Part shown: positions 1 through 64,000 of the stretch, piece after piece
How the letters are laid out: every line of letters begins with the position of its first letter
Position numbering within the stretch: the first letter of the stretch is position 1
Assembly (NCBI RefSeq): GCF_035917275.1
Contig: NZ_CP108508.1
Location: 3,286,001 to 3,350,000 of the forward strand
From: Streptomyces sp. NBC_01237
GTDB taxonomy: Bacteria; Actinomycetota; Actinomycetes; Streptomycetales; Streptomycetaceae
Direction of reading: 5' to 3'
Length of the DNA stretch: 64,000 nucleotides
Made by a program: the position numbers and the translations under genes
The notes under the pieces: model-generated
What the model was told of the DNA's origin: nothing
Databases searched by the model: none
The model's input: the letters and a program-made list of their open reading frames with translations, nothing else

Positions 1-93
1 TTTCGGAAAGTTTTTTCCACCATACGAGAAGTAACCCTCCCGGCGGAACCCCCAGCCGCCTCCCGCACAGGGTCCGGCCGCTCCCCAACAAGA

Positions 94-129
94 ACAGGCC
101 CGCGTCACCATCAGGTGACGCGGGCCTGT
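94..129. terminator. Perfect 16-bp stem-loop terminator
   Basis: Arms at 94-109 and 114-129 pair perfectly around a 4-nt loop (atca) and are followed on the + strand by a short pyrimidine-rich run (cttcttc). It most likely ends a + strand gene lying left of the window, and could also stop leftward transcripts from the helicase gene. Confidence 0.75.
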
Positions 130-324
130 CTTCTTCAGTTAGGTGGCACCGACCCGCCATGCTCGCCTCGCGGCAAGTGGTCGCTCGAAGCGACGAAGGT
201 TGGGCCCGGGGGCTTGGATCGAGCCGGTGCCAACACCAGGCTAACAAACACCCCCGAGAAGTGATTCCTTCACGACGGGTTGACCCGAAATCGAATCGTC
301 CCCCGGCCCGCCCGTCCGTCGGCC
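130..324. other. Gap between left-edge terminator and helD, no gene seen
   Basis: Between the hairpin at 94-129 and the helD stop codon I see no ORF with Streptomyces-like coding character and no second strong hairpin. The leftmost 93 bases also show no gene, although the terminator implies one just outside the window. Confidence 0.5.
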
Positions 325-2700
325 TCAGTCCCTCAGCAGGTCCGGAACACCGTCCTCGTCCGGCATGTCCCGCTCCCCCGACACCACCGTGAGCTGCTGC
401 GTCGCCCGGGTCAGCGCCACGTACAGCACCCGCAGCCCGGCCGGGGACTCGTCGGCGATCTCCGCGGGGGAGACGACGACCGTGGCGTCGTACTCCAGGC
501 CCTTCGCCTCCAGGCTCCCCAGCGCCACCACCCGCTCCCCCAACTCCGCGAGCCAGGTACGGGCCTGGGCGCGGCGGTTCATCGCCACCACCACGCCGAC
601 CGTCCCGTCCACCTCGGCGAGCAGCCGCCGCGCCTCCTCGCGGACGGTGGCGGCCAGGTCGCCGTCCCGCACGGTCTCGAAGCGCGGCTTCACACCGGTC
701 GAACGCACCGCCGAAGGAGACTCCGTCCCCGGCATCGCGAGCGCCAGCACCTTCGACGCGAGTTCGGCGATCTCGGCCGGGTTGCGGTAGTTGACGGTGA
801 GGGTGAAGCGACGGCGCGGCCGGCTGCCGAGCGCCTCGTCGCGGGCCGCCGCCGCCTCGTCCGGGTCGGACCAGGAGGACTGGGCCGGGTCGCCGACGAT
901 CGTCCAGGTGGCGTGCCGGCCCCGGCGGCCGACCATCCGCCACTGCATGGGGGTCAGGTCCTGCGCCTCGTCGACGATGACATGCGCGTACTCGGTGCGC
1001 TCCGCCGCCAGCCGTTCGGCCCGCTCGCGCTGGGTCTCCTCACGCTGCGGCATCAGCTCCTCCAGCCCGGAAAGCTGGTCCAGTGGGTCGAACTCGCGCT
1101 TCTTCTTCGGCCGGTACGGGGTGCCGAGCAGCGCCTGGAGCTCGTCCAGGATCGCCACGTCGTGCACGGACAGGGGGCCCTGACCATCGGCGTCGAGCCG
1201 CTTCAGCGAACGGGCCACCCGCCGCACCTCCCCCTGGTTGAGCACCCGCCGCGCCCAGCGGCCGAGCCGCTTCTCGTCGGCCATCGCGGCGAGTACCCCG
1301 CGTGGGGTGAGCTCGGGCCACCAGGCGTTCAGGAACACCAGGAACGGGGTCTCCGTGGAGACGTCCTCGTCGAAGGAGGAACGCAGCTCCGCCGCGAGCT
1401 CCGGGTCGGTGTAGCGGCCCCGGCCCGAGGACTTGCTCCACAGGGCGTCCAGCAGCAGCTTGCGGGCGCGCGGGCGCAGCAGGTTGACCGGTGCGGTGCC
1501 GCCCAGAACGTTGTGCCGGATGCGCTGGAGCTCGTCGGCGTTCAGCTCGACCCGGGCACCGAAGGCGACCACCCGCAGCCGGGTCGGGGTGCCCTCGGGC
1601 TCCTGCGACGCCTCCTCGCCGAAGGCGAGCTGGCCCTCCTGGGGCGCGGAACGGGTGCCCGGTGTCTCCAGGGCCCCGCGTGCGGCCTTGCGCAGCACCT
1701 GGAGCATCCGGGAGGAGCCCTTGACGCGGGACACGGCCGGTTCGTCGTACGTCGTGGCCCCGGCGACGCCCGCCGCCTCGTCGGACAGCGAGCCGACCGC
1801 GCGGATCGCGACCTGGCCCTCCTCGCCGAGCGAGGGCAGCACCCCTTCGGTGTACGCGACCAGGAGCGGGGTCGGCGAGACGATCAGGATGCCGCCCGCG
1901 TACCTCCGCCGGTCCTGGTAGAGCAGGTACGCCGCCCGGTGCAGGGCGACCGCGGTCTTCCCGGTGCCCGGTCCGCCGGTGACCTCCGTGACGGAGGCGG
2001 CGGGAGCCCGGATCACCATGTCCTGCTCGGCCTGGATGGAGGAGACGATGTCGCGCATGGTGTGGCTGCGGGCCTGGCCGAGCGCGGCCATCAGGGCGCC
2101 GTCGCCGATCACCGGCAGCTTGTCGCCGTCCAGGAACGCGGTCAGCTCGGGCCGCATCAGGTCGTCCTCGACCCCGAGGACCCTGCGGCCCTTGGAGCGG
2201 ATGACCCGGCGGCGTACCACCCGGCCCGGTTCCTTCGGGGTCGAGCGGTAGAACGGCGCGGCGGCCGGGGCCCGCCAGTCGATCACCAGGGGCGCGTAGT
2301 CGGAGTCCAGGACTCCGATACGGCCGATGTGCAGCGTCTCCGCGATATCGGCGGTGGCGTCCTCGCGGACGGCGTCGTCGGCCGGCTCGACGGAGGTGAA
2401 CGCACCGTCCGGGCCGCGCTCACCGTCCTTGCCGAGCAGCAGATCGACCCGTCCGAAGAGGAAGTCCTCGAACTCGCTGTTCAGCCGGTTGAGGTGGACG
2501 CCCGCCCGGAAGACTTGGGCGTCCCGCTCGGCGAGCGCGCCGGGCGTGCCGACCTGCCCGCGTTTGACGGCGTCGTGCATGAGAAATTCCGCCTCGTGGA
2601 TCTTCTCTTCGAGGCGGTGGTAAACCCGGTCCAGATGTTCCTGCTCGACTCCGATTTCCCGGTCCCGCAACGAATCGACAGCGGCATCCTGCGCGGCCAC
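325..2700 (-). CDS. helD: HelD-family RNA polymerase-associated ATPase/helicase
   Basis: Superfamily 1 (UvrD-like) ATPase of 791 aa. The N-terminus (about residues 15-45) is a charged helical segment typical of HelD proteins, which insert into RNA polymerase channels to release stalled enzyme. Visible motifs are Walker A GGPGTGKT (about 242-249), a DEAQD Walker B (about 560), a GDPAQ motif and a C-terminal LYVALTRA motif. The start is GTG at 2698-2700, preceded by the purine-rich AGAAGGGGG. Some actinomycete paralogues (HelR) confer rifamycin tolerance and carry a rifamycin-associated element upstream; I see no such palindrome here, so a housekeeping HelD is likelier. The gene is monocistronic and ends near the terminator at 94-129. 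The family call is firm; the HelD/HelR subtype is not resolved. Confidence 0.85.
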   Translation of the reverse strand: MAAQDAAVDSLRDREIGVEQEHLDRVYHRLEEKIHEAEFLMHDAVKRGQVGTPGALAERDAQVFRAGVHLNRLNSEFEDFLFGRVDLLLGKDGERGPDGAFTSVEPADDAVREDATADIAETLHIGRIGVLDSDYAPLVIDWRAPAAAPFYRSTPKEPGRVVRRRVIRSKGRRVLGVEDDLMRPELTAFLDGDKLPVIGDGALMAALGQARSHTMRDIVSSIQAEQDMVIRAPAASVTEVTGGPGTGKTAVALHRAAYLLYQDRRRYAGGILIVSPTPLLVAYTEGVLPSLGEEGQVAIRAVGSLSDEAAGVAGATTYDEPAVSRVKGSSRMLQVLRKAARGALETPGTRSAPQEGQLAFGEEASQEPEGTPTRLRVVAFGARVELNADELQRIRHNVLGGTAPVNLLRPRARKLLLDALWSKSSGRGRYTDPELAAELRSSFDEDVSTETPFLVFLNAWWPELTPRGVLAAMADEKRLGRWARRVLNQGEVRRVARSLKRLDADGQGPLSVHDVAILDELQALLGTPYRPKKKREFDPLDQLSGLEELMPQREETQRERAERLAAERTEYAHVIVDEAQDLTPMQWRMVGRRGRHATWTIVGDPAQSSWSDPDEAAAARDEALGSRPRRRFTLTVNYRNPAEIAELASKVLALAMPGTESPSAVRSTGVKPRFETVRDGDLAATVREEARRLLAEVDGTVGVVVAMNRRAQARTWLAELGERVVALGSLEAKGLEYDATVVVSPAEIADESPAGLRVLYVALTRATQQLTVVSGERDMPDEDGVPDLLRD

Positions 2701-2790
2701 TGAGACCCCCTTCTGACGTGCACTGGGCAGCCGTCAACCTTATGCGACCCGGGGGCCCCGGCGCACCTGCCCTTCCGGTGCGTGTGGTGC

Positions 2791-3711
2791 TCAGGTGTCG
2801 ATCTCCACCAGCCGCCGGCCGTCGAAGGTGCGCACCTCGAAGTGATCGATGTCCGCGCGGGCCATCGCCGCGCCCCCCTGCACATAGAGCGGGGCGGTCG
2901 CGGCACCGTACGGGGAGTCCCCGGTTCCGTACCCCTGTTCCGGTACGGACCATGAGGTGACGACCTCCTCCTCGCCCCTCCTGGAGACCGCGATCAGGGT
3001 GCACTTCCGCGGCCCCTCGACGTTCTTGAGCTCCAGGACCGTGCGGGTGCCCCACGCCATGGCCTCCATGCCGACCGTGGCGTCGACCTCGGTGGTGGGG
3101 TCGGTGGCCCGCACCTTCTCCATCCGGGCGGGGAAGGCGTCCTCGGCGGGGCCGGTGGGGTACGGGGTTCCCCGGGCGACGGACCCGCCGTCCGCACCGG
3201 CGCCCGCGGTGACCGCGACGGCGATCACCGGGCCGCCGACGATCAGGGCCGCTGCCGCCGCCACGAGATACCGGGCGCGGCGCCGCCGCGCCTTCCGCCC
3301 GCGGGCGACCTCGCCCAGCAGCCCGTCGAGCAGCCGGGGCCGGGGCTCCGGGGAGAGGCGCGGGAGGGGGCGGGCGCCGGAGACGTCGGTGGAGGCAGCG
3401 GCGGGCGCGCCGGCCAGCATCGCGAGCACGGGTTCCATTCCGGCGAACCCGTCGAGGCGGGCGGCGCACCGCGCGCACCCGGCCAGATGGGCTTCGAAGG
3501 CGCTCGCCCCGGCGTCGTCCAGGACGCCCAGGGCGTAGGCCGCCGCCGCGTCGTGTGCCGGCCCTTCGCCGGGCCGCGTGAAGAGGCCGGGGAGACCGGG
3601 GAGATCTGAGAGGTCCGGGAGGTCCGCGAGATCTGGGAGGTCAAAGTGGTCAGGGAGGTCAGGGAGGTCAGGGAGGTCCGGCCCGAACGGCTCCCCTTCG
3701 TGGTCGCTCAT
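2791..3711 (-). CDS. rsuA: Zinc-finger anti-sigma factor, RsuA/RskA type
   Basis: Membrane anti-sigma factor of 306 aa, expected to hold the adjacent ECF sigma factor inactive at the membrane. It has the ZAS signature H75-x3-C79-x2-C82, a basic linker, one transmembrane helix at about 150-172, and an extracellular RskA-like C-terminal domain. Its ATG overlaps the sigma-factor stop codon (ATGA at 3708-3711), so the pair is translationally coupled. Residues 12-43 form an unusual acidic run of Leu-Pro-Asp repeats ahead of the zinc finger. The symbol follows the S. coelicolor sigU/rsuA pair, inferred from remembered gene context rather than alignment. A longer upstream ORF exists but runs inside the sigma gene, so the ATG at 3711 is preferred. 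Confidence 0.85.
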   Translation of the reverse strand: MSDHEGEPFGPDLPDLPDLPDHFDLPDLADLPDLSDLPGLPGLFTRPGEGPAHDAAAAYALGVLDDAGASAFEAHLAGCARCAARLDGFAGMEPVLAMLAGAPAAASTDVSGARPLPRLSPEPRPRLLDGLLGEVARGRKARRRRARYLVAAAAALIVGGPVIAVAVTAGAGADGGSVARGTPYPTGPAEDAFPARMEKVRATDPTTEVDATVGMEAMAWGTRTVLELKNVEGPRKCTLIAVSRRGEEEVVTSWSVPEQGYGTGDSPYGAATAPLYVQGGAAMARADIDHFEVRTFDGRRLVEIDT

Positions 3712-4334
3712 GCCGTGATCCCCCTTTCTTCGAGCGCGAGCTTCATCGAACGCAGTGCGTAGAACACCCGGGACCGCACGGTCCCGCCGGGGACACCGAG
3801 CACCTCGGCGGCCTCGTTGACCGTGCGGCCCCTGAAGTACGTCTCGACCAGCGCCTCCCGGTGGGCCGGTGTGAGGTCGTCGAGCGCGTCCGCCAGGGTC
3901 ATCAGCCATAACGCCCGTTCGATCTCGTCCTTCGCGGGCATCTCCTCCAGCGGCGACGGCTCGACCTCGCGGGGCCGGGCCCGCCGGCTGCGGTGGCCGT
4001 CGATGACGATGCGCCGGGCGACCGTCACCAGCCACGGCCGGACGGAGCCGGTGGCCCGGTCGAGCCGGCCGGCGTTCTTCCAGGCGCGGATGAGCGTCTC
4101 CTGCACCACGTCCTCGGCCCGCTGCCGGTCACCGGCGACGAGGCGGAGCACGTACGCGAGCAGCGGCCCGGCGTGTTCGCGGTAGAGGGCCCGCATCAGC
4201 TCCTCGTCGGGGGCCCCGGAGCCCGCGGGCGGCTCACCGCGTCGCCGGGACCTGTGCGGACGGTCACCGGCCACGGCGGCATCCTCACGCACCCGTACCT
4301 CCCGGTCGAGACCCTGGACCAGCTCTTCGACCAT
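3708..4334 (-). CDS. sigU: ECF sigma factor, SigU-like
   Basis: ECF (group 4) RNA polymerase sigma factor of 208 aa. Region 2 is seen in the segment LLAYVLRLVAGDRQRAEDVV with the following ETLIRAWKN, which is the core-binding/-10 recognition helix. Region 4 is seen in LTPAHREAL and the helix-turn-helix around TVNEAAEVLGVPGGTVRSR, which reads the -35 element. The start is set at ATG 4332-4334; the frame stays open further upstream but that part is low-complexity and unlike sigma factors. It overlaps the anti-sigma gene by 4 nt. In S. coelicolor, deregulated SigU blocks morphological differentiation. The ECF assignment is firm; the orthology rests on context. Confidence 0.85.
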   Translation of the reverse strand: MVEELVQGLDREVRVREDAAVAGDRPHRSRRRGEPPAGSGAPDEELMRALYREHAGPLLAYVLRLVAGDRQRAEDVVQETLIRAWKNAGRLDRATGSVRPWLVTVARRIVIDGHRSRRARPREVEPSPLEEMPAKDEIERALWLMTLADALDDLTPAHREALVETYFRGRTVNEAAEVLGVPGGTVRSRVFYALRSMKLALEERGITA

Positions 4335-4455
4335 CGGTACGGGGGCGGGCGCCGAAGTGTTCAATCCACGGCCGGGATTCCTCACGGGGCGTGCGGCCGA
4401 CCGGGACCGCTCCCCCGGCGGGGCACCCCCGGCGCTCCACGGGCGGGGGTGCCCG

Positions 4456-5055
4456 TCACGCGTCGGTGCCGACCGCGGCCATCCTGCGCCGGTGCCTGGC
4501 GACCCGTTCCCGGTTGCCGCACACCTCGCTGGAGCACCAGCGCCGACGCCCGCCGCGCGAGGTGTCCAGATAGAGGCGGCGGCAGGCGTCCCCCTCGCAC
4601 CGCCGCAGCGTCGCACGGGCCGCCGGGTCCGTCAGCAGCTCCACGGCGTCTCTGGCCACGGCCGCGAGCAGCGCCCCGCAGCCGGGCTCGGCGCTCAGCT
4701 TCCGTACGAGGGTGCCGCCGCTGCTCCGCACGGCCCGCACTCCGGGCGGCGCACCGGCCGCCAGCGCGTTGACCCGCGCCAGGGCCGCGTCGGCGCCGCG
4801 ACCCGCGAGTTCGGCGGTCAGCAGCCGGTCGATGCCCGCCCTCAGCTGCTGGAAGCGCGTCACCCAGGTGCCGTCCAGGGCGGTCAGCGCGGTCCCCTCC
4901 GGCACCAGCCGGGCGGCCACCAGCCACTCGGCGAGCCGCTCGGGGCCGGCGAGTTGTTCGCCCACACCGGACGTGGTGTACCCGGTCGCCACCAGATCGA
5001 GGCAGAGCCGGCCGGAGTCGAACCGCCAGCGGTTCGCGCCCATGCCCGTCGCCAT
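4456..5055 (-). CDS. CGNR zinc-finger (ABATE-type) protein
   Basis: Probable DNA-binding regulator of 199 aa. The N-terminal ABATE-like segment (about 8-135, beginning RFDSGRLCLDLVATG) is followed by the CGNR zinc finger at about 150-195, with a first cysteine pair in CEGDAC and a second in CSSEVCGNR, then an Arg/His-rich tail. Such proteins are treated as stress-type transcription factors; the ligand is unknown. It stands alone, about 120 bp upstream of the sigU start on the same strand, and about 108 bp after the acetyltransferase stop. Confidence 0.8.
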   Translation of the reverse strand: MATGMGANRWRFDSGRLCLDLVATGYTTSGVGEQLAGPERLAEWLVAARLVPEGTALTALDGTWVTRFQQLRAGIDRLLTAELAGRGADAALARVNALAAGAPPGVRAVRSSGGTLVRKLSAEPGCGALLAAVARDAVELLTDPAARATLRRCEGDACRRLYLDTSRGGRRRWCSSEVCGNRERVARHRRRMAAVGTDA

Positions 5056-5163
5056 GAGCCTGTCACCGCCTTCAGGTCACCGGTCGCCGTCGGGATGCCA
5101 CCCCCAGAGTGCCCGTACTCGGGCCGGGCCGGAACCCCTGCCACCACGCGGGTACGGCGGGGA

Positions 5164-5727
5164 TCAGAGCTGCGGCGGGCCGTCGTGCAGAATCCGCTGG
5201 AACAGCCGGTGGTCGCGCCACTGGCCGTTGATGTGGAGATAGCGCGGGGCGGTGCCGAACTGCTCGAAGCCGCACTTGGCGAGGACCCGCTGCGAGGCCG
5301 TGTTGTCGAGCATCGTTCCGGCCTCGATCCGGTGCAGCCCGAGCTCGTCCCGGGCGGCGTCGCAGACGGCGCGGACGGCGGAGGTGGCCAGGCCCCGGCC
5401 CGCCCGGTCGACGTCGACCCAGTAGCCGAGGGCCGCGCTGCGGAAGGGCCCGAGGACGATGCCGGTGAGCGTGAGGGCGCCGATCACCCGGTCCTCCCCG
5501 TCGGCCAGGACCCAGGGCATGGCGTGCCTGGCGTCCCGCTCCGCCAGCAGTCCGGCGAGACGTTCGGCCTGGCCCCGGGGCGTGTAGAAGGACTCGTGGC
5601 GAATCGGCTCCCAAGGGCTCATGTAGGCACGGCTGCGGGTGAGCGCGGCGGCGCAGGATTCGGCGTCGGTGAGCGCGGCGGGCCGCAGGATCACGTCCTG
5701 AGCGAGGGAGTGGGTGGCGTTCATCAT
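5164..5727 (-). CDS. GNAT-family acetyltransferase (RimJ/RimL type)
   Basis: N-acetyltransferase of 187 aa. The acetyl-CoA-binding core is visible as YWVDVDRAGRGLATSAV (about 95-111), followed by LHRIEAGTMLDNTASQRVLAKCGF, the motif A/B arrangement of the RimJ/RimL subgroup that acetylates protein N-termini or small amines. The true substrate cannot be told. Its ribosome-binding site (GGGGAG) lies in the duplicated 23-bp segment at 5739-5784, so nnaR upstream and this gene may be read together. Confidence 0.8.
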   Translation of the reverse strand: MMNATHSLAQDVILRPAALTDAESCAAALTRSRAYMSPWEPIRHESFYTPRGQAERLAGLLAERDARHAMPWVLADGEDRVIGALTLTGIVLGPFRSAALGYWVDVDRAGRGLATSAVRAVCDAARDELGLHRIEAGTMLDNTASQRVLAKCGFEQFGTAPRYLHINGQWRDHRLFQRILHDGPPQL

Positions 5728-5738
5728 TCGATCACGCT

Positions 5739-5784
5739 ATCTCCCCTTGTGTGCCCCCGACATCTCCCCTTGTGTACCCCCGGC
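5739..5784. repeat. Two tandem 23-bp copies at a gene junction
   Basis: Positions 5739-5761 and 5762-5784 are near-identical tandem copies built on atctccccttgtgt. The array fills the gap between the nnaR stop codon (5785-5787) and the acetyltransferase start (5727). On the - strand each copy carries the Shine-Dalgarno-like core AAGGGGAGAT, so the ribosome-binding site is duplicated. Confidence 0.85.
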
Positions 5785-6927
5785 CTACCCCGCGTGCGTG
5801 GTGTCCGCCGACGGGTCCAACGCCAGCCGGTAACCGCGCTTGACGACGGTCTGGATCAGCCGGGGTACGCCGAGCGCAGTGCGCAGTCTGGCGATCGCCG
5901 TCTCCACCGCGTGTTCGTCGGAGCCGCTGCCGGGCAGCGCCCGCAGCAGGTCGGCACGGGCCACCACCCAGCCCGGCCGGCGGGCCAGCGCATGCAGCAG
6001 GGCCATGCCCGCGGGCGGCACCGGGCACAGTTCGCCGTCGACGAGCACCGCGTGCCCGCGGATCTCGACGCGGTGTCCGGCGACCGGCAACGTATGCACG
6101 GTGGAGGGGAGTTGAGCGCAGAGCAGCTGGACGAGCGGGCCGAGCCGGAAGCGCTCCGGCTGGTGGGTGCCGATGCCCCGGGCCTGTAGCGGGAGCGCGG
6201 TGACCGGGCCGACGCAGGCCACCAGGACATCGTCGTGCAGGGCGCCCAGGATCTCCGGGAACAGGCCGCGGGTCTCGGCGCGGTTCAGGAACGAGGCGGC
6301 GGCGGGTGCACTGGTGAAGGTGATCGCGTCCAGGCCCCGGGCGACGGTGACATCGAGCATCCGGTCGAGCGGGGCGATGTCCTCCGGCGGCATCCAGCGG
6401 TATACGGGTACGCCGACGACTTCGGCGCCCCCCGCCCGGAGCGACTCGATGAATCCGGGCAGCGGTTCGCCGTGCAGCTGGAGGGCGATGCGGCGGCCCT
6501 CGACGCCCTCGCCGAGGAGCCGGTCGAGCACTTCGGCCAACGATTCCGAGCCGGGCGACCATGCCTCGGTCAGCCCGGCCGCCCGGATGGCGCCCTTGAC
6601 CTTCGGGCCGCGGGCCAGCAGTTCGGTCCCCCGCAGCATGTCCAGGAGCCGGTCCCCCAGGCCCCAGCCGTCGGCGGCCTCCACCCAGCCCCGGAAGCCG
6701 ATCGCGGTGGTGGCGATCACGACATCGGGGGCGTGCTCGACGAGTTCCCCGGTGGCGGCCCGGAGTTCGCTGTCGTCCGCGAGCGGCAGGATCCGCAGCG
6801 CGGGGGCGTGCAGGACAGCGGCACCCCTGCGCCGGAGGAGGGTGCCGAGCTCTTCCGCACGACGGGCGGCGGTCACCCCGACCGTGAATCCCGCGAGGGG
6901 TCCGTGCGTTGCGTCGTCGTCCTGCAT
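5785..6927 (-). CDS. nnaR: NnaR-like regulator: HemD-like domain plus winged helix
   Basis: Two-domain protein of 380 aa. Residues about 10-265 resemble uroporphyrinogen-III synthase (GFTVGVTAARRAEELGTLL near the start, then FTSAPAAASFL). Residues about 285-372 form an OmpR-type winged helix ending VKRGYRL, typical of DNA-binding effectors. In Streptomyces this architecture belongs to NnaR, a co-activator of nitrate/nitrite assimilation genes, and the heme-enzyme fold probably acts as a sensor rather than a catalyst. No nir/nas genes are nearby. The ATG at 6925-6927 is chosen because the domain begins right after it; the longer open frame upstream is low-complexity. Confidence 0.75.
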   Translation of the reverse strand: MQDDDATHGPLAGFTVGVTAARRAEELGTLLRRRGAAVLHAPALRILPLADDSELRAATGELVEHAPDVVIATTAIGFRGWVEAADGWGLGDRLLDMLRGTELLARGPKVKGAIRAAGLTEAWSPGSESLAEVLDRLLGEGVEGRRIALQLHGEPLPGFIESLRAGGAEVVGVPVYRWMPPEDIAPLDRMLDVTVARGLDAITFTSAPAAASFLNRAETRGLFPEILGALHDDVLVACVGPVTALPLQARGIGTHQPERFRLGPLVQLLCAQLPSTVHTLPVAGHRVEIRGHAVLVDGELCPVPPAGMALLHALARRPGWVVARADLLRALPGSGSDEHAVETAIARLRTALGVPRLIQTVVKRGYRLALDPSADTTHAG

Positions 6928-7145
6928 GGCGTGATACCCGGCTCTCGTGGTCCCGCTGGTGCTCGGTGGTGCGGAGGGCCGAGACTGCCAACCCCGCGTG
7001 TCAGCTTCGGTTCGCCCGTATTTCCCGGCCGTTACGTCGCTCGACGCCCAGGAGTCATCCTCACACCTCCACGGCGCCGTGCCGGGGCTTCGCGGACACG
7101 GCTGCGGCGCGACGAAGGTATACCGCCCGGTGGGGGTGTGCCGCC

Positions 7146-8132
7146 TCAGCGCCCGGTGGCCGACGGGGGTTCGCGCATCAGCGCCGCGTCGCCCTCGGGC
7201 AGCCAGGAGCCGGGGGGCCGCTCCATCCACCCCTCCGACGCGGCGAGTCGACCGGCCGCCGCCCGCAGGGCGTCCAGTCCCGGATGACGCAGACCCTCGC
7301 GCCAGACCATCATCAGCGGTGAGAGCGGCACGGGAGCGACGAGCGGGCGCAGCACGGTGCCCGGCAGGGGCGGGAAGCCGACGACCGCGAGTACGGGGTT
7401 CCCCGTCTTGGCCATCACCCGTTGGAATTCGGCCACCCCGACGGCGAGCGGGGCGGGCGGCGCCAACTCGATGCCGTACTCGCCGAACAGCAGGGCGGCC
7501 AGGGCGGTCCACTCCCGGGTGCGTTCATTGCCGGCCCCCGCGTAGACGGTCTCCCCGCCCAGGTCGTCCAGCGCGACGGTTTCCCGCGCGGCCAGGGGGT
7601 GGGCGACGGGCAGCAGGACGGCCATCGGCTCGTACCGCACGGGCTGTACCCGGAGCCGGGCCCGCACCGCGGGATCGAGCCCGGCGGCCCGCCCGAACGA
7701 GACGTCGAGCCGTCCGGCGAGGATCTCGTCGGCCGCCCGGGTCAGCCCCGACTCGAAGCGCGCCATCAGCTCGCACGCCGGAGCGAGATCCCGCGCACGG
7801 GCCAGGACCCTGGCCGCGGTCATCCCGTCGGTGTTCAGATCGACGAGCAGCGGCCGGGCGGCCGGATCGGCGAAGGCGGCGGCGAGTTCCGCGTGCGCGT
7901 CGAGGACCCGCCGGGCGTACGGGAGCAGCCGTTCGCCGTCCGGGGTGAGCGAGACCCGGCGGGTGGTCCGGACGAACAGCTCCGCACCGAGTTCGCGCTC
8001 CAGGCGTCGGATGTCCCGGCTCAGCGCCTGCTGGGCGAGGAAGAGCCGGGCCGCGGCCCGGGTGAAGTGCAGCTCCTCCGCGACGGCGAGGAACGCGCGC
8101 AGGAGCCGGGGGTCGGTGTCGGGGACGCTCAC
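7146..8132 (-). CDS. LysR-family transcriptional regulator
   Basis: LTTR of 328 aa. The N-terminal winged helix (about 5-65) shows the usual LRAFLAVAEELHFTRAAARL then LAQQALSRDIRRLERELG, followed by the RRVSLTPDGERLLPYAR linker and a periplasmic-binding-like effector domain (about 95-300). The GTG start at 8130-8132 is chosen because the HTH begins only about 8 residues later; upstream in-frame sequence is not LysR-like. It is divergent from an MFS exporter gene across an 84-bp gap, the classic arrangement for LTTR control of the neighbour. Confidence 0.85.
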   Translation of the reverse strand: MSVPDTDPRLLRAFLAVAEELHFTRAAARLFLAQQALSRDIRRLERELGAELFVRTTRRVSLTPDGERLLPYARRVLDAHAELAAAFADPAARPLLVDLNTDGMTAARVLARARDLAPACELMARFESGLTRAADEILAGRLDVSFGRAAGLDPAVRARLRVQPVRYEPMAVLLPVAHPLAARETVALDDLGGETVYAGAGNERTREWTALAALLFGEYGIELAPPAPLAVGVAEFQRVMAKTGNPVLAVVGFPPLPGTVLRPLVAPVPLSPLMMVWREGLRHPGLDALRAAAGRLAASEGWMERPPGSWLPEGDAALMREPPSATGR

Positions 8133-8216
8133 CCCGCAGAATTTACAACACGGGTGCGTGAATGGGTACGGAGAAGGTGTTGGACCGTACGGACCGGGCG
8201 CCCTGAGGCTTGAGCC
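8133..8216. promoter_or_regulatory. Divergent LysR/MFS promoter region
   Basis: The 84-bp gap holds both promoters and should hold the LTTR operator. AT-rich bases near 8140-8150 (atttacaaca) look like a T-N11-A-type core, but I cannot fix the operator exactly. Confidence 0.4.
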
Positions 8217-9638
8217 ATGCCGATGCCCTCCGCCTCCCCCGACCGACCCGCCACCGGCCCGCTCCTCACCGTCTGCGGCGACCTGCTGATCATCGCCCCG
8301 CGGAATCCGGTGGCGCCGGCCCGGTCCGGGGCGAAGGCCGTAACCGGCCCTCCCGAGGCGGAGGCCGACCCGCTCCGCTCGGAGGCGGAAACCGTCCCGG
8401 TCCCTCCCGCGGCGGAAACCGTCGGACAACGGCCGCCCGGCGCGAAAGCCCACGCGAAGCTCCCTCCCACGGCCAACCCCTATCGCCGCCTGCTCGCCAC
8501 CCCCGGCGCGCGGGCCTTCACCGCGGGCAACCTCATCGCCCGGCTGCCCCAGGGCATGTTCAGCGTCAGCGCGGTCATCATGATCGCCGGGTCACGCGAT
8601 TCGTACGCCCTGGCCGGGGCCGTCACCGCGACCGGCCTGGCCGCGACGGCGGTGGTCGCCCCCTGGACGGCACGGCTCGTGGACCGCCACGGGCAGGCCC
8701 GGATCGCCGTGCCCGCCACCGCGATCGCCGTGCTCGGGTCCGTGGCCCTCCTGCTCTGCGTGCACTACGACGCCCCCGCCTGGACGCTCTTCGCCGCGTA
8801 CGCCGCGACCGCGACCACCCCGAACACCGGCGGCATGTCCCGGGCCCGCTGGGCGCATCTGCACCGGGGCGATCCGGGCGCCCTGCACACCGCGAACTCC
8901 TTCGAGCAGTCCGTCGACGAACTCTGCTACATGCTCGGCCCGGTCGTCGCCGCGTTCCTGTGCGCGGGGCTGTTCCCCGAGGCCGGCACGCTCGTCGGCG
9001 CGATCCTGCTGATGACCGGCATGCTGGTCTTCGCCGCCCAGCGCTCGACCGAACCGCCGGTCGCCCCCCGTACCCACGCGGCCTCTCCCCTCCGTACCCC
9101 CGGCATGCCCGCCCTGCTCAGCGTCTTCCTCGCCACGGGGGCGGTGTTCGGAACCATGGAGGTCGTCTCGATCGCGCACGCCGGAGGCGCGATCCTCGCC
9201 CTTCAGGCGGGCGGTTCGTGCGTGGCGGGGCTGCTGTACGGGTCGCTGCGGCCCGCCGCGAACGTCGGGCGCCGGCTGCTGTTCTGCCTCGCGGGCATGA
9301 CGGCGCTGATGTCGCTGCCGCTGCTGGCCGCCTCCACCACCGATTCCCTGACCGTGCTCGCCCTCTGTCTGCTGCTGGCGGGCGCGGCGACGGCGCCCAC
9401 CATGGTCACCGGCATGACGGTGGTCCAGCGCCTGACACCCGCAGGACAGCTGAACGAGGGCATGACGCTCGCGGTCACCGCGCTGCTGGGCGGGATCGGG
9501 GCGGGGGCGGCGGCCGGCGGCTGGCTGGTGGAGCACGCCGGGACGGTGACCGGCTACGCGGCACCGATGTGCGCGGCGGGGCTGGCCCTGGTCATCGCGG
9601 CGGCGACGGCCGCTCGGCGCACCCGCCGAGCGGCATGA
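8217..9638 (+). CDS. MFS transporter, probable drug/solute exporter
   Basis: Major facilitator superfamily protein of 473 aa with about 12 hydrophobic helices. The first helix starts near residue 95 (RAFTAGNLIARLPQGMFSVS), followed by the cytoplasmic loop RLVDRHGQARI, which resembles the conserved MFS loop 2-3 motif. The N-terminal ~85 residues are hydrophilic, repetitive and Ala/Glu/Pro-rich (repeats around AEADPLRSEAETVP), unusual for MFS; an internal start such as one near residue 86 is possible. Divergent from the LysR gene, which probably controls it. The substrate is unknown. Confidence 0.8.
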   Translation: MPMPSASPDRPATGPLLTVCGDLLIIAPRNPVAPARSGAKAVTGPPEAEADPLRSEAETVPVPPAAETVGQRPPGAKAHAKLPPTANPYRRLLATPGARAFTAGNLIARLPQGMFSVSAVIMIAGSRDSYALAGAVTATGLAATAVVAPWTARLVDRHGQARIAVPATAIAVLGSVALLLCVHYDAPAWTLFAAYAATATTPNTGGMSRARWAHLHRGDPGALHTANSFEQSVDELCYMLGPVVAAFLCAGLFPEAGTLVGAILLMTGMLVFAAQRSTEPPVAPRTHAASPLRTPGMPALLSVFLATGAVFGTMEVVSIAHAGGAILALQAGGSCVAGLLYGSLRPAANVGRRLLFCLAGMTALMSLPLLAASTTDSLTVLALCLLLAGAATAPTMVTGMTVVQRLTPAGQLNEGMTLAVTALLGGIGAGAAAGGWLVEHAGTVTGYAAPMCAAGLALVIAAATAARRTRRAA

Positions 9639-9698
9639 CCGGCGGGCCGCGCGAGAGCGGCCCTCGATGACCTGCCCGCGCCGCAGGGCAGGAAAAAA

Positions 9699-9732
9699 CC
9701 TCCGCCCCGCGAGTGAACTCGCGGGGCGGAGG
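9699..9732 (-). terminator. Rho-independent terminator of ssrA
   Basis: A perfect 15-bp stem (9699-9713 with 9718-9732), loop tgaa, followed on the - strand by six T residues (complement of aaaaaa at 9693-9698). It sits 12 bp beyond the mature tmRNA 3' end and is the clearest intrinsic terminator in the window. Confidence 0.92.
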
Positions 9733-9743
9733 CTTACATGGGG

Positions 9744-10130
9744 TGGTGGAGATGGCGGGAATCGAACCCGCGTCCAACGGTGCAGAACCAGGGCTTCTCC
9801 GAGTGCAGTTCGCTGCGCTTTTCTCGGCCCCGGAGGTCACACGAACAAGCCTCCGACAGGCCCAGTCACTGTTTGATTTCCTTCTACGCCCCGCGACCGG
9901 GCTTAGAAGTTTAGATCCCTAGTTGATGCCAGGATCCGGGTCGGGATCACCCCCGGGCTGACACTCCGCAGAGTCTTCGCTAGCTGCTAATTAGGCAGCG
10001 AGGGCGAAGGCGGAGGAATCGCGCTTGGAATTGGCGATTATTGTTTGCGACATATGGTTTACGAGATCATTGCCGCTTCCTCGACTCGCTTCCCCTGCTT
10101 CGACATCCGCTGTCGAAACCGATCATCCCC
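9744..10130 (-). ncRNA. ssrA: tmRNA (transfer-messenger RNA)
   Basis: The RNA rescues stalled ribosomes with SmpB. The 5' end GGGGATGATC (complement of 10121-10130) pairs with the 3' CATCTCC of the tRNA-like acceptor, and the terminal CCA is encoded (9744-9746). The T-arm GGTTCGAATC-like segment ends just before it. The resume codon is GCC and the reading frame gives the degradation tag ANSKRDSSAFALAA followed by TAA, ending in the ALAA seen by ClpXP-type proteases. Length 387 nt. Several short ORFs crossing this interval are spurious. A U-rich 5' flank (complement of 10131-10142) lies next to the RNase P cleavage point. Confidence 0.97.
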
Positions 10131-10174
10131 ATGTTGATTTTTCAAACGCGCACCCGCTGTGAGGTGCACGGCCC

Positions 10175-10180
10175 ATCGTA
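10175..10180 (-). promoter_or_regulatory. Candidate -10 element of ssrA
   Basis: The - strand reads TACGAT here, with a weak -35-like segment 17-18 bp upstream. Transcription would begin about 38 nt before the mature 5' end, allowing RNase P trimming. It lies downstream of the smpB stop, giving tmRNA its own promoter. Confidence 0.4.
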
Positions 10181-10216
10181 CGTGACCAACGCCGGGCGAT
10201 GCCAGCGTATTCCTGC

Positions 10217-10705
10217 TCAGGCGCTCCGCTGACGCCTGCGGACCGCCGCGATCGCACGGTTCGTCTCCCTCGTGTCCTGCTTCTCGCGCAGCGTCTGACG
10301 CTTGTCGAACTCCTTCTTGCCCTTCGCGAGCGCGATCTCGACCTTCACCCGGCCGTCCTTGAAGTACAGGGCGAGGGGCACGATGGTGTGGCCCGTCTCC
10401 TGGGACTTCGACTCCAGCTTGTCGATCTCGGCCCGGTGCAGCAGCAGCTTGCGCTTGCGCTTGGCCGTGTGGTTGGTCCAGGTGCCCTGGACGTACTCGG
10501 GGACGTGGATGTTGTGCAGCCACGCCTCGTGGCCGTCGATCTGGACGAACCCGTCGACCAGCGAGGCCCGGCCCATCCGCAGGGACTTGACCTCGGTGCC
10601 CATGAGGACGAGCCCGCACTCGTAGGTGTCGAGGATGTGGTAGTCGTGCCGCGCCTTCTTGTTCTGCGCGATCATCTTGCGCCCGGTGTCTTTTTCCTTG
10701 GCCAT
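10217..10705 (-). CDS. smpB: SsrA-binding protein SmpB
   Basis: Small basic protein of 162 aa that binds the tRNA-like part of tmRNA and brings it to stalled ribosomes. It shows the OB-fold signatures [19 protein letters not shown] and [14 protein letters not shown], and NIHVPEY. The C-terminal tail (from about 130, [15 protein letters not shown]) is the Lys/Arg-rich helix that enters the empty mRNA channel. It lies immediately upstream of ssrA on the same strand, the usual actinobacterial arrangement, and only 18 bp after the S41 protease gene stop. Confidence 0.97.
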
Positions 10706-10723
10706 AGTGCGGTCATTTTCGCA

Positions 10724-11911
10724 CTACGACCCGCCCCCGAGGCCACTCAATACTGTCTCGGCCCGTTCCTGGGCCCGTGCGTCGACCACGACGTCCGGTG
10801 TGATGCCCCGGCCGTCGACGTTGCGGCCCCCCGGTGTGCGGTAGTGCCCGACGGTCAGCTCGGCCACCGAACCCCCCGGAAGCTTGCTCGGCATCTGCAC
10901 GGAGCCCTTGCCGAAGGTGGGCGAGCCGACGGTGACGGCGCGCCCCCGGTCCTGGAGGGCGCCGGTCAGCAGCTCGGCCGCGCTCATCGTGCCCCCGTCG
11001 ACGAGAACCACGACGGGCCGGGCCGTATCGCCGCCGTTCTCGGCGTACAGGGCACGCTGGTCGCCGTGCACGTCGTACGTGGCGACCAGCCCGCCGTCCA
11101 GGAAGGCGGAGGCGGCGTCGGCCGCCTCGGTGACCAGGCCGCCGGAATTGGCGCGCAGGTCCAGCAGGATCCCGGCGTCGCCCGGTGCGGCGCGTACCGC
11201 GTCACGGACCTCGCCGCCGGCCCCCTTGGTGAAGGCGGCGACCTTGATCAGGACCGCCGACGAGGGCTCGTCGCCCAGGCGCCGGACGGTGACCGCCTCG
11301 GTGGTGAGCCGGGCCCGGCTCAGGGTCGTGGTCCAGGCGCGCCCGCCCCGTTCGAGGCCGAGGACCACGGTGCTGCCCTCGGCCGCTCCCGTACCGTCCC
11401 CGCGCAGCAGGGCGACGACCTCGGCGACGGGACGCTCGGCGACCCGGCCGCCGTCGACCGTACGCAGCAGGTCACCCCTGCGGATACCGGCCCGGTCCGC
11501 GGGGCTGCCGCTCTGCACCCGGGCCACGGCGACCCTGCCGCCGGAGGTGCGCCGGGCGGAGAGCCCGACACCCGTGTACGAGCCGTCGAGGGCCTGCTCG
11601 AACTCCTCGTACTCCCGCTCGTCGTACACCGCGCCCCAGCGGTCCCCGCTGCGGCTGACGGCTTCCTCGGCCGCGGCGGTGCCGGACTTCCCGTCGGCCT
11701 CGGCGTCGGCCGCGGCGTCCTCGATCTCGGCGCGGTCGACGGGGGCGAAGGTGGAGGCGATGGAGCGGGCCTGGATGTCCGGGCCCTGTTCCTCGTCGTA
11801 CGGCAGGGACCCGGTGGCCGCGGCCGTGGCGAGGACGCATCCGAAGACCAAAGTCAGAGCCGCCCCGCGGCAGAGACCGCGGGGCCCGAAGCGGTGCGTG
11901 GGGCCTGACAT
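10724..11911 (-). CDS. S41-family (CtpA/tail-specific) protease
   Basis: Exported C-terminal processing protease of 395 aa. An N-terminal hydrophobic segment (about 12-35) serves as signal or anchor, a PDZ domain follows (about 115-200, VARVQSGSPADRAGIRRGD), then the S41 catalytic core. The catalytic serine is in DGGTMSAAELL and the general-base lysine in TFGKGSVQ. The start is placed at ATG 11909-11911 because the hydrophobic segment follows closely; the longer upstream frame crosses the ftsX terminator. Likely transcribed with smpB. The site suggests a role in envelope or septum protein processing, but the substrate is unknown. Confidence 0.85.
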   Translation of the reverse strand: MSGPTHRFGPRGLCRGAALTLVFGCVLATAAATGSLPYDEEQGPDIQARSIASTFAPVDRAEIEDAAADAEADGKSGTAAAEEAVSRSGDRWGAVYDEREYEEFEQALDGSYTGVGLSARRTSGGRVAVARVQSGSPADRAGIRRGDLLRTVDGGRVAERPVAEVVALLRGDGTGAAEGSTVVLGLERGGRAWTTTLSRARLTTEAVTVRRLGDEPSSAVLIKVAAFTKGAGGEVRDAVRAAPGDAGILLDLRANSGGLVTEAADAASAFLDGGLVATYDVHGDQRALYAENGGDTARPVVVLVDGGTMSAAELLTGALQDRGRAVTVGSPTFGKGSVQMPSKLPGGSVAELTVGHYRTPGGRNVDGRGITPDVVVDARAQERAETVLSGLGGGS

Positions 11912-11930
11912 GGCGTCGAGTCTAGGACAA

Positions 11931-11974
11931 GCCCCCTGTGGCGCACGGCTACTCGGCCGCACGCCCCAGGGGGC
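11931..11974. terminator. Stem-loop between ftsX and the S41 protease gene
   Basis: Outer arms gccccctg and cagggggc pair, with four more pairs after one mismatch and an inner cggc/gccg stem. There is no clear T-run, so it may only attenuate read-through from ftsEX. Confidence 0.6.
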
Positions 11975-11979
11975 GCATG

Positions 11980-12897
11980 TCACACCTTGAGGTACTTGCG
12001 GAGCGCGAACAGCGCGGCAACGGCGGGCATCAGCAGCCCGATCGCGAGGACGAGCGGCAGCTTGGTCAGGACCGCGTCCCAGCCGATGAAGTCGATCAGG
12101 TTCAGCTTGTCCTTGAGTGCCAGTCCGCCGTCGATCAGGAAGTAACGGCCGCCGAGCAGCATGGCGCAGGCGAGCAGACCGCCGATCAGGCCGGCGACGG
12201 CCGCCTCCATGATGAACGGCATCTGGATGTAGAAGCCGGAGGCGCCGACGAGCCGCATGATGCCCGTCTCACGTCTGCGGCTGAACGCCGAGACCCGGAC
12301 GGTGTTGACGATCAGGATCAGCGCGATGACCAGCATCAGCACCATCACGTATATCGCGACGACGTTCATGCCGTTCATCAGCCCGAAGAGGTTGTCCAGG
12401 ATGCTGCGTTGGTCCTGGACGGACTGCACCCCGTCCCGTCCCGCGAAGGCCGTGGCGACGACCTTGTACTTCTTCGGGTCGTCGAGCTTGACCCGGAACG
12501 ACTCCTGCATCTGGTCGGGCGTGATGTTGCCCGCCATCGGCGAGTCGCCGAACTGCTCCTGGTAGTGCTTGTACGCCTCGTCGACCGTCTCGAAGCTGAC
12601 CTTCTGGACAGCGTCCATCTCTTCGAGATCGGACTTGATCTCCTTCTTCTGCTGCGGAGTGACGGCACCCTTGGCGCACTTGGGTACGTCCTTGGCGTCG
12701 CTCTTGTTGCAGAGGAAGATCGAGACGTTGACCTTGTCGTACCAGTAGTCCTTCATCGTGCTGACCTGCTCGCGCATGAGCAGCGCGCCGCCGAACAGGG
12801 CGAGCGAGAGGGCGACGGAGACCACGACCGCGAAGGTCATCGTGAGGTTGCGACGAAGACCGACGCCGATCTCCGACAGGACGAACTGGGCGCGCAT
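11980..12897 (-). CDS. ftsX: Cell-division ABC permease FtsX
   Basis: Polytopic membrane protein of 305 aa that works with FtsE to switch on peptidoglycan hydrolases at division. One helix near the N-terminus (about 21-42) is followed by a large extracellular domain (about 43-180, containing a Cys pair in LCNKSDAKDVPKCAK), then three helices (about 180-205, 225-250, 275-298). The RRRETGIMRLVGASGFYI segment is the conserved cytoplasmic loop that couples to FtsE. It begins 41 bp after ftsE in the same operon. Confidence 0.95.
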   Translation of the reverse strand: MRAQFVLSEIGVGLRRNLTMTFAVVVSVALSLALFGGALLMREQVSTMKDYWYDKVNVSIFLCNKSDAKDVPKCAKGAVTPQQKKEIKSDLEEMDAVQKVSFETVDEAYKHYQEQFGDSPMAGNITPDQMQESFRVKLDDPKKYKVVATAFAGRDGVQSVQDQRSILDNLFGLMNGMNVVAIYVMVLMLVIALILIVNTVRVSAFSRRRETGIMRLVGASGFYIQMPFIMEAAVAGLIGGLLACAMLLGGRYFLIDGGLALKDKLNLIDFIGWDAVLTKLPLVLAIGLLMPAVAALFALRKYLKV

Positions 12898-12938
12898 GGC
12901 GTCCTTTCAGTACTCGATGCTCGGAGGGCGGGCCCTCT

Positions 12939-13628
12939 TCAGTGCTGGTATCCGTACACGCCGCGTGCCTGGTCGCGTACGAGACGGCCCTGCTCGAGCT
13001 CGATGACGCGCTTGCGCATCTGGTCGACGATGTTCTGGTCGTGCGTCGCCATGATCACAGTGGTGCCGGTCCGGTTGATCCGGTCCAGCAGCTTCATGAT
13101 GCCGACGGAGGTCTGCGGGTCGAGGTTGCCGGTCGGCTCGTCCGCGATCAGCAGCATGGGGCGGTTGACGAAGGCCCTCGCGATCGCCACGCGCTGCTGC
13201 TCACCACCGGAGAGCTCACCGGGCATCCGGTCCTCCTTGCCGCCGAGACCGACGAGGTCGAGGACCTGGGGCACCGCCTTGCGGATCTCACCGCGCGGCT
13301 TGCCGATGACCTCCTGAGCGAAGGCCACGTTCTCGGCGACGGTCTTGTTGGGCAGGAGCCGGAAGTCCTGGAAGACCGTGCCCAGCTGGCGGCGCATCTG
13401 CGGCACCTTCCAGTTGGACAGCCGCGCGAGATCCTTGCCGAGCACATGGACCATGCCCGTGCTGGCGCGCTCCTCGCGCAGGATCAGTCGCATGAAGGTC
13501 GACTTGCCGGAGCCGGAGGAGCCCACCAGGAAGACGAACTCGCCCTTCTCGATGTCGAGCGAGACATCGCGCAGAGCCGGACGGGTCTGCTTCGGGTAGG
13601 TCTTGGAGACGTTGTCGAATCGGATCAC
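12939..13628 (-). CDS. ftsE: Cell-division ABC ATPase FtsE
   Basis: ATP-binding partner of FtsX, 229 aa. Walker A GSSGSGKS (about 37-44), Q-loop [16 protein letters not shown], signature LSGGEQQR, Walker B LLIADEP and the ATHD switch histidine are all intact. Start ATG at 13626-13628. First gene of the ftsE-ftsX unit, divergent from the 66-aa membrane protein gene at 13888. Confidence 0.96.
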
Positions 13629-13887
13629 GGATGCACCACGGTCGGCCGGGAGTAGGTGTGCGTGACCATACGCGAACCGGGCTCACGCGTGCAGGCGGCG
13701 TCCGGCAATGGGTGATTTGTGGCAGAACCTCGGTCGGAACGAAACGGGTCGTGCCGGACCTTGTCCGGCGGGCCGCGCCGAAATCGGCGCGAGCTGGCAC
13801 AGTGGTGGGGGGAACGGTTGCGTTTCCCGGACCGTTGTGCGGAGAGGAAGCAGAAAGCGGCTCCGCCGCGCGGGAGGAGGAAAGCGC

Positions 13888-14088
13888 ATGACCTATGACC
13901 GACTGGTGTGCGCGAACTGCGCGGCGCCGGTGAACGAGGGACGCTGTCGCGTCTGCCGGGCCGTACGGCAGCAGCTGGAGGACGAGCAGGACCAGGGCCC
14001 GCTCGCCGGACTGAATCCGGCGATGCTGATCGCGCTGATGGTCATCCTGGTGGCGGCGCTCGCGCTGCTGGCGCACCAGGCCGCCTGA
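13888..14088 (+). CDS. Small zinc-ribbon-like single-pass membrane protein
   Basis: A 66-aa protein with two CxxC pairs (C8/C11 and C20/C23) that could bind zinc, an acidic linker, and one C-terminal transmembrane helix (about 43-62, AMLIALMVILVAALALLAHQ). The ATG at 13888-13890 is set by the strong ribosome-binding site GGAGGAGGAA just upstream; a longer frame exists but precedes it. Function unknown. Its position divergent from ftsE raises a division or envelope role, which is only context. Confidence 0.75.
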   Translation: MTYDRLVCANCAAPVNEGRCRVCRAVRQQLEDEQDQGPLAGLNPAMLIALMVILVAALALLAHQAA

Positions 14089-14183
14089 CCCGTCCGGCGC
14101 CCCCTGACCGGCCGGGTACGCCCGCCGCGGGAGCCGGAGGGCCGATACGTCCACGTACGGGCCGCAGGACCGCCGCGTACGCC

Positions 14184-14225
14184 GAGAGGGCCCGGGAGGC
14201 TGTACACGGCCTCCCGGGCCCTCTC
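14184..14225. terminator. 17-bp convergent bidirectional terminator
   Basis: Arms 14184-14200 and 14209-14225 pair perfectly around an 8-nt loop. It separates the rightward 66-aa gene from the leftward wall-anchored protein gene. Confidence 0.88.
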
Positions 14226-14242
14226 TGTGCGTGTACGGGCCT

Positions 14243-15151
14243 TTAGGCGACCGTACGACCGCCGCCGACCAGGCGCGGCAGCATACGGAAGCCGATGCCA
14301 CCGGCGATCATCGTCGCGGCGCCGACCAGCAGGAACGTGGTCTCGGCCGCACCGGTCTCGGCGAGCTCGTCCTTGCCCTTGCCCTGCTCGACCGGCTGGT
14401 TGCCGACGCTGTCCGTGTCGGTGTTGTCGGCGCACTCGGCACCGTCGAGGTCCACCGTGCAGGTACCGGCGCCGTCGCCACCGGTGGTCGAGCCGGAGGT
14501 GGCGGAGCCGGAGGTGCCATTGCTGGAACCGCCGTTGTCGCCGCCGCCGTCGGTGGTGCCGCCGTCGTTGCCGGAACCGCCGTTGTTGCCCGAGCCACCG
14601 TTGTTGCCCGAGCCACCGTTGTTGCCGGAACCGCCGTTGTTGCCCGAGCCACCGTTGTTGCCCGAGCCACCGTTGTTGCCCGAGCCACCATCAGCACCAC
14701 CGTCAGCACCGCCATCGGCGCCGCCATCGGCGCCACCGTCAGCACCGCCATCAGCGCCACCATCGGCACCGCCATCAGCACCGCCATCGGCACCGCCGTC
14801 AGCGCCACCATCGGCACCGCCATCAGCGCCACCGTCAGCACCGCCATCAGCACCGCCATCAGCGCCACCATCGGCACCGCCATCAGCGCCGCCGTCCGAG
14901 CCGCCGTCGGCACCGGCGTCAGCGCCGCCGATGGGGTTCTCACCGGACGTTCCGCCCTGGTCAGCACCGCCCGCCGGGTTCTCGTCGCCGTTCACCCCGG
15001 CCTTGGCGGTGATGCCGTCCTCGCCGTCAACACCGATCCCGATGCCGATGCCGACGGCCTGCGCCGCACCGGCCGCGGTCAGCGAGGCACCTGCGGCAAT
15101 AACCGCACCAGCGGCTATCCGCGCGACGCGGATGCGCGTCTTCTTGGTCAT
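14243..15151 (-). CDS. LAETG wall-anchored protein with Gly-Ala-Asp repeats
   Basis: Secreted surface protein of 302 aa. A signal peptide (about 1-33, ending AAGAAQA) is followed by an acidic region, about 17 copies of the tetrapeptide GADG, then six copies of SGNNGG plus a variant. A short Cys-containing globular stretch (CTVDLDGAEC) comes next, then the sorting signal LAETG (263-267), a transmembrane helix and a basic end. LAXTG is the motif used by Streptomyces class E sortases. No known domain is visible; it is not a chaplin. It may be a flexible wall spacer or a cation-binding coat protein. Confidence 0.8.
   Translation of the reverse strand: MTKKTRIRVARIAAGAVIAAGASLTAAGAAQAVGIGIGIGVDGEDGITAKAGVNGDENPAGGADQGGTSGENPIGGADAGADGGSDGGADGGADGGADGGADGGADGGADGGADGGADGGADGGADGGADGGADGGADGGADGGADGGADGGADGGSGNNGGSGNNGGSGNNGGSGNNGGSGNNGGSGNNGGSGNDGGTTDGGGDNGGSSNGTSGSATSGSTTGGDGAGTCTVDLDGAECADNTDTDSVGNQPVEQGKGKDELAETGAAETTFLLVGAATMIAGGIGFRMLPRLVGGGRTVA
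14569..14688 (-). repeat. 18-bp repeats encoding SGNNGG
   Basis: Six near-perfect 18-bp units plus one variant (SGNDGG) within the LAETG gene. Units are nearly identical at the DNA level, suggesting recent expansion. Confidence 0.85.
14690..14896 (-). repeat. 12-bp repeats encoding GADG
   Basis: Seventeen consecutive 12-bp units on the - strand, differing only at third codon positions, followed by a GSDG variant. In-frame unit length allows gain or loss without frameshift. Confidence 0.88.
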
Positions 15152-15203
15152 CTGTTGCTACCCCCAGTAGCCGATCTCGTCAGTGGAGCAGCCATATGTG
15201 TGG

Positions 15204-15257
15204 GGCCACGGCCCTGCGGGGTTCGCTCTCGGGGCAGGGCCACATCGTGCCGTGGCC
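15204..15257 (-). promoter_or_regulatory. Structured 5' leader of the LAETG gene
   Basis: Nested inverted repeats (ggccacgg/ccgtggcc outside, ggccctgc/gcagggcc inside) lie in the predicted 5' untranslated region. No known riboswitch is recognised. Confidence 0.45.
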
Positions 15258-15311
15258 TCCCGCCCGCCCCCCGGTTCACACCCGTCCCAGACATACGCAT
15301 GCTGCTCTAGC

Positions 15312-15340
15312 ACCCTGGCCAGAGTTAAGGATTACGTCAA
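15312..15340 (-). promoter_or_regulatory. Sigma-70 promoter of the LAETG gene
   Basis: On the - strand TTGACG is followed after 17 bp by CAGGGT, a good housekeeping-type match. Transcription would give a leader of about 150 nt before the ATG at 15151. Confidence 0.55.
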
Positions 15341-15457
15341 GGCCGTTCCGTGTAATACGCACCGTTATGGGGCTTCTTGACGGCTATTCGGAATCACGAC
15401 TGTGACGCGTTGAGCACGACTTCCCCGCAACTGCGTGCGGTCCCGCATCACACGACT

Positions 15458-15485
15458 GAGCCCGGACAGCTGCCTGTCCGGGCTC
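15458..15485 (-). terminator. prfB terminator hairpin
   Basis: Perfect 12-bp stem (15458-15469 with 15474-15485) and loop ctgc, 19 bp after the prfB stop; no long T-run. Confidence 0.7.
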
Positions 15486-15504
15486 GACCGACGTACGACC
15501 GGGG

Positions 15505-16611
15505 TTACTTCTCCCGCTGCTTGCGCCAGCGGATGCCGGCTTCCAGGAAGCCGTCGATCTCGCCGTTGAAGACCGCTTCCGGGTTGCCGATCTCGAAGTC
15601 CGTACGGAGGTCCTTCACCATCTGGTAGGGGTGCAGGACGTACGAACGCATCTGGTTGCCCCAGGAGTTGCCGCCGTCGCCCTTGAGGGCGTTCATCTTG
15701 GCCTGCTCCTCCTGGCGGCGGCGCTCAAGGAGCTTCGCCTGGAGGACGTTCATCGCGGAGGCCTTGTTCTGGATCTGCGAGCGCTCGTTCTGGCAGGAGA
15801 CGACGATGCCGGTCGGCAGGTGCGTCAGGCGCACCGCGGAGTCGGTGGTGTTGACGCCCTGACCACCGGGGCCGGAGGAGCGGTACACGTCGACGCGCAG
15901 CTCCGACTCGTCGATCTCGATGTGGTCGGTCTGCTCGACGACGGGGAGCACCTCGACGCCCGCGAAGGACGTCTGGCGGCGGCCCTGGTTGTCGAAGGGC
16001 GAGATCCGGACCAGGCGGTGGGTGCCCTGCTCGACGGAGAGGGTGCCGTAGGCGTACGGCACCTGGACGGCGAAGGTGGTCGACTTGATGCCGGCCTCTT
16101 CGGCGTACGACGTCTCGTAGACCTCGGTCTTGTAGCCGTGCCGCTCGGCCCAGCGGATGTACATGCGCTGGAGCTTCTCGGCGAAGTCGGCGGCGTCCAC
16201 GCCGCCCGCCTCGGCCCGGATGTTGACGAGGGCCTCACGGGCGTCGTACTCACCGGACAGAAGCGTGCGGACTTCCATCTCGTCCAGCGCCTTCTTGACG
16301 GACTCCAGCTCGGACTCGGCCTCGGCGAGGGCATCGGCGTCGCCCTCGTCCTCGGCGAGCTCGAAGAGGACTTCGAGGTCGTCGATGCGGCCGCGCAGGG
16401 TCTCGGCCTTGCGGACCTCGGCCTGGAGGTGCGAAAGCTTGCTGGTGATCTTCTGTGCCGCGTCCGGGTCGTCCCAGAGGGACGGCGCCGCCGCCTGCTC
16501 CTCGAGCGCGACGATGTCCGCCCTCAGCGCATCCAGGTCCAGGACGGCCTCGATCGACCCCATGGTCGAGGAGAGGGACTTCAGCTCTTCGGAAATATCG
16601 ACGACTGCCAC
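15505..16611 (-). CDS. prfB: Peptide chain release factor 2
   Basis: Class I release factor of 368 aa reading UGA/UAA stops. The catalytic GGQ is in [17 protein letters not shown] and the RF2 selectivity tripeptide SPF is in [12 protein letters not shown]. The start is GTG at 16609-16611; a far longer open frame continues upstream but overlaps the kinase gene antisense to its coding sense and is not real. The frame runs uninterrupted through the N-terminal third, so there is no programmed +1 frameshift of the E. coli type. Confidence 0.96.
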
Positions 16612-16685
16612 GGGTCCAGCGTAACGGCTGGGCGGATGAAGCTTGCCCTCACCCGGAACCCGGTCCCGGTGCGGTCCGGGTCCGG

Positions 16686-16724
16686 ACCCGGTCCTGACCC
16701 GTCGCGAACCCGGTCCTGACCCGT
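16686..16724. repeat. Two 17-bp direct repeats upstream of prfB
   Basis: 16686-16702 and 16708-16724 are identical (acccggtcctgacccgt), in the 218-bp gap between pkaB and prfB. The neighbouring bases are also rich in acccggtcc-type variants. No promoter is clear in this gap. Confidence 0.75.
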
Positions 16725-16829
16725 GCCGGGCGGGGTGGCCGGACCGTGAGCGGGCTCCCGCGAACGCCCACGGAGGCTCCGGGGGCGGGGCCCGCACGGC
16801 CCGCGTCCCGGCGTCCCCGTGTACCGGCC

Positions 16830-18074
16830 CTACGGGGACGAGGGGGCCGAGTTCTTGGTGTCCTGGGGGGTCGCGCCGGCGTCGTCGCCGCCCGCCGCCA
16901 GCCAGCCGCCCACGGCGACGGCCGCGCACAGGGCGACCGCGGCGACGCCCAGGGTGATGCGGCGCTTGCGGACGGCAGCGGATTTGTTGCGGGCCGATCC
17001 GGGGCGGGGGCGGCCCGGCGCCCGGGGGGCTCGGGCCGTGCCCAGCGGGCCGCCGGCCAGCTCGTCGGGGGCCGGCACGCGCATGCTCGTGTGGGTGTCG
17101 CGGTTGGAGTCCGGCGCGGAGCCGGGGACCAGCGGGACGGCGCCGCGCCTGCGGGGCTCCTCGGCCGGTGTGTACTGCTGCTCGTCGTAGGCCAGCGCCT
17201 GGGGTTCCGTCTCCTCGGCGCCCGGCTCGTCCACGTCGAGCGGGGGTATCCCCGCCAGCAGCGGAAGCAGCTCGCGCAGCCGGTGCGCGAGCTCCGAGGC
17301 GCGCAGCCGGGAGGCCGGTGCCTTGGCCAGGCACTGGACCAGGAGCTGCCAGAGCTCCTCGGGGATACCGGGGAGCGGGACCACGGTCTCGGTCACATGA
17401 CGGCGCAGGACCGCGCCGGGGTGGCCGCCCCCGAAGGGCGTGAACCCGGCGAGGAGCTCGTACAGCACCGTCGCGAGGGCGTAGATGTCCACGGCGGCGC
17501 GCGGCGGGAGTCCCTCGACGATCTCGGGGGCCAGATAGTCCGGCGTACCGATGATCTTGGTGGACTTGGTGCGGCTCGGGGTGTCGATCAGCTTCGCGAC
17601 GCCGAAGTCGGTGAGCAGGGCGGGGTGCGAACCGCCGGGGCCGAGCGGCCCCTCCATGTCGAGCAGGATGTTCTCCGGCTTGACGTCGCGGTGGACCACC
17701 CCGGCGGCGTGCGCGGCGGCGAGGCCGTCGGCGACGTCCGCGATGATCGCGACGGCGGCCTCGGGGGCGAGGCGGCGCTCGCGGTCGAGGCGGGTGCGCA
17801 GATCCGTGCCGCGTACGAGCGTCATGACCAGGGCCAGGTCGTTGCCGTCGACGACGAGGTCGCGGACGGTGACCACCTGGGGATGGTCGAGCCCGAGCAG
17901 GGCGGTGCGCTCCCGCACGAAGCGGCCCACGAGCTCCTGGTCGGACGCGAGGTCCTCGCGGAGCAGCTTGATGGCGACGGGGCCCTCGGGCCCCTCGCCG
18001 AGCCACACCGTGCCGGCGCTGCCGCGCCCCAGGATCTGGTGGGCGGTGTACCGGCTGCCGATATTCCGTGCCAA
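16830..18074 (-). CDS. pkaB: Membrane Ser/Thr protein kinase, PkaB type
   Basis: Hanks-type kinase of about 414 aa. The glycine loop [12 protein letters not shown]-anchoring lysine in VAIK (K36), catalytic HRDVKPEN and metal-binding DFG are intact, ending the kinase domain near 265. A low-complexity linker leads to one C-terminal transmembrane helix (about 372-392) and a short outer tail. I chose a TTG start (18072-18074) because GAGGGAG lies 6 nt upstream and the kinase fold starts at once; the ATG at 18167 would put the start inside the hairpin at 18166-18196. Name follows the pkaB/pkaA pair next to prfB in S. coelicolor. Confidence 0.85.
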
Positions 18075-18165
18075 GACTGCTCCCTCAGCGGCTGGCGTTG
18101 GACCCCCGGTCGACAAAGTTACGCGGCGTTCGGGGTGTTGCGTGCCCTGGATGGCGCCAACCTTC

Positions 18166-18196
18166 ACTTCTCCGGGCCAATTGGGCCCGGAGAAGT
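18166..18196 (-). terminator. 13-bp hairpin between pkaA and pkaB
   Basis: Arms 18166-18178 and 18184-18196 pair perfectly with loop aattg, 25 bp after the pkaA stop. It may partly separate the two kinase genes. Confidence 0.7.
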
Positions 18197-18220
18197 CGAC
18201 AAAGGTACAGAGTTGGCTGT

Positions 18221-19897
18221 TCAGGCGCCGCCGGTGCTGTCGTCGATCTTCGAGACCCAGTCGGTCACGGTGCTGATCGCGTCACCGATCGCTTCCCAGT
18301 AGCCCTTGCCCTGGGCGACCCAGTCCTGAAGCGGCGTCAGCTCCCAGATCAGCCAGCCCGCGATGATCAGCAACACCACCGTGAACAGGCAGCCCTTGAG
18401 GCAGCCGAGACCCGGGATGCGCATGGGGTTGGCGCTGCGCTGCCTCGGCTGGCGCGGCGCGGCCGGCTGCTGGGGCGGTGGCTGCTGCGGGGGCGCGTAC
18501 TGCTGTTGTTGCGGGGGCGCGTACTGCTGCCGCTGGGGCTGCTGAGGCGGTTGTGGCTGCTGGTAGCGCTGGGGCTGCTGCTGCGGCGGGTACTGCTGAT
18601 GCTGAGGCCGCTGCTGGTGCTGAGGCGGTTGCTGCCGCTGCGGAGGCTGCTGGGGCGGCTGCTGGCGCTGGGGCCGACGGCGCAGCGGGTCCTGGCCCGG
18701 GTCGAGGTACTGGACCTGTGTCTGGTCGTTGCGGTCACGCGCGGCCTGGAGCTGCCCCTGCCAGGGGTGCGGGCCGTCGGGCTGCGGAGGGCCGTCGGGG
18801 TGCTGCGGTACGGGCGGCATGACCGAGGTCGGGTCGGCGTCACCCGCACCCCCCTGGCCGAAGCCGGCCTGTCCCGGGGTCTGCTGGAGGACGCTGGTCG
18901 GGGCGGCGGGGTCGTACGAACCCGCGTTGCTCGGCAGCATCTGCGTGGGGTCGGCCGCCCCGGGGGTCTCCGGGACCGCGGCGGGCGCCGGGTCGGGTGC
19001 CAGCAGGGCGCCCACACCGTCGGCGGCCGCGATCTGGGACGAGTTGGCGTGTACGCCGATGCCCGCGGCGACGGTACGCAGTCCGCGGGCGAGGTTCTCG
19101 GCGCTGGGCCGCCGGTCGGGGTCCTTGCTCAGGCAGCGCTCTATGACCGTCCACAGCGGTGCGGGGACGGTACTCGGGCGGCGGGGCTCCTCGCTGAGGT
19201 GCCGGTGCAGGACCTCCAGGGCGGTGCCCCCGGCGAACGGCGGGCGTCCGGTGACCAGTTCGTACAGCAGGATGCCCGCGCCGTAGATGTCCACGGCGGA
19301 GGTCTGCGGGCGGCCCTCGGCGGACTCGGGCGCCACATAGGCGGGGGTGCCGACGAACTCGTGGGTCCGGGTCAGCCCCGGGGAGTCGGCGAGGCGCGCG
19401 ATGCCGAAGTCGGTGAGCATCGGGTGCATCTGGCCGTCGCGCTCGTCGACCAGCACATTGGCGGGCTTGAGGTCGCGGTGGACGACACCGTCGGCGTGGC
19501 TGGCGGCGAGCGCGTCCGCGATCTGAGCGGTCAGCAGGGCGGCGGCGACCGGGGTGAGCGGGCCGTTCTCGCGCAGATACCGGTGCAGGTCGGGACCGTC
19601 GATGAGGTCCATCACCAGGGCGAGGAGATCGCCCTCGACGACGAGGTCCCGGGTGCGCACGATGTTCGGGTGGGTGAGCCGCAGCAGCACGGAGCGCTCC
19701 CGCAGGAACCGCATCACCACATCGGCGTCGTTGGCGAGCTCCTCCTTGAGGACCTTGATCGCCACGGTCTCGCCGGGCTGACCCGCGACGGCCGCCTCGG
19801 CGCCCGCGGTCTCCCGCTGGCGGGCTCGCCAGACGGTGCCCGTGGCGCCGCGTCCGAGCGGCTCCTCGAGCAGGTACTTGCTGCCTACCGGCCGCAC
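18221..19897 (-). CDS. pkaA: Membrane Ser/Thr protein kinase, PkaA type
   Basis: Hanks-type kinase of about 558 aa. The motifs GRGATGTVW, VAIK (K48), HRDLKPAN, DFG and the APE-like VAPESAEG are intact. After the kinase domain (about 1-275) come a Pro/Gln-rich stretch (about 415-490) and one transmembrane helix (about 508-530) with a short extracellular end. The start is GTG at 19895-19897, preceded by GGGAG. The Gln/Pro tract is typical of PkaA. The adjacent FHA gene is a candidate reader of its phosphorylation. Confidence 0.87.
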   Translation of the reverse strand: MRPVGSKYLLEEPLGRGATGTVWRARQRETAGAEAAVAGQPGETVAIKVLKEELANDADVVMRFLRERSVLLRLTHPNIVRTRDLVVEGDLLALVMDLIDGPDLHRYLRENGPLTPVAAALLTAQIADALAASHADGVVHRDLKPANVLVDERDGQMHPMLTDFGIARLADSPGLTRTHEFVGTPAYVAPESAEGRPQTSAVDIYGAGILLYELVTGRPPFAGGTALEVLHRHLSEEPRRPSTVPAPLWTVIERCLSKDPDRRPSAENLARGLRTVAAGIGVHANSSQIAAADGVGALLAPDPAPAAVPETPGAADPTQMLPSNAGSYDPAAPTSVLQQTPGQAGFGQGGAGDADPTSVMPPVPQHPDGPPQPDGPHPWQGQLQAARDRNDQTQVQYLDPGQDPLRRRPQRQQPPQQPPQRQQPPQHQQRPQHQQYPPQQQPQRYQQPQPPQQPQRQQYAPPQQQQYAPPQQPPPQQPAAPRQPRQRSANPMRIPGLGCLKGCLFTVVLLIIAGWLIWELTPLQDWVAQGKGYWEAIGDAISTVTDWVSKIDDSTGGA

Positions 19898-20091
19898 GTC
19901 ATGCGCTCCCTGCTGATCGTGGTGCTTGCGGTCCCCCCGGGCCCGCCCGGATGTTCCGGCCCACTCTAGTGCCGCCGAAGGTGGCACCGGCCGGTCGTCT
20001 TCCGGTCTTGGTCCCGCCGCGTCGTGAAGTCGTCCCGGCGGGTGTCCTGCCGTGTCCGGAGGAAGACGCACACAGGGGACAGATGGTTGCC

Positions 20092-20103
20092 GAACAGACG
20101 TTC
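20092..20103. promoter_or_regulatory. Candidate LexA (SOS) box
   Basis: The palindrome GAACAGACGTTC is a perfect match to the core GAAC-N4-GTTC recognised by actinobacterial LexA, with flanks C and T close to the extended form. It lies 285 bp before the FHA-ATPase ATG and 195 bp before the pkaA start. Confidence 0.5.
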
Positions 20104-20222
20104 TATAAACCTGCCCCACGTACGGCCGGGATCTCCCCGGACGGCTCGAACCCGACCCAAGCAGGCATTTTTACGTCCACACTCAGCCATTCAAGATCAT
20201 TTGAAGGTGGCCCCCGGGCGTG

Positions 20223-20245
20223 TTGTCAGTGGCAGGTGCGAGGAT
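20223..20245 (+). promoter_or_regulatory. Candidate PafBC DNA-damage promoter
   Basis: TTGTCAGTG (20223-20231), an 8-bp gap, then GAGGAT (20240-20245) fits the RecA-NDp/PafBC promoter pattern TTGTCRGTG-N8-TANNNT except for G in place of the first T of the -10. It would direct an mRNA with about 135 nt of leader into the FHA gene. Confidence 0.55.
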
Positions 20246-20387
20246 GCCTTCCAGCACGGAACCATGGGGTCGGGAACCTCGCGGTCCGTGTCGACCTGTA
20301 CCGGACGACGCGTCCGTGCCGGCCGGGGGGACATCACAGGGCGTTTCCCCTGCCGGGCACCCCGCGCAGAAGGGACCGCTGACGGCG

Positions 20388-23300
20388 ATGCAGATCCGGC
20401 TGACCGTCCTCGCGCCGCGCAGCGGCCAGACCCCGGCACGCGCCTGCGACGTGCTCGTCACCGCCCCGGCCGGGACGGCGCTCGCCGCCGTCGCCTCCGG
20501 CCTGGCCGCGGCCGTCTCGGGGCCCGACAGTTCTCTCGGCGGCGGAGCGGTGGTGCTGTTCGCCGGACGGGAACGGCTCGACGCGCACCGCATCGCCCTG
20601 GGCGATCCGCCCCTGGTGGACGGCGCGGTGCTCTCGCTCCAGGTGCCCGGTGACGACGAAGCGGCGGACGACACCGTCCCGGCGCAGCTGCATGTGGTCG
20701 CGGGCCCCGACGCGGGCGGCGTCCACCTGCTGCACGGCGGGCAGATCCGGATCGGCCGCTCGGCCGACGCGGACGTCCCGCTCGACGACCCGGACGTGTC
20801 CCGGCTGCACTGCGCGGTGACGGTCTCCGAGGACGGCCGGGTCTCGGTCGCCGACCTGGGTTCCACCAACGGCACCTCGCTGGACGGTACGGAGGTCCGC
20901 GACCGCCCGGTCCCGCTCCTCCCGGGCGCACTGCTGCGGCTCGGCGAATCGACGCTGCGGCTCACCGCGGGCTCCCGTACGGCGACCCTGGCGACCGCGC
21001 CGGACGGTGAGGGGCACCTGCGGGTGGCCCGGGCGGAACCCGACGCCCCGGGGGGCGGCCCCGCGGCCGGAGACGGCTTCGCGGGCACCGCGGGCGGCTT
21101 CGGCGACGAGGACCCGGACGGCTCCGGGCACGCCTACAGCCAGGCCCCCTCCCACGGTGATCCCGGACCGCAGGGGCACGACGCGCACCGGCAGGACGAC
21201 GAAGGCGGCGAGCACGCACACGGGCCGGACACCGTCCGGCGCCACTCCACGCACGCACGCGGCACCCGGTACGGCGAGAGCGAGGCGCCCCGGCGCGGCG
21301 GTATAGGCGCCTGGGCCCGGCGGCTCACGGGCGGCAAGGGCGATCCGGCACAGGACCCGGACGCGGGCGCACCGGGGAGAGCGGCACCCGACTCCCCGGA
21401 GCGGGCGCGGTCCTCCCACACCGGGCACGCCTCGTTCGACGCCCCCTCCTCCTTCTCCCCGTCCTCCTCCTCTCCCTCTCCTTTCTCCTCCGCGCCCGCG
21501 GGCACCTGGCCCGATCCGGCGGCCGTGCTGCTGACCGCGCTCGGCCCGGGACCCCGGCTGTGGGAGCGCGACGCCGCCCACCCGGAGGCACTCGTCGTAC
21601 GGCTGGGGACGACCGACCGGGCCGATCTGCCCGCCGTGCCGGTGACCGTGGGGCTGCGGGAGGCCGGTTCGCTCGGCCTCGCCGGACCGCGCGAACGGCT
21701 GGCGGGTCTGGCCCGCTCGACCGTGGCGCAGCTCGCCGCGCTGCACTCCCCGTTCGACCTGGAGATCGTGCTGATCAGCACGGACCGGGCCCGTTCCGCG
21801 GACGAGCGGCGGCGGGAGTGGGCCTGGCTGGGATGGCTGCCGCATCTGCGCCCGATGCACGGTCAGGACTGCCGGCTCCTCCTCGCGTACGACCGTGAGC
21901 AGGCCATGGCCCGTACGGCGGAGCTGGTCCGCCGCCTGGACGAGGGCCCGCTCGGCCCCGGCTGGCCGAGCGTGGACCGGTCCGCGGTGGCCGAGGCCGC
22001 CCGCGCCCATACGGGTCCGCACACCGTGGTGATCGTCGACGGCGACCCCGGTTCCTCGGTGCTGCGCGAGACCACGGCCAGGCTGGCCGGTGCGGGAGCG
22101 GCCGCCGGAATCCATCTGATCTGCCTCGCCGAGACCCCCGCCGCGTCGCCCACGTCGCCGGTCACCGCGACCTATGAGACCGCGTGCCAGACCTCGATCG
22201 CCTTCCGCGAGTGCGGGGCGGTCGCCATGCTGAGCGGCGATGTGGCGACGGCGCTGCGGTTGCTGCGCACGGCGGGCGGCCAGGTCGCGGGGCACGGCAC
22301 CGTCGCCGCGGTGGACGCGGTGTCGGCCGCCTGGGCCGAGCGGTTCGGGCGGGCCCTGGCGCCGTTGCGCGACGAGGGCTCGGCCGCGCTGCCGGGCCGC
22401 CCGACGGCAGCGGCCCTGCCGCCGTCCGCCCGGTTGCTCGACGAGCTGGGGCTGGCCCGCGCCACCCCGGCATCACTGATGGCGCGTTGGGCGTCCACGG
22501 CGGAGAGCCAGCCGGGCGCCACGGTCCGTCCCGCGGCCGCCGCGCCGAGGTCGGACCTCGACACCCCGGGCTCGGGCCGCACCCTGAGCACGGGCCCCCG
22601 CGTGGGCGCCCAGCGCACGGGCCACGACCCGTACCACCGCGCCCCGGAACCGACGGACTCAGGACGCACGCCATATCCGGGCACGGACGGCCGAAGCTCG
22701 GGCAGCACGCCGTATCCGGGCACGGACGGCCGGGGCTCGGGGCGCACGCCGTATCCGGGCACGGACGGCCGGGGCTCGGGGCACACGCCGTATCCCGGCG
22801 CGGACTCCCGGGGCTCGGGGCGCACCCCTTATCCCGGCAGCGCCTCCGACCACACGCCGTACTTCGGCACCGACACCCGTGGCTCCGGGCGTACGCCCTA
22901 CCCGGGTACGGACTCCCGTGGCTCCGGACGTACTCCTTATCCCGGCAGCGCCGCCCCGCAGACCTCGTCCCGGACCGCCCCGCAGACCGCAGCGCAGCCC
23001 GCGTCGGGCGCCGCCGTGTACGCCGGGCGGCCGGTGCTCGTGCTCGGGGCGGGGCCGCGCGGCGCCCTCAGTGTCGATCTGGCCGACGAAGGGCCGCACC
23101 TCCTCATCGAGGGACCGGCGGGCAGCGGGCGCACCGAGCTGCTGCGGGCCGTGGCCGCCTCGCTCGCCTCCGCCGCCCGCCCCGACCGGCTCGGCATCCT
23201 GCTGGTCGACGGGGCCGCGGGCGAGCACGGAGAGCGCGGCGAAGGGCTGCGTCCCTGCACGGAACTCCCGCATGTGTTCACGCACTTGATGGCGTCGGAC

Positions 23301-24065
23301 CCCGTACGGATGCGGGAGTTCGCGCAGGCGTTGGGCGGTGAGCTGAAGCGGCGGGCCGAACTGCTCGGCCCGCTGGACTTCGCCGCGTGGCACGCCCAGC
23401 ACGAGGTCTCGCAGCGGCTCGTGGGCCAGCGTCCGCCCAGCGCCGCCGAACAGCGCGGCGACCTGGACTCCCCCGCCGGCGGCACCCTGCGGCTGCGGCC
23501 CGCCGCCGTACGGGCCATGGACCCGGGCCCCTCCCCGCTGCCCCGGCTCGTCGTCCTCGCCGACGACTTCGACGCCCTGGTCGCCCCGGCGCTCGGCAGC
23601 CCCGGCCGCCCTGCCGCGGGGTCGGTCGTACGGGCGCTGGAGGCCGTCGCCAGGGACGGCGGACGGCTCGGCGTCCATCTGGTCGCCACCTCCGCCCGCC
23701 CGGACCGCACCGAGGACACGGAGCTGGCCCGCGGCGCCCGGCTGCGCATCGTGCTCGACGCGCCGGTCCTGCCGCCCTCCCCGGACGAACCGGCGCCGGG
23801 ACGTGGGCGGTTGGGGCACCCGGACGGCCGGGTGACGCCGTTCCAGGGCGGCCGGGTCACGGGCCGCATCCCGCGCACGGCGACCCTGCGCCCCACCGTC
23901 GTACCGCTGGAGTGGGAGCGGATGGGCGATCCGCCCACCCGTCGGCCGCTGCGGGAGCTCGGCAACGGGCCGACGGACCTGGCGCTGCTCGCCAGTGCGC
24001 TGGAGCGCGCGGCCCGTTCGGTGAACGCTGAACGACTCCCTCCGCTTATCCCGTTCTCTTCCTGA
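20388..24065 (+). CDS. FHA-domain protein with FtsK/EccC-like ATPase regions
   Basis: Large cytoplasmic protein of 1225 aa. Residues about 1-90 may be a ubiquitin-like fold. An FHA domain (about 100-193) has all key residues: GRS (123-125), SRLH (138-141) and STNGT (159-163), so it should bind phosphothreonine. A disordered acidic/Ser-rich linker is followed by an FtsK/SpoIIIE-like region (about 380-680), a tandem repeat (758-855), and a second ATPase region with GPAGSGRTE at about 909 (Arg in the Walker A lysine position) and LVVLADDFD at about 1053. The start is ATG 20388 after AAGGGA. No WXG100 genes are near, so type VII secretion is not established. Confidence 0.75.
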   Translation: MQIRLTVLAPRSGQTPARACDVLVTAPAGTALAAVASGLAAAVSGPDSSLGGGAVVLFAGRERLDAHRIALGDPPLVDGAVLSLQVPGDDEAADDTVPAQLHVVAGPDAGGVHLLHGGQIRIGRSADADVPLDDPDVSRLHCAVTVSEDGRVSVADLGSTNGTSLDGTEVRDRPVPLLPGALLRLGESTLRLTAGSRTATLATAPDGEGHLRVARAEPDAPGGGPAAGDGFAGTAGGFGDEDPDGSGHAYSQAPSHGDPGPQGHDAHRQDDEGGEHAHGPDTVRRHSTHARGTRYGESEAPRRGGIGAWARRLTGGKGDPAQDPDAGAPGRAAPDSPERARSSHTGHASFDAPSSFSPSSSSPSPFSSAPAGTWPDPAAVLLTALGPGPRLWERDAAHPEALVVRLGTTDRADLPAVPVTVGLREAGSLGLAGPRERLAGLARSTVAQLAALHSPFDLEIVLISTDRARSADERRREWAWLGWLPHLRPMHGQDCRLLLAYDREQAMARTAELVRRLDEGPLGPGWPSVDRSAVAEAARAHTGPHTVVIVDGDPGSSVLRETTARLAGAGAAAGIHLICLAETPAASPTSPVTATYETACQTSIAFRECGAVAMLSGDVATALRLLRTAGGQVAGHGTVAAVDAVSAAWAERFGRALAPLRDEGSAALPGRPTAAALPPSARLLDELGLARATPASLMARWASTAESQPGATVRPAAAAPRSDLDTPGSGRTLSTGPRVGAQRTGHDPYHRAPEPTDSGRTPYPGTDGRSSGSTPYPGTDGRGSGRTPYPGTDGRGSGHTPYPGADSRGSGRTPYPGSASDHTPYFGTDTRGSGRTPYPGTDSRGSGRTPYPGSAAPQTSSRTAPQTAAQPASGAAVYAGRPVLVLGAGPRGALSVDLADEGPHLLIEGPAGSGRTELLRAVAASLASAARPDRLGILLVDGAAGEHGERGEGLRPCTELPHVFTHLMASDPVRMREFAQALGGELKRRAELLGPLDFAAWHAQHEVSQRLVGQRPPSAAEQRGDLDSPAGGTLRLRPAAVRAMDPGPSPLPRLVVLADDFDALVAPALGSPGRPAAGSVVRALEAVARDGGRLGVHLVATSARPDRTEDTELARGARLRIVLDAPVLPPSPDEPAPGRGRLGHPDGRVTPFQGGRVTGRIPRTATLRPTVVPLEWERMGDPPTRRPLRELGNGPTDLALLASALERAARSVNAERLPPLIPFSS
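22659..22953 (+). repeat. 39-bp repeats encoding SGRTPYPGTDGRG
   Basis: About eight in-frame units, one shortened, with the invariant core TPYPG (one TPYFG), between the two ATPase regions of the FHA protein. Threonines and tyrosines in each unit are potential phosphorylation sites. Confidence 0.85.
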
Positions 24066-24247
24066 AAAAGTGGCGGAAACACCCCCTCCCCTGCACTGAT
24101 TCGACGTCACGAGCCCACAACGATAAGGAGGTTGGAACCCCGGACGGTATTGCGGCACCCGTGCGCCCGGCGTAGGACTGTCGACACGGACGACGTAGCC
24201 CGCGCACAGAGACGTGGTCGGGCACGTACAGAAGAGACGGGGCAGTA

Positions 24248-25612
24248 ATGAGCACAACCCTTCGGATACGTAGGGCCGCACTGGTGTTCACCGCGGTAGG
24301 CGCACTGGCGCTGACCGGCTGCGGTGACGACAACGGCGGGAAGGACAAAGCGGGCGACGGCTCCGCGAAGGGCAGCAAGAGCCCGTCGAGCGTCACGTTG
24401 CCGAAACTGAACGGTGAGAAGATCTCGGTCGCCGCGGTCTGGACCGGACCGGAGCAGGCCAACTTCACCAAGGTGCTGGACGAGTTCGAGAAGCGCACGG
24501 GCGCGACGGTGACCTTCGTGCCGGCGCAGGACCCGATCGTCAACTTCCTCGGTACGAAGATCGCGGGAGGTCAGCCGCCGGACGTCGCGATGATCCCGCA
24601 GGTCGGCGCGGTCCAGCAGGCGGTGCAGAAGAAGTGGGCCAAGCCGGTCGGCGCCGAGGCGAAGGCGCAGCTCGCCAAGAACTACGCGAAGGTCTGGCAG
24701 GACCTCGGTGCGGTGGACGGCACCCAGTACGGCGTCTACTTCAAGGCCGCCAACAAGTCCCTGATCTGGTACAACACCAAGGCGTTCGAGAACGCGGGCG
24801 CGAGTGAGCCGAAGACCTGGAAGGACTTCCTGGCCACCGCCGAGACCGTCTCCGCCTCCGGCGTCACCCCGGTCTCGGTCGGCGGCGCGGACGGCTGGAC
24901 CCTCACCGACTGGTTCGAGAACGTCTATCTCTCCCAGGCGGGCCCGGAGAAGTACGACCAGCTCGCCAAGCACGAGATCAAGTGGACCGACCCGTCCGTG
25001 AAGGACGCGCTCACCACGCTGGCCCAGCTCTTCGGCAAGCCGAACCTGATCACGGGCGGCGCCGACGGTGCGCTGCAGACCGAGTTCCCGGCGTCCGTCA
25101 CCCAGACGTTCACCGGCGGCGACCAGCCCAAGGGCGCCATGGTCTTCGAGGGCGACTTCGTCTCCATCAACATCGCGCAGACCAAGGCCGAGGTCGGTAC
25201 GGACGCCAAGGTGTTCCCGTTCCCGGCGGTCGGCCCGGACTCCCCCGTGGTCACCGGCGGCGACGCGGCCGTGGCCCTGAAGGACAGCAAGGGCGCTCAG
25301 GCACTGCTGACCTGGCTGGCCTCGACGGACGCGGCGCGGATATGGGCCGAGGCGGGCGGGTTCATCTCCCCGAACAAGGGCCTGGACGCCGGCGCGTACC
25401 CCAACGAGGTGCAGCGCAAGATGGCCGAGGCGCTGATCGCGGCCGGTGACGACGTCCGGTTCGACATGTCCGACCAGGCCCCGCAGTCGTTCGGCGGGAC
25501 GCCCGGGAAGGGCGAGTGGAAGATCCTCCAGGACTTCCTGAAGAACCCGAAGGACATCGCGGGGACCCAGGCGAAACTGGAGTCCGACGCGGCCAAGGCG
25601 TACAAGAGCTGA
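24248..25612 (+). CDS. Carbohydrate ABC importer solute-binding lipoprotein
   Basis: Family 1 extracellular binding protein of 454 aa for a CUT1-type sugar importer. An arginine-containing signal peptide ends in lipobox LTGC with lipidated C25. Sequence features such as IAGGQPPDVAMIPQ and SLIWYNTKAFENAGA are typical of maltose/oligosaccharide-type binders, and AAGDDVRFDMSDQAPQSFGG near the C-terminus resembles alpha-glucoside binders. The specific sugar is not determined. It is first in a three-gene operon; no cognate ATPase lies nearby, so it probably shares a general MsiK-type ATPase, as is known for Streptomyces. Confidence 0.87.
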   Translation: MSTTLRIRRAALVFTAVGALALTGCGDDNGGKDKAGDGSAKGSKSPSSVTLPKLNGEKISVAAVWTGPEQANFTKVLDEFEKRTGATVTFVPAQDPIVNFLGTKIAGGQPPDVAMIPQVGAVQQAVQKKWAKPVGAEAKAQLAKNYAKVWQDLGAVDGTQYGVYFKAANKSLIWYNTKAFENAGASEPKTWKDFLATAETVSASGVTPVSVGGADGWTLTDWFENVYLSQAGPEKYDQLAKHEIKWTDPSVKDALTTLAQLFGKPNLITGGADGALQTEFPASVTQTFTGGDQPKGAMVFEGDFVSINIAQTKAEVGTDAKVFPFPAVGPDSPVVTGGDAAVALKDSKGAQALLTWLASTDAARIWAEAGGFISPNKGLDAGAYPNEVQRKMAEALIAAGDDVRFDMSDQAPQSFGGTPGKGEWKILQDFLKNPKDIAGTQAKLESDAAKAYKS

Positions 25613-25616
25613 CGCG

Positions 25617-26990
25617 GTGACGACAGCTACCGCGGGGGGCGCCGGAGCGGCGTCCCCCGCCGACAAGAGTCCACACATCCCCCCACCGGACAAACCCCGC
25701 CGGAGCGTGACCGGTACCCGCAAGCTCCTCGCGGCGGCGTTCCTGCTGCCCGCCCTGGTGCTGCTCGGCGCGCTCGTGGTCTATCCGATCGTGTACTCCG
25801 TCTACCGGTCGTTCTTCGACCAAGCGGGCACGGCGTTCGCCGGTTTCGACAACTACAAGGCGCTGTTCACGGACGGCACCATCCGCACGGCGGTGAAGAA
25901 CAACGCGATCTGGGTCGTGCTCGCCCCGACGGTCTCCACCGCGCTGGGCCTGATCTTCGCGGTGCTGACCGAGCGCATCCGCTGGGGCACGGCGTTCAAG
26001 CTGATCGTCTTCATGCCGATGGCGATCTCGATGCTCGCCGCGGGCATCATCTTCCGCCTGGTGTACGACCAGGCCCCGGAGCGCGGTGTCGCCAACGCCG
26101 TCTGGGTCGGAGTGCACGACACGTTCAACGAGTCGGCGGGCTTCCCGAAGGCGCATCCGCTGCCCGTGCATCCGCTGAAGCCGGGCGGCGCCGGATCGTT
26201 CATCACGAAGGACCCGGTACGGGCGGGGCAGCCGGCGATGCTGCCGCTGGTCGGCGTGGCCCCGGCGAAGATGCCGGGCGACGCACAGCCCGCGAAGGCG
26301 CCCACGGCGTCGGGCGGGGAGATCACCGGAACCGCCTGGCTGGACTTCACCCGGGGCGGCGGCGGCAAACCCAATGTCGTCGACCCGAAGGAGCTCGGCC
26401 TCAAGGGCATCAAGGTCGAAGCGGTCAAGGACGGCAAGGTCGTCGCCACCGCGACGGCCGGGGCGAACGGCGTGTTCACACTGCCCGCCTCGGCCGACGG
26501 AGCCCAACTCCGGCTCCCGGCCGACAACTTCAGGGAGCCGTACAACGGTGTCGACTGGCTCGGCCCGTCCCTGGTGACGCCCGGGATCATCGGCAGCTAC
26601 GTATGGATGTGGGCCGGGTTCGCGATGGTGCTCATCGCCGCGGGCCTGGCGGGACTGCCGCGTGAACTCCTCGAAGCGGCGCGGGTGGACGGCGCCAACG
26701 AGTGGCAGGTGTTCCGCCGGATCACCGTGCCGATGCTCGCCCCGGTCCTCGCGGTGGTGCTGGTCACGCTGATGATCAACGTCCTGAAGGTCTTCGACCT
26801 GGTCTTCATCATCGCGCCGGGCTCCTCCCAGGACGACGCGAATGTGCTGGCGCTCCAGCTGTACCGGTCCTCGTTCGGCACGGACGCGGACCTGGGCATC
26901 GGCAGCGCCATCGCCGTACTGCTGTTGCTGCTGGTCATCCCGGTGATGCTGTTCAATATCCGCCGGATACGGAAGGAGGGGCGCCGATGA
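25617..26990 (+). CDS. Sugar ABC permease 1 with inserted extracellular domain
   Basis: MalF-type permease of 457 aa starting at GTG 25617, four bases after the lipoprotein stop. Helices lie at about 36-64, 95-118, 127-150, 320-346, 373-400 and 428-447; the EAA loop LLEAARVDGANEWQVFRRI is at about 351-369. Between helices 3 and 4 sits an insert of about 150 residues (165-315) whose second half (235-305, ITGTAWLDF ... TATAGANGVFTLP) looks like a carboxypeptidase-regulatory/SdrB-like beta sandwich. This would face the outside, near the binding protein. The rest is normal. Confidence 0.87.
   Translation: MTTATAGGAGAASPADKSPHIPPPDKPRRSVTGTRKLLAAAFLLPALVLLGALVVYPIVYSVYRSFFDQAGTAFAGFDNYKALFTDGTIRTAVKNNAIWVVLAPTVSTALGLIFAVLTERIRWGTAFKLIVFMPMAISMLAAGIIFRLVYDQAPERGVANAVWVGVHDTFNESAGFPKAHPLPVHPLKPGGAGSFITKDPVRAGQPAMLPLVGVAPAKMPGDAQPAKAPTASGGEITGTAWLDFTRGGGGKPNVVDPKELGLKGIKVEAVKDGKVVATATAGANGVFTLPASADGAQLRLPADNFREPYNGVDWLGPSLVTPGIIGSYVWMWAGFAMVLIAAGLAGLPRELLEAARVDGANEWQVFRRITVPMLAPVLAVVLVTLMINVLKVFDLVFIIAPGSSQDDANVLALQLYRSSFGTDADLGIGSAIAVLLLLLVIPVMLFNIRRIRKEGRR
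26954..26990. repeat. Copy 1 of a 37-bp direct repeat
   Basis: Identical to 27058-27094, 104 bp apart. This copy encodes the last codons of permease 1 (NIRRIRKEGRR) and its TGA, and contains GGAAGGAGG plus a following ATGA. Confidence 0.95.
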
Positions 26991-27057
26991 AGGGTCCGGT
27001 CGACCTGACACCGCCCCCCGGCCGGGGGTACGGGGGTTGTCCCCCGGGAGAACACAG

Positions 27058-27094
27058 CAATATCCGCCGGATACGGAAGGAGGGGCGCCGATGA
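27058..27094. repeat. Copy 2 of the 37-bp direct repeat
   Basis: Same 37 bases as 26954-26990. Here the sequence supplies the ribosome-binding site and the ATG (27091-27093) of permease 2. Between the copies lies a G/C palindrome-rich stretch (about 27010-27048). Confidence 0.95.
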
Positions 27095-27972
27095 GCGCGA
27101 CATCCTCTGCCGCGACGAAGAAGCAGTCCCTCGCCGCGCGGCTGGCGACGCGTGCGGGCGGTGGCGTCATGCGGGTCTTCCTCCTGCTGGTGGCCCTGTT
27201 CTGGCTGATGCCGACGATCGGCCTGCTGCTCTCCTCGCTGCGCGGGGCGGACGACATCGCGGCGACCGGCTGGTGGAAGGTCTTCACCGCCCCGTCCGAG
27301 ATGACCTTCGACAACTACCAGCGCCTGCTGGACAATTCGACGATCACCGACTCCCTGTTCAGCACGGTGATGATCACGGTCCCGTCCACCGTCCTGGTGG
27401 TGGTGATCGGCTCACTGGCCGGATACGCCTTCGCCTGGATGGACTTCCCCGGCCGCGACTGGTGGTTCCTGCTGGTCGTCGGGCTGCTGGTGGTGCCCGT
27501 ACAGGTCGCCCTGATCCCGGTGTCCGAGCTCTTCGGCACCATCGGGATCTTCGAGACGACCCTGGGCGTGGTCCTGTTCCACACGGCCTTCGGCCTGCCG
27601 TTCGCGATCTTCCTCCTGCGGAACTTCTTCGCGGAGATCCCGCGCGAACTGCTGGAGGCCGCACGGCTCGACGGAGCGGGTGAGATCCGGCTCTTCACCC
27701 GGGTCGTGATGCCGCTGGGCGGTCCGGCGATCGCCTCGCTCGGGATCTTCCAGTTCCTGTGGGTGTGGAACGACATGCTGGTCGCGCTGATCTTCGCGGA
27801 CTCCGATTCGCCACCGATCACCGTCGCCCTGCAACAGCAGGTACGCCAGTTCGGCAACAACATCGACGTGCTGGCGCCCGGCGCCTTCGTGTCGATGGTG
27901 ATCCCGCTGGCCGTGTTCTTCGCCTTCCAGCGGCAGTTCGTCTCCGGCGTCATGGCGGGCGCGGTCAAGTAA
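27091..27972 (+). CDS. Sugar ABC permease 2
   Basis: MalG-type permease of 293 aa with six helices and the EAA loop LLEAARLDGAGEIRLFTRV at about 188-206. It begins at ATG 27091 with GGAAGGAGG seven bases upstream. Partner of permease 1; together they form the channel for the sugar delivered by the lipoprotein at 24248. The C-terminal FQRQFVSGVMAGAVK is the usual family ending. Confidence 0.92.
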   Translation: MSATSSAATKKQSLAARLATRAGGGVMRVFLLLVALFWLMPTIGLLLSSLRGADDIAATGWWKVFTAPSEMTFDNYQRLLDNSTITDSLFSTVMITVPSTVLVVVIGSLAGYAFAWMDFPGRDWWFLLVVGLLVVPVQVALIPVSELFGTIGIFETTLGVVLFHTAFGLPFAIFLLRNFFAEIPRELLEAARLDGAGEIRLFTRVVMPLGGPAIASLGIFQFLWVWNDMLVALIFADSDSPPITVALQQQVRQFGNNIDVLAPGAFVSMVIPLAVFFAFQRQFVSGVMAGAVK

Positions 27973-28002
27973 CCTCCCCCGCACGGATGTACGTCAACAC
28001 CG

Positions 28003-28032
28003 AGCGGCCCGGTTCCCCGGAACCGGGCCGCT
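28003..28032. terminator. 14-bp stem-loop after the sugar importer operon
   Basis: agcggcccggttcc pairs with ggaaccgggccgct around a 2-base apex (a larger loop in practice), 31 bp after the permease 2 stop. Confidence 0.8.
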
Positions 28033-28134
28033 TCGCCGTGCACGTCCCCCGAATGCCGCGTATGGCGTAACCAGGTCACTCCTTCGGCCGTTTGCGGGCC
28101 ACCTGCAACCCCGCGAACGACCCCTGGATGTGTA

Positions 28135-30372
28135 GTGCCCCGGTTCAGTGTCATCGTGCCCGCGTACCGGGTCCAGGCGTATCTGCACGAGTGCCTGGAC
28201 TCCGTGCTGAACCAGTCCTTCAAGGACTACGAGATCATCGTGGTGGACGACTGCTCGCCGGACGGCTGCGGTCCGATCGCCGACGAGTACAGCGGCCGGG
28301 ACCACCGGGTCACCGCGCTCCATCTGCCCCGCAACGCCGGTCTGGGCCCGGCCCGCAACGCCGGTGTCTCCCGGGCCACCGGGGACTACCTGCTCTTCCT
28401 CGACGGCGACGACACGCTCGAACCGGAGTCCTTGCAGGCCATCGCCGACCGGCTCGACGCGACCGGCGGGCCCGATGTGCTGGTCTACGACTACGCACGT
28501 ACGTACTGGTCGGGCGAGCGCGTCCGCAACGCGTACCCCGCCCCCCTCGCCGAGTGCGGCCCCGCCACCTTCCGGCTCGCCGACCGCCCCGAGCTGCTCA
28601 AGGTCCTGATGGTGGTCTGGAACAAGGCGTACCGCCGTGAGTTCGTCCGGGCGCAGGGCTTCACCTTCCCGCCCGGCTACTACGAGGACACGCCCTGGAC
28701 CTATCCGGTGCTGATGGCCGCCGGGTCGATCGCGGTCCTGGACCGGATCTGCGTCTCCTACCGGCAGCGGCGCCGCGGCAACATCCTCTCCACCACCAGC
28801 GAGCGGCACTTCGACGTCTTCGACCAGTACGACCGGGTCTTCGCGTTCATCGACGCGCGCCCCGAACTCGCCGTGTGGCGGCCGGCGATGTTCCGCCGGA
28901 TGCTCGACCACTTCTCCACGCTGTTCACCTCGCACGGCAGGCTGCCGCGCGGCAGCCGCGCCGCGTTCTTCCGCCGCGCCCGCGAGCACTGCCACCGCTA
29001 CCGGGCCCCCGGCGCCCCCGTCCCGCTCCGCGCCCGGCTGCGGCACGGCCTGTTTAGGCTCGGCGCCCACCGCACGTACCGGACGCTGTGGGCGGCACAG
29101 CGGCTGCACGGCAGGCTGCGGCGGGGCTCGGCGGCCGTGCGCCGGGTGGTGCGCGGGGCCGTGCTCCAGGCGCACTACCGCGTCCAGCTCCGGCTGCCGG
29201 TCCGGTCCCGGGACGCGGTGTTCGCCGCGTACTGGCACCGTGGCTACGCGTGCAGCCCGGCCGCCATCGAGGCGAAGGCCCGCGAGCTGGTCCCGGGGCT
29301 GCGGACCGCCTGGATCTGCCGTCCCGCGGACGCCCACACCGTGCCGACCGCCACCCGCCGGCTCACCCCGGGCACCTTCGGCTACTGGACGGCCCTCGCC
29401 CGCTCCAAGTACCTGGTGAACAACGTCAACTTCGACCGGCGGCTGGTGAAGCGGCGCGGCCAGATCCTGCTCCAGACCCACCACGGGACCCCGCTGAAGA
29501 CCATGGGCACCGATCTCCTGGACCGTCCGGCGGCGGCCCGTGACACGGACTTCGAGCAGCTGCTGCGCAACACCGACAAGTGGGACTTCTCCCTGTCGGC
29601 CAACCGGCACTCCACGCTCGTGTGGGAGCGGACCTACCCGTCCGCGTACACGACGCTGGAGTACGGCTCCCCGCGCAACGACGTCTACCACCGTACGAGC
29701 GCGTCCCAGGTGGCCCGGCTGCGCGAGTCGCTGTCCATCCCGGCCGGCAGCACGGCCCTCCTGTACGCCCCGACGCACCGCGACTACCGGCGCGCCCAGC
29801 ACCCCGCCCTCGACCTGGAACGGCTCCTGCGGGTCCTGGGCCCGCAGTTCGTGATCCTGACCCGCTCGCACTATCTGTACGGCCCCGCCCCGGCGGGCAG
29901 CCGTACCGCGCATCCCCGGATCATCGACGTCACCGGCCACCCGTCGGTCGAGACGCTCGCCCTCGCCTCGGACGCGCTCCTCACGGACTACTCGTCGCTG
30001 ATGTTCGACTACGTCAATCTGGACCGGCCGGTCGTCATCCATCTCGACGACAGCCAGGCGTACGAGGCGGCCCGCGGCACCTACTTCGACCTGCCCTCCT
30101 TCCCGCCCGGCACCGTGGCGCACAGCCAGGACGAGCTGTTCGACACCTTCTCCACGGACCACTGGCGCGGTGCCCGCGCCGCGGAGCTGCGGGCGGCCTT
30201 CCGGGCGAGGTTCTGTCCGTACGACGACGGGTACGCCGCCGAGCGGGTGGTGCGGCGGGTCTTCCTGGGCGAGACGGCCGGGCTGCCGCTGCCGGTACCG
30301 GTCAAGCAGCGGCGGCCCGCGAGCCGGGGCGTGCCCGCGCAGGGGACGGCCCGGGAGTTCCTCAGCAACTGA
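28135..30372 (+). CDS. GT2 glycosyltransferase fused to CDP-glycerol glycerophosphotransferase
   Basis: Bifunctional wall-polymer enzyme of 745 aa. The N-terminal GT2 domain (about 1-230) shows FSVIVPAYR, VVDDCSPDG and the metal-binding LFLDGDD; a basic helical linker follows (about 270-345). The C-terminal TagF/TarF-like GT-B domain (about 350-700) carries THHGTPLKTMG (about 446), GSPRND, LYAPTHRDY and TDYSSLMFDY (about 614). GTG start at 28135. Teichoic-acid enzymes of this type transfer glycerol- or sugar-phosphate units from CDP-linked donors. Both active sites look intact. It lies convergent with the GT4 gene and opens the cluster. Confidence 0.87.
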   Translation: MPRFSVIVPAYRVQAYLHECLDSVLNQSFKDYEIIVVDDCSPDGCGPIADEYSGRDHRVTALHLPRNAGLGPARNAGVSRATGDYLLFLDGDDTLEPESLQAIADRLDATGGPDVLVYDYARTYWSGERVRNAYPAPLAECGPATFRLADRPELLKVLMVVWNKAYRREFVRAQGFTFPPGYYEDTPWTYPVLMAAGSIAVLDRICVSYRQRRRGNILSTTSERHFDVFDQYDRVFAFIDARPELAVWRPAMFRRMLDHFSTLFTSHGRLPRGSRAAFFRRAREHCHRYRAPGAPVPLRARLRHGLFRLGAHRTYRTLWAAQRLHGRLRRGSAAVRRVVRGAVLQAHYRVQLRLPVRSRDAVFAAYWHRGYACSPAAIEAKARELVPGLRTAWICRPADAHTVPTATRRLTPGTFGYWTALARSKYLVNNVNFDRRLVKRRGQILLQTHHGTPLKTMGTDLLDRPAAARDTDFEQLLRNTDKWDFSLSANRHSTLVWERTYPSAYTTLEYGSPRNDVYHRTSASQVARLRESLSIPAGSTALLYAPTHRDYRRAQHPALDLERLLRVLGPQFVILTRSHYLYGPAPAGSRTAHPRIIDVTGHPSVETLALASDALLTDYSSLMFDYVNLDRPVVIHLDDSQAYEAARGTYFDLPSFPPGTVAHSQDELFDTFSTDHWRGARAAELRAAFRARFCPYDDGYAAERVVRRVFLGETAGLPLPVPVKQRRPASRGVPAQGTAREFLSN

Positions 30373-30423
30373 GGGCGGGCCCGCGACCCCGCCGGGTTCC
30401 CTCCGGCGGCTCCTCCCGGTGCC

Positions 30424-31566
30424 TCAGCGCTCCAGGAACGCGAACAGCTCCTCCCAGCGCCGTAGGATCTCCGTCTCGGAGAACCGCTGCACATTGACCC
30501 TCGCCCGATTGCCCATCGCGTCCCGCAGCCGCGGGTTCCCGGTCAGCCGCAGCAGCCGGTCCGCGAGTCCGGCGCTGTCCCCGGCGGGCGCCAGCAGCCC
30601 GTCCTCACCGTCCCGGACGATCTCGCGCACCCCGGGCGCGCAGTCGAACGCGGCACACGGCACCCCGCTCGCCATCGCCTCCAGCAGCGCCAGCGGAAAG
30701 CCCTCGCCGCGCGAGGACTGGACGAAGACGGAGGCGTCCGCGAGGGCGCCCGCCACATCGTCCGTGCGGCCCATCCAGTGCACGGAGCCGTCCAGCTCCA
30801 ACGCCGTGCACTGCGCCTTCAGCTCGGCCTCGTCCTCGCCCGCGCCGTACACGCGCAGCTGCCAGTCGGGGCGTTCGGGGGCGACCAGGGCCCAGGCGTC
30901 CAGGAGCATGTCGATGCCCTTCTGGTCGCAGAGCCTGCCGATGCTCGCCACGGTCCTGGCACTGCGCGGGGACGGCACCTCGGGCAGGGCGGACAGGGCG
31001 TTGGGCAGGAAACCGACGTTGTTCATGCCCTCGCCCGCCCAGATGTCGGCGTCCTCCTCGGTGAGGACGAGCCAGTGGTCGAGGTCGCTGTAGTGCTTCT
31101 TGATCCAGCGGTAGCGGTGGCTCGCGCGGGAGTAGTCGTAGGACTCGTGGCTCATCCCGATCACCCGCAGCCCGGTGGTGTCGGCCTCGCCGACCCATTC
31201 CATCGCCCATACCTGGGTGACGATCACCACGGCGCCGGGCCGTGCGGTGCGGAACAGCTCCGAGAGCCGCCGCACCGCGCGCCGCTTCTCGGCCGCCCGC
31301 ACCGCTTCCCTCCGCCGGGACGGGAGCCGGAAGCGGTCCCTGACACCCCGGGGCGTCCAGGGGGTCGGCGGGTGGGCCGGGTACAGGGCGGTGACCGGGT
31401 AGTCGGGCGGCGTGGGCAGGGCCATCCGCAGCTCGGAGGCGTGGATGCCGACGGTGTGCACCCGGTGGCCCTGGCGGGCGAGGAGCCGGGCCGTCTGGTG
31501 CATCCAGCCGGTGACCCCGCCGAGTTCGTCGGTGCTGTTGGAGACGATGAAGACGTCGCGGCTCAT
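30424..31566 (-). CDS. GT4-family glycosyltransferase
   Basis: Retaining GT-B glycosyltransferase of 380 aa. The N-terminal acceptor half shows SNSTDELGGVTGWM, and the C-terminal nucleotide-sugar half shows SIGRLCDQKGIDMLL and the E-x7-E motif in RGEGFPLALLEAMASG. It probably adds a sugar to the wall polymer. Its ATG at 31564-31566 overlaps the stop of the upstream phosphotransferase gene (ATGA), with GGAGG nearby, so it is the last gene of a tightly coupled three-gene operon. Confidence 0.88.
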   Translation of the reverse strand: MSRDVFIVSNSTDELGGVTGWMHQTARLLARQGHRVHTVGIHASELRMALPTPPDYPVTALYPAHPPTPWTPRGVRDRFRLPSRRREAVRAAEKRRAVRRLSELFRTARPGAVVIVTQVWAMEWVGEADTTGLRVIGMSHESYDYSRASHRYRWIKKHYSDLDHWLVLTEEDADIWAGEGMNNVGFLPNALSALPEVPSPRSARTVASIGRLCDQKGIDMLLDAWALVAPERPDWQLRVYGAGEDEAELKAQCTALELDGSVHWMGRTDDVAGALADASVFVQSSRGEGFPLALLEAMASGVPCAAFDCAPGVREIVRDGEDGLLAPAGDSAGLADRLLRLTGNPRLRDAMGNRARVNVQRFSETEILRRWEELFAFLER

Positions 31567-34427
31567 CGACCGGCCTCCTGGTGGCTCGTGGCGTACCGGG
31601 CGAACACCCGGCGGACGACCTGCCGGGCCGCGTCGCCCAGGTCGTGGCCGCCGAACTCGGCGGCGAAGGCGCTCCGCGCCCCGGCGTACTCCGTGTCGGT
31701 CTCCTTCAGGTTCGCCAGTACGGCGAAGAGGTCGTCCTCCGTCTCCGTCACCGGACCCGGCGCCTTCCTCCGGAGGTCGAAGTAGCTGCCCCGGGTGGCC
31801 GCGTAGGTGTCGAGGTCGGGGGCGAACAGGACGACCGGCCGGTCGAGCAGCACGAAGTCGAACATGATCGACGAGTAGTCGGTGATCAGCACATCCGCGA
31901 GCGCGAGGAGTTCGCCGGTGTCGTGATGGCGCGAGACATCCACCACGGTGCCGGGCGGGCAGCCGGGTAGCTTCGCGGCCTCCAGGTAGTGCGCCCGTAC
32001 GAGCAGGGTGTACTCGTCGCCGAAGCGCTCGGCGAACCGTGCGACGTCCAACGGCAGGCGACGCCTCCGGTACGTTCCGGGGCCGCCCCGGAAGGTCGGC
32101 GCGTACAGGATGACCTTCTTGTGGTCGGGCAGCCCGAGCGCCTCGGCGAGCGGCGGGCGCGGCAGCCTCCCCCCGGCCTCGTCGCGGGCCCGTGCCGCGA
32201 ACAGGGCGTCGTTGCGCGGGTAGCCGGTCCGCAGCAGCCGCTCCTCGGGAAGCCGGTAGGCGCGGGCCAGGGTGCGCACATCGTGCTCGGAGCGGACGAG
32301 GAAGTGGTCGAAGCGGTGCACGGCCTGCTGGAGCCGGTGGCGCAGCGGTGCGTTCTGCATCCGTACGCGGGTCTCGTCGAAGCCCATGCGCTTGTACGCG
32401 GAGCCGTGCCAGGTCTGGAGGTACGTGGTGCGGGCGGGCTTGCGCAGATGCTGCGGGAACCCCTGGTTGTCGACCCAGTACTCGGCACGGGCGAGCGCCC
32501 ACAGATACCGCCACGACCAGCGCCGCACGAGCCGCGCGTCGCCCGGGAAGCCGGTCGGGGAGTCCTCGTAGGACCAGATGGAGCGCAGCCTCAGTCCCTG
32601 TCTGCGGATCTCCTCGTGGAGGGCGCGCGGGCTGTCGCCGTAGCACTTGCCCATGTGGCTCTCGAAGACGACCGACCCCCTGCGCATCGGCAGACGGCAG
32701 AGCCAGGTGTTGTAGACGGGGGCCTTGAATCCCCGCGAGCGGTAGCGGTCGAGCCGCTTGCGCAGGGCGCGCCGGAGGAGCTTCGCGTTGCGGGCGGGGC
32801 GGAAGTGCGTGGCGTAGTGGACCAGGTGGCGCAGCAGACGGGCGGGGCGGCGGCGGGCGAGGAGCCGGAGTGCCAGGTGGTCCTTGAGCGTGATGTAGGG
32901 CTGCCAGGTGTCCCCGGCGAGGCGGCCGAGCCGGGGTCGGGCGGGGAGACGGCCGGTGCCGTCCGCCCCGTCCACGAGGTCCTGCGGGGCGAAGAGGTCG
33001 CTGACGGACCGCGCGCCACCCGCCTCCACGGTCATCCGGGCGTCCCACACCGTGTCGCGTGCGCCGAACGGCCGCAGGACCCCGGTCAGGTCCGCGCGGG
33101 TCCGCCAGACGATCCCGGTGGCCTCGCGCCGCAGCTCGTCGACGGGGAGGACGAAGGCACGGAAGCCGTCCCGTACCCGGAACTCCAGCCGGGCCGTGAG
33201 GGGAAGTCCGGGGTCGGGGCCGGCGTGCGCGGGCAGCACGAGGTGCCCTTCGAGCAACAGGTGACCCGCGTCGGGGCTGCACCGGGTGAGCCGGTTCATG
33301 AGGCGGAGTTCACCGAACGCCCGGTGCTGGTGGCCGAGTTCACTGACATCGACGCTCACGGCCCCGGGCGTCTGGTCCGGGCCCGTGTCGGCCGTGTCCG
33401 CGGCGGGGAGCTTCCAGTGCACCCGCCCGTCCTCGCCCGCGGTGAGCGGGGCGGCCACCGTGCCGGGTCGGCTCAGCGCGTACGCCGCGGTGAGCAGACC
33501 CTCCGCGTCTCCCCGTGCCAGCAGATGTACGGCGACCTGTTCGAGCGGTGGCAGGCCCGTCGGCACCGGGCCGGTCAGGGCACGGGCGGCGGCCGAGGCG
33601 ACCCGCTCCCGCTCGCCGGCCCGCAGTCGCGGGAACGTCCGCACCAGCGGCACCAGATGGTCGCGTGCGAAGGCCCGCTCCCGCTCCTCCCGCAACCCGT
33701 GCAGACCCCACCCCGCCAGCAGGTCGCCGACGCGGCGGTGCGCCCGCACCACCGCGGCGATGTCCCGGCCCCGGTCGGGCGCGGCCCGCCCGGTCACGAT
33801 CATCCGGCGGACGAGGGCGATCCGGCCCACCGAGGCGGCGGCCGCCGGGCCGAAGAGCACCTCGCTGTGGCCGAGGTCCTCCTCGTACCGCAGACCGTGC
33901 CGCTCCACGGCCTCCCGCCGCAGGCAGAAGCCGGTCACCAGCGCGTCCCTGACGGTCAGTTCGGGTGCCTCGGTGAAACGTCCGACGGTGCGGGAGCGCT
34001 CGTACAACGCCTCCTGCCAGGGCGGCTCCTGCTCCTTGCCGCCCTCCGCGGTGATCCGGCTCCAGCGCCCGGCGACCAGATCGGCGCGGGTGCGCTCACC
34101 GGCCTCCCACAGATTGCGGCAGGCGTGCCGCTGGAGCTGTTCGCCCGTACCGAGCACCAGGACGTACCGGCCACAGGCCGCGTCCAGACCGGCGTTGCGC
34201 AGCGCCCCGGGGGTGCGCTCCCCCGGTTCGGCGACGATCGTCCGGACCCGGCCCGCCGCGCTCGCGGCCAGCGCCCCGGCGGCGGCACGGGAGGCGGCGT
34301 CGCCGTCCGCCGCGAGGACCACGACGGCCTCGCAGGCACGCAGGGACTGGCCGAGCACGGACTCCACGGAGGACCGCAGCGCCGCTGTCCCGCCGCCCTC
34401 GGTGACCACACAGCTGAAGTCGCTCAC
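31563..34427 (-). CDS. CDP-glycerol glycerophosphotransferase with degenerate GT2 domain
   Basis: Wall-polymer enzyme of 954 aa. The N-terminal ~200 residues keep the GT2 outline (SVESVLGQSLRACEAVVVL, TPGALRNAGLDAACGRYVLVL) but the DxD metal motif is replaced by GTGE, so this half is probably not catalytic. A beta-rich middle (about 340-520) follows, then the TagF-like domain with TWHGSAYKRMG (about 669; Ser in place of the usual Thr-Pro), TGYPRND, LYAPTFRGG and TDYSSIMFDF (about 844). Coupled by ATGA overlaps to genes on both sides. Confidence 0.85.
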   Translation of the reverse strand: MSDFSCVVTEGGGTAALRSSVESVLGQSLRACEAVVVLAADGDAASRAAAGALAASAAGRVRTIVAEPGERTPGALRNAGLDAACGRYVLVLGTGEQLQRHACRNLWEAGERTRADLVAGRWSRITAEGGKEQEPPWQEALYERSRTVGRFTEAPELTVRDALVTGFCLRREAVERHGLRYEEDLGHSEVLFGPAAAASVGRIALVRRMIVTGRAAPDRGRDIAAVVRAHRRVGDLLAGWGLHGLREERERAFARDHLVPLVRTFPRLRAGERERVASAAARALTGPVPTGLPPLEQVAVHLLARGDAEGLLTAAYALSRPGTVAAPLTAGEDGRVHWKLPAADTADTGPDQTPGAVSVDVSELGHQHRAFGELRLMNRLTRCSPDAGHLLLEGHLVLPAHAGPDPGLPLTARLEFRVRDGFRAFVLPVDELRREATGIVWRTRADLTGVLRPFGARDTVWDARMTVEAGGARSVSDLFAPQDLVDGADGTGRLPARPRLGRLAGDTWQPYITLKDHLALRLLARRRPARLLRHLVHYATHFRPARNAKLLRRALRKRLDRYRSRGFKAPVYNTWLCRLPMRRGSVVFESHMGKCYGDSPRALHEEIRRQGLRLRSIWSYEDSPTGFPGDARLVRRWSWRYLWALARAEYWVDNQGFPQHLRKPARTTYLQTWHGSAYKRMGFDETRVRMQNAPLRHRLQQAVHRFDHFLVRSEHDVRTLARAYRLPEERLLRTGYPRNDALFAARARDEAGGRLPRPPLAEALGLPDHKKVILYAPTFRGGPGTYRRRRLPLDVARFAERFGDEYTLLVRAHYLEAAKLPGCPPGTVVDVSRHHDTGELLALADVLITDYSSIMFDFVLLDRPVVLFAPDLDTYAATRGSYFDLRRKAPGPVTETEDDLFAVLANLKETDTEYAGARSAFAAEFGGHDLGDAARQVVRRVFARYATSHQEAGR

Positions 34428-37400
34428 GCCTGCTCCCCCTTGAGCATCAGGTCGGCGACGCGGGCGGCCGCGGTGCCGTCGTCGAGGTCGCAGAAAGCCT
34501 CGCGGAACCGGTCGTAGGCCCCCCGGTGGGCCGCGGTGGCGGACTCGGGATCGCGCAGGGCCTCCACCACGCCCTCCGACGTCGGGATCAGCGGTCCGGG
34601 GGCCCGGCTCTCGAAGTCGAAGCAGAAGCCGCGCAGGGTGTCGCGGTAGTGCTCCAGGTCATGGGTGTGGAAGAGCATCGGCCGGCCGGTCTGCGCGAAG
34701 TCGAACATCAGGGAGGAGTAGTCGGTGACCAGGCAGTCGCTGATCAGCATCAGCTCGGTGACGTCCGGGTAGCGCGAGACGTCGCGGACGAAGTCGTCCT
34801 GCGGCACGCTGCCGCCGACGAGGTAGTGGCGCCGCACGAGGAGTACGTGATCGTCGCCGAGGGCCCGCCGCGCCAGGTCCGGGTCGAGGAGGAGATCGGG
34901 CTCGTACCGGCCGCCCCGCTTGGGCCGGTCCTCCCGCCAGGTGGGGGCGTACAGGACGACCCGCTTGCCGTCGGGGATCGCGAGCCGTTCCCGTACGGCG
35001 GCGGCGACCTTCCCCCGGTCGGGCGCGTACAGGAGGTCGTTGCGCGGGTAGCCGCACTCCAGGACCTCGCCGGTGTGCCCGAAGGCGCGGCGCATGATGG
35101 GGGTGGAGAAGCTGTTCGGGGAGACGAGCACACTCCACTGGGCCGCGCGTGCGGGCATCGACGCCATGTAGGCGGCGTCGGCGTTCGGGGTGCCCGCGAG
35201 GTCGCGGCCGATGCGCTTGAGCGGGGTGCCGTGCCAGGTCTGGACGACGAACTGGCCCTGGGCCCGCTCGAACCATTCGGGCAGCTGGGTATTGGTGACG
35301 ATCCAGCGGCTGCGGGCCAGGGCCTCGTACCAATCGGCGCTGTGCAGGGTGACGGCGCGGACCCCGGCGGGGACCGCGGCCTGCTGGTCGCGCACGACCC
35401 AGAGGTGTTCGATCCCGGAATCGCGGCCGGCCAGCTCCTGGTGGATCGCGCGGGGCGAGTCGGAGTACTGACGCCCGTCGAAGCTGGAGTACAGGACGGC
35501 CGGGCGCGGTTCGGCGCCGCCCGCGCGCAGTGCGGCGTACCGCTCGCGCTGCCGCCGCTGACCGTACGCCCCCCGTTCCCGGACGGGCAGGGCGCTGCCG
35601 GACTCCAGGGCGAGCCGGTCGTGGAGGCGCCGCCGGAGGGTGAAGCGCCGGCCGCCCGCCTCTCGGTGGAGCGGGAGGGCGGTGTGCAGCGCCGCCCGCA
35701 CGCGGACCGGCCGGTACCGCTCCGGGTCGCTCTCGCCCGGTTCGCGGAGGAAGAGGTCCCAGCGGCCCTCGGCGAGCGGGAGCGTACCGCCCGGCCCCTC
35801 GACGGCGTCGGGAGCGAGCACGGCACGGAACCCGGAAGCGTCCGCGGCGCCGTCGGCCCCCGCGCCCGGTGTGCCGTGCACCGCGAGGACGGCCTCCTCC
35901 TGGTGTCCGCCGTGCCGCAGGACCAGCTCGTGGGCGCGGCCGGGCAGTTCCGGGTACGCGCCCTCGATGACGAGCTGCCCGGCTTCCGACCAGGTGAGCG
36001 AGGTGACCACGGGCTGCACGGCCCGGTCGGTGAGGACCAGGTCGCCGGACGGGTTGGCGGCCGCGTACAGCTCACGGCCGCCGGGCAGCGGATACCGCCC
36101 CTCCGCACCGTCCGGCCGGGCCGCGACGGTCAGCCGGCCTTCCCCGCCGACCAGTTGCACGCCCCAGACGTCGTCGCATCCCCGGAAGGCGCTGAGCGGA
36201 ATGTCGGCGACGCGCGAGGCGGGCGTTCCCCGCAGGGCGAATTCCCGCGTCTCCTTGGTACGCCACTCCTGGATGCGCAGCGCCACCGGTCCACCGTCGC
36301 CGAGGACCTTCACCTCCAGGCGTACCGCCCCGGCGACCGCGCTCTGGGCGATGAGGAGGGCGTCGACGCGCTCGGTGCGCAGCTCCAGCTTGTTGCCGGA
36401 CAGGACGGGGACGATACGGGTGCGCTCGTCGGTGTGGACGACGGCGGGCGGGGCCGGGTTGCCGAGCAGGCGCATCGGTCCGCGCCGGAGCCGCCCGGCG
36501 CCGAGAACGACCGACTCCAGCTTCCATGTGGTGCGACCGCCGCGCCCGGCCCCCCTGGCGGCGAGGCGGCGCGGGTCGATGACGGCTTCGAACCCGGAGC
36601 GCTCGTAGCGGTGCAGCGAACGGCCGGAGCGGGCGGCGGCCTCGTCCGTGGGCGCGGACCGCACCCGCAGCGGGATCAGCCGTCGCCCGGACCGCAGCCA
36701 GCCGGTTCCGGCCGACCGTCCGGGCGCGTTGCGGACGTAGGCGTACCCGGTGAGGCGCAGCAGCCCGTCCTTCCACACCGCCTCGGTGAGATGGGCGTGC
36801 ACGGGGAGGTCCGGTGCGGTCAGGGCGGTGACGGAGGGCGGCAACGGGTCCTGTACGGAGGGGTACTGGGCGTGCGGGCGCAGACGTCCGCGCACATGGA
36901 AGGTGTCGCGGTCGGCCTTCTCGTCGGCGAGCAGGGCGAGGAGTTCGGGCATCCGGCGTTCGCGGATGAGCTGCCATTTGACCCGCAGATGCAGCGGCAG
37001 CCCGGCGATTACGGCCGGTTCGACGGTGGCTGCGAAGGAGTTGGCGTGTTCGAGGAAGGCTTCGTGGAACGCGGCGTCCCCGTCCGGCAGCGCCTCGATG
37101 AACAGCCACAGGTCGCCCGAGAGTGCGTGGGCGTCGTACTTCCGCTTGGCGTCGGGCAGTTCGCGGTCCGCGAGGAACCGGCTGACGGTGCTCACGGCGG
37201 TGACCCGGTCGCGGATACCCCTGGGCACGGCGCGGCGGCTGGTGATCGACCCGTCGCGGTCCCGCCAGTGGTAGACGGGCTCCTCGACGACATCGACCGC
37301 GCGGGCCAGGAAGTGGGCGGGCAGGACGACGGCGATGTCCTCGTACAGCACACCGGACGGGAAGGCGAAGGCGTGCTCGTCCCAGAAGGTTCTGCGGAAC

Positions 37401-37894
37401 ACCTTGTTGCAGGCGATACGGTCGCCGAGCAGGATCCAGTCGCGGGTGACATGGGTGCCGGGACGGGCCTTCTCCATCGGCCTGCGGAACATCGGGGACT
37501 GTTCGAGCGCCCCGTTCGCCCGCAGCCGGAGCACATTGCCGGTGGCGAAGTCGGAGCCGGAGCGGTCGAGTTCGGCGATCATCCGCTCGTACGCGCCGGG
37601 CGGGACGATGTCGTCGCTGTCGACGAACGCCAGGAACTCCCCGCCGCTGCCGGCCTCACGGACCCCGGCGTTGCGGGCGGCGCCGAGTCCCCCGTTCTCC
37701 TGCCGCACCAGCCGGAAGCGCGGATCTTTCGCCGCGAACTCCTCCGCGACGCGCCCGCTGCCGTCGGTGGAGCCGTCGTCGACCATGACGACCTCCAGGT
37801 CGGGCAGGGTCTGTTCGGCGAGCGAGGTCAGGCAGGCACCGAGATACTCCTCGACGTTGTAGAGGGGGACGACGACGGTGAGACGGGGTGCCAT
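34424..37894 (-). CDS. Large GT2/CDP-glycerol glycerophosphotransferase
   Basis: Three-part enzyme of 1156 aa. The GT2 domain (about 1-240) has TVVVPLYNVEEYL, MVDDGSTDGSG and FVDSDD, all intact. The middle (about 330-760) contains beta-sandwich-like segments similar to those in the 42369 gene. The TagF-like domain (about 790-1150) has TWHGTPLKRIG (about 881), CGYPRNDLLY, LYAPTWRED and TDYSSLMFDF (about 1053). It is the first gene of the leftward operon 34424-31563-30424. Closest visible relative in the window is the 1198-aa protein at 42369; the two share long stretches such as FRRxFWDxHAFAFP. Confidence 0.87.
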   Translation of the reverse strand: MAPRLTVVVPLYNVEEYLGACLTSLAEQTLPDLEVVMVDDGSTDGSGRVAEEFAAKDPRFRLVRQENGGLGAARNAGVREAGSGGEFLAFVDSDDIVPPGAYERMIAELDRSGSDFATGNVLRLRANGALEQSPMFRRPMEKARPGTHVTRDWILLGDRIACNKVFRRTFWDEHAFAFPSGVLYEDIAVVLPAHFLARAVDVVEEPVYHWRDRDGSITSRRAVPRGIRDRVTAVSTVSRFLADRELPDAKRKYDAHALSGDLWLFIEALPDGDAAFHEAFLEHANSFAATVEPAVIAGLPLHLRVKWQLIRERRMPELLALLADEKADRDTFHVRGRLRPHAQYPSVQDPLPPSVTALTAPDLPVHAHLTEAVWKDGLLRLTGYAYVRNAPGRSAGTGWLRSGRRLIPLRVRSAPTDEAAARSGRSLHRYERSGFEAVIDPRRLAARGAGRGGRTTWKLESVVLGAGRLRRGPMRLLGNPAPPAVVHTDERTRIVPVLSGNKLELRTERVDALLIAQSAVAGAVRLEVKVLGDGGPVALRIQEWRTKETREFALRGTPASRVADIPLSAFRGCDDVWGVQLVGGEGRLTVAARPDGAEGRYPLPGGRELYAAANPSGDLVLTDRAVQPVVTSLTWSEAGQLVIEGAYPELPGRAHELVLRHGGHQEEAVLAVHGTPGAGADGAADASGFRAVLAPDAVEGPGGTLPLAEGRWDLFLREPGESDPERYRPVRVRAALHTALPLHREAGGRRFTLRRRLHDRLALESGSALPVRERGAYGQRRQRERYAALRAGGAEPRPAVLYSSFDGRQYSDSPRAIHQELAGRDSGIEHLWVVRDQQAAVPAGVRAVTLHSADWYEALARSRWIVTNTQLPEWFERAQGQFVVQTWHGTPLKRIGRDLAGTPNADAAYMASMPARAAQWSVLVSPNSFSTPIMRRAFGHTGEVLECGYPRNDLLYAPDRGKVAAAVRERLAIPDGKRVVLYAPTWREDRPKRGGRYEPDLLLDPDLARRALGDDHVLLVRRHYLVGGSVPQDDFVRDVSRYPDVTELMLISDCLVTDYSSLMFDFAQTGRPMLFHTHDLEHYRDTLRGFCFDFESRAPGPLIPTSEGVVEALRDPESATAAHRGAYDRFREAFCDLDDGTAAARVADLMLKGEQA

Positions 37895-38199
37895 CGCTGC
37901 GCACGATCCTTCCGGCGGACGACATCAAGTGGTCTACGGGGTAACAACCTTCACCGCGTGGCCGGGTCACCCGATCGGAGCCATACGGGTGACACGCCGA
38001 GGAGGGCGCGCCGGACCGGGGTGGCGGCCACGGTGACGCGGCCGAGCCCCGCACCGGGAAGGGGACGGGGCTCGTTTCGACTGCGGGAATGGGTCAGGGG
38101 TCCGGACGCCAGGGGTCCGGACGTCAGAGGTCCGGACGTCAGAGGTCGGGACGTCAGAAGGCCGGGACGTCAGAAGGCCGGACGCCCGAGGTCCGGACG
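37895..38199. other. 305-bp gap with hairpin and tandem repeat
   Basis: The gap upstream of the large enzyme gene holds its promoter (not pinned down), a hairpin at 38043-38074 (arms cgagccccg and cggggctcg), and a seven-unit 15-bp tandem repeat at 38096-38201. No gene seen. Confidence 0.7.
38043..38074. terminator. 9-bp stem-loop downstream of the TylF-like gene
   Basis: Arms 38043-38051 and 38066-38074 pair perfectly. It is followed on the + strand by gtttc, but the only nearby gene end is leftward, so its orientation is uncertain. Confidence 0.5.
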
Positions 38200-38201
38200 T
38201 C
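38096..38201. repeat. Seven tandem 15-bp units at a stop codon
   Basis: Units of agaggtccggacgtc with one to three changes each, one unit of 16 bp. The last unit overlaps the TGA of the methyltransferase gene (38200-38202). Each unit contains two short palindromes (tccgga and gacgtc). Confidence 0.92.
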
Positions 38202-39057
38202 AGGGCTTGACGGCGATCCGGCCCTCGTCCATGCGCAGCAGCAACAGCTGCTCGCCGGTCTTCTCCAGGAACTCGTCGACGGCCTGCCGCGACCCCTGCC
38301 AGTACCCGTAGTCGTCGATGAGCAGCACACCCCCGCTCACCAGCCGCGAGTAGAGGTGCTCCAACTCGTGCTTGGTCGACGCGTACCAGTCGGTGTCCAG
38401 GCGCAGGATCGAGATCTGCTCCGGCGCGTTCGCCGGGAGGGTGTCCTCGACCATGCCCTGCACGTAGTGGACGCGGTTCTTCGGGTACGGAACGGTCTCG
38501 AAGCCCGCCCGGACGTCCTCCAGCGAGGCCACCGCCCAGATCGGCCGGTCCTTGCCCTGGGCGTCGAGCAGCTCCTGCGCCGACCTGCCGTCGCGCCGCA
38601 GGTCCTCCGCCGTGGGCGGGGTCATGCCCTCGTACGTGTCGAAGAGGTAGAGCTCGCGCTCGGTCTCGCCGAGCGACAGCAGGGTCTTCGCACAGGCCTG
38701 CATGGAACCGCCGCGCCACACACCGCACTCGACGATGTCGCCGGGGATGTCGTGCCGGACGATGTGGCGGGTCGCCAGGATGAGGGCGTTGAGCCGCTCG
38801 GGAGAGGTCATCGAGTACGGCTTGACCGCACTGATGATGTCCTTCGCCTCATCGTCGTAGTCCGCCGGGAACTGCGGTCCGGCCTTCGGCTTCGGCTTGG
38901 GCTGCGGCTTCGGTTCGGGGGCCGCTTCCGTCCCGGCCGCGGCGGGTGCGGGAGCCGGTTCCGCCGGGGCGGTGCGGGCGGCGGGCACCGTCGCCCGCCT
39001 GAGCTGATATCCGGTGAGCTGCTGAAGGACGCCGTTGACGGCGTTGCGCCAAGCCAT
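38200..39057 (-). CDS. TylF/MycF-family O-methyltransferase
   Basis: Class I SAM-dependent methyltransferase of 285 aa. The SAM site appears as GDIVECGVWRGGSM (about 106-119) and LYLFDTYEGMTPP; ILRLDTDWYASTKHELEHLY and LIDDYGYWQGSRQAV give the metal-binding acidic residues typical of the TylF family, which methylates sugar hydroxyls. An Ala/Pro/Lys-rich linker (about 27-63) precedes the domain. Possible starts are ATG 39057 (used here), ATG 39090 and TTG 39105. In a wall-polymer locus it may O-methylate polymer sugars; methylated galactose has been reported in S. coelicolor wall glycopolymers as far as I recall. Confidence 0.83.
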   Translation of the reverse strand: MAWRNAVNGVLQQLTGYQLRRATVPAARTAPAEPAPAPAAAGTEAAPEPKPQPKPKPKAGPQFPADYDDEAKDIISAVKPYSMTSPERLNALILATRHIVRHDIPGDIVECGVWRGGSMQACAKTLLSLGETERELYLFDTYEGMTPPTAEDLRRDGRSAQELLDAQGKDRPIWAVASLEDVRAGFETVPYPKNRVHYVQGMVEDTLPANAPEQISILRLDTDWYASTKHELEHLYSRLVSGGVLLIDDYGYWQGSRQAVDEFLEKTGEQLLLLRMDEGRIAVKP

Positions 39058-39109
39058 GCCCCCGGACAGTACGCGCGGTTTGCGGCGCATGTCACTTTTC
39101 GTCAACCTG

Positions 39110-39916
39110 CTATTGATTTGCGCCTGTTGCCCCGGACGGCCAGGACCCGGCCTCGGCCCGCGCGGGAGCGTCCTCGGGCGCGGCCTGGGCCGGTACTCCG
39201 TCGGGGACAGCGTCGGGCAGGCTCTCCGGAGCCGCCTTGGGGCGTCCGCACTGCTCGCGGCCCGTCAGCGGGCTGGGCAGCGGAATGCCGTCGACACCGC
39301 CGACCCGGTTGGCCCACCAGACGGCCAGCTCCCGTACGGCGAACATGGTCAGCCGGGGATAGCGCTGCGGCTTGCGGAAGACGCCCACGGAGTCGCCCCA
39401 GTAGGCGGCCTTCTTGTCGATGGCCCGATAGTCGTGCCAGATGCCCTTGCGCGGCGGGAAGTCCGTGTACGCCTCGCAGAGTTCGAGCCGGGAGTGCGCG
39501 GCCAGGGCACGGAAGCCGTCGGGGTAGTAGCGCCAGCAGTCCTGGGCGTCATGGGCGTGCCCGCGCGAGGGCGCGGTGATGAAGGCGTAGCCGCCGGGCT
39601 TCAGGACACGGGCGATCTCCAGCATCGTCGCCCAGAAGAACGGGATGTGCTCGAACGCCTGGCCGGAGAGGACGGCGTCGGCGCTGTTGGACTTGGCGGG
39701 GATGCGGTACGGACGGGTCATCACGGCGTCGACGTTGGGGCCGTCGAGCACGTCGACACCGACGTAGTCGATGTCATGGGCGGCGAGCAGACCCTTGTGG
39801 GTACGGGTCTGCCGGTCGGAGACGCGCGAGCCGAGATCGACGACGCGGTGCCTGCGCGACGTGGGCAGATACTCCTCGACGCAGAGTTCCATCTGTTCAT
39901 AGGCGGACCGGTGCAT
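39110..39916 (-). CDS. SAM-dependent methyltransferase (Methyltransf_11-like)
   Basis: Class I methyltransferase of 268 aa. The SAM-binding core is HRVVDLGSRVSD (about 23-34), DYVGVDVLDGPNVD (acidic loop), DAVLSGQAFEHI and IARVLKPGGYAFITAPS. The C-terminal 40 residues are Pro/Ala-rich and probably disordered. ATG at 39914-39916, with GGGAG eight bases upstream. It ends about 50 bp before the TylF-like gene start. The acceptor is unknown; a wall-polymer sugar or lipid intermediate is suggested only by context. Confidence 0.82.
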   Translation of the reverse strand: MHRSAYEQMELCVEEYLPTSRRHRVVDLGSRVSDRQTRTHKGLLAAHDIDYVGVDVLDGPNVDAVMTRPYRIPAKSNSADAVLSGQAFEHIPFFWATMLEIARVLKPGGYAFITAPSRGHAHDAQDCWRYYPDGFRALAAHSRLELCEAYTDFPPRKGIWHDYRAIDKKAAYWGDSVGVFRKPQRYPRLTMFAVRELAVWWANRVGGVDGIPLPSPLTGREQCGRPKAAPESLPDAVPDGVPAQAAPEDAPARAEAGSWPSGATGANQ

Positions 39917-40106
39917 GGACGTTCTCCCAACGTTGCCGTGTGCGCGAGCTGTTGAGGACAACGACGGTGCCGGGCAGAGGGGTCGCGGCGGACGCGCCCG
40001 CTGAGCCGTTCGGGTGGTGCCGTGCCCGCCGGTACGGGCCCGCCCGCCCGGTACGGTCCCGCGCTCCGTCCGAAGCACCCCCCGTCCGACGTACCCCCGC
40101 CCCGCC

Positions 40107-42266
40107 TCACTCCGTCCCGAAGAACCGCCGCACCACGCGCTCCGCCGCGTGCCCGTCGTCGTACGGGCAGAACCGCTCGCGGAACGCCGAGCGCAGGACG
40201 GCCGACCGCTGCGCGCGCCACTCCCCCGTCCGCAGCACCTCCAGCAGTTCGCCCTGGGTGGCGGCGACGGGCCCCGGGGTGTCACCGGGGCGGCCGGAGA
40301 GCAGGTCGATGTACGTCCCTCGCGAGGCCCGGTACGCGTCCCAGTCGGGGGCGTAGCAGATGACCGGACGGTCCAGACAGGCGTAGTCGAACATCAGGGA
40401 GGAGTAGTCGGTGATCAACGCATCGGCGGCCAGGCAGAGTTCCTCGACCACCGGATGCCCCGTGACGTCCCGGACCCGGCCCGCAGCCCCGATCCCGGCC
40501 GAGCGCCCGTAGAAGTAGTGCGCCCGCACCAGCACCACGTACTGCGGCCCGAGTTCACGGGCGAACCGGTCCGGGTCGAGCTGCGGGACGAAACCCTTGC
40601 GGTAGTCGCGGTGGGTCGGGGCGTAGAGCAGGGCGGTCTGTCCGGGGGCGATGCCGAGATCCGCGCGCAGCTTCGCGACGTGTTCCCGCGTCGCGGTGAA
40701 GAAGATGTCGTTGCGCGGATAGCCGAGGTCCAGATGCTCGTACGAGGACGGATAGACCCGGTCCCAGATCTCGGTGGTGTGCGGGTTGGCGGAGAGGCTG
40801 AAGTCCCACTGGTCGGCGTGGGCGAGGATCTTCCCGAAGCTGATGCCATGGGTGAGGGCGGGGTACGCCCGCTGGTCCAGGCCCATGGTCTTCAGCGGGG
40901 TCCCGTGGTGGGTCTGGAGGTAGCGCTGGCCGGGGCGTTTGGTGAAACCGCCGGGGAAGCTGGAGTTGTTGATCAGATACGTGGCGGTGGCCATGGCCCG
41001 CCAGTAGGCGCGCGAGCCCTCGATGACGTACGGGATGCCCGGCGGGACGCGGTCGCGGTGACGGGAGGAGACCACCCACAGGCCGCGGACGTGCGGGACG
41101 AGTTCGCGGGCCTTGGCGTGGATGGCGGCGGGATTGCAGGCGACGCCCCGGTTCCAGTACGCCCCGTACACGGCGAGGTCCGGGTCCAGCGGCCGGTGCA
41201 GATCGGCGCGGTAGGCGGCCCGCATCACCCGCGCCCGCAGCGCCTTCCGGCTCCGCCCGTACGCCGCCGCGGCACCGGCGCGCCCGGCCCCGGCCGCCTG
41301 CCGGGCGCGGTGGGCGGCGTACGGTCCGGGGAGCCCGGCGGCCCGGAAGAACGCCGCCCGGTCTCCGGGGCGGATACGTCCGGGGTCCGCCAGGACGGCC
41401 AGCAGGTGTGCGGTGCGGGCCTGGTGGAGGCGGGGGTCGTCTCCGGTCTCGGCGAGGAGGCGGGCGTACGCGTCGATCACCGCGAAGTGCCCGCGCCCCG
41501 GAGTGGCGGCGAACGTGCCGGTGCGGCGCAGGCGGTGGCGGACGCAGACCCGGTCCAGGCGGGCGAGGGTGCCGGCGTCGGTCGCGAGGAGGATCGCCCG
41601 GTGGACGGGGACGACCTCCTCGTACACGCCGTCGGTGAAGCGGAGCCGGTGGGCGGTCCAGAAAGCGCGGCGGAACAGCTGATTGCCGGGGGCGGGCGCG
41701 TCGTCCGGCGGCCGGACGTCCCCCCACCAGTCGACACGGTCGTGGCCGAGGCGCAGGACATCCGGAGCCACCCCGTGAACGCCCCCCGTACCGGGACCGT
41801 CCGTACCGGGACCATCCGCGCGGGGGTCGCCCGTACCGGGACCATCCGCGCGGGGACCGTCCGTACTCGGCCGGAACTCGCTCAGCCGGTCCGCCATCGC
41901 CTCCAGGGCTCCCGGCAGCAGCAGGTCGTCGGCGTCCAGGAAGAGGAGGTAGCCTCCCCGCGCCTCGTCGGCCCCGGCGTTGCGGGCCGCACCGGCGCCG
42001 AACGAGGTCCCGGCCACCGCTTCGGCCCCCGCTTCGGCCCCCGCGCCCCGGTGTCCGGCCGTCGCCGCCATGGTCAGCACCCGCACCCGGGGGTCGCGCC
42101 GGGCGTACTCCGCCGCGATGGCGGCGCTGCCGTCCACCGACCCGTCGTCGACGATAATCAGCTCCCACGCGCACTCCCGGGTCACCGCCTGGCCGAGCAC
42201 GGAGTCCAGAGCCGCCCTCAGATATCCCTGGGAGCGGCGGACGGGCACGACGACAGTGAGGAGCAT
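40107..42266 (-). CDS. GT2 glycosyltransferase fused to CDP-glycerol glycerophosphotransferase
   Basis: Bifunctional enzyme of 719 aa, similar in design to the 745-aa protein at 28135. The GT2 domain has TVVVPVRRSQGYL, IVDDGSVDGSA and LFLDADD; an insert at about 132-162 is a repetitive Gly/Pro/Asp tract. The C-terminal TagF-like domain has THHGTPLKTMG (about 450), LGYPRNDIFF, LYAPTHRDY and TDYSSLMFDY (about 615). Both sites look intact. The start ATG at 42264-42266 faces the divergent gene at 42369 across 102 bp. Confidence 0.87.
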   Translation of the reverse strand: MLLTVVVPVRRSQGYLRAALDSVLGQAVTRECAWELIIVDDGSVDGSAAIAAEYARRDPRVRVLTMAATAGHRGAGAEAGAEAVAGTSFGAGAARNAGADEARGGYLLFLDADDLLLPGALEAMADRLSEFRPSTDGPRADGPGTGDPRADGPGTDGPGTGGVHGVAPDVLRLGHDRVDWWGDVRPPDDAPAPGNQLFRRAFWTAHRLRFTDGVYEEVVPVHRAILLATDAGTLARLDRVCVRHRLRRTGTFAATPGRGHFAVIDAYARLLAETGDDPRLHQARTAHLLAVLADPGRIRPGDRAAFFRAAGLPGPYAAHRARQAAGAGRAGAAAAYGRSRKALRARVMRAAYRADLHRPLDPDLAVYGAYWNRGVACNPAAIHAKARELVPHVRGLWVVSSRHRDRVPPGIPYVIEGSRAYWRAMATATYLINNSSFPGGFTKRPGQRYLQTHHGTPLKTMGLDQRAYPALTHGISFGKILAHADQWDFSLSANPHTTEIWDRVYPSSYEHLDLGYPRNDIFFTATREHVAKLRADLGIAPGQTALLYAPTHRDYRKGFVPQLDPDRFARELGPQYVVLVRAHYFYGRSAGIGAAGRVRDVTGHPVVEELCLAADALITDYSSLMFDYACLDRPVICYAPDWDAYRASRGTYIDLLSGRPGDTPGPVAATQGELLEVLRTGEWRAQRSAVLRSAFRERFCPYDDGHAAERVVRRFFGTE
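41763..41872 (-). repeat. Repeats coding for a Gly-Pro-Asp tract
   Basis: Imperfect 15-30 bp units based on accgtccgtaccgg and ccatccgcgcggg encode repeated DGPGT/DPRADG within the 719-aa enzyme, right after its DADD motif. Confidence 0.75.
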
Positions 42267-42368
42267 GGCAGCCGAGCGTAATGGCGGCCGTGCGCGTCCC
42301 GGCCCACGCGTTCACCCGTTCGGGGCAGCGCCGGTGACCCGGGGGGCCCACCCCGGTTGAGGCAGGGC
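42267..42368. promoter_or_regulatory. Divergent promoter gap between two wall-polymer genes
   Basis: The 102 bp between the starts at 42266 (-) and 42369 (+) must carry both promoters; I cannot pick -10/-35 elements with confidence. GAGGCAGGG before 42369 is the likely ribosome-binding site. Confidence 0.4.
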
Positions 42369-45300
42369 ATGAAGCCTCTCCTCAGCGTCGTCGTCCCGGT
42401 CCACAACGTCGAGGACTACCTCGGGGCATGCCTGCGGTCGCTGGCCGGGCAGACGTCGGACGCGATCGAGGTGGTGCTCGTCGACGACGGTTCGACGGAC
42501 GGGAGCGGCCGGATCGCCGAGGAGTTCGCCGCACGGGACAGCCGCTTCCGCTGCGTCCACCAGCCCAACGCGGGCCTGAGCGCGGCCCGTAACACCGGGG
42601 TCCGCCACACCACCCCGGGCGTCCCGTACCTGGCGTTCGCCGACAGTGACGACATCGTCGTGCACGACGCGTACGAACGGATGCTGGCCTCACTGGAGTC
42701 GACGGGTTCCGATCTGGTGACCGGCAACGTGTGGCGGCTGGACGAGCGCGGGCGGCAGCAGGCGTGGCAGTACCGCTGGCTGACCGGCAGCCGGCCCCGC
42801 ACCCACATCACCCGCGATCCACGTCTGCTCGCGGACCGGGTCGCCTGGAACAAGGTGTTCCGGCGCTCCTTCTGGGACCGGCACGCCTTCGCCTTCCCCG
42901 AGGGCAGGCTGTACGAGGACACCCCGGTGATGATCCCGGCGCACCACCTCGCCGGGTCCGTCGATGTGCTGCACGAGCACGTCTACTACTGGCGGGTGCG
43001 GGAGGGCTCGATCACCCGGCGGCGTACGGACGTGAAGGGCGTACGGGACCGGATCGCGGCGTGCGAGCATGTCAGCGCGTTCCTGGCGGACCGGGACGCG
43101 GCGCAGCGGCGGGCCTACGACACCTCGTGCCTGCGCGACGACTTCGTGTACTTCATGGAGGGGCTGCCGAGGGGCGGAGCGGCGTACCGCGCGGCGTTCC
43201 TGGCGGACGCGGGAGCCTTCCTGGACCGCGCGGGGGACGGCGTCCTAACGGGGCTGCCGGTGGAGCTGCGCGTCAAGTGGCAGCTGGTGCGGGAGCGCAG
43301 GATGGACGAGCTGCTGTCCGTGCTCGCCTTCGAACGGGCCAACGGCGCGGGAACGTTCGCGGTCGAGGGCCTGCCGGGTCGGCGACGGGCGGCGTATCCG
43401 GGCGTCGACGGCGCGGGCGCGCGTCTGTCCCGGACCGATCTGCCCGCGGTGGCACGGCTGTTGGACGCCTCCTGGGGCGCGGACGGAAAGCTCCGGCTGC
43501 GCGGGTACGCGTACATCCGCAACCTCGGGGCGGGGGCGGCCCGGCACTCGCTCAAGGCCGGGATGGTGCGCGCGGCCGGGGGGCGGCAGCTGCGGACCGT
43601 TCCCGTGCGGACCGTCCGGATGCCCGGGGCGACCGCCGACTCGGCGCAGGAACTGCACTGTTACGACCACTCCGGCTTCGAGATGGTTCTCGACCCGCAC
43701 AGGCTGGGCTCGGGCAGCTGGCTGGTCGGGATCGTGGTCGCCGGTCGCGGTACGGCCCGGCGGGTGGCCGTGCGCGCGGTGGACGCGGCAGCCGCCCAGC
43801 CCCTCGTCCACGACCTGGGCGAGGGGCGGCGGGCGGTGCTCGGCTACCGGGACGGACGCCTCCGGCTGACGGTGTCGCAACTGCCCGCGCTGGCCGAGGC
43901 CCACGACGGCGGCAGCGGCAGCGGCAGCAGTGAGGACAGCGGCGGGGTGGTGGAGGTGACCGGCCGGCTGTACGGGGATGCCCGCCCGACCGCCCTGCTC
44001 CTGACCCGCGACGGAGCCGGGGCGCGGGGTACGCAGGGTGCGGCCGGGGCGAAGGGTATGGAAGGTGCGGCCGGGGCGCAGGATACGGCTGGAACGCAGG
44101 GTGCGGCCGGGGCGGAGTGGTCCTGTCCGGTGGTGTGCGGGGACGACGGGCGGGTGGCGGTCTTCTCGGCCCGGATTCCCCTCGCGGAACTCGCCACCGT
44201 ACCGCCCGCACCGTTTCCGGTCCCCCGCGAGGTCGAACCGGAATCCGGTGCGCGCTGGCGGGCCCAGCTGCTCATGGCCGACGGATCGCGGGTCCCGCTG
44301 GCCGCGGCCCCGGACCTGCCGCCTCCGGTCCTCGCCGACGCGGCGGGCGAACTGGTGCTGGACGTGAGCGGGCAGCCGTTCGTGGACGGCGCGGAACGGA
44401 CGCCGGACGGCGCACTGCGGATCACGGGAACAGGAGCGGGGACGGGAGCGGGGACGGGAGCAGGGGCAGCGGAGTCGGGTACGCGGACCGGGGCCGGCAC
44501 GGAAGCGGAAGCCGGAACCGGCGACGCCCTCACCACCCACGACGCCCTCACCCTCCGGCACGAGACCCTGCGCGAGACCGTGTCCGTGCCCCTGGAACGG
44601 CAGGCGGGCCGCTTCACCGCACTGCTCCCCGGATCTCTCCCGGAGGGCCGGTGGGACCTGTACCTCGGCGCCGCCCCGGTGCGCCTCCTCGCCTCTCTCG
44701 CCCCCTGCCTCCCCAACCGGAGGAGCGAGGCGGAACCGGCCCTCGAACGGCGGCACGGCGACCGGCTGACGGTGCACGCGGGCCCCGCCCTCGCCCCCGC
44801 CGAGCGGGGCGCGTACCGCCAACGACTCCTGCGCAGCACGCACTACGAGGACCGGCGCACTCTCCCGCTCCGCGACGCCGTCCTGTACGCGGGCGGCGAC
44901 TCCCCGCGCGCCGTCCACACCGAACTGGTGCGCCGCGGCACCGACACCGAACACCTCTACGTCACCGGCCCCGCCCCGGGACGCACCGCCCACGTCCCGC
45001 CCGCCGCGCTCCCGGTCCTGGAGCACAGCGCCGACTGGTACGAGGCGCTGGCGCGGGCCCGCCGGATCGTCACGGACGGCCACCTGCCCGCCTGGTTCGA
45101 GCGGCGTCCGGGGCAGACGGTCGTCCAGACCTGGCACGGCACCCCGCTCGGCCGCTTCGGCACCGGCCTGACGGGCACCCTGTACGCCGACCACCACCAC
45201 CTCGCCACCCTGCCGCACCGCTCGTCCCAGTGGTCGGTGCTGGTCTCCCCCAGCCGCTTCGCCACCCCGCTGCTGCGCGGCTCACTGGCGTACGGGGGTG

Positions 45301-45965
45301 AGGTCCTGGAGGCCGGCTCGCCCGCCAACGACCTGCTGTTCTCGCCCGACCGCGACAAGACCGCCGAACGGGTCCGGCGGGGCCTCGGCATCCCGGAGGG
45401 CCACCGCGTGGTGCTGTACGCACCGACGTACCGCGATCACCTGGCCCATCCGCCGGGCGCACTCCCGGCGCATTCCCCGTGCCTGTACCGCTGGGACCCG
45501 GCGCTGGACCCGCACGCCCTGGCGCGCTCGCTCGGCGACGGGCACACCGTGCTGGTCCGCAGGCATCCGCGGGTGACGGGCAATGTGCCGGAGGCGCCCG
45601 GCGTACGCGATGTCTCGGGGCACCCGGACACCGCCGAGCTGCTCCTGATCGCCGATGTCCTGGTCACGGACTACGCGGGCCTGATGTTCGACTTCGCGCA
45701 CACCGGACGCCCGATGCTGTTCCACACGTACGACCTGGAGCACTACCGCGACACCGTGCGCGGCTTCTGCCTGGACTTCGAGACCAGGGCCCCGGGCCCG
45801 CTGCTCGTGACGACGGACGAGGTGGCCCGGGCGCTGCGGGACACCGGGCCGCTGACGGCCCGGCACTCGGACGCGTACGAGAGCTTCCGGCGCGACTACT
45901 GCGACCTGGACGACGGCGGGGCGGCGGGCCGGGTCGCGGACCGGCTGCTCGCGGACAAGGACTGA
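42369..45965 (+). CDS. Large GT2/CDP-glycerol transferase with altered C-terminal motifs
   Basis: Three-part protein of 1198 aa, paralogous to the 1156-aa enzyme at 34424. The GT2 domain (about 1-240) is intact: SVVVPVHNVEDYL, LVDDGSTDGSG, FADSDD. The middle carries Gly/Ala/Thr-rich tracts (about 556-580 and 690-720) absent from the paralogue. The TagF-like domain keeps TWHGTPLGRFG (about 923) but has GSPAND in place of GYPRND and TDYAGLMFDF (about 1100) in place of TDYSS. It may use a different donor or be inactive as a phosphotransferase. ATG 42369 is preferred over an upstream in-frame TTG. Confidence 0.85.
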   Translation: MKPLLSVVVPVHNVEDYLGACLRSLAGQTSDAIEVVLVDDGSTDGSGRIAEEFAARDSRFRCVHQPNAGLSAARNTGVRHTTPGVPYLAFADSDDIVVHDAYERMLASLESTGSDLVTGNVWRLDERGRQQAWQYRWLTGSRPRTHITRDPRLLADRVAWNKVFRRSFWDRHAFAFPEGRLYEDTPVMIPAHHLAGSVDVLHEHVYYWRVREGSITRRRTDVKGVRDRIAACEHVSAFLADRDAAQRRAYDTSCLRDDFVYFMEGLPRGGAAYRAAFLADAGAFLDRAGDGVLTGLPVELRVKWQLVRERRMDELLSVLAFERANGAGTFAVEGLPGRRRAAYPGVDGAGARLSRTDLPAVARLLDASWGADGKLRLRGYAYIRNLGAGAARHSLKAGMVRAAGGRQLRTVPVRTVRMPGATADSAQELHCYDHSGFEMVLDPHRLGSGSWLVGIVVAGRGTARRVAVRAVDAAAAQPLVHDLGEGRRAVLGYRDGRLRLTVSQLPALAEAHDGGSGSGSSEDSGGVVEVTGRLYGDARPTALLLTRDGAGARGTQGAAGAKGMEGAAGAQDTAGTQGAAGAEWSCPVVCGDDGRVAVFSARIPLAELATVPPAPFPVPREVEPESGARWRAQLLMADGSRVPLAAAPDLPPPVLADAAGELVLDVSGQPFVDGAERTPDGALRITGTGAGTGAGTGAGAAESGTRTGAGTEAEAGTGDALTTHDALTLRHETLRETVSVPLERQAGRFTALLPGSLPEGRWDLYLGAAPVRLLASLAPCLPNRRSEAEPALERRHGDRLTVHAGPALAPAERGAYRQRLLRSTHYEDRRTLPLRDAVLYAGGDSPRAVHTELVRRGTDTEHLYVTGPAPGRTAHVPPAALPVLEHSADWYEALARARRIVTDGHLPAWFERRPGQTVVQTWHGTPLGRFGTGLTGTLYADHHHLATLPHRSSQWSVLVSPSRFATPLLRGSLAYGGEVLEAGSPANDLLFSPDRDKTAERVRRGLGIPEGHRVVLYAPTYRDHLAHPPGALPAHSPCLYRWDPALDPHALARSLGDGHTVLVRRHPRVTGNVPEAPGVRDVSGHPDTAELLLIADVLVTDYAGLMFDFAHTGRPMLFHTYDLEHYRDTVRGFCLDFETRAPGPLLVTTDEVARALRDTGPLTARHSDAYESFRRDYCDLDDGGAAGRVADRLLADKD

Positions 45966-46072
45966 CGACAGCGCGCACCGGCGCACTCCCGGACGGGGCT
46001 GACGCCGAAACGCACCGCCTCCTCACGGACGGCGGCTGACGCCGACGCGCACCGGCGCACTCCCGCGGGCCG
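45962..46072. repeat. Three ~37-bp tandem units straddling a stop codon
   Basis: Units begin near 45962, 45999 and 46036, each with ctgacg(c)cga followed by cgcaccg. The first includes the TGA of the 1198-aa gene. The first and third share a 20-bp identical block (45972-45991 and 46046-46065). Confidence 0.8.
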
Positions 46073-46103
46073 CGGCGCTGCGACACCCTCGGGCCGCCGG
46101 ATC

Positions 46104-46712
46104 TCATGCGCGGGTGAGCGCCGCGACCGCCGAAGCGGCCAGATCGTCCAGGTAGCCCTTGGGCAGGTCACCGCGGACCACGACGAGCCGCCAGTACAGC
46201 GGTCCGACGATCAGGTCCAGGGCCCGGTCCGGATCGCTGCCCTCGGGCAGTTCGCCGCGGGCCACCGCCGCCCGGACGACGACCGCGGCGACGCCCTGCT
46301 GCTGGTCGAGCAGGGCGGCCTTGATCGCACCGGAGATCTCCGGATTGCGGGCCGCCTCGACGAGCAGATCGGGAATCACCTGCGAGGCCACGGGGTGGCG
46401 CAGGGCGTACGCGCCCAGTTCGAGGACGGCGCGCACATCGCCGTACAGCGAACCGGTGTCCGGGGCGGGCAGCCCCTGGGCGGCGACGGCCGCGACCAGG
46501 TCGAGGACGAGGTGGAGCTTGGACTTCCAGCGGCGGTAGACGGCCGTCTTGCCGACACCCGCGCGCCGCGCGATGCCCTCGATGGACATCCGGGCGAATC
46601 CCACGGCGGCGAGTTCCTCGAAGACCGCGCTGCGGATGGCGTCGGTCACGTCCTCGCGCAGCACGGCGGCGCCTGCCGGGGTGCGGCGGCGGGTTCCCCG
46701 TTCGGTGCTCAT
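46104..46712 (-). CDS. TetR-family transcriptional repressor
   Basis: Repressor of 202 aa. The N-terminal HTH (about 20-66) reads ELAAVGFARMSIEGIARR and AGVGKTAVYRRWKSK, followed by a ligand-binding helical domain. It is divergent from the TagGH-type exporter genes, whose promoter region carries inverted and direct repeats suited to a TetR dimer. Start ATG 46710-46712. It may sense a wall-polymer precursor or an antibiotic; no ligand can be inferred. Confidence 0.87.
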   Translation of the reverse strand: MSTERGTRRRTPAGAAVLREDVTDAIRSAVFEELAAVGFARMSIEGIARRAGVGKTAVYRRWKSKLHLVLDLVAAVAAQGLPAPDTGSLYGDVRAVLELGAYALRHPVASQVIPDLLVEAARNPEISGAIKAALLDQQQGVAAVVVRAAVARGELPEGSDPDRALDLIVGPLYWRLVVVRGDLPKGYLDDLAASAVAALTRA

Positions 46713-46728
46713 GGCCCGAATGATAGTC

Positions 46729-46792
46729 CGTAACGACGAAACGGTTGCGTTGCGACGTGAGAGCGTCCTACTCTCAGCGTTACGACGATACG
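46729..46792 (+). promoter_or_regulatory. Candidate tagG promoter with TetR operator repeats
   Basis: A -35-like TTGCGT (46745-46750), 18-bp spacer and TACTCT (46769-46774) form a plausible promoter. An inverted repeat tgagag/ctctca (46758-46763, 46771-46776) overlaps the -10. Flanking it, cgtaacgacgaaacg (46729-46743) and cgttacgacgatacg (46778-46792) match at 13 of 15 bases. Confidence 0.5.
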
Positions 46793-46976
46793 GTCCCGTC
46801 CCAACGGCCGCGCCGTCCGTCCGCACGCGTTTCCTCCGCACGCCCCGTCCGCACGCCCCTCGCATGTCTCTTCCGGGCCGCTCGCCCGACGCCCGCCCCC
46901 TGACATTCCCCGGATATTCCCGGACGTTCCCGGCCGTTCCCTCCGGCCGTTTCACCCCCCTCCGTCGAAAGCGATC

Positions 46977-47954
46977 GTGGTGAGCCAGACAGCAGCTCCG
47001 CCGCCCCCGGTGGACACCGCACCCACACCCGCACCCCCCGCCGCCCCGCAACCGCCCGCACCACCCGGCGCTCCCGTCCACGCGCCCGGTGAACTGGCCG
47101 CGCTCGCCGCCCGGCACGGGCTCACCGTCAGCGGGGCCCGGCCGCCGCTGGGCGCGTACATCCGGCAGCTCTGGGGGCGCCGGCACTTCATCACGGCGTT
47201 CGCCACCGCCAAGCTGACCGCGCAGTACAGCCAGGCGAAACTCGGCCAGATCTGGCAGATCATGACCCCGCTGCTGAACGCGACGGTCTACTACTTCATC
47301 TTCGGCGTCCTGATGAACACGAAGCGCGGCGTCGACGACTTCGTCCCGTTCCTGGTCACCGGCGTCTTCATCTGGACCTTCACCAGCAGCTCGATCACCG
47401 CGGGCACACGGGCCATCAGCGGCAACATCGGCCTCGTCCGCGCCCTGCACTTCCCGCGCGCCTCGCTGCCCGTGGCGCTGGCCCTGCAACAGCTCCAGCA
47501 GCTCCTGTTCTCGATGGGGGCACTGTTCCTGATCCTGCTCGTGTTCGGTCAGTACCCGCGGCCGTCCTGGCTGCTGGCGATCCCGGCGCTGGCCCTGCAG
47601 GCCGTGTTCAACACCGGGGTGTCGATGATCGTGGCGCGGCTCGCCGCCAAGACGCCGGACATCGCGCAGCTGACGCCGTTCATCCTCCGTACGTGGATGT
47701 ACTCCTCGGGCGTGATGTGGAGCCTGGACACCCTGCTCAAGGGCGACCGGGTCCCGCACTTCGTGATGGTGGCGCTGGAGTACAACCCGGCGGCCGTCTA
47801 CATCGACCTGATGCGGTTCGCCCTCATCGACAGCTTCGCCGGGGCGCAGCTGCCCGCGCACGTCTGGGCCGTCGCGGCGGGCTGGGCGCTCGTGTGCGGA
47901 GTGGCCGGATTCGTGTACTTCTGGCAGGCGGAGGAGCAGTACGGACGTGGCTGA
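46977..47954 (+). CDS. Wall-polymer ABC exporter permease, TagG type
   Basis: ABC-2 type permease of 325 aa. After a Pro-rich cytoplasmic N-terminus (about 1-35) comes the amphipathic segment YIRQLWGRRHFITAFATAKL and six helices from about 95 to 315. The LGQIWQIMTPLLNATVYYFIFG segment is the typical start of the TagG/RfbA-like membrane domain. It should move lipid-linked polymer across the membrane. Start GTG 46977 (or GTG 46980). It overlaps the ATPase gene by 8 nt. Confidence 0.88.
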   Translation: MVSQTAAPPPPVDTAPTPAPPAAPQPPAPPGAPVHAPGELAALAARHGLTVSGARPPLGAYIRQLWGRRHFITAFATAKLTAQYSQAKLGQIWQIMTPLLNATVYYFIFGVLMNTKRGVDDFVPFLVTGVFIWTFTSSSITAGTRAISGNIGLVRALHFPRASLPVALALQQLQQLLFSMGALFLILLVFGQYPRPSWLLAIPALALQAVFNTGVSMIVARLAAKTPDIAQLTPFILRTWMYSSGVMWSLDTLLKGDRVPHFVMVALEYNPAAVYIDLMRFALIDSFAGAQLPAHVWAVAAGWALVCGVAGFVYFWQAEEQYGRG

Positions 47955-48789
47955 GACACCCGGCGCGACGAGCGCCCCCGAGGCCCCCGGCACTTCCGGC
48001 ACGACCGTCGGACCCGGCGCCCCTGACACCCGGGTCCCCACCGTCGTCGTCGACGGGGTCCACATCACGTACAAGGTCCACGGGGCCCGTACCGGACGAG
48101 GCAGCGCGACCTCGGCCCTGAGCCGCCTCACCTCACGTCGGCAGAGTCCCGGCGTGCGGGAGGTCCACGCCGTGAAGGGGGTCAGCTTCGCCGCGTACAA
48201 GGGCGAGGCCATCGGTCTGATCGGCTCCAACGGCTCCGGGAAGTCGACGCTCCTCAAGGCCATCGCGGGCCTGCTGCCGCCGACCGAGGGCCGGGTCCAC
48301 ACCCAGGGTCAGCCCTCGCTGCTCGGCGTGAACGCGGCGCTGATGGGCGATCTGACCGGCGAGCGCAATGTCGTGCTCGGCGGGCTCGCGATGGGCATGA
48401 CGCGCCGGCAGGTCCGCGAGCGCTACGACGAGATCGTGGACTTCTCCGGCATCAACGAGAAGGGCGACTTCATCACCCTGCCGATGCGGACGTACTCCTC
48501 CGGCATGGGAGCCCGCCTGCGGTTCTCCATCGCGGCGGCCAAGAGCCACGACGTCCTGCTGATCGACGAGGCGCTGTCCACGGGCGACGCCAGGTTCCAG
48601 CGCCGCAGCAAGGACCGGATCATGGAGCTCCGCGAGTCGGCGGGCACGGTCTTCCTGGTCAGCCACAGCAACAAGTCGATCACCGAGACGTGTGACCGGG
48701 CGATCTGGCTGGAGGCGGGAACGCTCCGCATGGACGGCCCGGCGAAGCAGGTCGTCGCCGCCTACGAGAAGTTCACCAAGAAGAAGTAA
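47947..48789 (+). CDS. Wall-polymer ABC exporter ATPase, TagH type
   Basis: ATPase of 280 aa driving the adjacent permease. Walker A GSNGSGKS (about 97-104), the family-typical YSSGMGARLRFSIA signature, Walker B VLLIDEA and the SHSN switch are present. The N-terminal 35 residues are low-complexity; there is no C-terminal extension of the Bacillus TagH type. GTG start at 47947 inside the tagG gene, a sign of translational coupling. Confidence 0.9.
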   Translation: MAETPGATSAPEAPGTSGTTVGPGAPDTRVPTVVVDGVHITYKVHGARTGRGSATSALSRLTSRRQSPGVREVHAVKGVSFAAYKGEAIGLIGSNGSGKSTLLKAIAGLLPPTEGRVHTQGQPSLLGVNAALMGDLTGERNVVLGGLAMGMTRRQVRERYDEIVDFSGINEKGDFITLPMRTYSSGMGARLRFSIAAAKSHDVLLIDEALSTGDARFQRRSKDRIMELRESAGTVFLVSHSNKSITETCDRAIWLEAGTLRMDGPAKQVVAAYEKFTKKK

Positions 48790-48794
48790 CCGGG

Positions 48795-48840
48795 CCCGTA
48801 AGGCGGTCGGGGACGAGCCCGTACGGCGGTCGGGGACGAG
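48795..48840 (+). repeat. Two tandem 23-bp copies after tagH
   Basis: 48795-48817 and 48818-48840 differ at one base (cccgtaaggcgg/cccgtacggcgg). They start five bases after the tagH stop and each can form the left arm of the following hairpin. Confidence 0.9.
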
Positions 48841-48868
48841 CCGGTACCCGCACTCGTCCCCGACCGCC
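48825..48868. terminator. 16-bp convergent terminator between tagH and gdh
   Basis: Arms 48825-48840 and 48853-48868 pair perfectly with a 12-nt loop. The upstream repeat copy at 48802-48817 offers an alternative left arm. Confidence 0.85.
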
Positions 48869-48881
48869 TACGGCGTCAGCC

Positions 48882-51800
48882 CTACGCGTGTGTGCGCAAC
48901 AGCGTCCGCATGGTCCGCATGGCCACCGAGAGGTTCGCCAGGTCGAACGCGTCCGAGCTCTGGATCTCGTCCAGCGTGGACCGCGACCGTGTCAGGATCG
49001 CCGCGTTCTTCTCCTCCCACGCCGTGAACCGCTCCTGGGGCGTCGAGGTCCCGTTGCCCACGCTCAGCACGTCCGCGGTCAGCGCGGCGTGCGCGGCGTA
49101 CAGGTCCTCGCGGATGGAGGCACGGGCCATGGACTGCCAGCGGTCGGCCCGCGGCAGTTCGATGATCCGGTCCATCAGCTGGGTGATCCGCAGCCGGTCG
49201 GCGAGGTCGTAGTACACCTCGGCGACAGCCAGCGGCTCCTTGCCCGTGCGGTCGGCGATCGCCACGATGTCCAGCGCCGGGAAGGCCGAGGAGAACCCGG
49301 CGACCCGCAGCGCCAGCACGTCCGGGACCCCCACCGAGGTGAGCTCGTCCAGGATCGACTGGTACCAGTCCAGATCGGCGCCCTTGAGCATCTTGGGCAG
49401 CTCGCTCCAGACCTGCTCGACCCCGTCCCGGAAGAACTCGATGGTCTCCGCGATCTCGACCGGCTGCGGCCGGTTGCCGAGCAGCCAGCGCGAACCGCGC
49501 TCGACGAGGCGGCGCGAGTGCAGCCGGATCCGGGTCTGGACATCCGCCGCGACCTGGTTGTCGAGCGCCTCGACGGCGTCCCACACCTGGGCCAGACCGA
49601 AGATCTCCCGGGCCGCGGCCTGCGCCCGCACGATCTCCTCGATCGATGCCCCGGTCTCTTCCCGCAACCGGTGCAGGAAGGTCGAACCACCGGTGTTCAC
49701 GGTGTCGTTGACCAGGACGGTCGTGATGATCTCGCGGCGCAGGGCGTGCGCGTCCACCGCCTCGGGGAAGCGCTCGCGCAGCTGCCGCGGGAAGTAGGCG
49801 TGCACCAGCTTCTGCAGGTGCGGGTCGTCCGGCAGGCTGGTGGAGATCAGCTCGTCGGCCGCCGTGATCTTGGTGTAGGCGAGCAGCACGGCCAGCTCGG
49901 GCTGGCTCAGCCCCTTGCCGCCGTTGAGGAGTTCGCGGATCTGCCGGTCGTTGGGCAGGAACTCCAGCGCCCGGTCCAGATGTCCGTCGCGGCCCAGCCG
50001 GCGCATGAAGCGCTGGTGGGCGTGGAGCAGGGACGGGGACTGGGCGGTGGCGTTGGCCAGTGCGGTGTTCTGCGCGTAGTTGTTGCGCAGCACCAGCTTG
50101 CCCACCTCGTCGGTCATCTCGGCGAGCAGCTTGTTGCGCTGCTTGACGGTCATGTCGCCGTCCCGCACCAGACCGTTGAGCAGGATCTTGATGTTCACCT
50201 CGTGGTCGGAGGTGTCCACACCGGCGCTGTTGTCGATCGCGTCGGTGTTGATCCGGCCGCCGGTGCGGGCGAACTCGATCCGGCCGAGCTGGGTGGCACC
50301 GAGGTTGCCGCCCTCGCCGACGACCTTGGCGCGCAGGTCCTCGCCGTTGACCCGGATCGCGTCGTTGGCCTTGTCGCCGACGTCCGTGTTCGACTCGGAC
50401 GACGCCTTGATGTACGTACCGATGCCACCGTTCCACAGCAGGTCGACGGGGGCCTTGAGGATGGTCTGCATCAGCTCGGCGGGCGTCATCTTGGCGACGG
50501 ACGAGTCGATGCCGAGCGCCTCACGGATGTGCGCGTTGAGCGGGATCGACTTCGCCGTACGGGGGTGGACCCCGCCGCCCGCGGACAGCAGGTCCGCGCT
50601 GTAGTCGCCCCAGGAGCTGCGCGGCAGGTCGAACAGCCGGCGCCGCTCCGCGTACGAGGTGGCGGCGTCCGGCTTCGGGTCGATGAAGATGTGCCGGTGG
50701 TCGAAGGCCGCGACCAGCCGGATGTGCTCGGAGAGCAGCATGCCGTTGCCGAAGACGTCACCGGACATGTCGCCGACGCCGACGACCGTGAAGTCCTCGG
50801 TCTGGGTGTCGTGGCCCAGCTCGCGGAAGTGCCGCTTGACGGACTCCCAGGCACCGCGGGCGGTGATGCCCATGCCCTTGTGGTCGTAGCCGACGGAGCC
50901 GCCGGAGGCGAAGGCGTCGCCGAGCCAGAAGCCGTAGGCGACGGCGATCTCGTTGGCGATGTCGGAGAAGCTCGCGGTGCCCTTGTCGGCGGCGACGACG
51001 AGGTAGGTGTCGGCCTCGTCGTGGCGGACGACATCGGCGGGCGGCACGACCTCCCCGGCCACCATGTTGTCGGTGATGTCGAGCAGCGCCGAGATGAACG
51101 TCCGGTACGAGGCGATGCCCTCGGCCAGCCAGGCGTCACGGTCGACCGCCGGGTCGGGCAGCTGCTTGGCGACGAAGCCGCCCTTGGCGCCGACCGGCAC
51201 GATGACGGTGTTCTTCACCATCTGCGCCTTGACCAGGCCGAGGATCTCGGTCCGGAAGTCCTCCCGCCGGTCCGACCAGCGCAGCCCGCCGCGGGCGACC
51301 TTGCCGAAGCGCAGGTGGACGCCTTCGACGCGCGGCGAGTACACCCAGATCTCGAACGCCGGGCGGGGCGCGGGCAGGTCCGGGATGGCCTGCGGGTCGA
51401 ACTTCATCGAGACGTACGCGTGCGGCTTGCCGCCCTCCGCCTGCTGGAAGAAGTTGGTGCGCAGCGTGGCCTTGATGACGGTGAGGAAGGACCGCAGGAT
51501 CCGGTCCTCGTCGAGCGAGGCGACCTGGTCCAGGGCCCCTTCGAGCTCTTCGAGGAGCCCGTCGGTCAGCTCCGTACCGGCCCGCTGGCGCTCGGGGGAC
51601 ATCCGGGCCTCGAACAGCGAGACCAGCAGCCGGGTGGTGTGGACGTTGTTGCGGAGAGTGCTCTCCATGTAGTCCTGGCTGAAGGTGGATCCGGCCTGGC
51701 GCAGGTACTTCGCGTAGGCGCGCAGCACCATCGCCTGCCGCCAGGTCAGACCGGCTCCGAGCACCAGCGCGTTGAAGCCGTCGTTCTCCGCCCGGCCCTG

Positions 51801-53903
51801 CCACACGGCGGCGAACGCGTCCTGGAACCGGTCGCGGGCGTCGTCGGCCAGATAGCTGCCGTTGCCCGTGGCCTGCGGCATCCGCAGCCCGAAGTCGTAG
51901 ATCCAGGCGTGGGTGCGGTCCGCGCAGCGCAGCTCGTACGGACGCTCGTCGACGACCTCGACACCGAGCTGCTGGAGGGCCGGGAGGACGGCGGACAGGG
52001 AGACCTGCTCGCCGGTCCGGTAGATCTTGAAGCGGCGCTCGCCGGGGCCGGCGCCGACGGGCTCGTACAGGCTGAGGGCGAAGTCCTTCTCGTTCCGCTT
52101 GAGCGCTTCGAGGTGGACCAGGTCGGCCACGGCGGCGCGCGGCGAGTGGTCGGCCTTGTACCCCTCGGGGAACGAGTGACCGTAGTGGCGCATCAGCTCG
52201 GCGGCGCGCTCCTCACCGCACTCGGCGTTCAGCGCCTCCTGGAAGCCGTCGGCCCAGGAACGGGCGGCCTCGACGAGGCGGCCCTCGATGCGGTCGGCGT
52301 CGGCGTCGGTGAGGTGCGAGAGCTCGGTGCCCGGCGGGACCCGGATGACGAAGTGGAGCCGGGAGAGGATCGACTCGGTGTTCCAGGCGGTGAAGTCGAC
52401 GCTGGTGCCGCCCAGCTCCTCCTTGAGGATGTCGATCAGCCGGAGCCGTACACCGGTGGTGTAGCGGTCGCGCGGCAGGTAGACGATCGCGGAGTAGTAG
52501 CGGCCGTACTCGTCCTGGCGCAGGTACAGCCGCAGCCTGCGGCGCTCCTGGAGGTAGAGCACGGAGGTGACGATGGAGCGGAGCTGGTCGACGGGCGTCT
52601 GGAAGAGCTCGTCGCGCGGGTAGGTCTCCAGGATCTGGAGCAGGTCGCGGCCGTCGTGGCTGTTGTACGTGAAGCCCGCGCCCTCCAGCACCTCGGCGAC
52701 CTTGCGGCGGATGACGGGCACCCGGCGCACGGACTCGGTGTAGGCGGCGGACGAGAACAGCCCGAGGAAGCGGCGCTCACCGACGACGTTGCCGTCGGCG
52801 TCGAACTTCTTCACCCCGACGTAGTCGAGGTAGCTGGGGCGGTGCACGGTCGCGCGGCTGTTGGCCTTCGTCAGGACGAGGAGCTTGTGCTCGCGGGCCT
52901 TGGCGCGGGCGTCGGCGGGCAGCCGGTCGAAGGACGGGCTGACGGGGTGCGCCTCGTCCTCGGTGTGGTGCGGGTCGGAGCGCAGGATGCCGAGGCCGGT
53001 TCCGGGCACGGCGGCCAGGGCGTCGCTGTCCCGCAGCTCGTACTCGCGGTAGCCGAGGAAGGTGAAGTGGTCGGCCGCCAGCCAGCGCAGCAGCTCGCGG
53101 GCCTCGTCGACCTCCTCGTCGGCGAGGTCGTCCAGCGGCTCACCGGGCAGGTCGTCGGCGATCCGCAGCGCGGCGTCGCGCATCTTGTCCCAGTCCTCGA
53201 CGGTCTCCCGCACGTCGGACAGGACACGCAGCAGATCGGCGGTGATCTGCTTCAGGTCGGCGCGGTCGGTCTCGCGGTCGATCTCGACGTGGATCCAGGA
53301 CTCGACGAGCGCGTCGTGCGGCAGCTCGGCCTTGGCGTCCTTGGCCCCCTTGGCGTTCTTGCGGCCCTGCGCGTTCGTCGCGACACCGTTGCCCTCGGTG
53401 AGGACCTCGATGAGCTTGCCGGTGAGGTCACGGCGGACGATGACCTGCGGGTGGATCACGACATGGATGCCGCGGCCCTGCCGGGACAGCTCATTGGTCA
53501 CGGAGTCGACCAGGAACGGCATGTCGTCGGTGACGACCTCGACGACGGAGTGGCTGGAGGTCCAGCCGTTCTCCTCGACGGTCGGGGTGTGCACCCGGAC
53601 GTTCGCCGTGCCCTGGGGACGGTTCTCGGCCAGCCGGTAGTGGGAAGACGCGGCGCCGAAGACGTCGACCGGGTCCCGGCCGCCGATGTCCTCCGGTGCG
53701 GTGTGCAGGTAGTAGCGCTGGAGGTAGGAGAGCAACATGTCCTGGCCGGGGCGCTCCCCCTGGTCGGCCCCGGTGCCGGCCGAGCCGGCCCGCACCCTGG
53801 GGGTACCCCCTGGGCCACCGACACCACCGCCCGGGCTGTTGTCAGCTACCTTGGCGGCCCGTGTGAGCAGCTCGGCCTTGGCTTCGTCCAGCTTGGTCTG
53901 CAT
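48882..53903 (-). CDS. gdhB: NAD-specific glutamate dehydrogenase, 180-kDa class
   Basis: Very large catabolic glutamate dehydrogenase of 1673 aa, oxidising glutamate to 2-oxoglutarate with NAD+. This class, first described in Streptomyces clavuligerus, has long N-terminal ACT-like/regulatory regions, a central catalytic core and a C-terminal helical part. The core shows [21 protein letters not shown], then [10 protein letters not shown] near residue 904 with the expected lysine, and [19 protein letters not shown]. ATG at 53901-53903 after AGAGGA. Length and gene order are normal for the class. It stands alone between two convergent or divergent neighbours. Confidence 0.93.
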   Translation of the reverse strand: [1673 protein letters not shown]

Positions 53904-54389
53904 GTCCTCTGGCTCCTGTCGCGCGCCGTTGCGTGACGTAGGTGAAAAAGACGACGTAACGCCACGACGCGGGGTATCCGGTCTGAGTCGACGCTATGCC
54001 GCTGGGGGAGATGCCCGGGACCTTATTGGCCATTTTCGGCAGCGGGTCCGGGCCAGGGGCTGTTCCGCGGGCCGTGGCCGTGGCCACGGCCGCCGGACAA
54101 CCCCTGGGGAGATCGCGGATCGCCCGGGTGCTGTTGCACTCCGGGCGCAGGCCGGGGGCTTCGCTGCCCCCGAGGCGTATCGCGCTGATCACGGCACCAG
54201 GCTATCTCCCTCTCACCCACAACCGTCATGGGCTGTATGTGTACAAAAGATGGCCGCGAACTTTGACACTCTGGACAGTGCGCTGCGCCCTCTTGGCGAA
54301 CTCCGCGCGGGGAGGCAGGCTTGCCGGTCGTACGACGCCGGCCCTTCCGGTCCAGCGATTCCGGTCCTCCGACGCCTGGGAGCCCCGCC
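53904..54389. other. 486-bp divergent gap, no gene seen
   Basis: Between gdh and the DJ-1-like gene. It holds an inverted repeat near gdh (cgtgacgt at 53931-53938 with acgtaacg at 53958-53965), a GC palindrome around 54078-54100, and a perfect TTGACA at 54263-54268 facing right without a clear -10. Apparent short ORFs here lack ribosome-binding sites. Confidence 0.5.
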
Positions 54390-54965
54390 ATGGCACAGAA
54401 GATCCTGCTCGTCACCGGCGACGCCGCCGAGTCCCTGGAGGTCCTGTACCCCTACCAACGGCTGCGCGAGGAGGGGTACGAGGTCGACATCGCGGCCCCC
54501 GAGCGCAAGACGCTGCGTTTCGTGGTGCACGACTTCGAGCCCGGTTTCGACACGTACACGGAGAAGCCCGGCTACACCTGGCCGGCCGACCTGGCCTTCT
54601 CGGAGGTCGACCCCGGCGCCTATGTGGCCCTGGTGATCCCGGGCGGCCGTGCCCCGGAATACCTCCGCAACAACGCCGAGCTGCGCAAGATCGTCAGCGC
54701 CTTCTTCGACGGTGGGAGGCCGGTCGCCCAGATCTGCCACGGCCCCCTGATCACGGCCGCGACCGGCGGGCTCAGCGGCCGCAGGGTCACCGCGTACCCC
54801 GCGCTGGAACCCGACATGCAGTCGGCGGGAGCGACCTTCCAGGACGCGGAGGCGGTCGTCGACGGGACCCTCGTCTCCTCCAGGGCATGGCCGGACCACT
54901 CGGCCTGGATGCGCGAGTTCCTGAAGGTGCTCCGCGCGACGTCGGGCGCCCCGTCGGGCGCCTGA
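54390..54965 (+). CDS. DJ-1/PfpI-family protein
   Basis: Class I glutamine-amidotransferase-like protein of 191 aa. The nucleophile elbow AQICHGPLI contains the conserved cysteine (about 117), and the glutamate-side strand VALVIPGG and ILLVTGDAAESLEVLYPYQRL match the DJ-1/PfpI fold. Members act as deglycases, chaperones or proteases; the exact role is open. ATG 54390 follows GGGAG by seven bases. Confidence 0.87.
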   Translation: MAQKILLVTGDAAESLEVLYPYQRLREEGYEVDIAAPERKTLRFVVHDFEPGFDTYTEKPGYTWPADLAFSEVDPGAYVALVIPGGRAPEYLRNNAELRKIVSAFFDGGRPVAQICHGPLITAATGGLSGRRVTAYPALEPDMQSAGATFQDAEAVVDGTLVSSRAWPDHSAWMREFLKVLRATSGAPSGA

Positions 54966-55030
54966 GTCCGCCCCGGCGAGGGGCGCGGCTTCCCGTTCTC
55001 CCGCCTCCCGGACCGGGGCCCGCACCCCCG

Positions 55031-55108
55031 GCCGGAGAACGCCTCGGCCGGGAACACCCCGGCCCGAGAACACCCCCGCCGGAAACCCCTCAGCCCGAGA
55101 ACACCTCG
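55031..55108. repeat. Five ~16-bp tandem units overlapping a gene end
   Basis: Units based on gcccgagaacacctcg. The unit at 55093-55108 encodes the last codons of the HAD gene (EVFSG), the stop is at 55090-55092, and four more units follow downstream of it on the - strand. Confidence 0.85.
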
Positions 55109-55761
55109 GCCAGCGCCACCGCTTCCGCCAGGGTGTCCACCACCGGTACGCCCGCCGCCTCCAGGTTGCCCCGGCTGTGCGACCCGCCGGTGTAGAGCAC
55201 CGCACGCGCACCGACATGGGCCGCGGCCACCGCGTCGTCCACCGCGTCCCCGATGACGACCGAGTGCTCGGGGGATATCCCGTCCAGCGCGGCGAAGTGC
55301 CGCTCCATGTGCTGCGCCTTGCTGCCGCCGGACGGCCCCGTACGACCGTCGACACGGACGAAGTGACGCTCGATGCCGTACCCGCGCACCACGGGGACCA
55401 GCTGCTCGTGCCCGTGCATGCTCAGCAGCGACTGGCTGCGGCCCGCCAGCTGCCACTGGCCGAGGAGCTGCTCGACGCCTTCGGTGAGCCCGCAGGCGGG
55501 ACGCCGCTCGGCGTAGTAGCGGTGGAAACTGCCGTCCATCCGCTCCCACTCGGCCTGGGTGGGCAGCCGGCCCATGAACCGCTCGTAGAAGCGGGGTATC
55601 GGGATGCAGTACATCTCGCGGTACTGCGCCAGGGTGATCGGCTCCAGCTCGACCTCGGCGAAGGCCGCGTTCGTCGCGTGGATGACGGCCTGGGTGTCGT
55701 CGAGCAGCGTGCCGTTCCAGTCCCAGACCAGATGTGTGCGGTTCTTCCCCGGTGTCGCCAT
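55090..55761 (-). CDS. HAD-superfamily phosphatase (phosphoglycolate-phosphatase-like)
   Basis: Hydrolase of 223 aa. Motif I is VWDWNGTLLDD with Asn in the position before GT, as in several HAD subgroups; motif II is likely LLSMHG, the lysine is in GGSKAQHMERH, and motif III is VVIGDAVDDAVAA. A helical cap lies between about 25 and 90. Small phosphate esters are the expected substrates. ATG 55759-55761. Confidence 0.83.
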   Translation of the reverse strand: MATPGKNRTHLVWDWNGTLLDDTQAVIHATNAAFAEVELEPITLAQYREMYCIPIPRFYERFMGRLPTQAEWERMDGSFHRYYAERRPACGLTEGVEQLLGQWQLAGRSQSLLSMHGHEQLVPVVRGYGIERHFVRVDGRTGPSGGSKAQHMERHFAALDGISPEHSVVIGDAVDDAVAAAHVGARAVLYTGGSHSRGNLEAAGVPVVDTLAEAVALAEVFSG

Positions 55762-55790
55762 ACGGAAAAAATACTCGCCGGGTACGACAA

Positions 55791-56297
55791 TCAGGCGATG
55801 AGGTGAGGAATCTCCTGGATGCCGAACCACAGCAGCTCGTGGTCCTCGGCACCGTCCACGGTGAACTGCGCGTCGTCGTCACCGAGGTCCGCAGCCCCCA
55901 GCGCCGCCGCGGCGGCGCTCACGTCCTTCTCCGCGTCGTCGGCGTCCACATGGACGGCCGCCGCCTTCGCCAGGGCCATGGCGGAGGCGATCCGCACCTC
56001 GCCGAGGGCCGCCCCGTCCAGGCTGTGATCGGGGTCGGCGACCGCGTCCGCGTCCGGCACGTCGACGGCGACGACGACCCGTCGGCGGGGCTCGTCGGGA
56101 TGGCCGGCGATCATCCGGAGCGAGGCGGAGGCGGCCCGGTTGAGCGCGGCGTACTCCAGCTCCTCGATGTCGTCGGAGACGTACCACTCACGCAGCTGAG
56201 GCGTCACCGCGTAGGCCGTGAGCGGCCCGGGTCCTACCTCGCCCGCCCTGTGCGCCGCTGCGAGACCGGAGAGGGTCAGAGGGACGTACACGCGCAT
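55791..56297 (-). CDS. Conserved hypothetical protein, DUF6912-like
   Basis: A 168-aa soluble protein with the N-terminal signature MRVYVPLTLSGLAAAHRAGE and C-terminal HELLWFGIQEIPHLI, which I recognise as the DUF6912-type actinobacterial family found near secA. No catalytic motif or membrane segment is visible; the centre is rich in Ala and Asp. It lies 29 bp upstream of the HAD gene and could share its transcript. Function unknown. Confidence 0.7.
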   Translation of the reverse strand: MRVYVPLTLSGLAAAHRAGEVGPGPLTAYAVTPQLREWYVSDDIEELEYAALNRAASASLRMIAGHPDEPRRRVVVAVDVPDADAVADPDHSLDGAALGEVRIASAMALAKAAAVHVDADDAEKDVSAAAAALGAADLGDDDAQFTVDGAEDHELLWFGIQEIPHLIA

Positions 56298-56566
56298 GGC
56301 AGGCCGCTTTCGTAGTCGGAAACGCCTTCAGGATACGTGGACGTCCCCTTTCGGGTCCCCGTGATCGGCCTCGGCCGTCCACCGGCAGCCGCCCGTCACC
56401 CCCGTCGCATGCCTTGCGGCACAAGGCGCGTGCCACTGATAGGTGAACCCGCCACCGCGCGTACCCCTCCCCCGGGCCCCTTGCGGCGCTGACGACCGTC
56501 CCCGTAGAAGATCCCCAGCAGAAGTTACCGTCCGGTATTCGACCGGGCCCGGGTTCAACGGGGGCG

Positions 56567-57001
56567 ATGAGTATGAGCACGGACAACAGGCGACCCACCG
56601 GCCGGCGCGACCAGCGCAGGCCCGGCACCGTACCTCCGCAGCGCACGCCGCTACGGCCCCGGCAGCCGCCCCGCCCGCACCACTGGTTCGCCGAACGCCT
56701 GCTCGCGGTCCTCAGCGGCCAGCGGCCGGTGCACTGGATGCTCGGCCACACCATCGGCGACGCCTACGACCAGCTGGCCGAGCTGGCGCCGGGCGCCCCG
56801 CTGAGTGCCACCAGGGGCAGCCGTCCCGTGGTACGCCGCTGTCGCGGTGCCCAGCCCGCCACGGGTGTCGTCGAGGCGTTCGCGAGCATCACGGCGGGCG
56901 ACCGGGTCCAGGCCATGGCCTTCCGCCTGGAACAGGGCACCGACCTCCGCTGGCGCTGCGCCGCGGTGGAACTCGGCGCGGCGAGCCAGGCCGTCCGTTG
57001 A
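56567..57001 (+). CDS. Rv3235-family protein
   Basis: A 144-aa protein with a disordered, Arg/Pro-rich N-terminus (about 1-40) and a compact domain (about 42-140, HHWFAERLLAVLSGQRPVHW ... VEAFASITAGDRVQAMAFRLE). The family is conserved next to secA in actinobacteria, including Mycobacterium Rv3235 near secA1. No function is known. ATG 56567 or 56573 could start it; GGGGGCG precedes both. Convergent with secA. Confidence 0.75.
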   Translation: MSMSTDNRRPTGRRDQRRPGTVPPQRTPLRPRQPPRPHHWFAERLLAVLSGQRPVHWMLGHTIGDAYDQLAELAPGAPLSATRGSRPVVRRCRGAQPATGVVEAFASITAGDRVQAMAFRLEQGTDLRWRCAAVELGAASQAVR

Positions 57002-57030
57002 GCGCGCCCCACGGCCTCGCCCGGACACAC

Positions 57031-57064
57031 CCGGGGCCGGACACCACAAGGTGCCCGGCCCCGG
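57031..57064. terminator. Convergent terminator between the Rv3235-like gene and secA
   Basis: Arms ccggggccgg and ccggccccgg, continued by cacc/ggtg after one mismatch, with loop acaa. Confidence 0.85.
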
Positions 57065-57120
57065 CCGTCCTGCGCCCGGCCGCGGTACGGATCCCCGTAC
57101 CGCCGGCTCAGCGCCCCGCG

Positions 57121-59952
57121 CTACTTCTTGCGACGACGCCCTCCGGTGCCGCCGCCCTTCTGCGCCTTGCGCCGCTCCGCACGCGTCATCCCGTCCGCCT
57201 CGGACCGCGCGCCGTCACCGTCACCGTTGGAGAAGTCGCCCTCGACGACCCCGCCCTCCCCGTCCACCGTGGGAGCGGAGAAGTGCAGCCGGTCCGGCCG
57301 CTGCGGGGCGTCCAGGCCCTTGGCCCGGATCTCCGGACGGGAGACCGCCGCGACGGGCGCGTCCTCCTTGGAGAGCGAGGTCGGCTCGGCCGCGTCCTGC
57401 ACCGGAACCTCTTCGACCTGCTGCTCGACCTGGACCTCCAGGTTGAACAGGTAGCCGACGGACTCCTCCTTGATGCCCTCCATCATGGCGTTGAACATGT
57501 CGAAGCCCTCGCGCTGGTACTCGACCAGCGGGTCCTTCTGCGCCATGGCCCGCAGGCCGATGCCCTCCTGGAGATAGTCCATCTCGTAGAGGTGCTCACG
57601 CCACTTGCGGTCCAGGACGGACAGCACCACGCGCCGCTCCAGCTCACGCATGATGTCGGAGCCGAGCGTCTTCTCGCGCTCCGCGTACTGGTCGTGAATG
57701 TCGTCCTTGACGGACTCGGCGATGAACTCCGCGGTGACGCCGGCCAGGTCCCCGGCGGCCTCCTCCAGCTCCACGACCGTGACCTTCACCGGGTAGAGCT
57801 GCTTGAAGGCGCCCCACAGCCGGTCGAGGTCCCACTCCTCGGCGAAGCCCTCGGCGGTCTCCTGCCGGATGTAGTCGTCGATCGTGTCGTCCATGAAGTG
57901 CCGGATCTGGTCCTGGAGGTCCTCGCCCTCCAGAACACGGCGGCGCTCACCGTAGATGACCTCGCGCTGCCGGTTGAGCACCTCGTCGTACTTCAGGACG
58001 TTCTTGCGCGTCTCGAAGTTCTGCTGCTCGACCTGCGACTGGGCCGACGCGATGGCCCGGGTGACCATCTTGTTCTCGATCGGCACATCGTCGGGCACAT
58101 TGGCCATCGACATGACGCGCTCGACCATCTGGGCCTTGAACAGGCGCATCAGGTCATCGCCCAGCGACAGGTAGAAGCGGGACTCGCCCGGGTCGCCCTG
58201 ACGGCCGGAACGACCGCGCAGCTGGTTGTCGATACGGCGCGACTCGTGCCGCTCGGTGCCCAGCACGTACAGCCCGCCGAGGTCCTTGACCTCTTCGAAC
58301 TCGGCCTTCACGGCCTGCTCGGCCTTCTCCAGCGCGGCGGGCAGCGCGGCCGCCCACTCCTCGACGTGGTCGACCGGGTCGAGACCGCGCTGACGCAGCT
58401 CCGCCTCGGCGAGGTCGTCCGGGTTGCCGCCGAGCTTGATGTCGGTGCCTCGGCCGGCCATGTTCGTGGCGACGGTGACGGCGCCCTTGCGGCCGGCCTG
58501 GGCGACGATCGTCGCCTCCCGGTCGTGCTGCTTGGCGTTGAGGACCTCGTGCTGGACGCCCCGCTTGGAGAGCTGCTGCGAGAGGTACTCGGACTTCTCG
58601 ACCGAGGTGGTGCCGACCAGGATCGGCTGGCCCTTCTCGTGCTTCTCGGCGATGTCGTCGACGACCGCGGCGAACTTCGCGACCTCGGTGCGGTAGATCA
58701 GGTCCGACTGGTCGGCGCGGACCATCGGCCGGTTCGTCGGGATCGGCACGACGCCCAGCTTGTAGATCTGGTGGAACTCGGCGGCCTCGGTCATCGCCGT
58801 ACCGGTCATGCCGGAGAGCTTGCCGTAGAGACGGAAGAAGTTCTGCAGGGTGATCGTGGCGAGGGTCTGGTTCTCGTCCTTGATGTCCACCCCTTCCTTC
58901 GCCTCGATCGCCTGGTGCATGCCCTCGTTGTAGCGGCGGCCGGCGAGGATACGGCCGGTGTGCTCGTCGACGATCATGACTTCGCCGTCGATGACGACGT
59001 AGTCCTTGTCCTTCTTGAAGAGTTCCTTGGCCTTGATGGCGTTGTTGAGGTACCCCACGAGCGGTGTGTTCACCGACTCGTAGAGGTTCTCGATGCCGAG
59101 CCAGTCCTCGACCTTCGCCACACCGGGCTCATGGATGGCGACGGTGCGCTTCTTCTCGTCGACCTCGTAGTCGCCGGTCTCCTCAAGCCCCTTCAGCGGG
59201 TTGCCCGCCTCACCTCGGGTGAGACGCGTGACCAGCTTGGCGAAGTCGCCGTACCACTTGGTGGCCTGGTCGGCGGGGCCGGAGATGATCAGCGGCGTAC
59301 GGGCCTCGTCGACGAGGATCGAGTCGACCTCGTCGACGATCGCGAAGTTGTGGCCGCGCTGGACGAGCTCGTCCTGGGACCACGCCATGTTGTCGCGGAG
59401 GTAGTCGAAGCCGAACTCGTTGTTCGTGCCGTACGTGATGTCGCAGGCGTACTGCTCACGGCGCTGCGCCGGGGTCATGTTGGCGATGATGCAGCCGACC
59501 TCCAGGCCGAGGAACTTGTGCACCCGGCCCATCATCTCGGAGTCGCGCTCGGCCAAGTAGTCGTTGACCGTGATCAGGTGCACGCCCTTGCCGGAGAGCG
59601 CGTTGAGATACGCGGGCAGGGTGCCGACGAGGGTCTTGCCCTCACCGGTCTTCATCTCGGCCACGTAGCCGAGGTGCAGGGCTGCGCCGCCCATCATCTG
59701 GACGTCGTAATGGCGCTGTCCGAGGACACGCTTGGCGGCCTCACGGACCGTCGCGAAGGCTTCGGGAAGCAGGTCGTCCAGGCTCTCGCCGTCCGCGTAC
59801 CGTTCCTTGTACTCGTCGGTGAGCGCCCGCAGCTCGGCGTCGGAGAGGTTGACGAAGTCCTCTTCGATGGAGCTGACCTGGTCCGCGATGCGGTGCAGTT
59901 TGCGCAGGATCTTGCCTTCGCCTGCACGCATGAGCTTGTTGAAGACGGACAC
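57121..59952 (-). CDS. secA: Preprotein translocase ATPase SecA
   Basis: Sec motor ATPase of 943 aa that pushes unfolded preproteins through SecYEG. Seen: N-terminal [19 protein letters not shown], Walker [11 protein letters not shown] (about 98-107), DEAD-like [17 protein letters not shown], helicase motif [27 protein letters not shown] and the scaffold/wing domains. The C-terminus is acidic and ends in a Lys/Arg-rich tail (GGRRRKK) without the cysteine-rich zinc site found in E. coli SecA. GTG start at 59950-59952 with AAGGAG upstream. Essential housekeeping gene. Confidence 0.97.
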
Positions 59953-60192
59953 TGAGGCTGGTCTCCTTGCCGGTCGGGCCTGGCACTGGGTCGTGTAATG
60001 GACTCTGGCGCGGGCACGGCAGGTGGGCCCCACCGCAACGGCCATCGTAAGCGAGGACCCCACCGCGTCGGGAGGGCTGCCGCCGCGTTGACCTCGCAGC
60101 GCCCTTCCAGGACAACGGCCGGAAGGCACGGAAGGTGCCGGGAAGCCCCAAAAGTGCTCGCATCACACGTGCCGACTGACCAGAATCCTTCC

Positions 60193-60768
60193 ATGGAGCC
60201 GATCACTCTCACCACGGAACGTCTGCTGCTGCGCCCCTTCGGCCGCGCGGACACGGACGGGGTGTACACCGCGTGCCAGGACCCGGACATCCAGCGCTGG
60301 ACGGTCATCCCCTCCCCGTACCGGCACACGGACGCGGAACTGTTCACCGGAACGCTCTCGCCGGCCGGCTGGCGGGACGACTCGATGTACAACTTCGCGC
60401 TGGTCCGCAAGGACAGCGGGCTGCTCGTCGGCGCGCTCGGCATCGACCGCCGCAGCCTGCCGGGCACGTACGAGGTGGGCTTCTGGATGGCCAGGGAGCA
60501 CCGCGGTCTCGGCCACGCGACCGAGGCGGTCATCGGCTCGGCCCGCTGGGCGTTCACCTCGCTCGCGGCGGAGCGGCTGGAGTGGCGGGCCGAGGTCGGC
60601 AACGTCGCCTCGCGCGCGACCGCGCTGCGGGCCGGGTTCCGGCTGGAGGGCGCGCAGCGCTCGGCGCTCCTGAACAAGGGGGTACGGCGCGACGCCTGGA
60701 TCGCCGCGCTGCTCCCGTGCGACCTGGGGCTTCCCGGCGCCCACCCCTATCTGCCCACGGACCGCTGA
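60193..60768 (+). CDS. GNAT-family acetyltransferase
   Basis: RimJ/RimL-like acetyltransferase of 191 aa. It begins ITLTTERLLLRPFGRADTDGVY and carries the acetyl-CoA motif VGFWMAREHRGLGHATEAV (about 97-115), followed by LEWRAEVGNVASRATALRAGF. ATG 60193 is chosen as the domain begins immediately; the upstream extension of the frame is not conserved-looking. Divergent from secA across 240 bp. Substrate unknown. Confidence 0.83.
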   Translation: MEPITLTTERLLLRPFGRADTDGVYTACQDPDIQRWTVIPSPYRHTDAELFTGTLSPAGWRDDSMYNFALVRKDSGLLVGALGIDRRSLPGTYEVGFWMAREHRGLGHATEAVIGSARWAFTSLAAERLEWRAEVGNVASRATALRAGFRLEGAQRSALLNKGVRRDAWIAALLPCDLGLPGAHPYLPTDR

Positions 60769-60875
60769 CCGACGGGAGGCGCCGGAACCGCCGGGAAGCA
60801 CGGGCCACCCGCCCGTCCGCCCGGAACCCCGGGCGGTCCCCCATGGAACATCCACCGGACCCGCACTCCCCCGTT

Positions 60876-60947
60876 CCCACCGGAACCGCAGACTCCGTTC
60901 TTGCCGGAACTGCGGACTCCGCTCCCACCGGAACCCCGGATCCCGCC
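60876..60947 (+). repeat. Three tandem 24-bp units upstream of the glycosylase promoter
   Basis: Units at 60876-60899, 60900-60923 and 60924-60947, built on ccaccggaaccgcagactcc. The array ends four bases before the promoter motif at 60952. Confidence 0.85.
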
Positions 60948-60951
60948 GTGG

Positions 60952-60974
60952 GTGTCAGTGCCGCCCTCTAGGGT
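60952..60974 (+). promoter_or_regulatory. PafBC-type DNA-damage promoter
   Basis: GTGTCAGTG (60952-60960), an 8-bp gap, then TAGGGT (60969-60974) matches TTGTCRGTG-N8-TANNNT at every fixed position but the first. The ATG begins at 60982, right where transcription should start. Confidence 0.65.
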
Positions 60975-60981
60975 TCGACGC

Positions 60982-62172
60982 ATGACGCCCGTGCCGCCGC
61001 CCCCCGCAGTCGAACTCTCCGCCGACCAGGCCCGCCGGATCGCGCTGCGCGCCCAGGGATTCCTCGGGGCCCCGGACCGCCGGGCCGGGGTGCCGGGCGT
61101 GCTGCGCCACCTCGGGGCCGTCCAGCTGGACACGATCTCGGTCCTGGCCCGTTCCCACGAGCTCATCCCGTACGCCCGTCTCGGAGCCGTCGGCCGACGC
61201 ACGGTGGAGGAGGCGTACTGGTCGGGCGGCCGCGCCTTCGAGTACTGGTCGCACGCCGCCTGCATCCTGCCGGTCGAGGAGTGGCCGCACTTCGCGTTCC
61301 GCCGCCGCGCCTACCGCTCCCGTCCGCACTGGCACCACGACCTGCCCGACGGGGTGTACGACACGGTGATCAAGCAGCTGCGCGACGAAGGGCCGCTGAC
61401 GGCGACCGAGCTGGGCGGCGCGAAGAACGGCGGCGAGTGGTGGGACTGGTCGGCGTCGAAGGTCGCGGTCGAGCGGGCGCTGATGTACGGCGAGGTGGTG
61501 TGCACCGAGCGGCGCGGCTGGAAGCGGGTCTACGACCTCGCCGAGCGGGCGATCCCGGACGCCCTGCTCCACGACGACCTGACCGATGCGGAGTGCCGTC
61601 GCCGTCTGGTCGCCCTGGCGGGCCGGTCGCTGGGCGTCGGCACCCGGGCCGACATCGCGGACTACCACCGGCTCAAGGGGGAGGAGTTCGACGCCGTGGT
61701 GGCGGACTCCGGGCTGGTGCCGGTGTCGGTGGAGGGCTGGGCGAAGCCCGCCTGGGCGGACCCGGAGGCGCTGGCATCGGAGCCGCGCGGACGGCACCGC
61801 ACGACGCTGTTGTCGCCGTTCGACTCCCTGGTCTGGGAGCGGGCCCGTACGGAGCGGATCTTCGGTTTCACACACCGGCTGGAGGCGTACGTCCCCAAGC
61901 CCAAGCGCGTCCACGGCTACTTCGCGATGCCGCTGCTGGCGGGCGGGAAGCTGCAGGGCCGGGTCGACCCGGCCCGCGACGGCGACACACTGATCGCCCG
62001 GCAGGTGTCCCTGATGAGCCGCAAGGCCGTGGTGCCGATGGCCGAAGCCCTGGTGGAGGCGTCGGCATGGGTCGGCTGCACGACCGTCCGGCTGGACCGT
62101 GTCGACGCCCCGGAGCTGCGTGAACCGCTGATGGCGGAAATCGGCCAGGCGTTCTCGCGGGCATTCCGCTGA
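60982..62172 (+). CDS. AlkX/YcaQ-type DNA glycosylase (HTH_42 family)
   Basis: Winged-helix DNA glycosylase of 396 aa. The HTH_42 family includes E. coli YcaQ (AlkX), which unhooks interstrand crosslinks, and Streptomyces AlkZ, which protects against azinomycin B. The catalytic triplet at 48-50 is Q-L-D, the AlkX form, rather than the Q-x-Q of AlkZ. Other family features are RSHELIPYARLG, RAFEYWSHAACILP, and LLSPFDSLVWERARTERIFGF near 280. The ATG at 60982 follows a damage-inducible promoter motif with no room for a ribosome-binding site, so a leaderless mRNA is expected. Confidence 0.83.
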   Translation: MTPVPPPPAVELSADQARRIALRAQGFLGAPDRRAGVPGVLRHLGAVQLDTISVLARSHELIPYARLGAVGRRTVEEAYWSGGRAFEYWSHAACILPVEEWPHFAFRRRAYRSRPHWHHDLPDGVYDTVIKQLRDEGPLTATELGGAKNGGEWWDWSASKVAVERALMYGEVVCTERRGWKRVYDLAERAIPDALLHDDLTDAECRRRLVALAGRSLGVGTRADIADYHRLKGEEFDAVVADSGLVPVSVEGWAKPAWADPEALASEPRGRHRTTLLSPFDSLVWERARTERIFGFTHRLEAYVPKPKRVHGYFAMPLLAGGKLQGRVDPARDGDTLIARQVSLMSRKAVVPMAEALVEASAWVGCTTVRLDRVDAPELREPLMAEIGQAFSRAFR

Positions 62173-62202
62173 CGCCGGTGGCCGGGGAGATCCCGGGACT
62201 CC

Positions 62203-62955
62203 CTACCTGATCTCCAGGATCTTCTCCCGCATGGCATAGACCACGGCTTCCATCCGGGAGTGCAGCTGCAACTTCTCCAGAATGTTGCGGACGTGGTTCT
62301 TCACCGTGTTCTCGGAAATGAACAGCTCCTTGGCGATATCCCGGTTGTTCATCCCAGTCGCCACGAGTTTCAGGACTTCGAGTTCCCGCTCGGTGAGCCG
62401 GGGAGCCGGGACGAGCCTGCGTTCGTCGGTGCGCTGGATCATCGACTTGAACTCGGTGAGGAGCTTGGACGCCATTGACGGGCTGATCTGGGACTGTCCG
62501 TCGGCCACCGCGCGGATCGCCGTGGCCACCTCGTCGGTGGAGATCTCCTTGAGGAGATATCCGGTGGCGCCCGCCTTGATCGCGTCGTAGAGGTCGGCCT
62601 CCTCGTCGCTGATCGTCAGCATGATGATCTTCGCGCTGGGCGCCACCTCCTTGATGGAGGTGCACGCCTCGATACCGCCGCGTTTGGGCATCCGCACATC
62701 CATCAGCACGATGTCCGGCAGCAGGTCCGCCGCCTTGTCGACGGCCTCCGCCCCGTCACCGGCCTCGCCGACGACCTGGATGTCCTCCTCGTGCGCGAGG
62801 ACGATCTCAAGGCCCCTGCGGAAGAGCGCGTGGTCATCGACCACGAGGACCCTGATGGGCTCCTTGCGGGACCCGCCGCCCGTGTCCGCACCGGTATGCG
62901 CACCGGTGCCGTCGGAATCACTCGCATCGCGTACGGGCCCGAAGGTGTTCGCCAT
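62203..62955 (-). CDS. LuxR-family (NarL-type) response regulator
   Basis: Two-component regulator of 250 aa. A disordered N-terminal 30 residues precede the receiver domain (about 33-150) with acidic pair D40/D41, phospho-acceptor D86 in LMDVRMP, and the usual Thr and Lys. The LuxR HTH (about 185-245) reads [20 protein letters not shown] then [23 protein letters not shown] 62953-62955 with GGGGGAGGAA upstream. No histidine kinase is adjacent in the window, so it is an orphan here. Confidence 0.92.
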
Positions 62956-63089
62956 CGTTCCTCCCCCTGAAAGCCACGGCCTGAAGTCACAAACGGTCCG
63001 CCAACGGCAGTTCACGGAACACCGATTGGCCTGGGACGCCATGCTTTCATGCCCGGACGTCGGCGCGGTGATCCTGTGGTCGCACGCGG

Positions 63090-63124
63090 GTGCCCCTGGG
63101 GGCGCACAGACGCTCCAGGGGCAC
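63090..63124. terminator. hpf terminator hairpin
   Basis: A 10-bp stem (gtgcccctgg / ccaggggcac) with a 15-nt loop, 16 bp past the hpf stop on the - strand. Confidence 0.75.
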
Positions 63125-63139
63125 CACGGAAGGGTGGCG

Positions 63140-63829
63140 TCAGCCGCCGAGCGCGCCACCCGCGCCACCGGCCTCATCGGCGGCGAGCGGGTCGGTCCTC
63201 AGGTGAATGACACCGTAGTCGTAGGCGTGCCGCCGGTAGACGACACTGGGTTCCTTGCTCTCCGAGTCGACGAACAGATAGAAGTCGTGCCCGACCAGCT
63301 CCATCTCGTAGAGCGCCTGGTCGAGCGTCATCGGTGCGGCGACGTGCGTCTTCTCACGCATCACCAGCGGTCCCTCGCCCTGAACCTCGAGCGAACCGAT
63401 CCTGGTGGTGGGTACGGGCGTTGCCGTCTCGTCGGCGACGAGTTCGCCGTCGCCGTTGAACGACGCGGCTCCCGGCACGACCTCGCCGACCTCGGCTGCG
63501 GACAGCCGGCCGCTGCCACGACGGCTGTTGCGCTTGTCGTGCTGCTTGCGCAGCCGCGCCTCCAGCTTGCCGGTGGCCAGGTCAAGCGCTGCGTAAGGGT
63601 CGCCCGCCGCTGCTTCCGCCCGGATGACCGGCCCCCGGGAGCGGAGCGTGATCTCCACCCGGTCGGAACGGTCGGCCTGACGGGGATTCGGCTCCTTGGA
63701 CACCTCGACGTCGAGGCTGATCACCTTGCCGTCGAACTTCTGGATCTTGTCCAGCTTCAGCTTCTCGGCCACGTGCTTGCGGAACCGCTCGGGCACCTCG
63801 GTCTTGCGGCCCTTGACGACGATGTCCAC
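63140..63829 (-). CDS. hpf: Long-form ribosome hibernation promoting factor
   Basis: HPF-long protein of 229 aa that pairs 70S ribosomes into inactive dimers. The N-terminal S30AE/YfiA domain (about 1-105) includes [19 protein letters not shown] and [21 protein letters not shown] linker leads to the C-terminal dimerisation domain (about 165-215, [35 protein letters not shown]). GTG start at 63827-63829 with GGAG six bases upstream; the longer frame above it crosses hairpins and is not coding-like. Confidence 0.93.
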
Positions 63830-63850
63830 GCAGAACTCCGTTCCCGGATC

Positions 63851-63871
63851 GCTCCGCCTCGACAGCGGAGC
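63851..63871 (-). promoter_or_regulatory. Leader hairpin just upstream of hpf
   Basis: gctccgc and gcggagc pair around a 7-nt loop, close to the hpf ribosome-binding site; a possible mRNA leader element. No T-run. Confidence 0.35.
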
Positions 63872-63887
63872 ATCTCCCTTTTGCACC

Positions 63888-63911
63888 AGGCCCCGGTGTG
63901 CTCCGGGGCCT
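63888..63911. terminator. 9-bp hairpin upstream of hpf
   Basis: aggccccgg (63888-63896) pairs with ccggggcct (63903-63911). It probably ends a gene located right of the window. From 63912 to 64000 I see no coding region that can be supported. Confidence 0.55.
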
Positions 63912-64000
63912 CGGACTCGGTGACTCGCGCCTCCTCCTCCCCCATCGGTGAGGTCACCGCCCCACCGACTCACGCGCTTCTGGACTATCGGTGAGTTGCC

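Follow-up and report, generated by a model that had tools for sequence, protein, structure and literature searches.

A putative RecA-NDp (PafBC)-type promoter precedes the gene for an FHA protein with a degenerate P-loop in Streptomyces

RecA-NDp/PafBC promoters, typified by those of recA in Streptomyces and mycobacteria, share the consensus TTGTCRGTG followed, after an 8-base spacer, by the -10 sequence TANNNT. Promoters of this class from Streptomyces are already in print: the available part of PMC5087735, which cites Ahel 2002 and Gamulin 2004, describes a UV-inducible S. coelicolor gene with a RecA-NDp promoter. For the LexA system of S. venezuelae the accessible portion of PMC9380542 gives the consensus tCGAAC-N4-GNNCGa, and states that, by an initial motif search, this species seemed not to conserve the mycobacterial PafBC motif. 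In the envelope stress response, the excerpted table of PMC6767563 contains GGCAACCACGGGACCGGGTCGAG-CGTCTT as the sigma-E promoter of pkaA (sco2974), and also has among its targets sco2975, whose product is hypothetical and whose own sigma-E-like site is poor. With regard to type VII secretion ATPases, the available part of PMC9436818 reports that mutation of G1019/R1020 in the EssC D2 Walker A, together with D1118, impairs complex assembly. Among the titles and opening lines of abstracts listed, none concerns a damage-regulated FHA-FtsK protein.

The window considered here is a 64,000-nt stretch of DNA, contig positions 3286001-3350000 in a genome of 10.19 Mb spread over 4 contigs, and the closest named relatives among the matches listed are Streptomyces. 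The features that concern gene order and control are as follows.

16830..18167, minus strand: second Ser/Thr kinase
18221..19897, minus strand: Ser/Thr kinase next to the FHA gene
20063..20091, minus strand: sigma-E-type promoter GGCAAC-N17-CGTCTT, serving the divergent kinase and present in strict form in 68/84 orthologous upstream regions
20092..20103, no strand: LexA-like palindrome GAACAGACGTTC, most likely fortuitous
20191..20199, plus strand: conserved motif TCAAGATCA upstream of the core, with YTT after it in most regions
20216..20220, plus strand: conserved GGGCG shortly 5' of TTGTC, weighted column frequencies 0.92-1.00
20223..20231, plus strand: PafBC/RecA-NDp-type core TTGTCAGTG, TTGTCRGTG intact in 54/84 orthologous upstream regions
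20240..20245, plus strand: -10 hexamer GAGGAT, with TGC just before it at 20237-20239
20246..20387, plus strand: G+C-rich conserved leader ending at the start codon, in which GGTGGGGG/CCCCTGCC is predicted to form a hairpin
20388..24065, plus strand: gene for the FHA + EccC/FtsK-like protein, 1225 aa

The FHA gene begins at ATG 20388, and the opening MQIRLTV is found in all 67 loci that include the N-terminus. To its left, on the opposite strand, lie the two Ser/Thr kinases named in the preliminary description and a gene with release-factor domains, and farther left ftsE, ftsX and smpB, recognised by sequence; to its right are a solute-binding protein and two transport permeases. The gap of ∼ 490 bases appears from its sequence to hold two back-to-back promoters, one directed leftward to the kinase and one rightward to the FHA gene. 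The adjacent kinase probably starts at GTG 19897 and, judged from promoter likeness and gene order, is probably the ortholog of pkaA/SCO2974. The FHA gene we take to be the counterpart of SCO2975, given gene order and the paired sco2974/sco2975 entries in the excerpted table of PMC6767563.

Orthologous loci were drawn from the best 80 of at least 183 relatives; all 80 have plain Streptomyces titles apart from L016 ([Kitasatospora] papulosa) and L074 (a Streptomycetaceae MAG), and 13 that lack the N-terminus of the gene were excluded from upstream counts. The window, the remaining 67 loci and 16 of the 30 loci of a second set make up 84 upstream regions. In each region the element was taken as the best match to the 23-mer of the window, a selection that favours conservation.

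The 23-mer TTGTCAGTGGCAGGTGCGAGGAT (20223-20245) has the layout TTGTCAGTG-N8-GAGGAT, with an exact TTGTCRGTG set 8 bases ahead of the -10. It shares its first 14 bases with the promoter of recA in the same genome, TTGTCAGTGGCAGGGGTTAGCGT. The -10 hexamer retains the A and T of TANNNT, with G replacing the first T; at other sites in the genome the hexamer reads CAGCAT (Y-family polymerase) and CAGGAT (ligase). When the 23-mer was matched to 68 upstream regions every one contained a version with 0-5 mismatches, compared with 6-12 for 50 shuffled versions, and the element lay between 79 and 208 bases upstream of the ATG. Moreover, GAGGATG is present in 82 of the 84 regions and TGCGAGGATGC in 78. 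Sequence and conservation support the PafBC promoter claimed in the preliminary description as a member of the RecA-NDp class, with a core that departs from the consensus in 30/84 regions. It differs from described members of the class in the G that opens its -10, in an extra conserved upstream motif, in a core less conserved than those of recA and ruvC, and in its leader, which would be ∼ 136 bases long with a transcription start 7 bases past the -10.

Sites of the form TTGTCAGTG-N9-AGNNT are rare, with 20 in the 10.19 Mb genome and 1 for the reversed control. Pfam analysis of the proteins downstream of 10 of the 20 sites identified five DNA repair or replication proteins (uracil-DNA glycosylase, Y-family polymerase, MgsA/RarA, a DEAD-type helicase and NAD-dependent DNA ligase), one sigma factor, three proteins with DUF or HEAT domains and one without a match. 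Two more sites, among the 10 outside the Pfam test, precede recA and ruvC, which were recognised by sequence; at least one site (L090) seems to lie within a coding frame. A search with the 3' part of the 23-mer gave 67 matches at up to 3 mismatches and 58 for the reversed control, so that enrichment is not clear for that part. The genome also encodes PafC, identified by a protein match to the solved PafC structure (1.9e-54), and the adjoining gene encodes a second WYL protein, by its adjacency the putative PafB.

Some of the twenty sites (L085-L104) lie before DUF6891, DUF5713, HEAT-repeat and sigma factor genes, which on sequence grounds are candidate new members of the damage regulon. At several, the first possible start codon is 29-32 bases past the start of TTGTC, near the expected transcription start.

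Conservation of the core was compared between genes in matched genomes (G000-G018). TTGTCRGTG is intact before recA in 19/19, before ruvC in 15/18 and before the FHA gene in 11/18; G008 is without a comparable FHA ortholog (best E 3.2e-12), G010, without a ruvC site, was left out of the ruvC set, the second-ranked ruvC candidate was used for G012, and the second recA copy of G005 received no locus. Fisher's test on core loss gave p 0.0095, or 0.027 with the site-less ruvC genome scored as lost, for species that share descent and so are not independent. Departures per 100 bases were 8.0 in the core and 5.6 in the spacer of the FHA element, 0.0 and 5.9 for recA, and 1.9 and 16.0 for ruvC. The lax part of the FHA element is its core, and its spacer is not special. 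The commonest change, T to C at position 8, gives TTGTCAGCG and occurs in 18/84 regions; TTGTCAGCG-N9-AGNNT has 0 sites in this genome and likewise 0 in the control. PafBC control of the FHA gene is thus plausible on sequence evidence and would not be uniform across species, in some of which PafBC dependence may have been lost or weakened.

Upstream of the core, TCAAGATCA is present in 76/84 regions, and in 76/76 of these it starts exactly 32 bases 5' of TTGTC; TCAAGATCA[CT]TT occurs in 65/84. No known factor for this motif was recognised. In the consensus, CACTT overlaps the end of TCAAGATCA, and a further CACTT lies 32 bases upstream. The conservation of this motif bears on an alternative, which we regard as possible if somewhat doubtful, that the rightward promoter is not primarily PafBC-dependent but of a gene-specific, activator-dependent extended -10 kind with a factor acting at TCAAGATCA, its likeness to RecA-NDp promoters being partial or inherited. 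Both TCAAGATCA at its fixed distance of 32 bases (76/84) and TGCGAGGATGC (78/84) are kept more often than the intact PafBC core (54/84), which speaks for this alternative. Against it, the core is intact in most species, the first 14 bases of the element are those of recA, and such sites are rare in the genome (20, and 1 in the control). The upstream motif, for its part, shows no regulon: TTCAAGATCAYTT gave 7 genome matches at up to 1 mismatch (1 exact) and 0 in the control, in contexts that form no clear promoter set, and a further occurrence of the 12-mer TCAAGATCACTT (L202) sits within an apparent coding frame. This genome search was narrower than ideal because the first T of TTCAAGATCAYTT is not conserved, TTCAAGATCA[CT]TT being found in only 44/84 regions against 76/84 for TCAAGATCA.

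Loci from other families bear on the same alternative. TCAAGATCA was not found in their 12 regions. TGCGAGGATGC is found in 7, all from one genus, with no core at PafBC spacing; such persistence fits an extended -10 promoter. In these 7 regions the block lies 7 nt before the ATG, so that the -10 reading gains independent support in that genus. The other 5 regions have no -10 block. recA keeps an intact core in 8/11 other-family loci. In two loci of another genus (L192 and L195), by contrast, TGTCAGAA stands at PafBC spacing before TANNNT, which argues against the extended -10 alternative, albeit as an observation made after the fact. We favour a rightward promoter of the RecA-NDp class that may receive a second input from another factor. 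As a separate observation, the ruvC frames of six other-family genomes (L158-L163) contain one TGA inside the matched stretch.

The leader is strongly conserved, including CAGAAGGGACCGCTGACGGCG before the ATG, and is far shorter in some species. A known structured RNA leader was rejected, as Rfam gave no match to the leader up to E 5 and covariation was weak (consensus fold of 27 leaders: covariation term -0.25, two-sided change in 2/31 pairs). An upstream coding extension was likewise rejected, as the distance between the element and the ATG varies by non-multiples of three; frame 0 upstream of the ATG has a stop in 23/85 rows, the window being counted twice.

The protein encoded by the FHA gene has the following features.

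20745..20945, plus strand: FHA domain, aa 120-186, Pfam 4.8e-17, phosphothreonine-site residues invariant
21624..22502, plus strand: EccCa-like module, aa 413-705, with no P-loop recognisable by eye
23112..23147, plus strand: Walker A-like GPAGSGRTELLR, Lys replaced by Arg
23550..23573, plus strand: Walker B-like VVLADDFD, with Asp-Asp

The FHA domain is complete, as the preliminary description had it, and its G, R, S, R, H and N residues, from the GR, S-R-x-H and N-G motifs, are invariant in 67/67 Streptomycetaceae and 6/6 other-family proteins; 3 of 68 translations, each below 900 aa, were left out of the protein motif counts. Together with gene order, this invariant site supports the proposed link to the kinases. 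The similarity to FtsK/EccC ATPases is also borne out (Pfam FtsK_SpoIIIE 4.5e-13, EccCa 6.8e-37), at scores far below curated cut-offs (EccCa 127.5 bits against 509.15, EssC 62 against 778.4). The protein resembles the EssC/EccC type VII secretion ATPases in its EccCa-like and FtsK-like modules, resembles EssC in its N-terminal FHA domain, and perhaps shares with EssC D2 an Arg in a Walker A. It differs from them in its degenerate P-loops, in the absence of secretion genes among the tested neighbours of the FHA gene, and perhaps in lacking membrane helices between the FHA and ATPase modules: in a hydropathy scan the top of the five best windows (1.68, aa 22-40) is borderline and N-terminal to the FHA domain, and no window outside aa 19-43 exceeds 1.46.

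At the position of the Walker A Lys, the Streptomycetaceae proteins have Arg in 64/67 and Lys in 3/67, and the six other-family proteins have Val, Ile or no equivalent residue (6/6). The usual Walker B pair is Asp-Glu; here the second acidic residue is Asp in 65/67, the remaining 2 being gaps, while the six other-family proteins have Asp, Gly or Asn. GTTGSGKS is retained in a paralog encoded at another place in the genome. That the protein acts as an active EccC/FtsK-type motor under kinase regulation is consistent with the Pfam matches and with the GSGKT kept by three orthologs at the more divergent end (47-55% identity), yet it appears very unlikely in view of the Lys missing from the rest and of the Walker B Asp. 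Similarly, the ‘ATPase acting on DNA’ of the preliminary description has little support, since the one P-loop that can be recognised is without its Lys in 70 of 73 orthologs (67 Streptomycetaceae and 6 from other families). By analogy with R1020 of EssC (PMC9436818), if that Arg is the Lys-equivalent residue, Arg at this position may not by itself mean an inactive enzyme; the loss of Lys in 6/6 proteins outside the Streptomycetaceae is a stronger argument for inactivity than the Arg alone. A role as a phosphothreonine-reading scaffold would fit these features better than that of a DNA motor.

The leftward half of the gap contains the palindrome that the preliminary description read as a LexA box. 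The sigma-E element of the kinase, absent from that description along with the motif at 20191-20199 and the degenerate ATP-binding motif, consists of 29 bases, GGCAACCATCTGTCCCCTGTGTG-CGTCTT, on the minus strand (20091-20063), and the palindrome starts at the first base past it, touching the -35 of the kinase promoter. GAAC-N4-GTTC is found once in the 64,000-nt window, with 0.61 expected and 49 of 100 shuffles reaching 1. Its strict form occurs in 2/84 upstream regions, those of the window and of L005, the closest relative of the window among the matches listed. The window palindrome fits the CGAAC-N4-GNNC part of tCGAAC-N4-GNNCGa, the consensus in the accessible portion of PMC9380542, with T as the next base where the consensus has G. 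CGAAC-N4-GNNC or its mirror is present at any position in 20/84 regions, compared with 8 when the halves were reversed as a control; in 9/84 it borders the sigma-E element just as it does in the window, and the other occurrences are scattered. Genome-wide, CGAACNNNNGTTCG gave 13 palindromes, and 4 for the reversed control.

The conserved signal at this position is the envelope-stress promoter of the kinase, and the resemblance to a LexA site is therefore most likely accidental: chance sequence, as judged from these comparisons, beside the known cell-wall-stress (sigma-E) promoter of the neighbouring gene. LexA control of the FHA gene was rejected on the strict SOS box in 2/84 regions and its chance-level occurrence in the window. 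Both motifs of the preliminary description exist where it placed them, yet they form no pair on one gene; of the two, only the PafBC-type element gains support from orthologous regions, and the argument from two damage systems falls because its LexA half fails on conservation. Dual control of the FHA gene by LexA and PafBC is thus very unlikely, for although both strings are present and the relaxed site exceeds its control, the strict palindrome is not conserved and abuts the promoter of another gene.

The sigma-E element shares with that of pkaA/SCO2974, as given in the excerpted table of PMC6767563, both the GGCAAC-N17-CGTCTT layout and an orientation divergent from the FHA gene. The strong site of that system differs from a promoter of the FHA gene in that it points to the kinase, away from the FHA gene. 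Because sco2975, with its poor site, stands in the same target table, the FHA gene may also receive some sigma-E input.

These observations can be assembled into a model on which, taken as a whole, our judgement is evenly balanced. The leftward promoter would be a sigma-E promoter that drives the kinase PkaA in response to envelope stress. On DNA damage, PafBC would bring RNA polymerase to TTGTCAGTG with its -10 GAGGAT, inducing the FHA gene, and the conserved TCAAGATCA would contribute a second input. The FHA protein, its P-loop Lys lost, could then bind threonine-phosphorylated targets of the neighbouring kinases, PkaA being a putative partner, and serve as a scaffold. A wider extension, which we consider rather unlikely, is that the locus is a conserved actinobacterial node at which one gap splits sigma-E control of the kinase PkaA (envelope stress) from control of the phosphothreonine reader by PafBC and an upstream factor (DNA damage), with an EccC-derived FHA pseudo-ATPase integrating both stresses via threonine phosphorylation.

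The remark on the PafBC motif in the accessible portion of PMC9380542 fits poorly with the recA motif intact in 19/19 genomes of the genus; in the Streptomyces genome studied here, the motif class is instead enriched 20 to 1 and precedes recA, ruvC and repair genes. If PafBC drives the FHA gene, the Streptomyces damage response would include a reader of Ser/Thr phosphorylation and, if true, this would offer a direct handle on how repair is tied to growth and the envelope.
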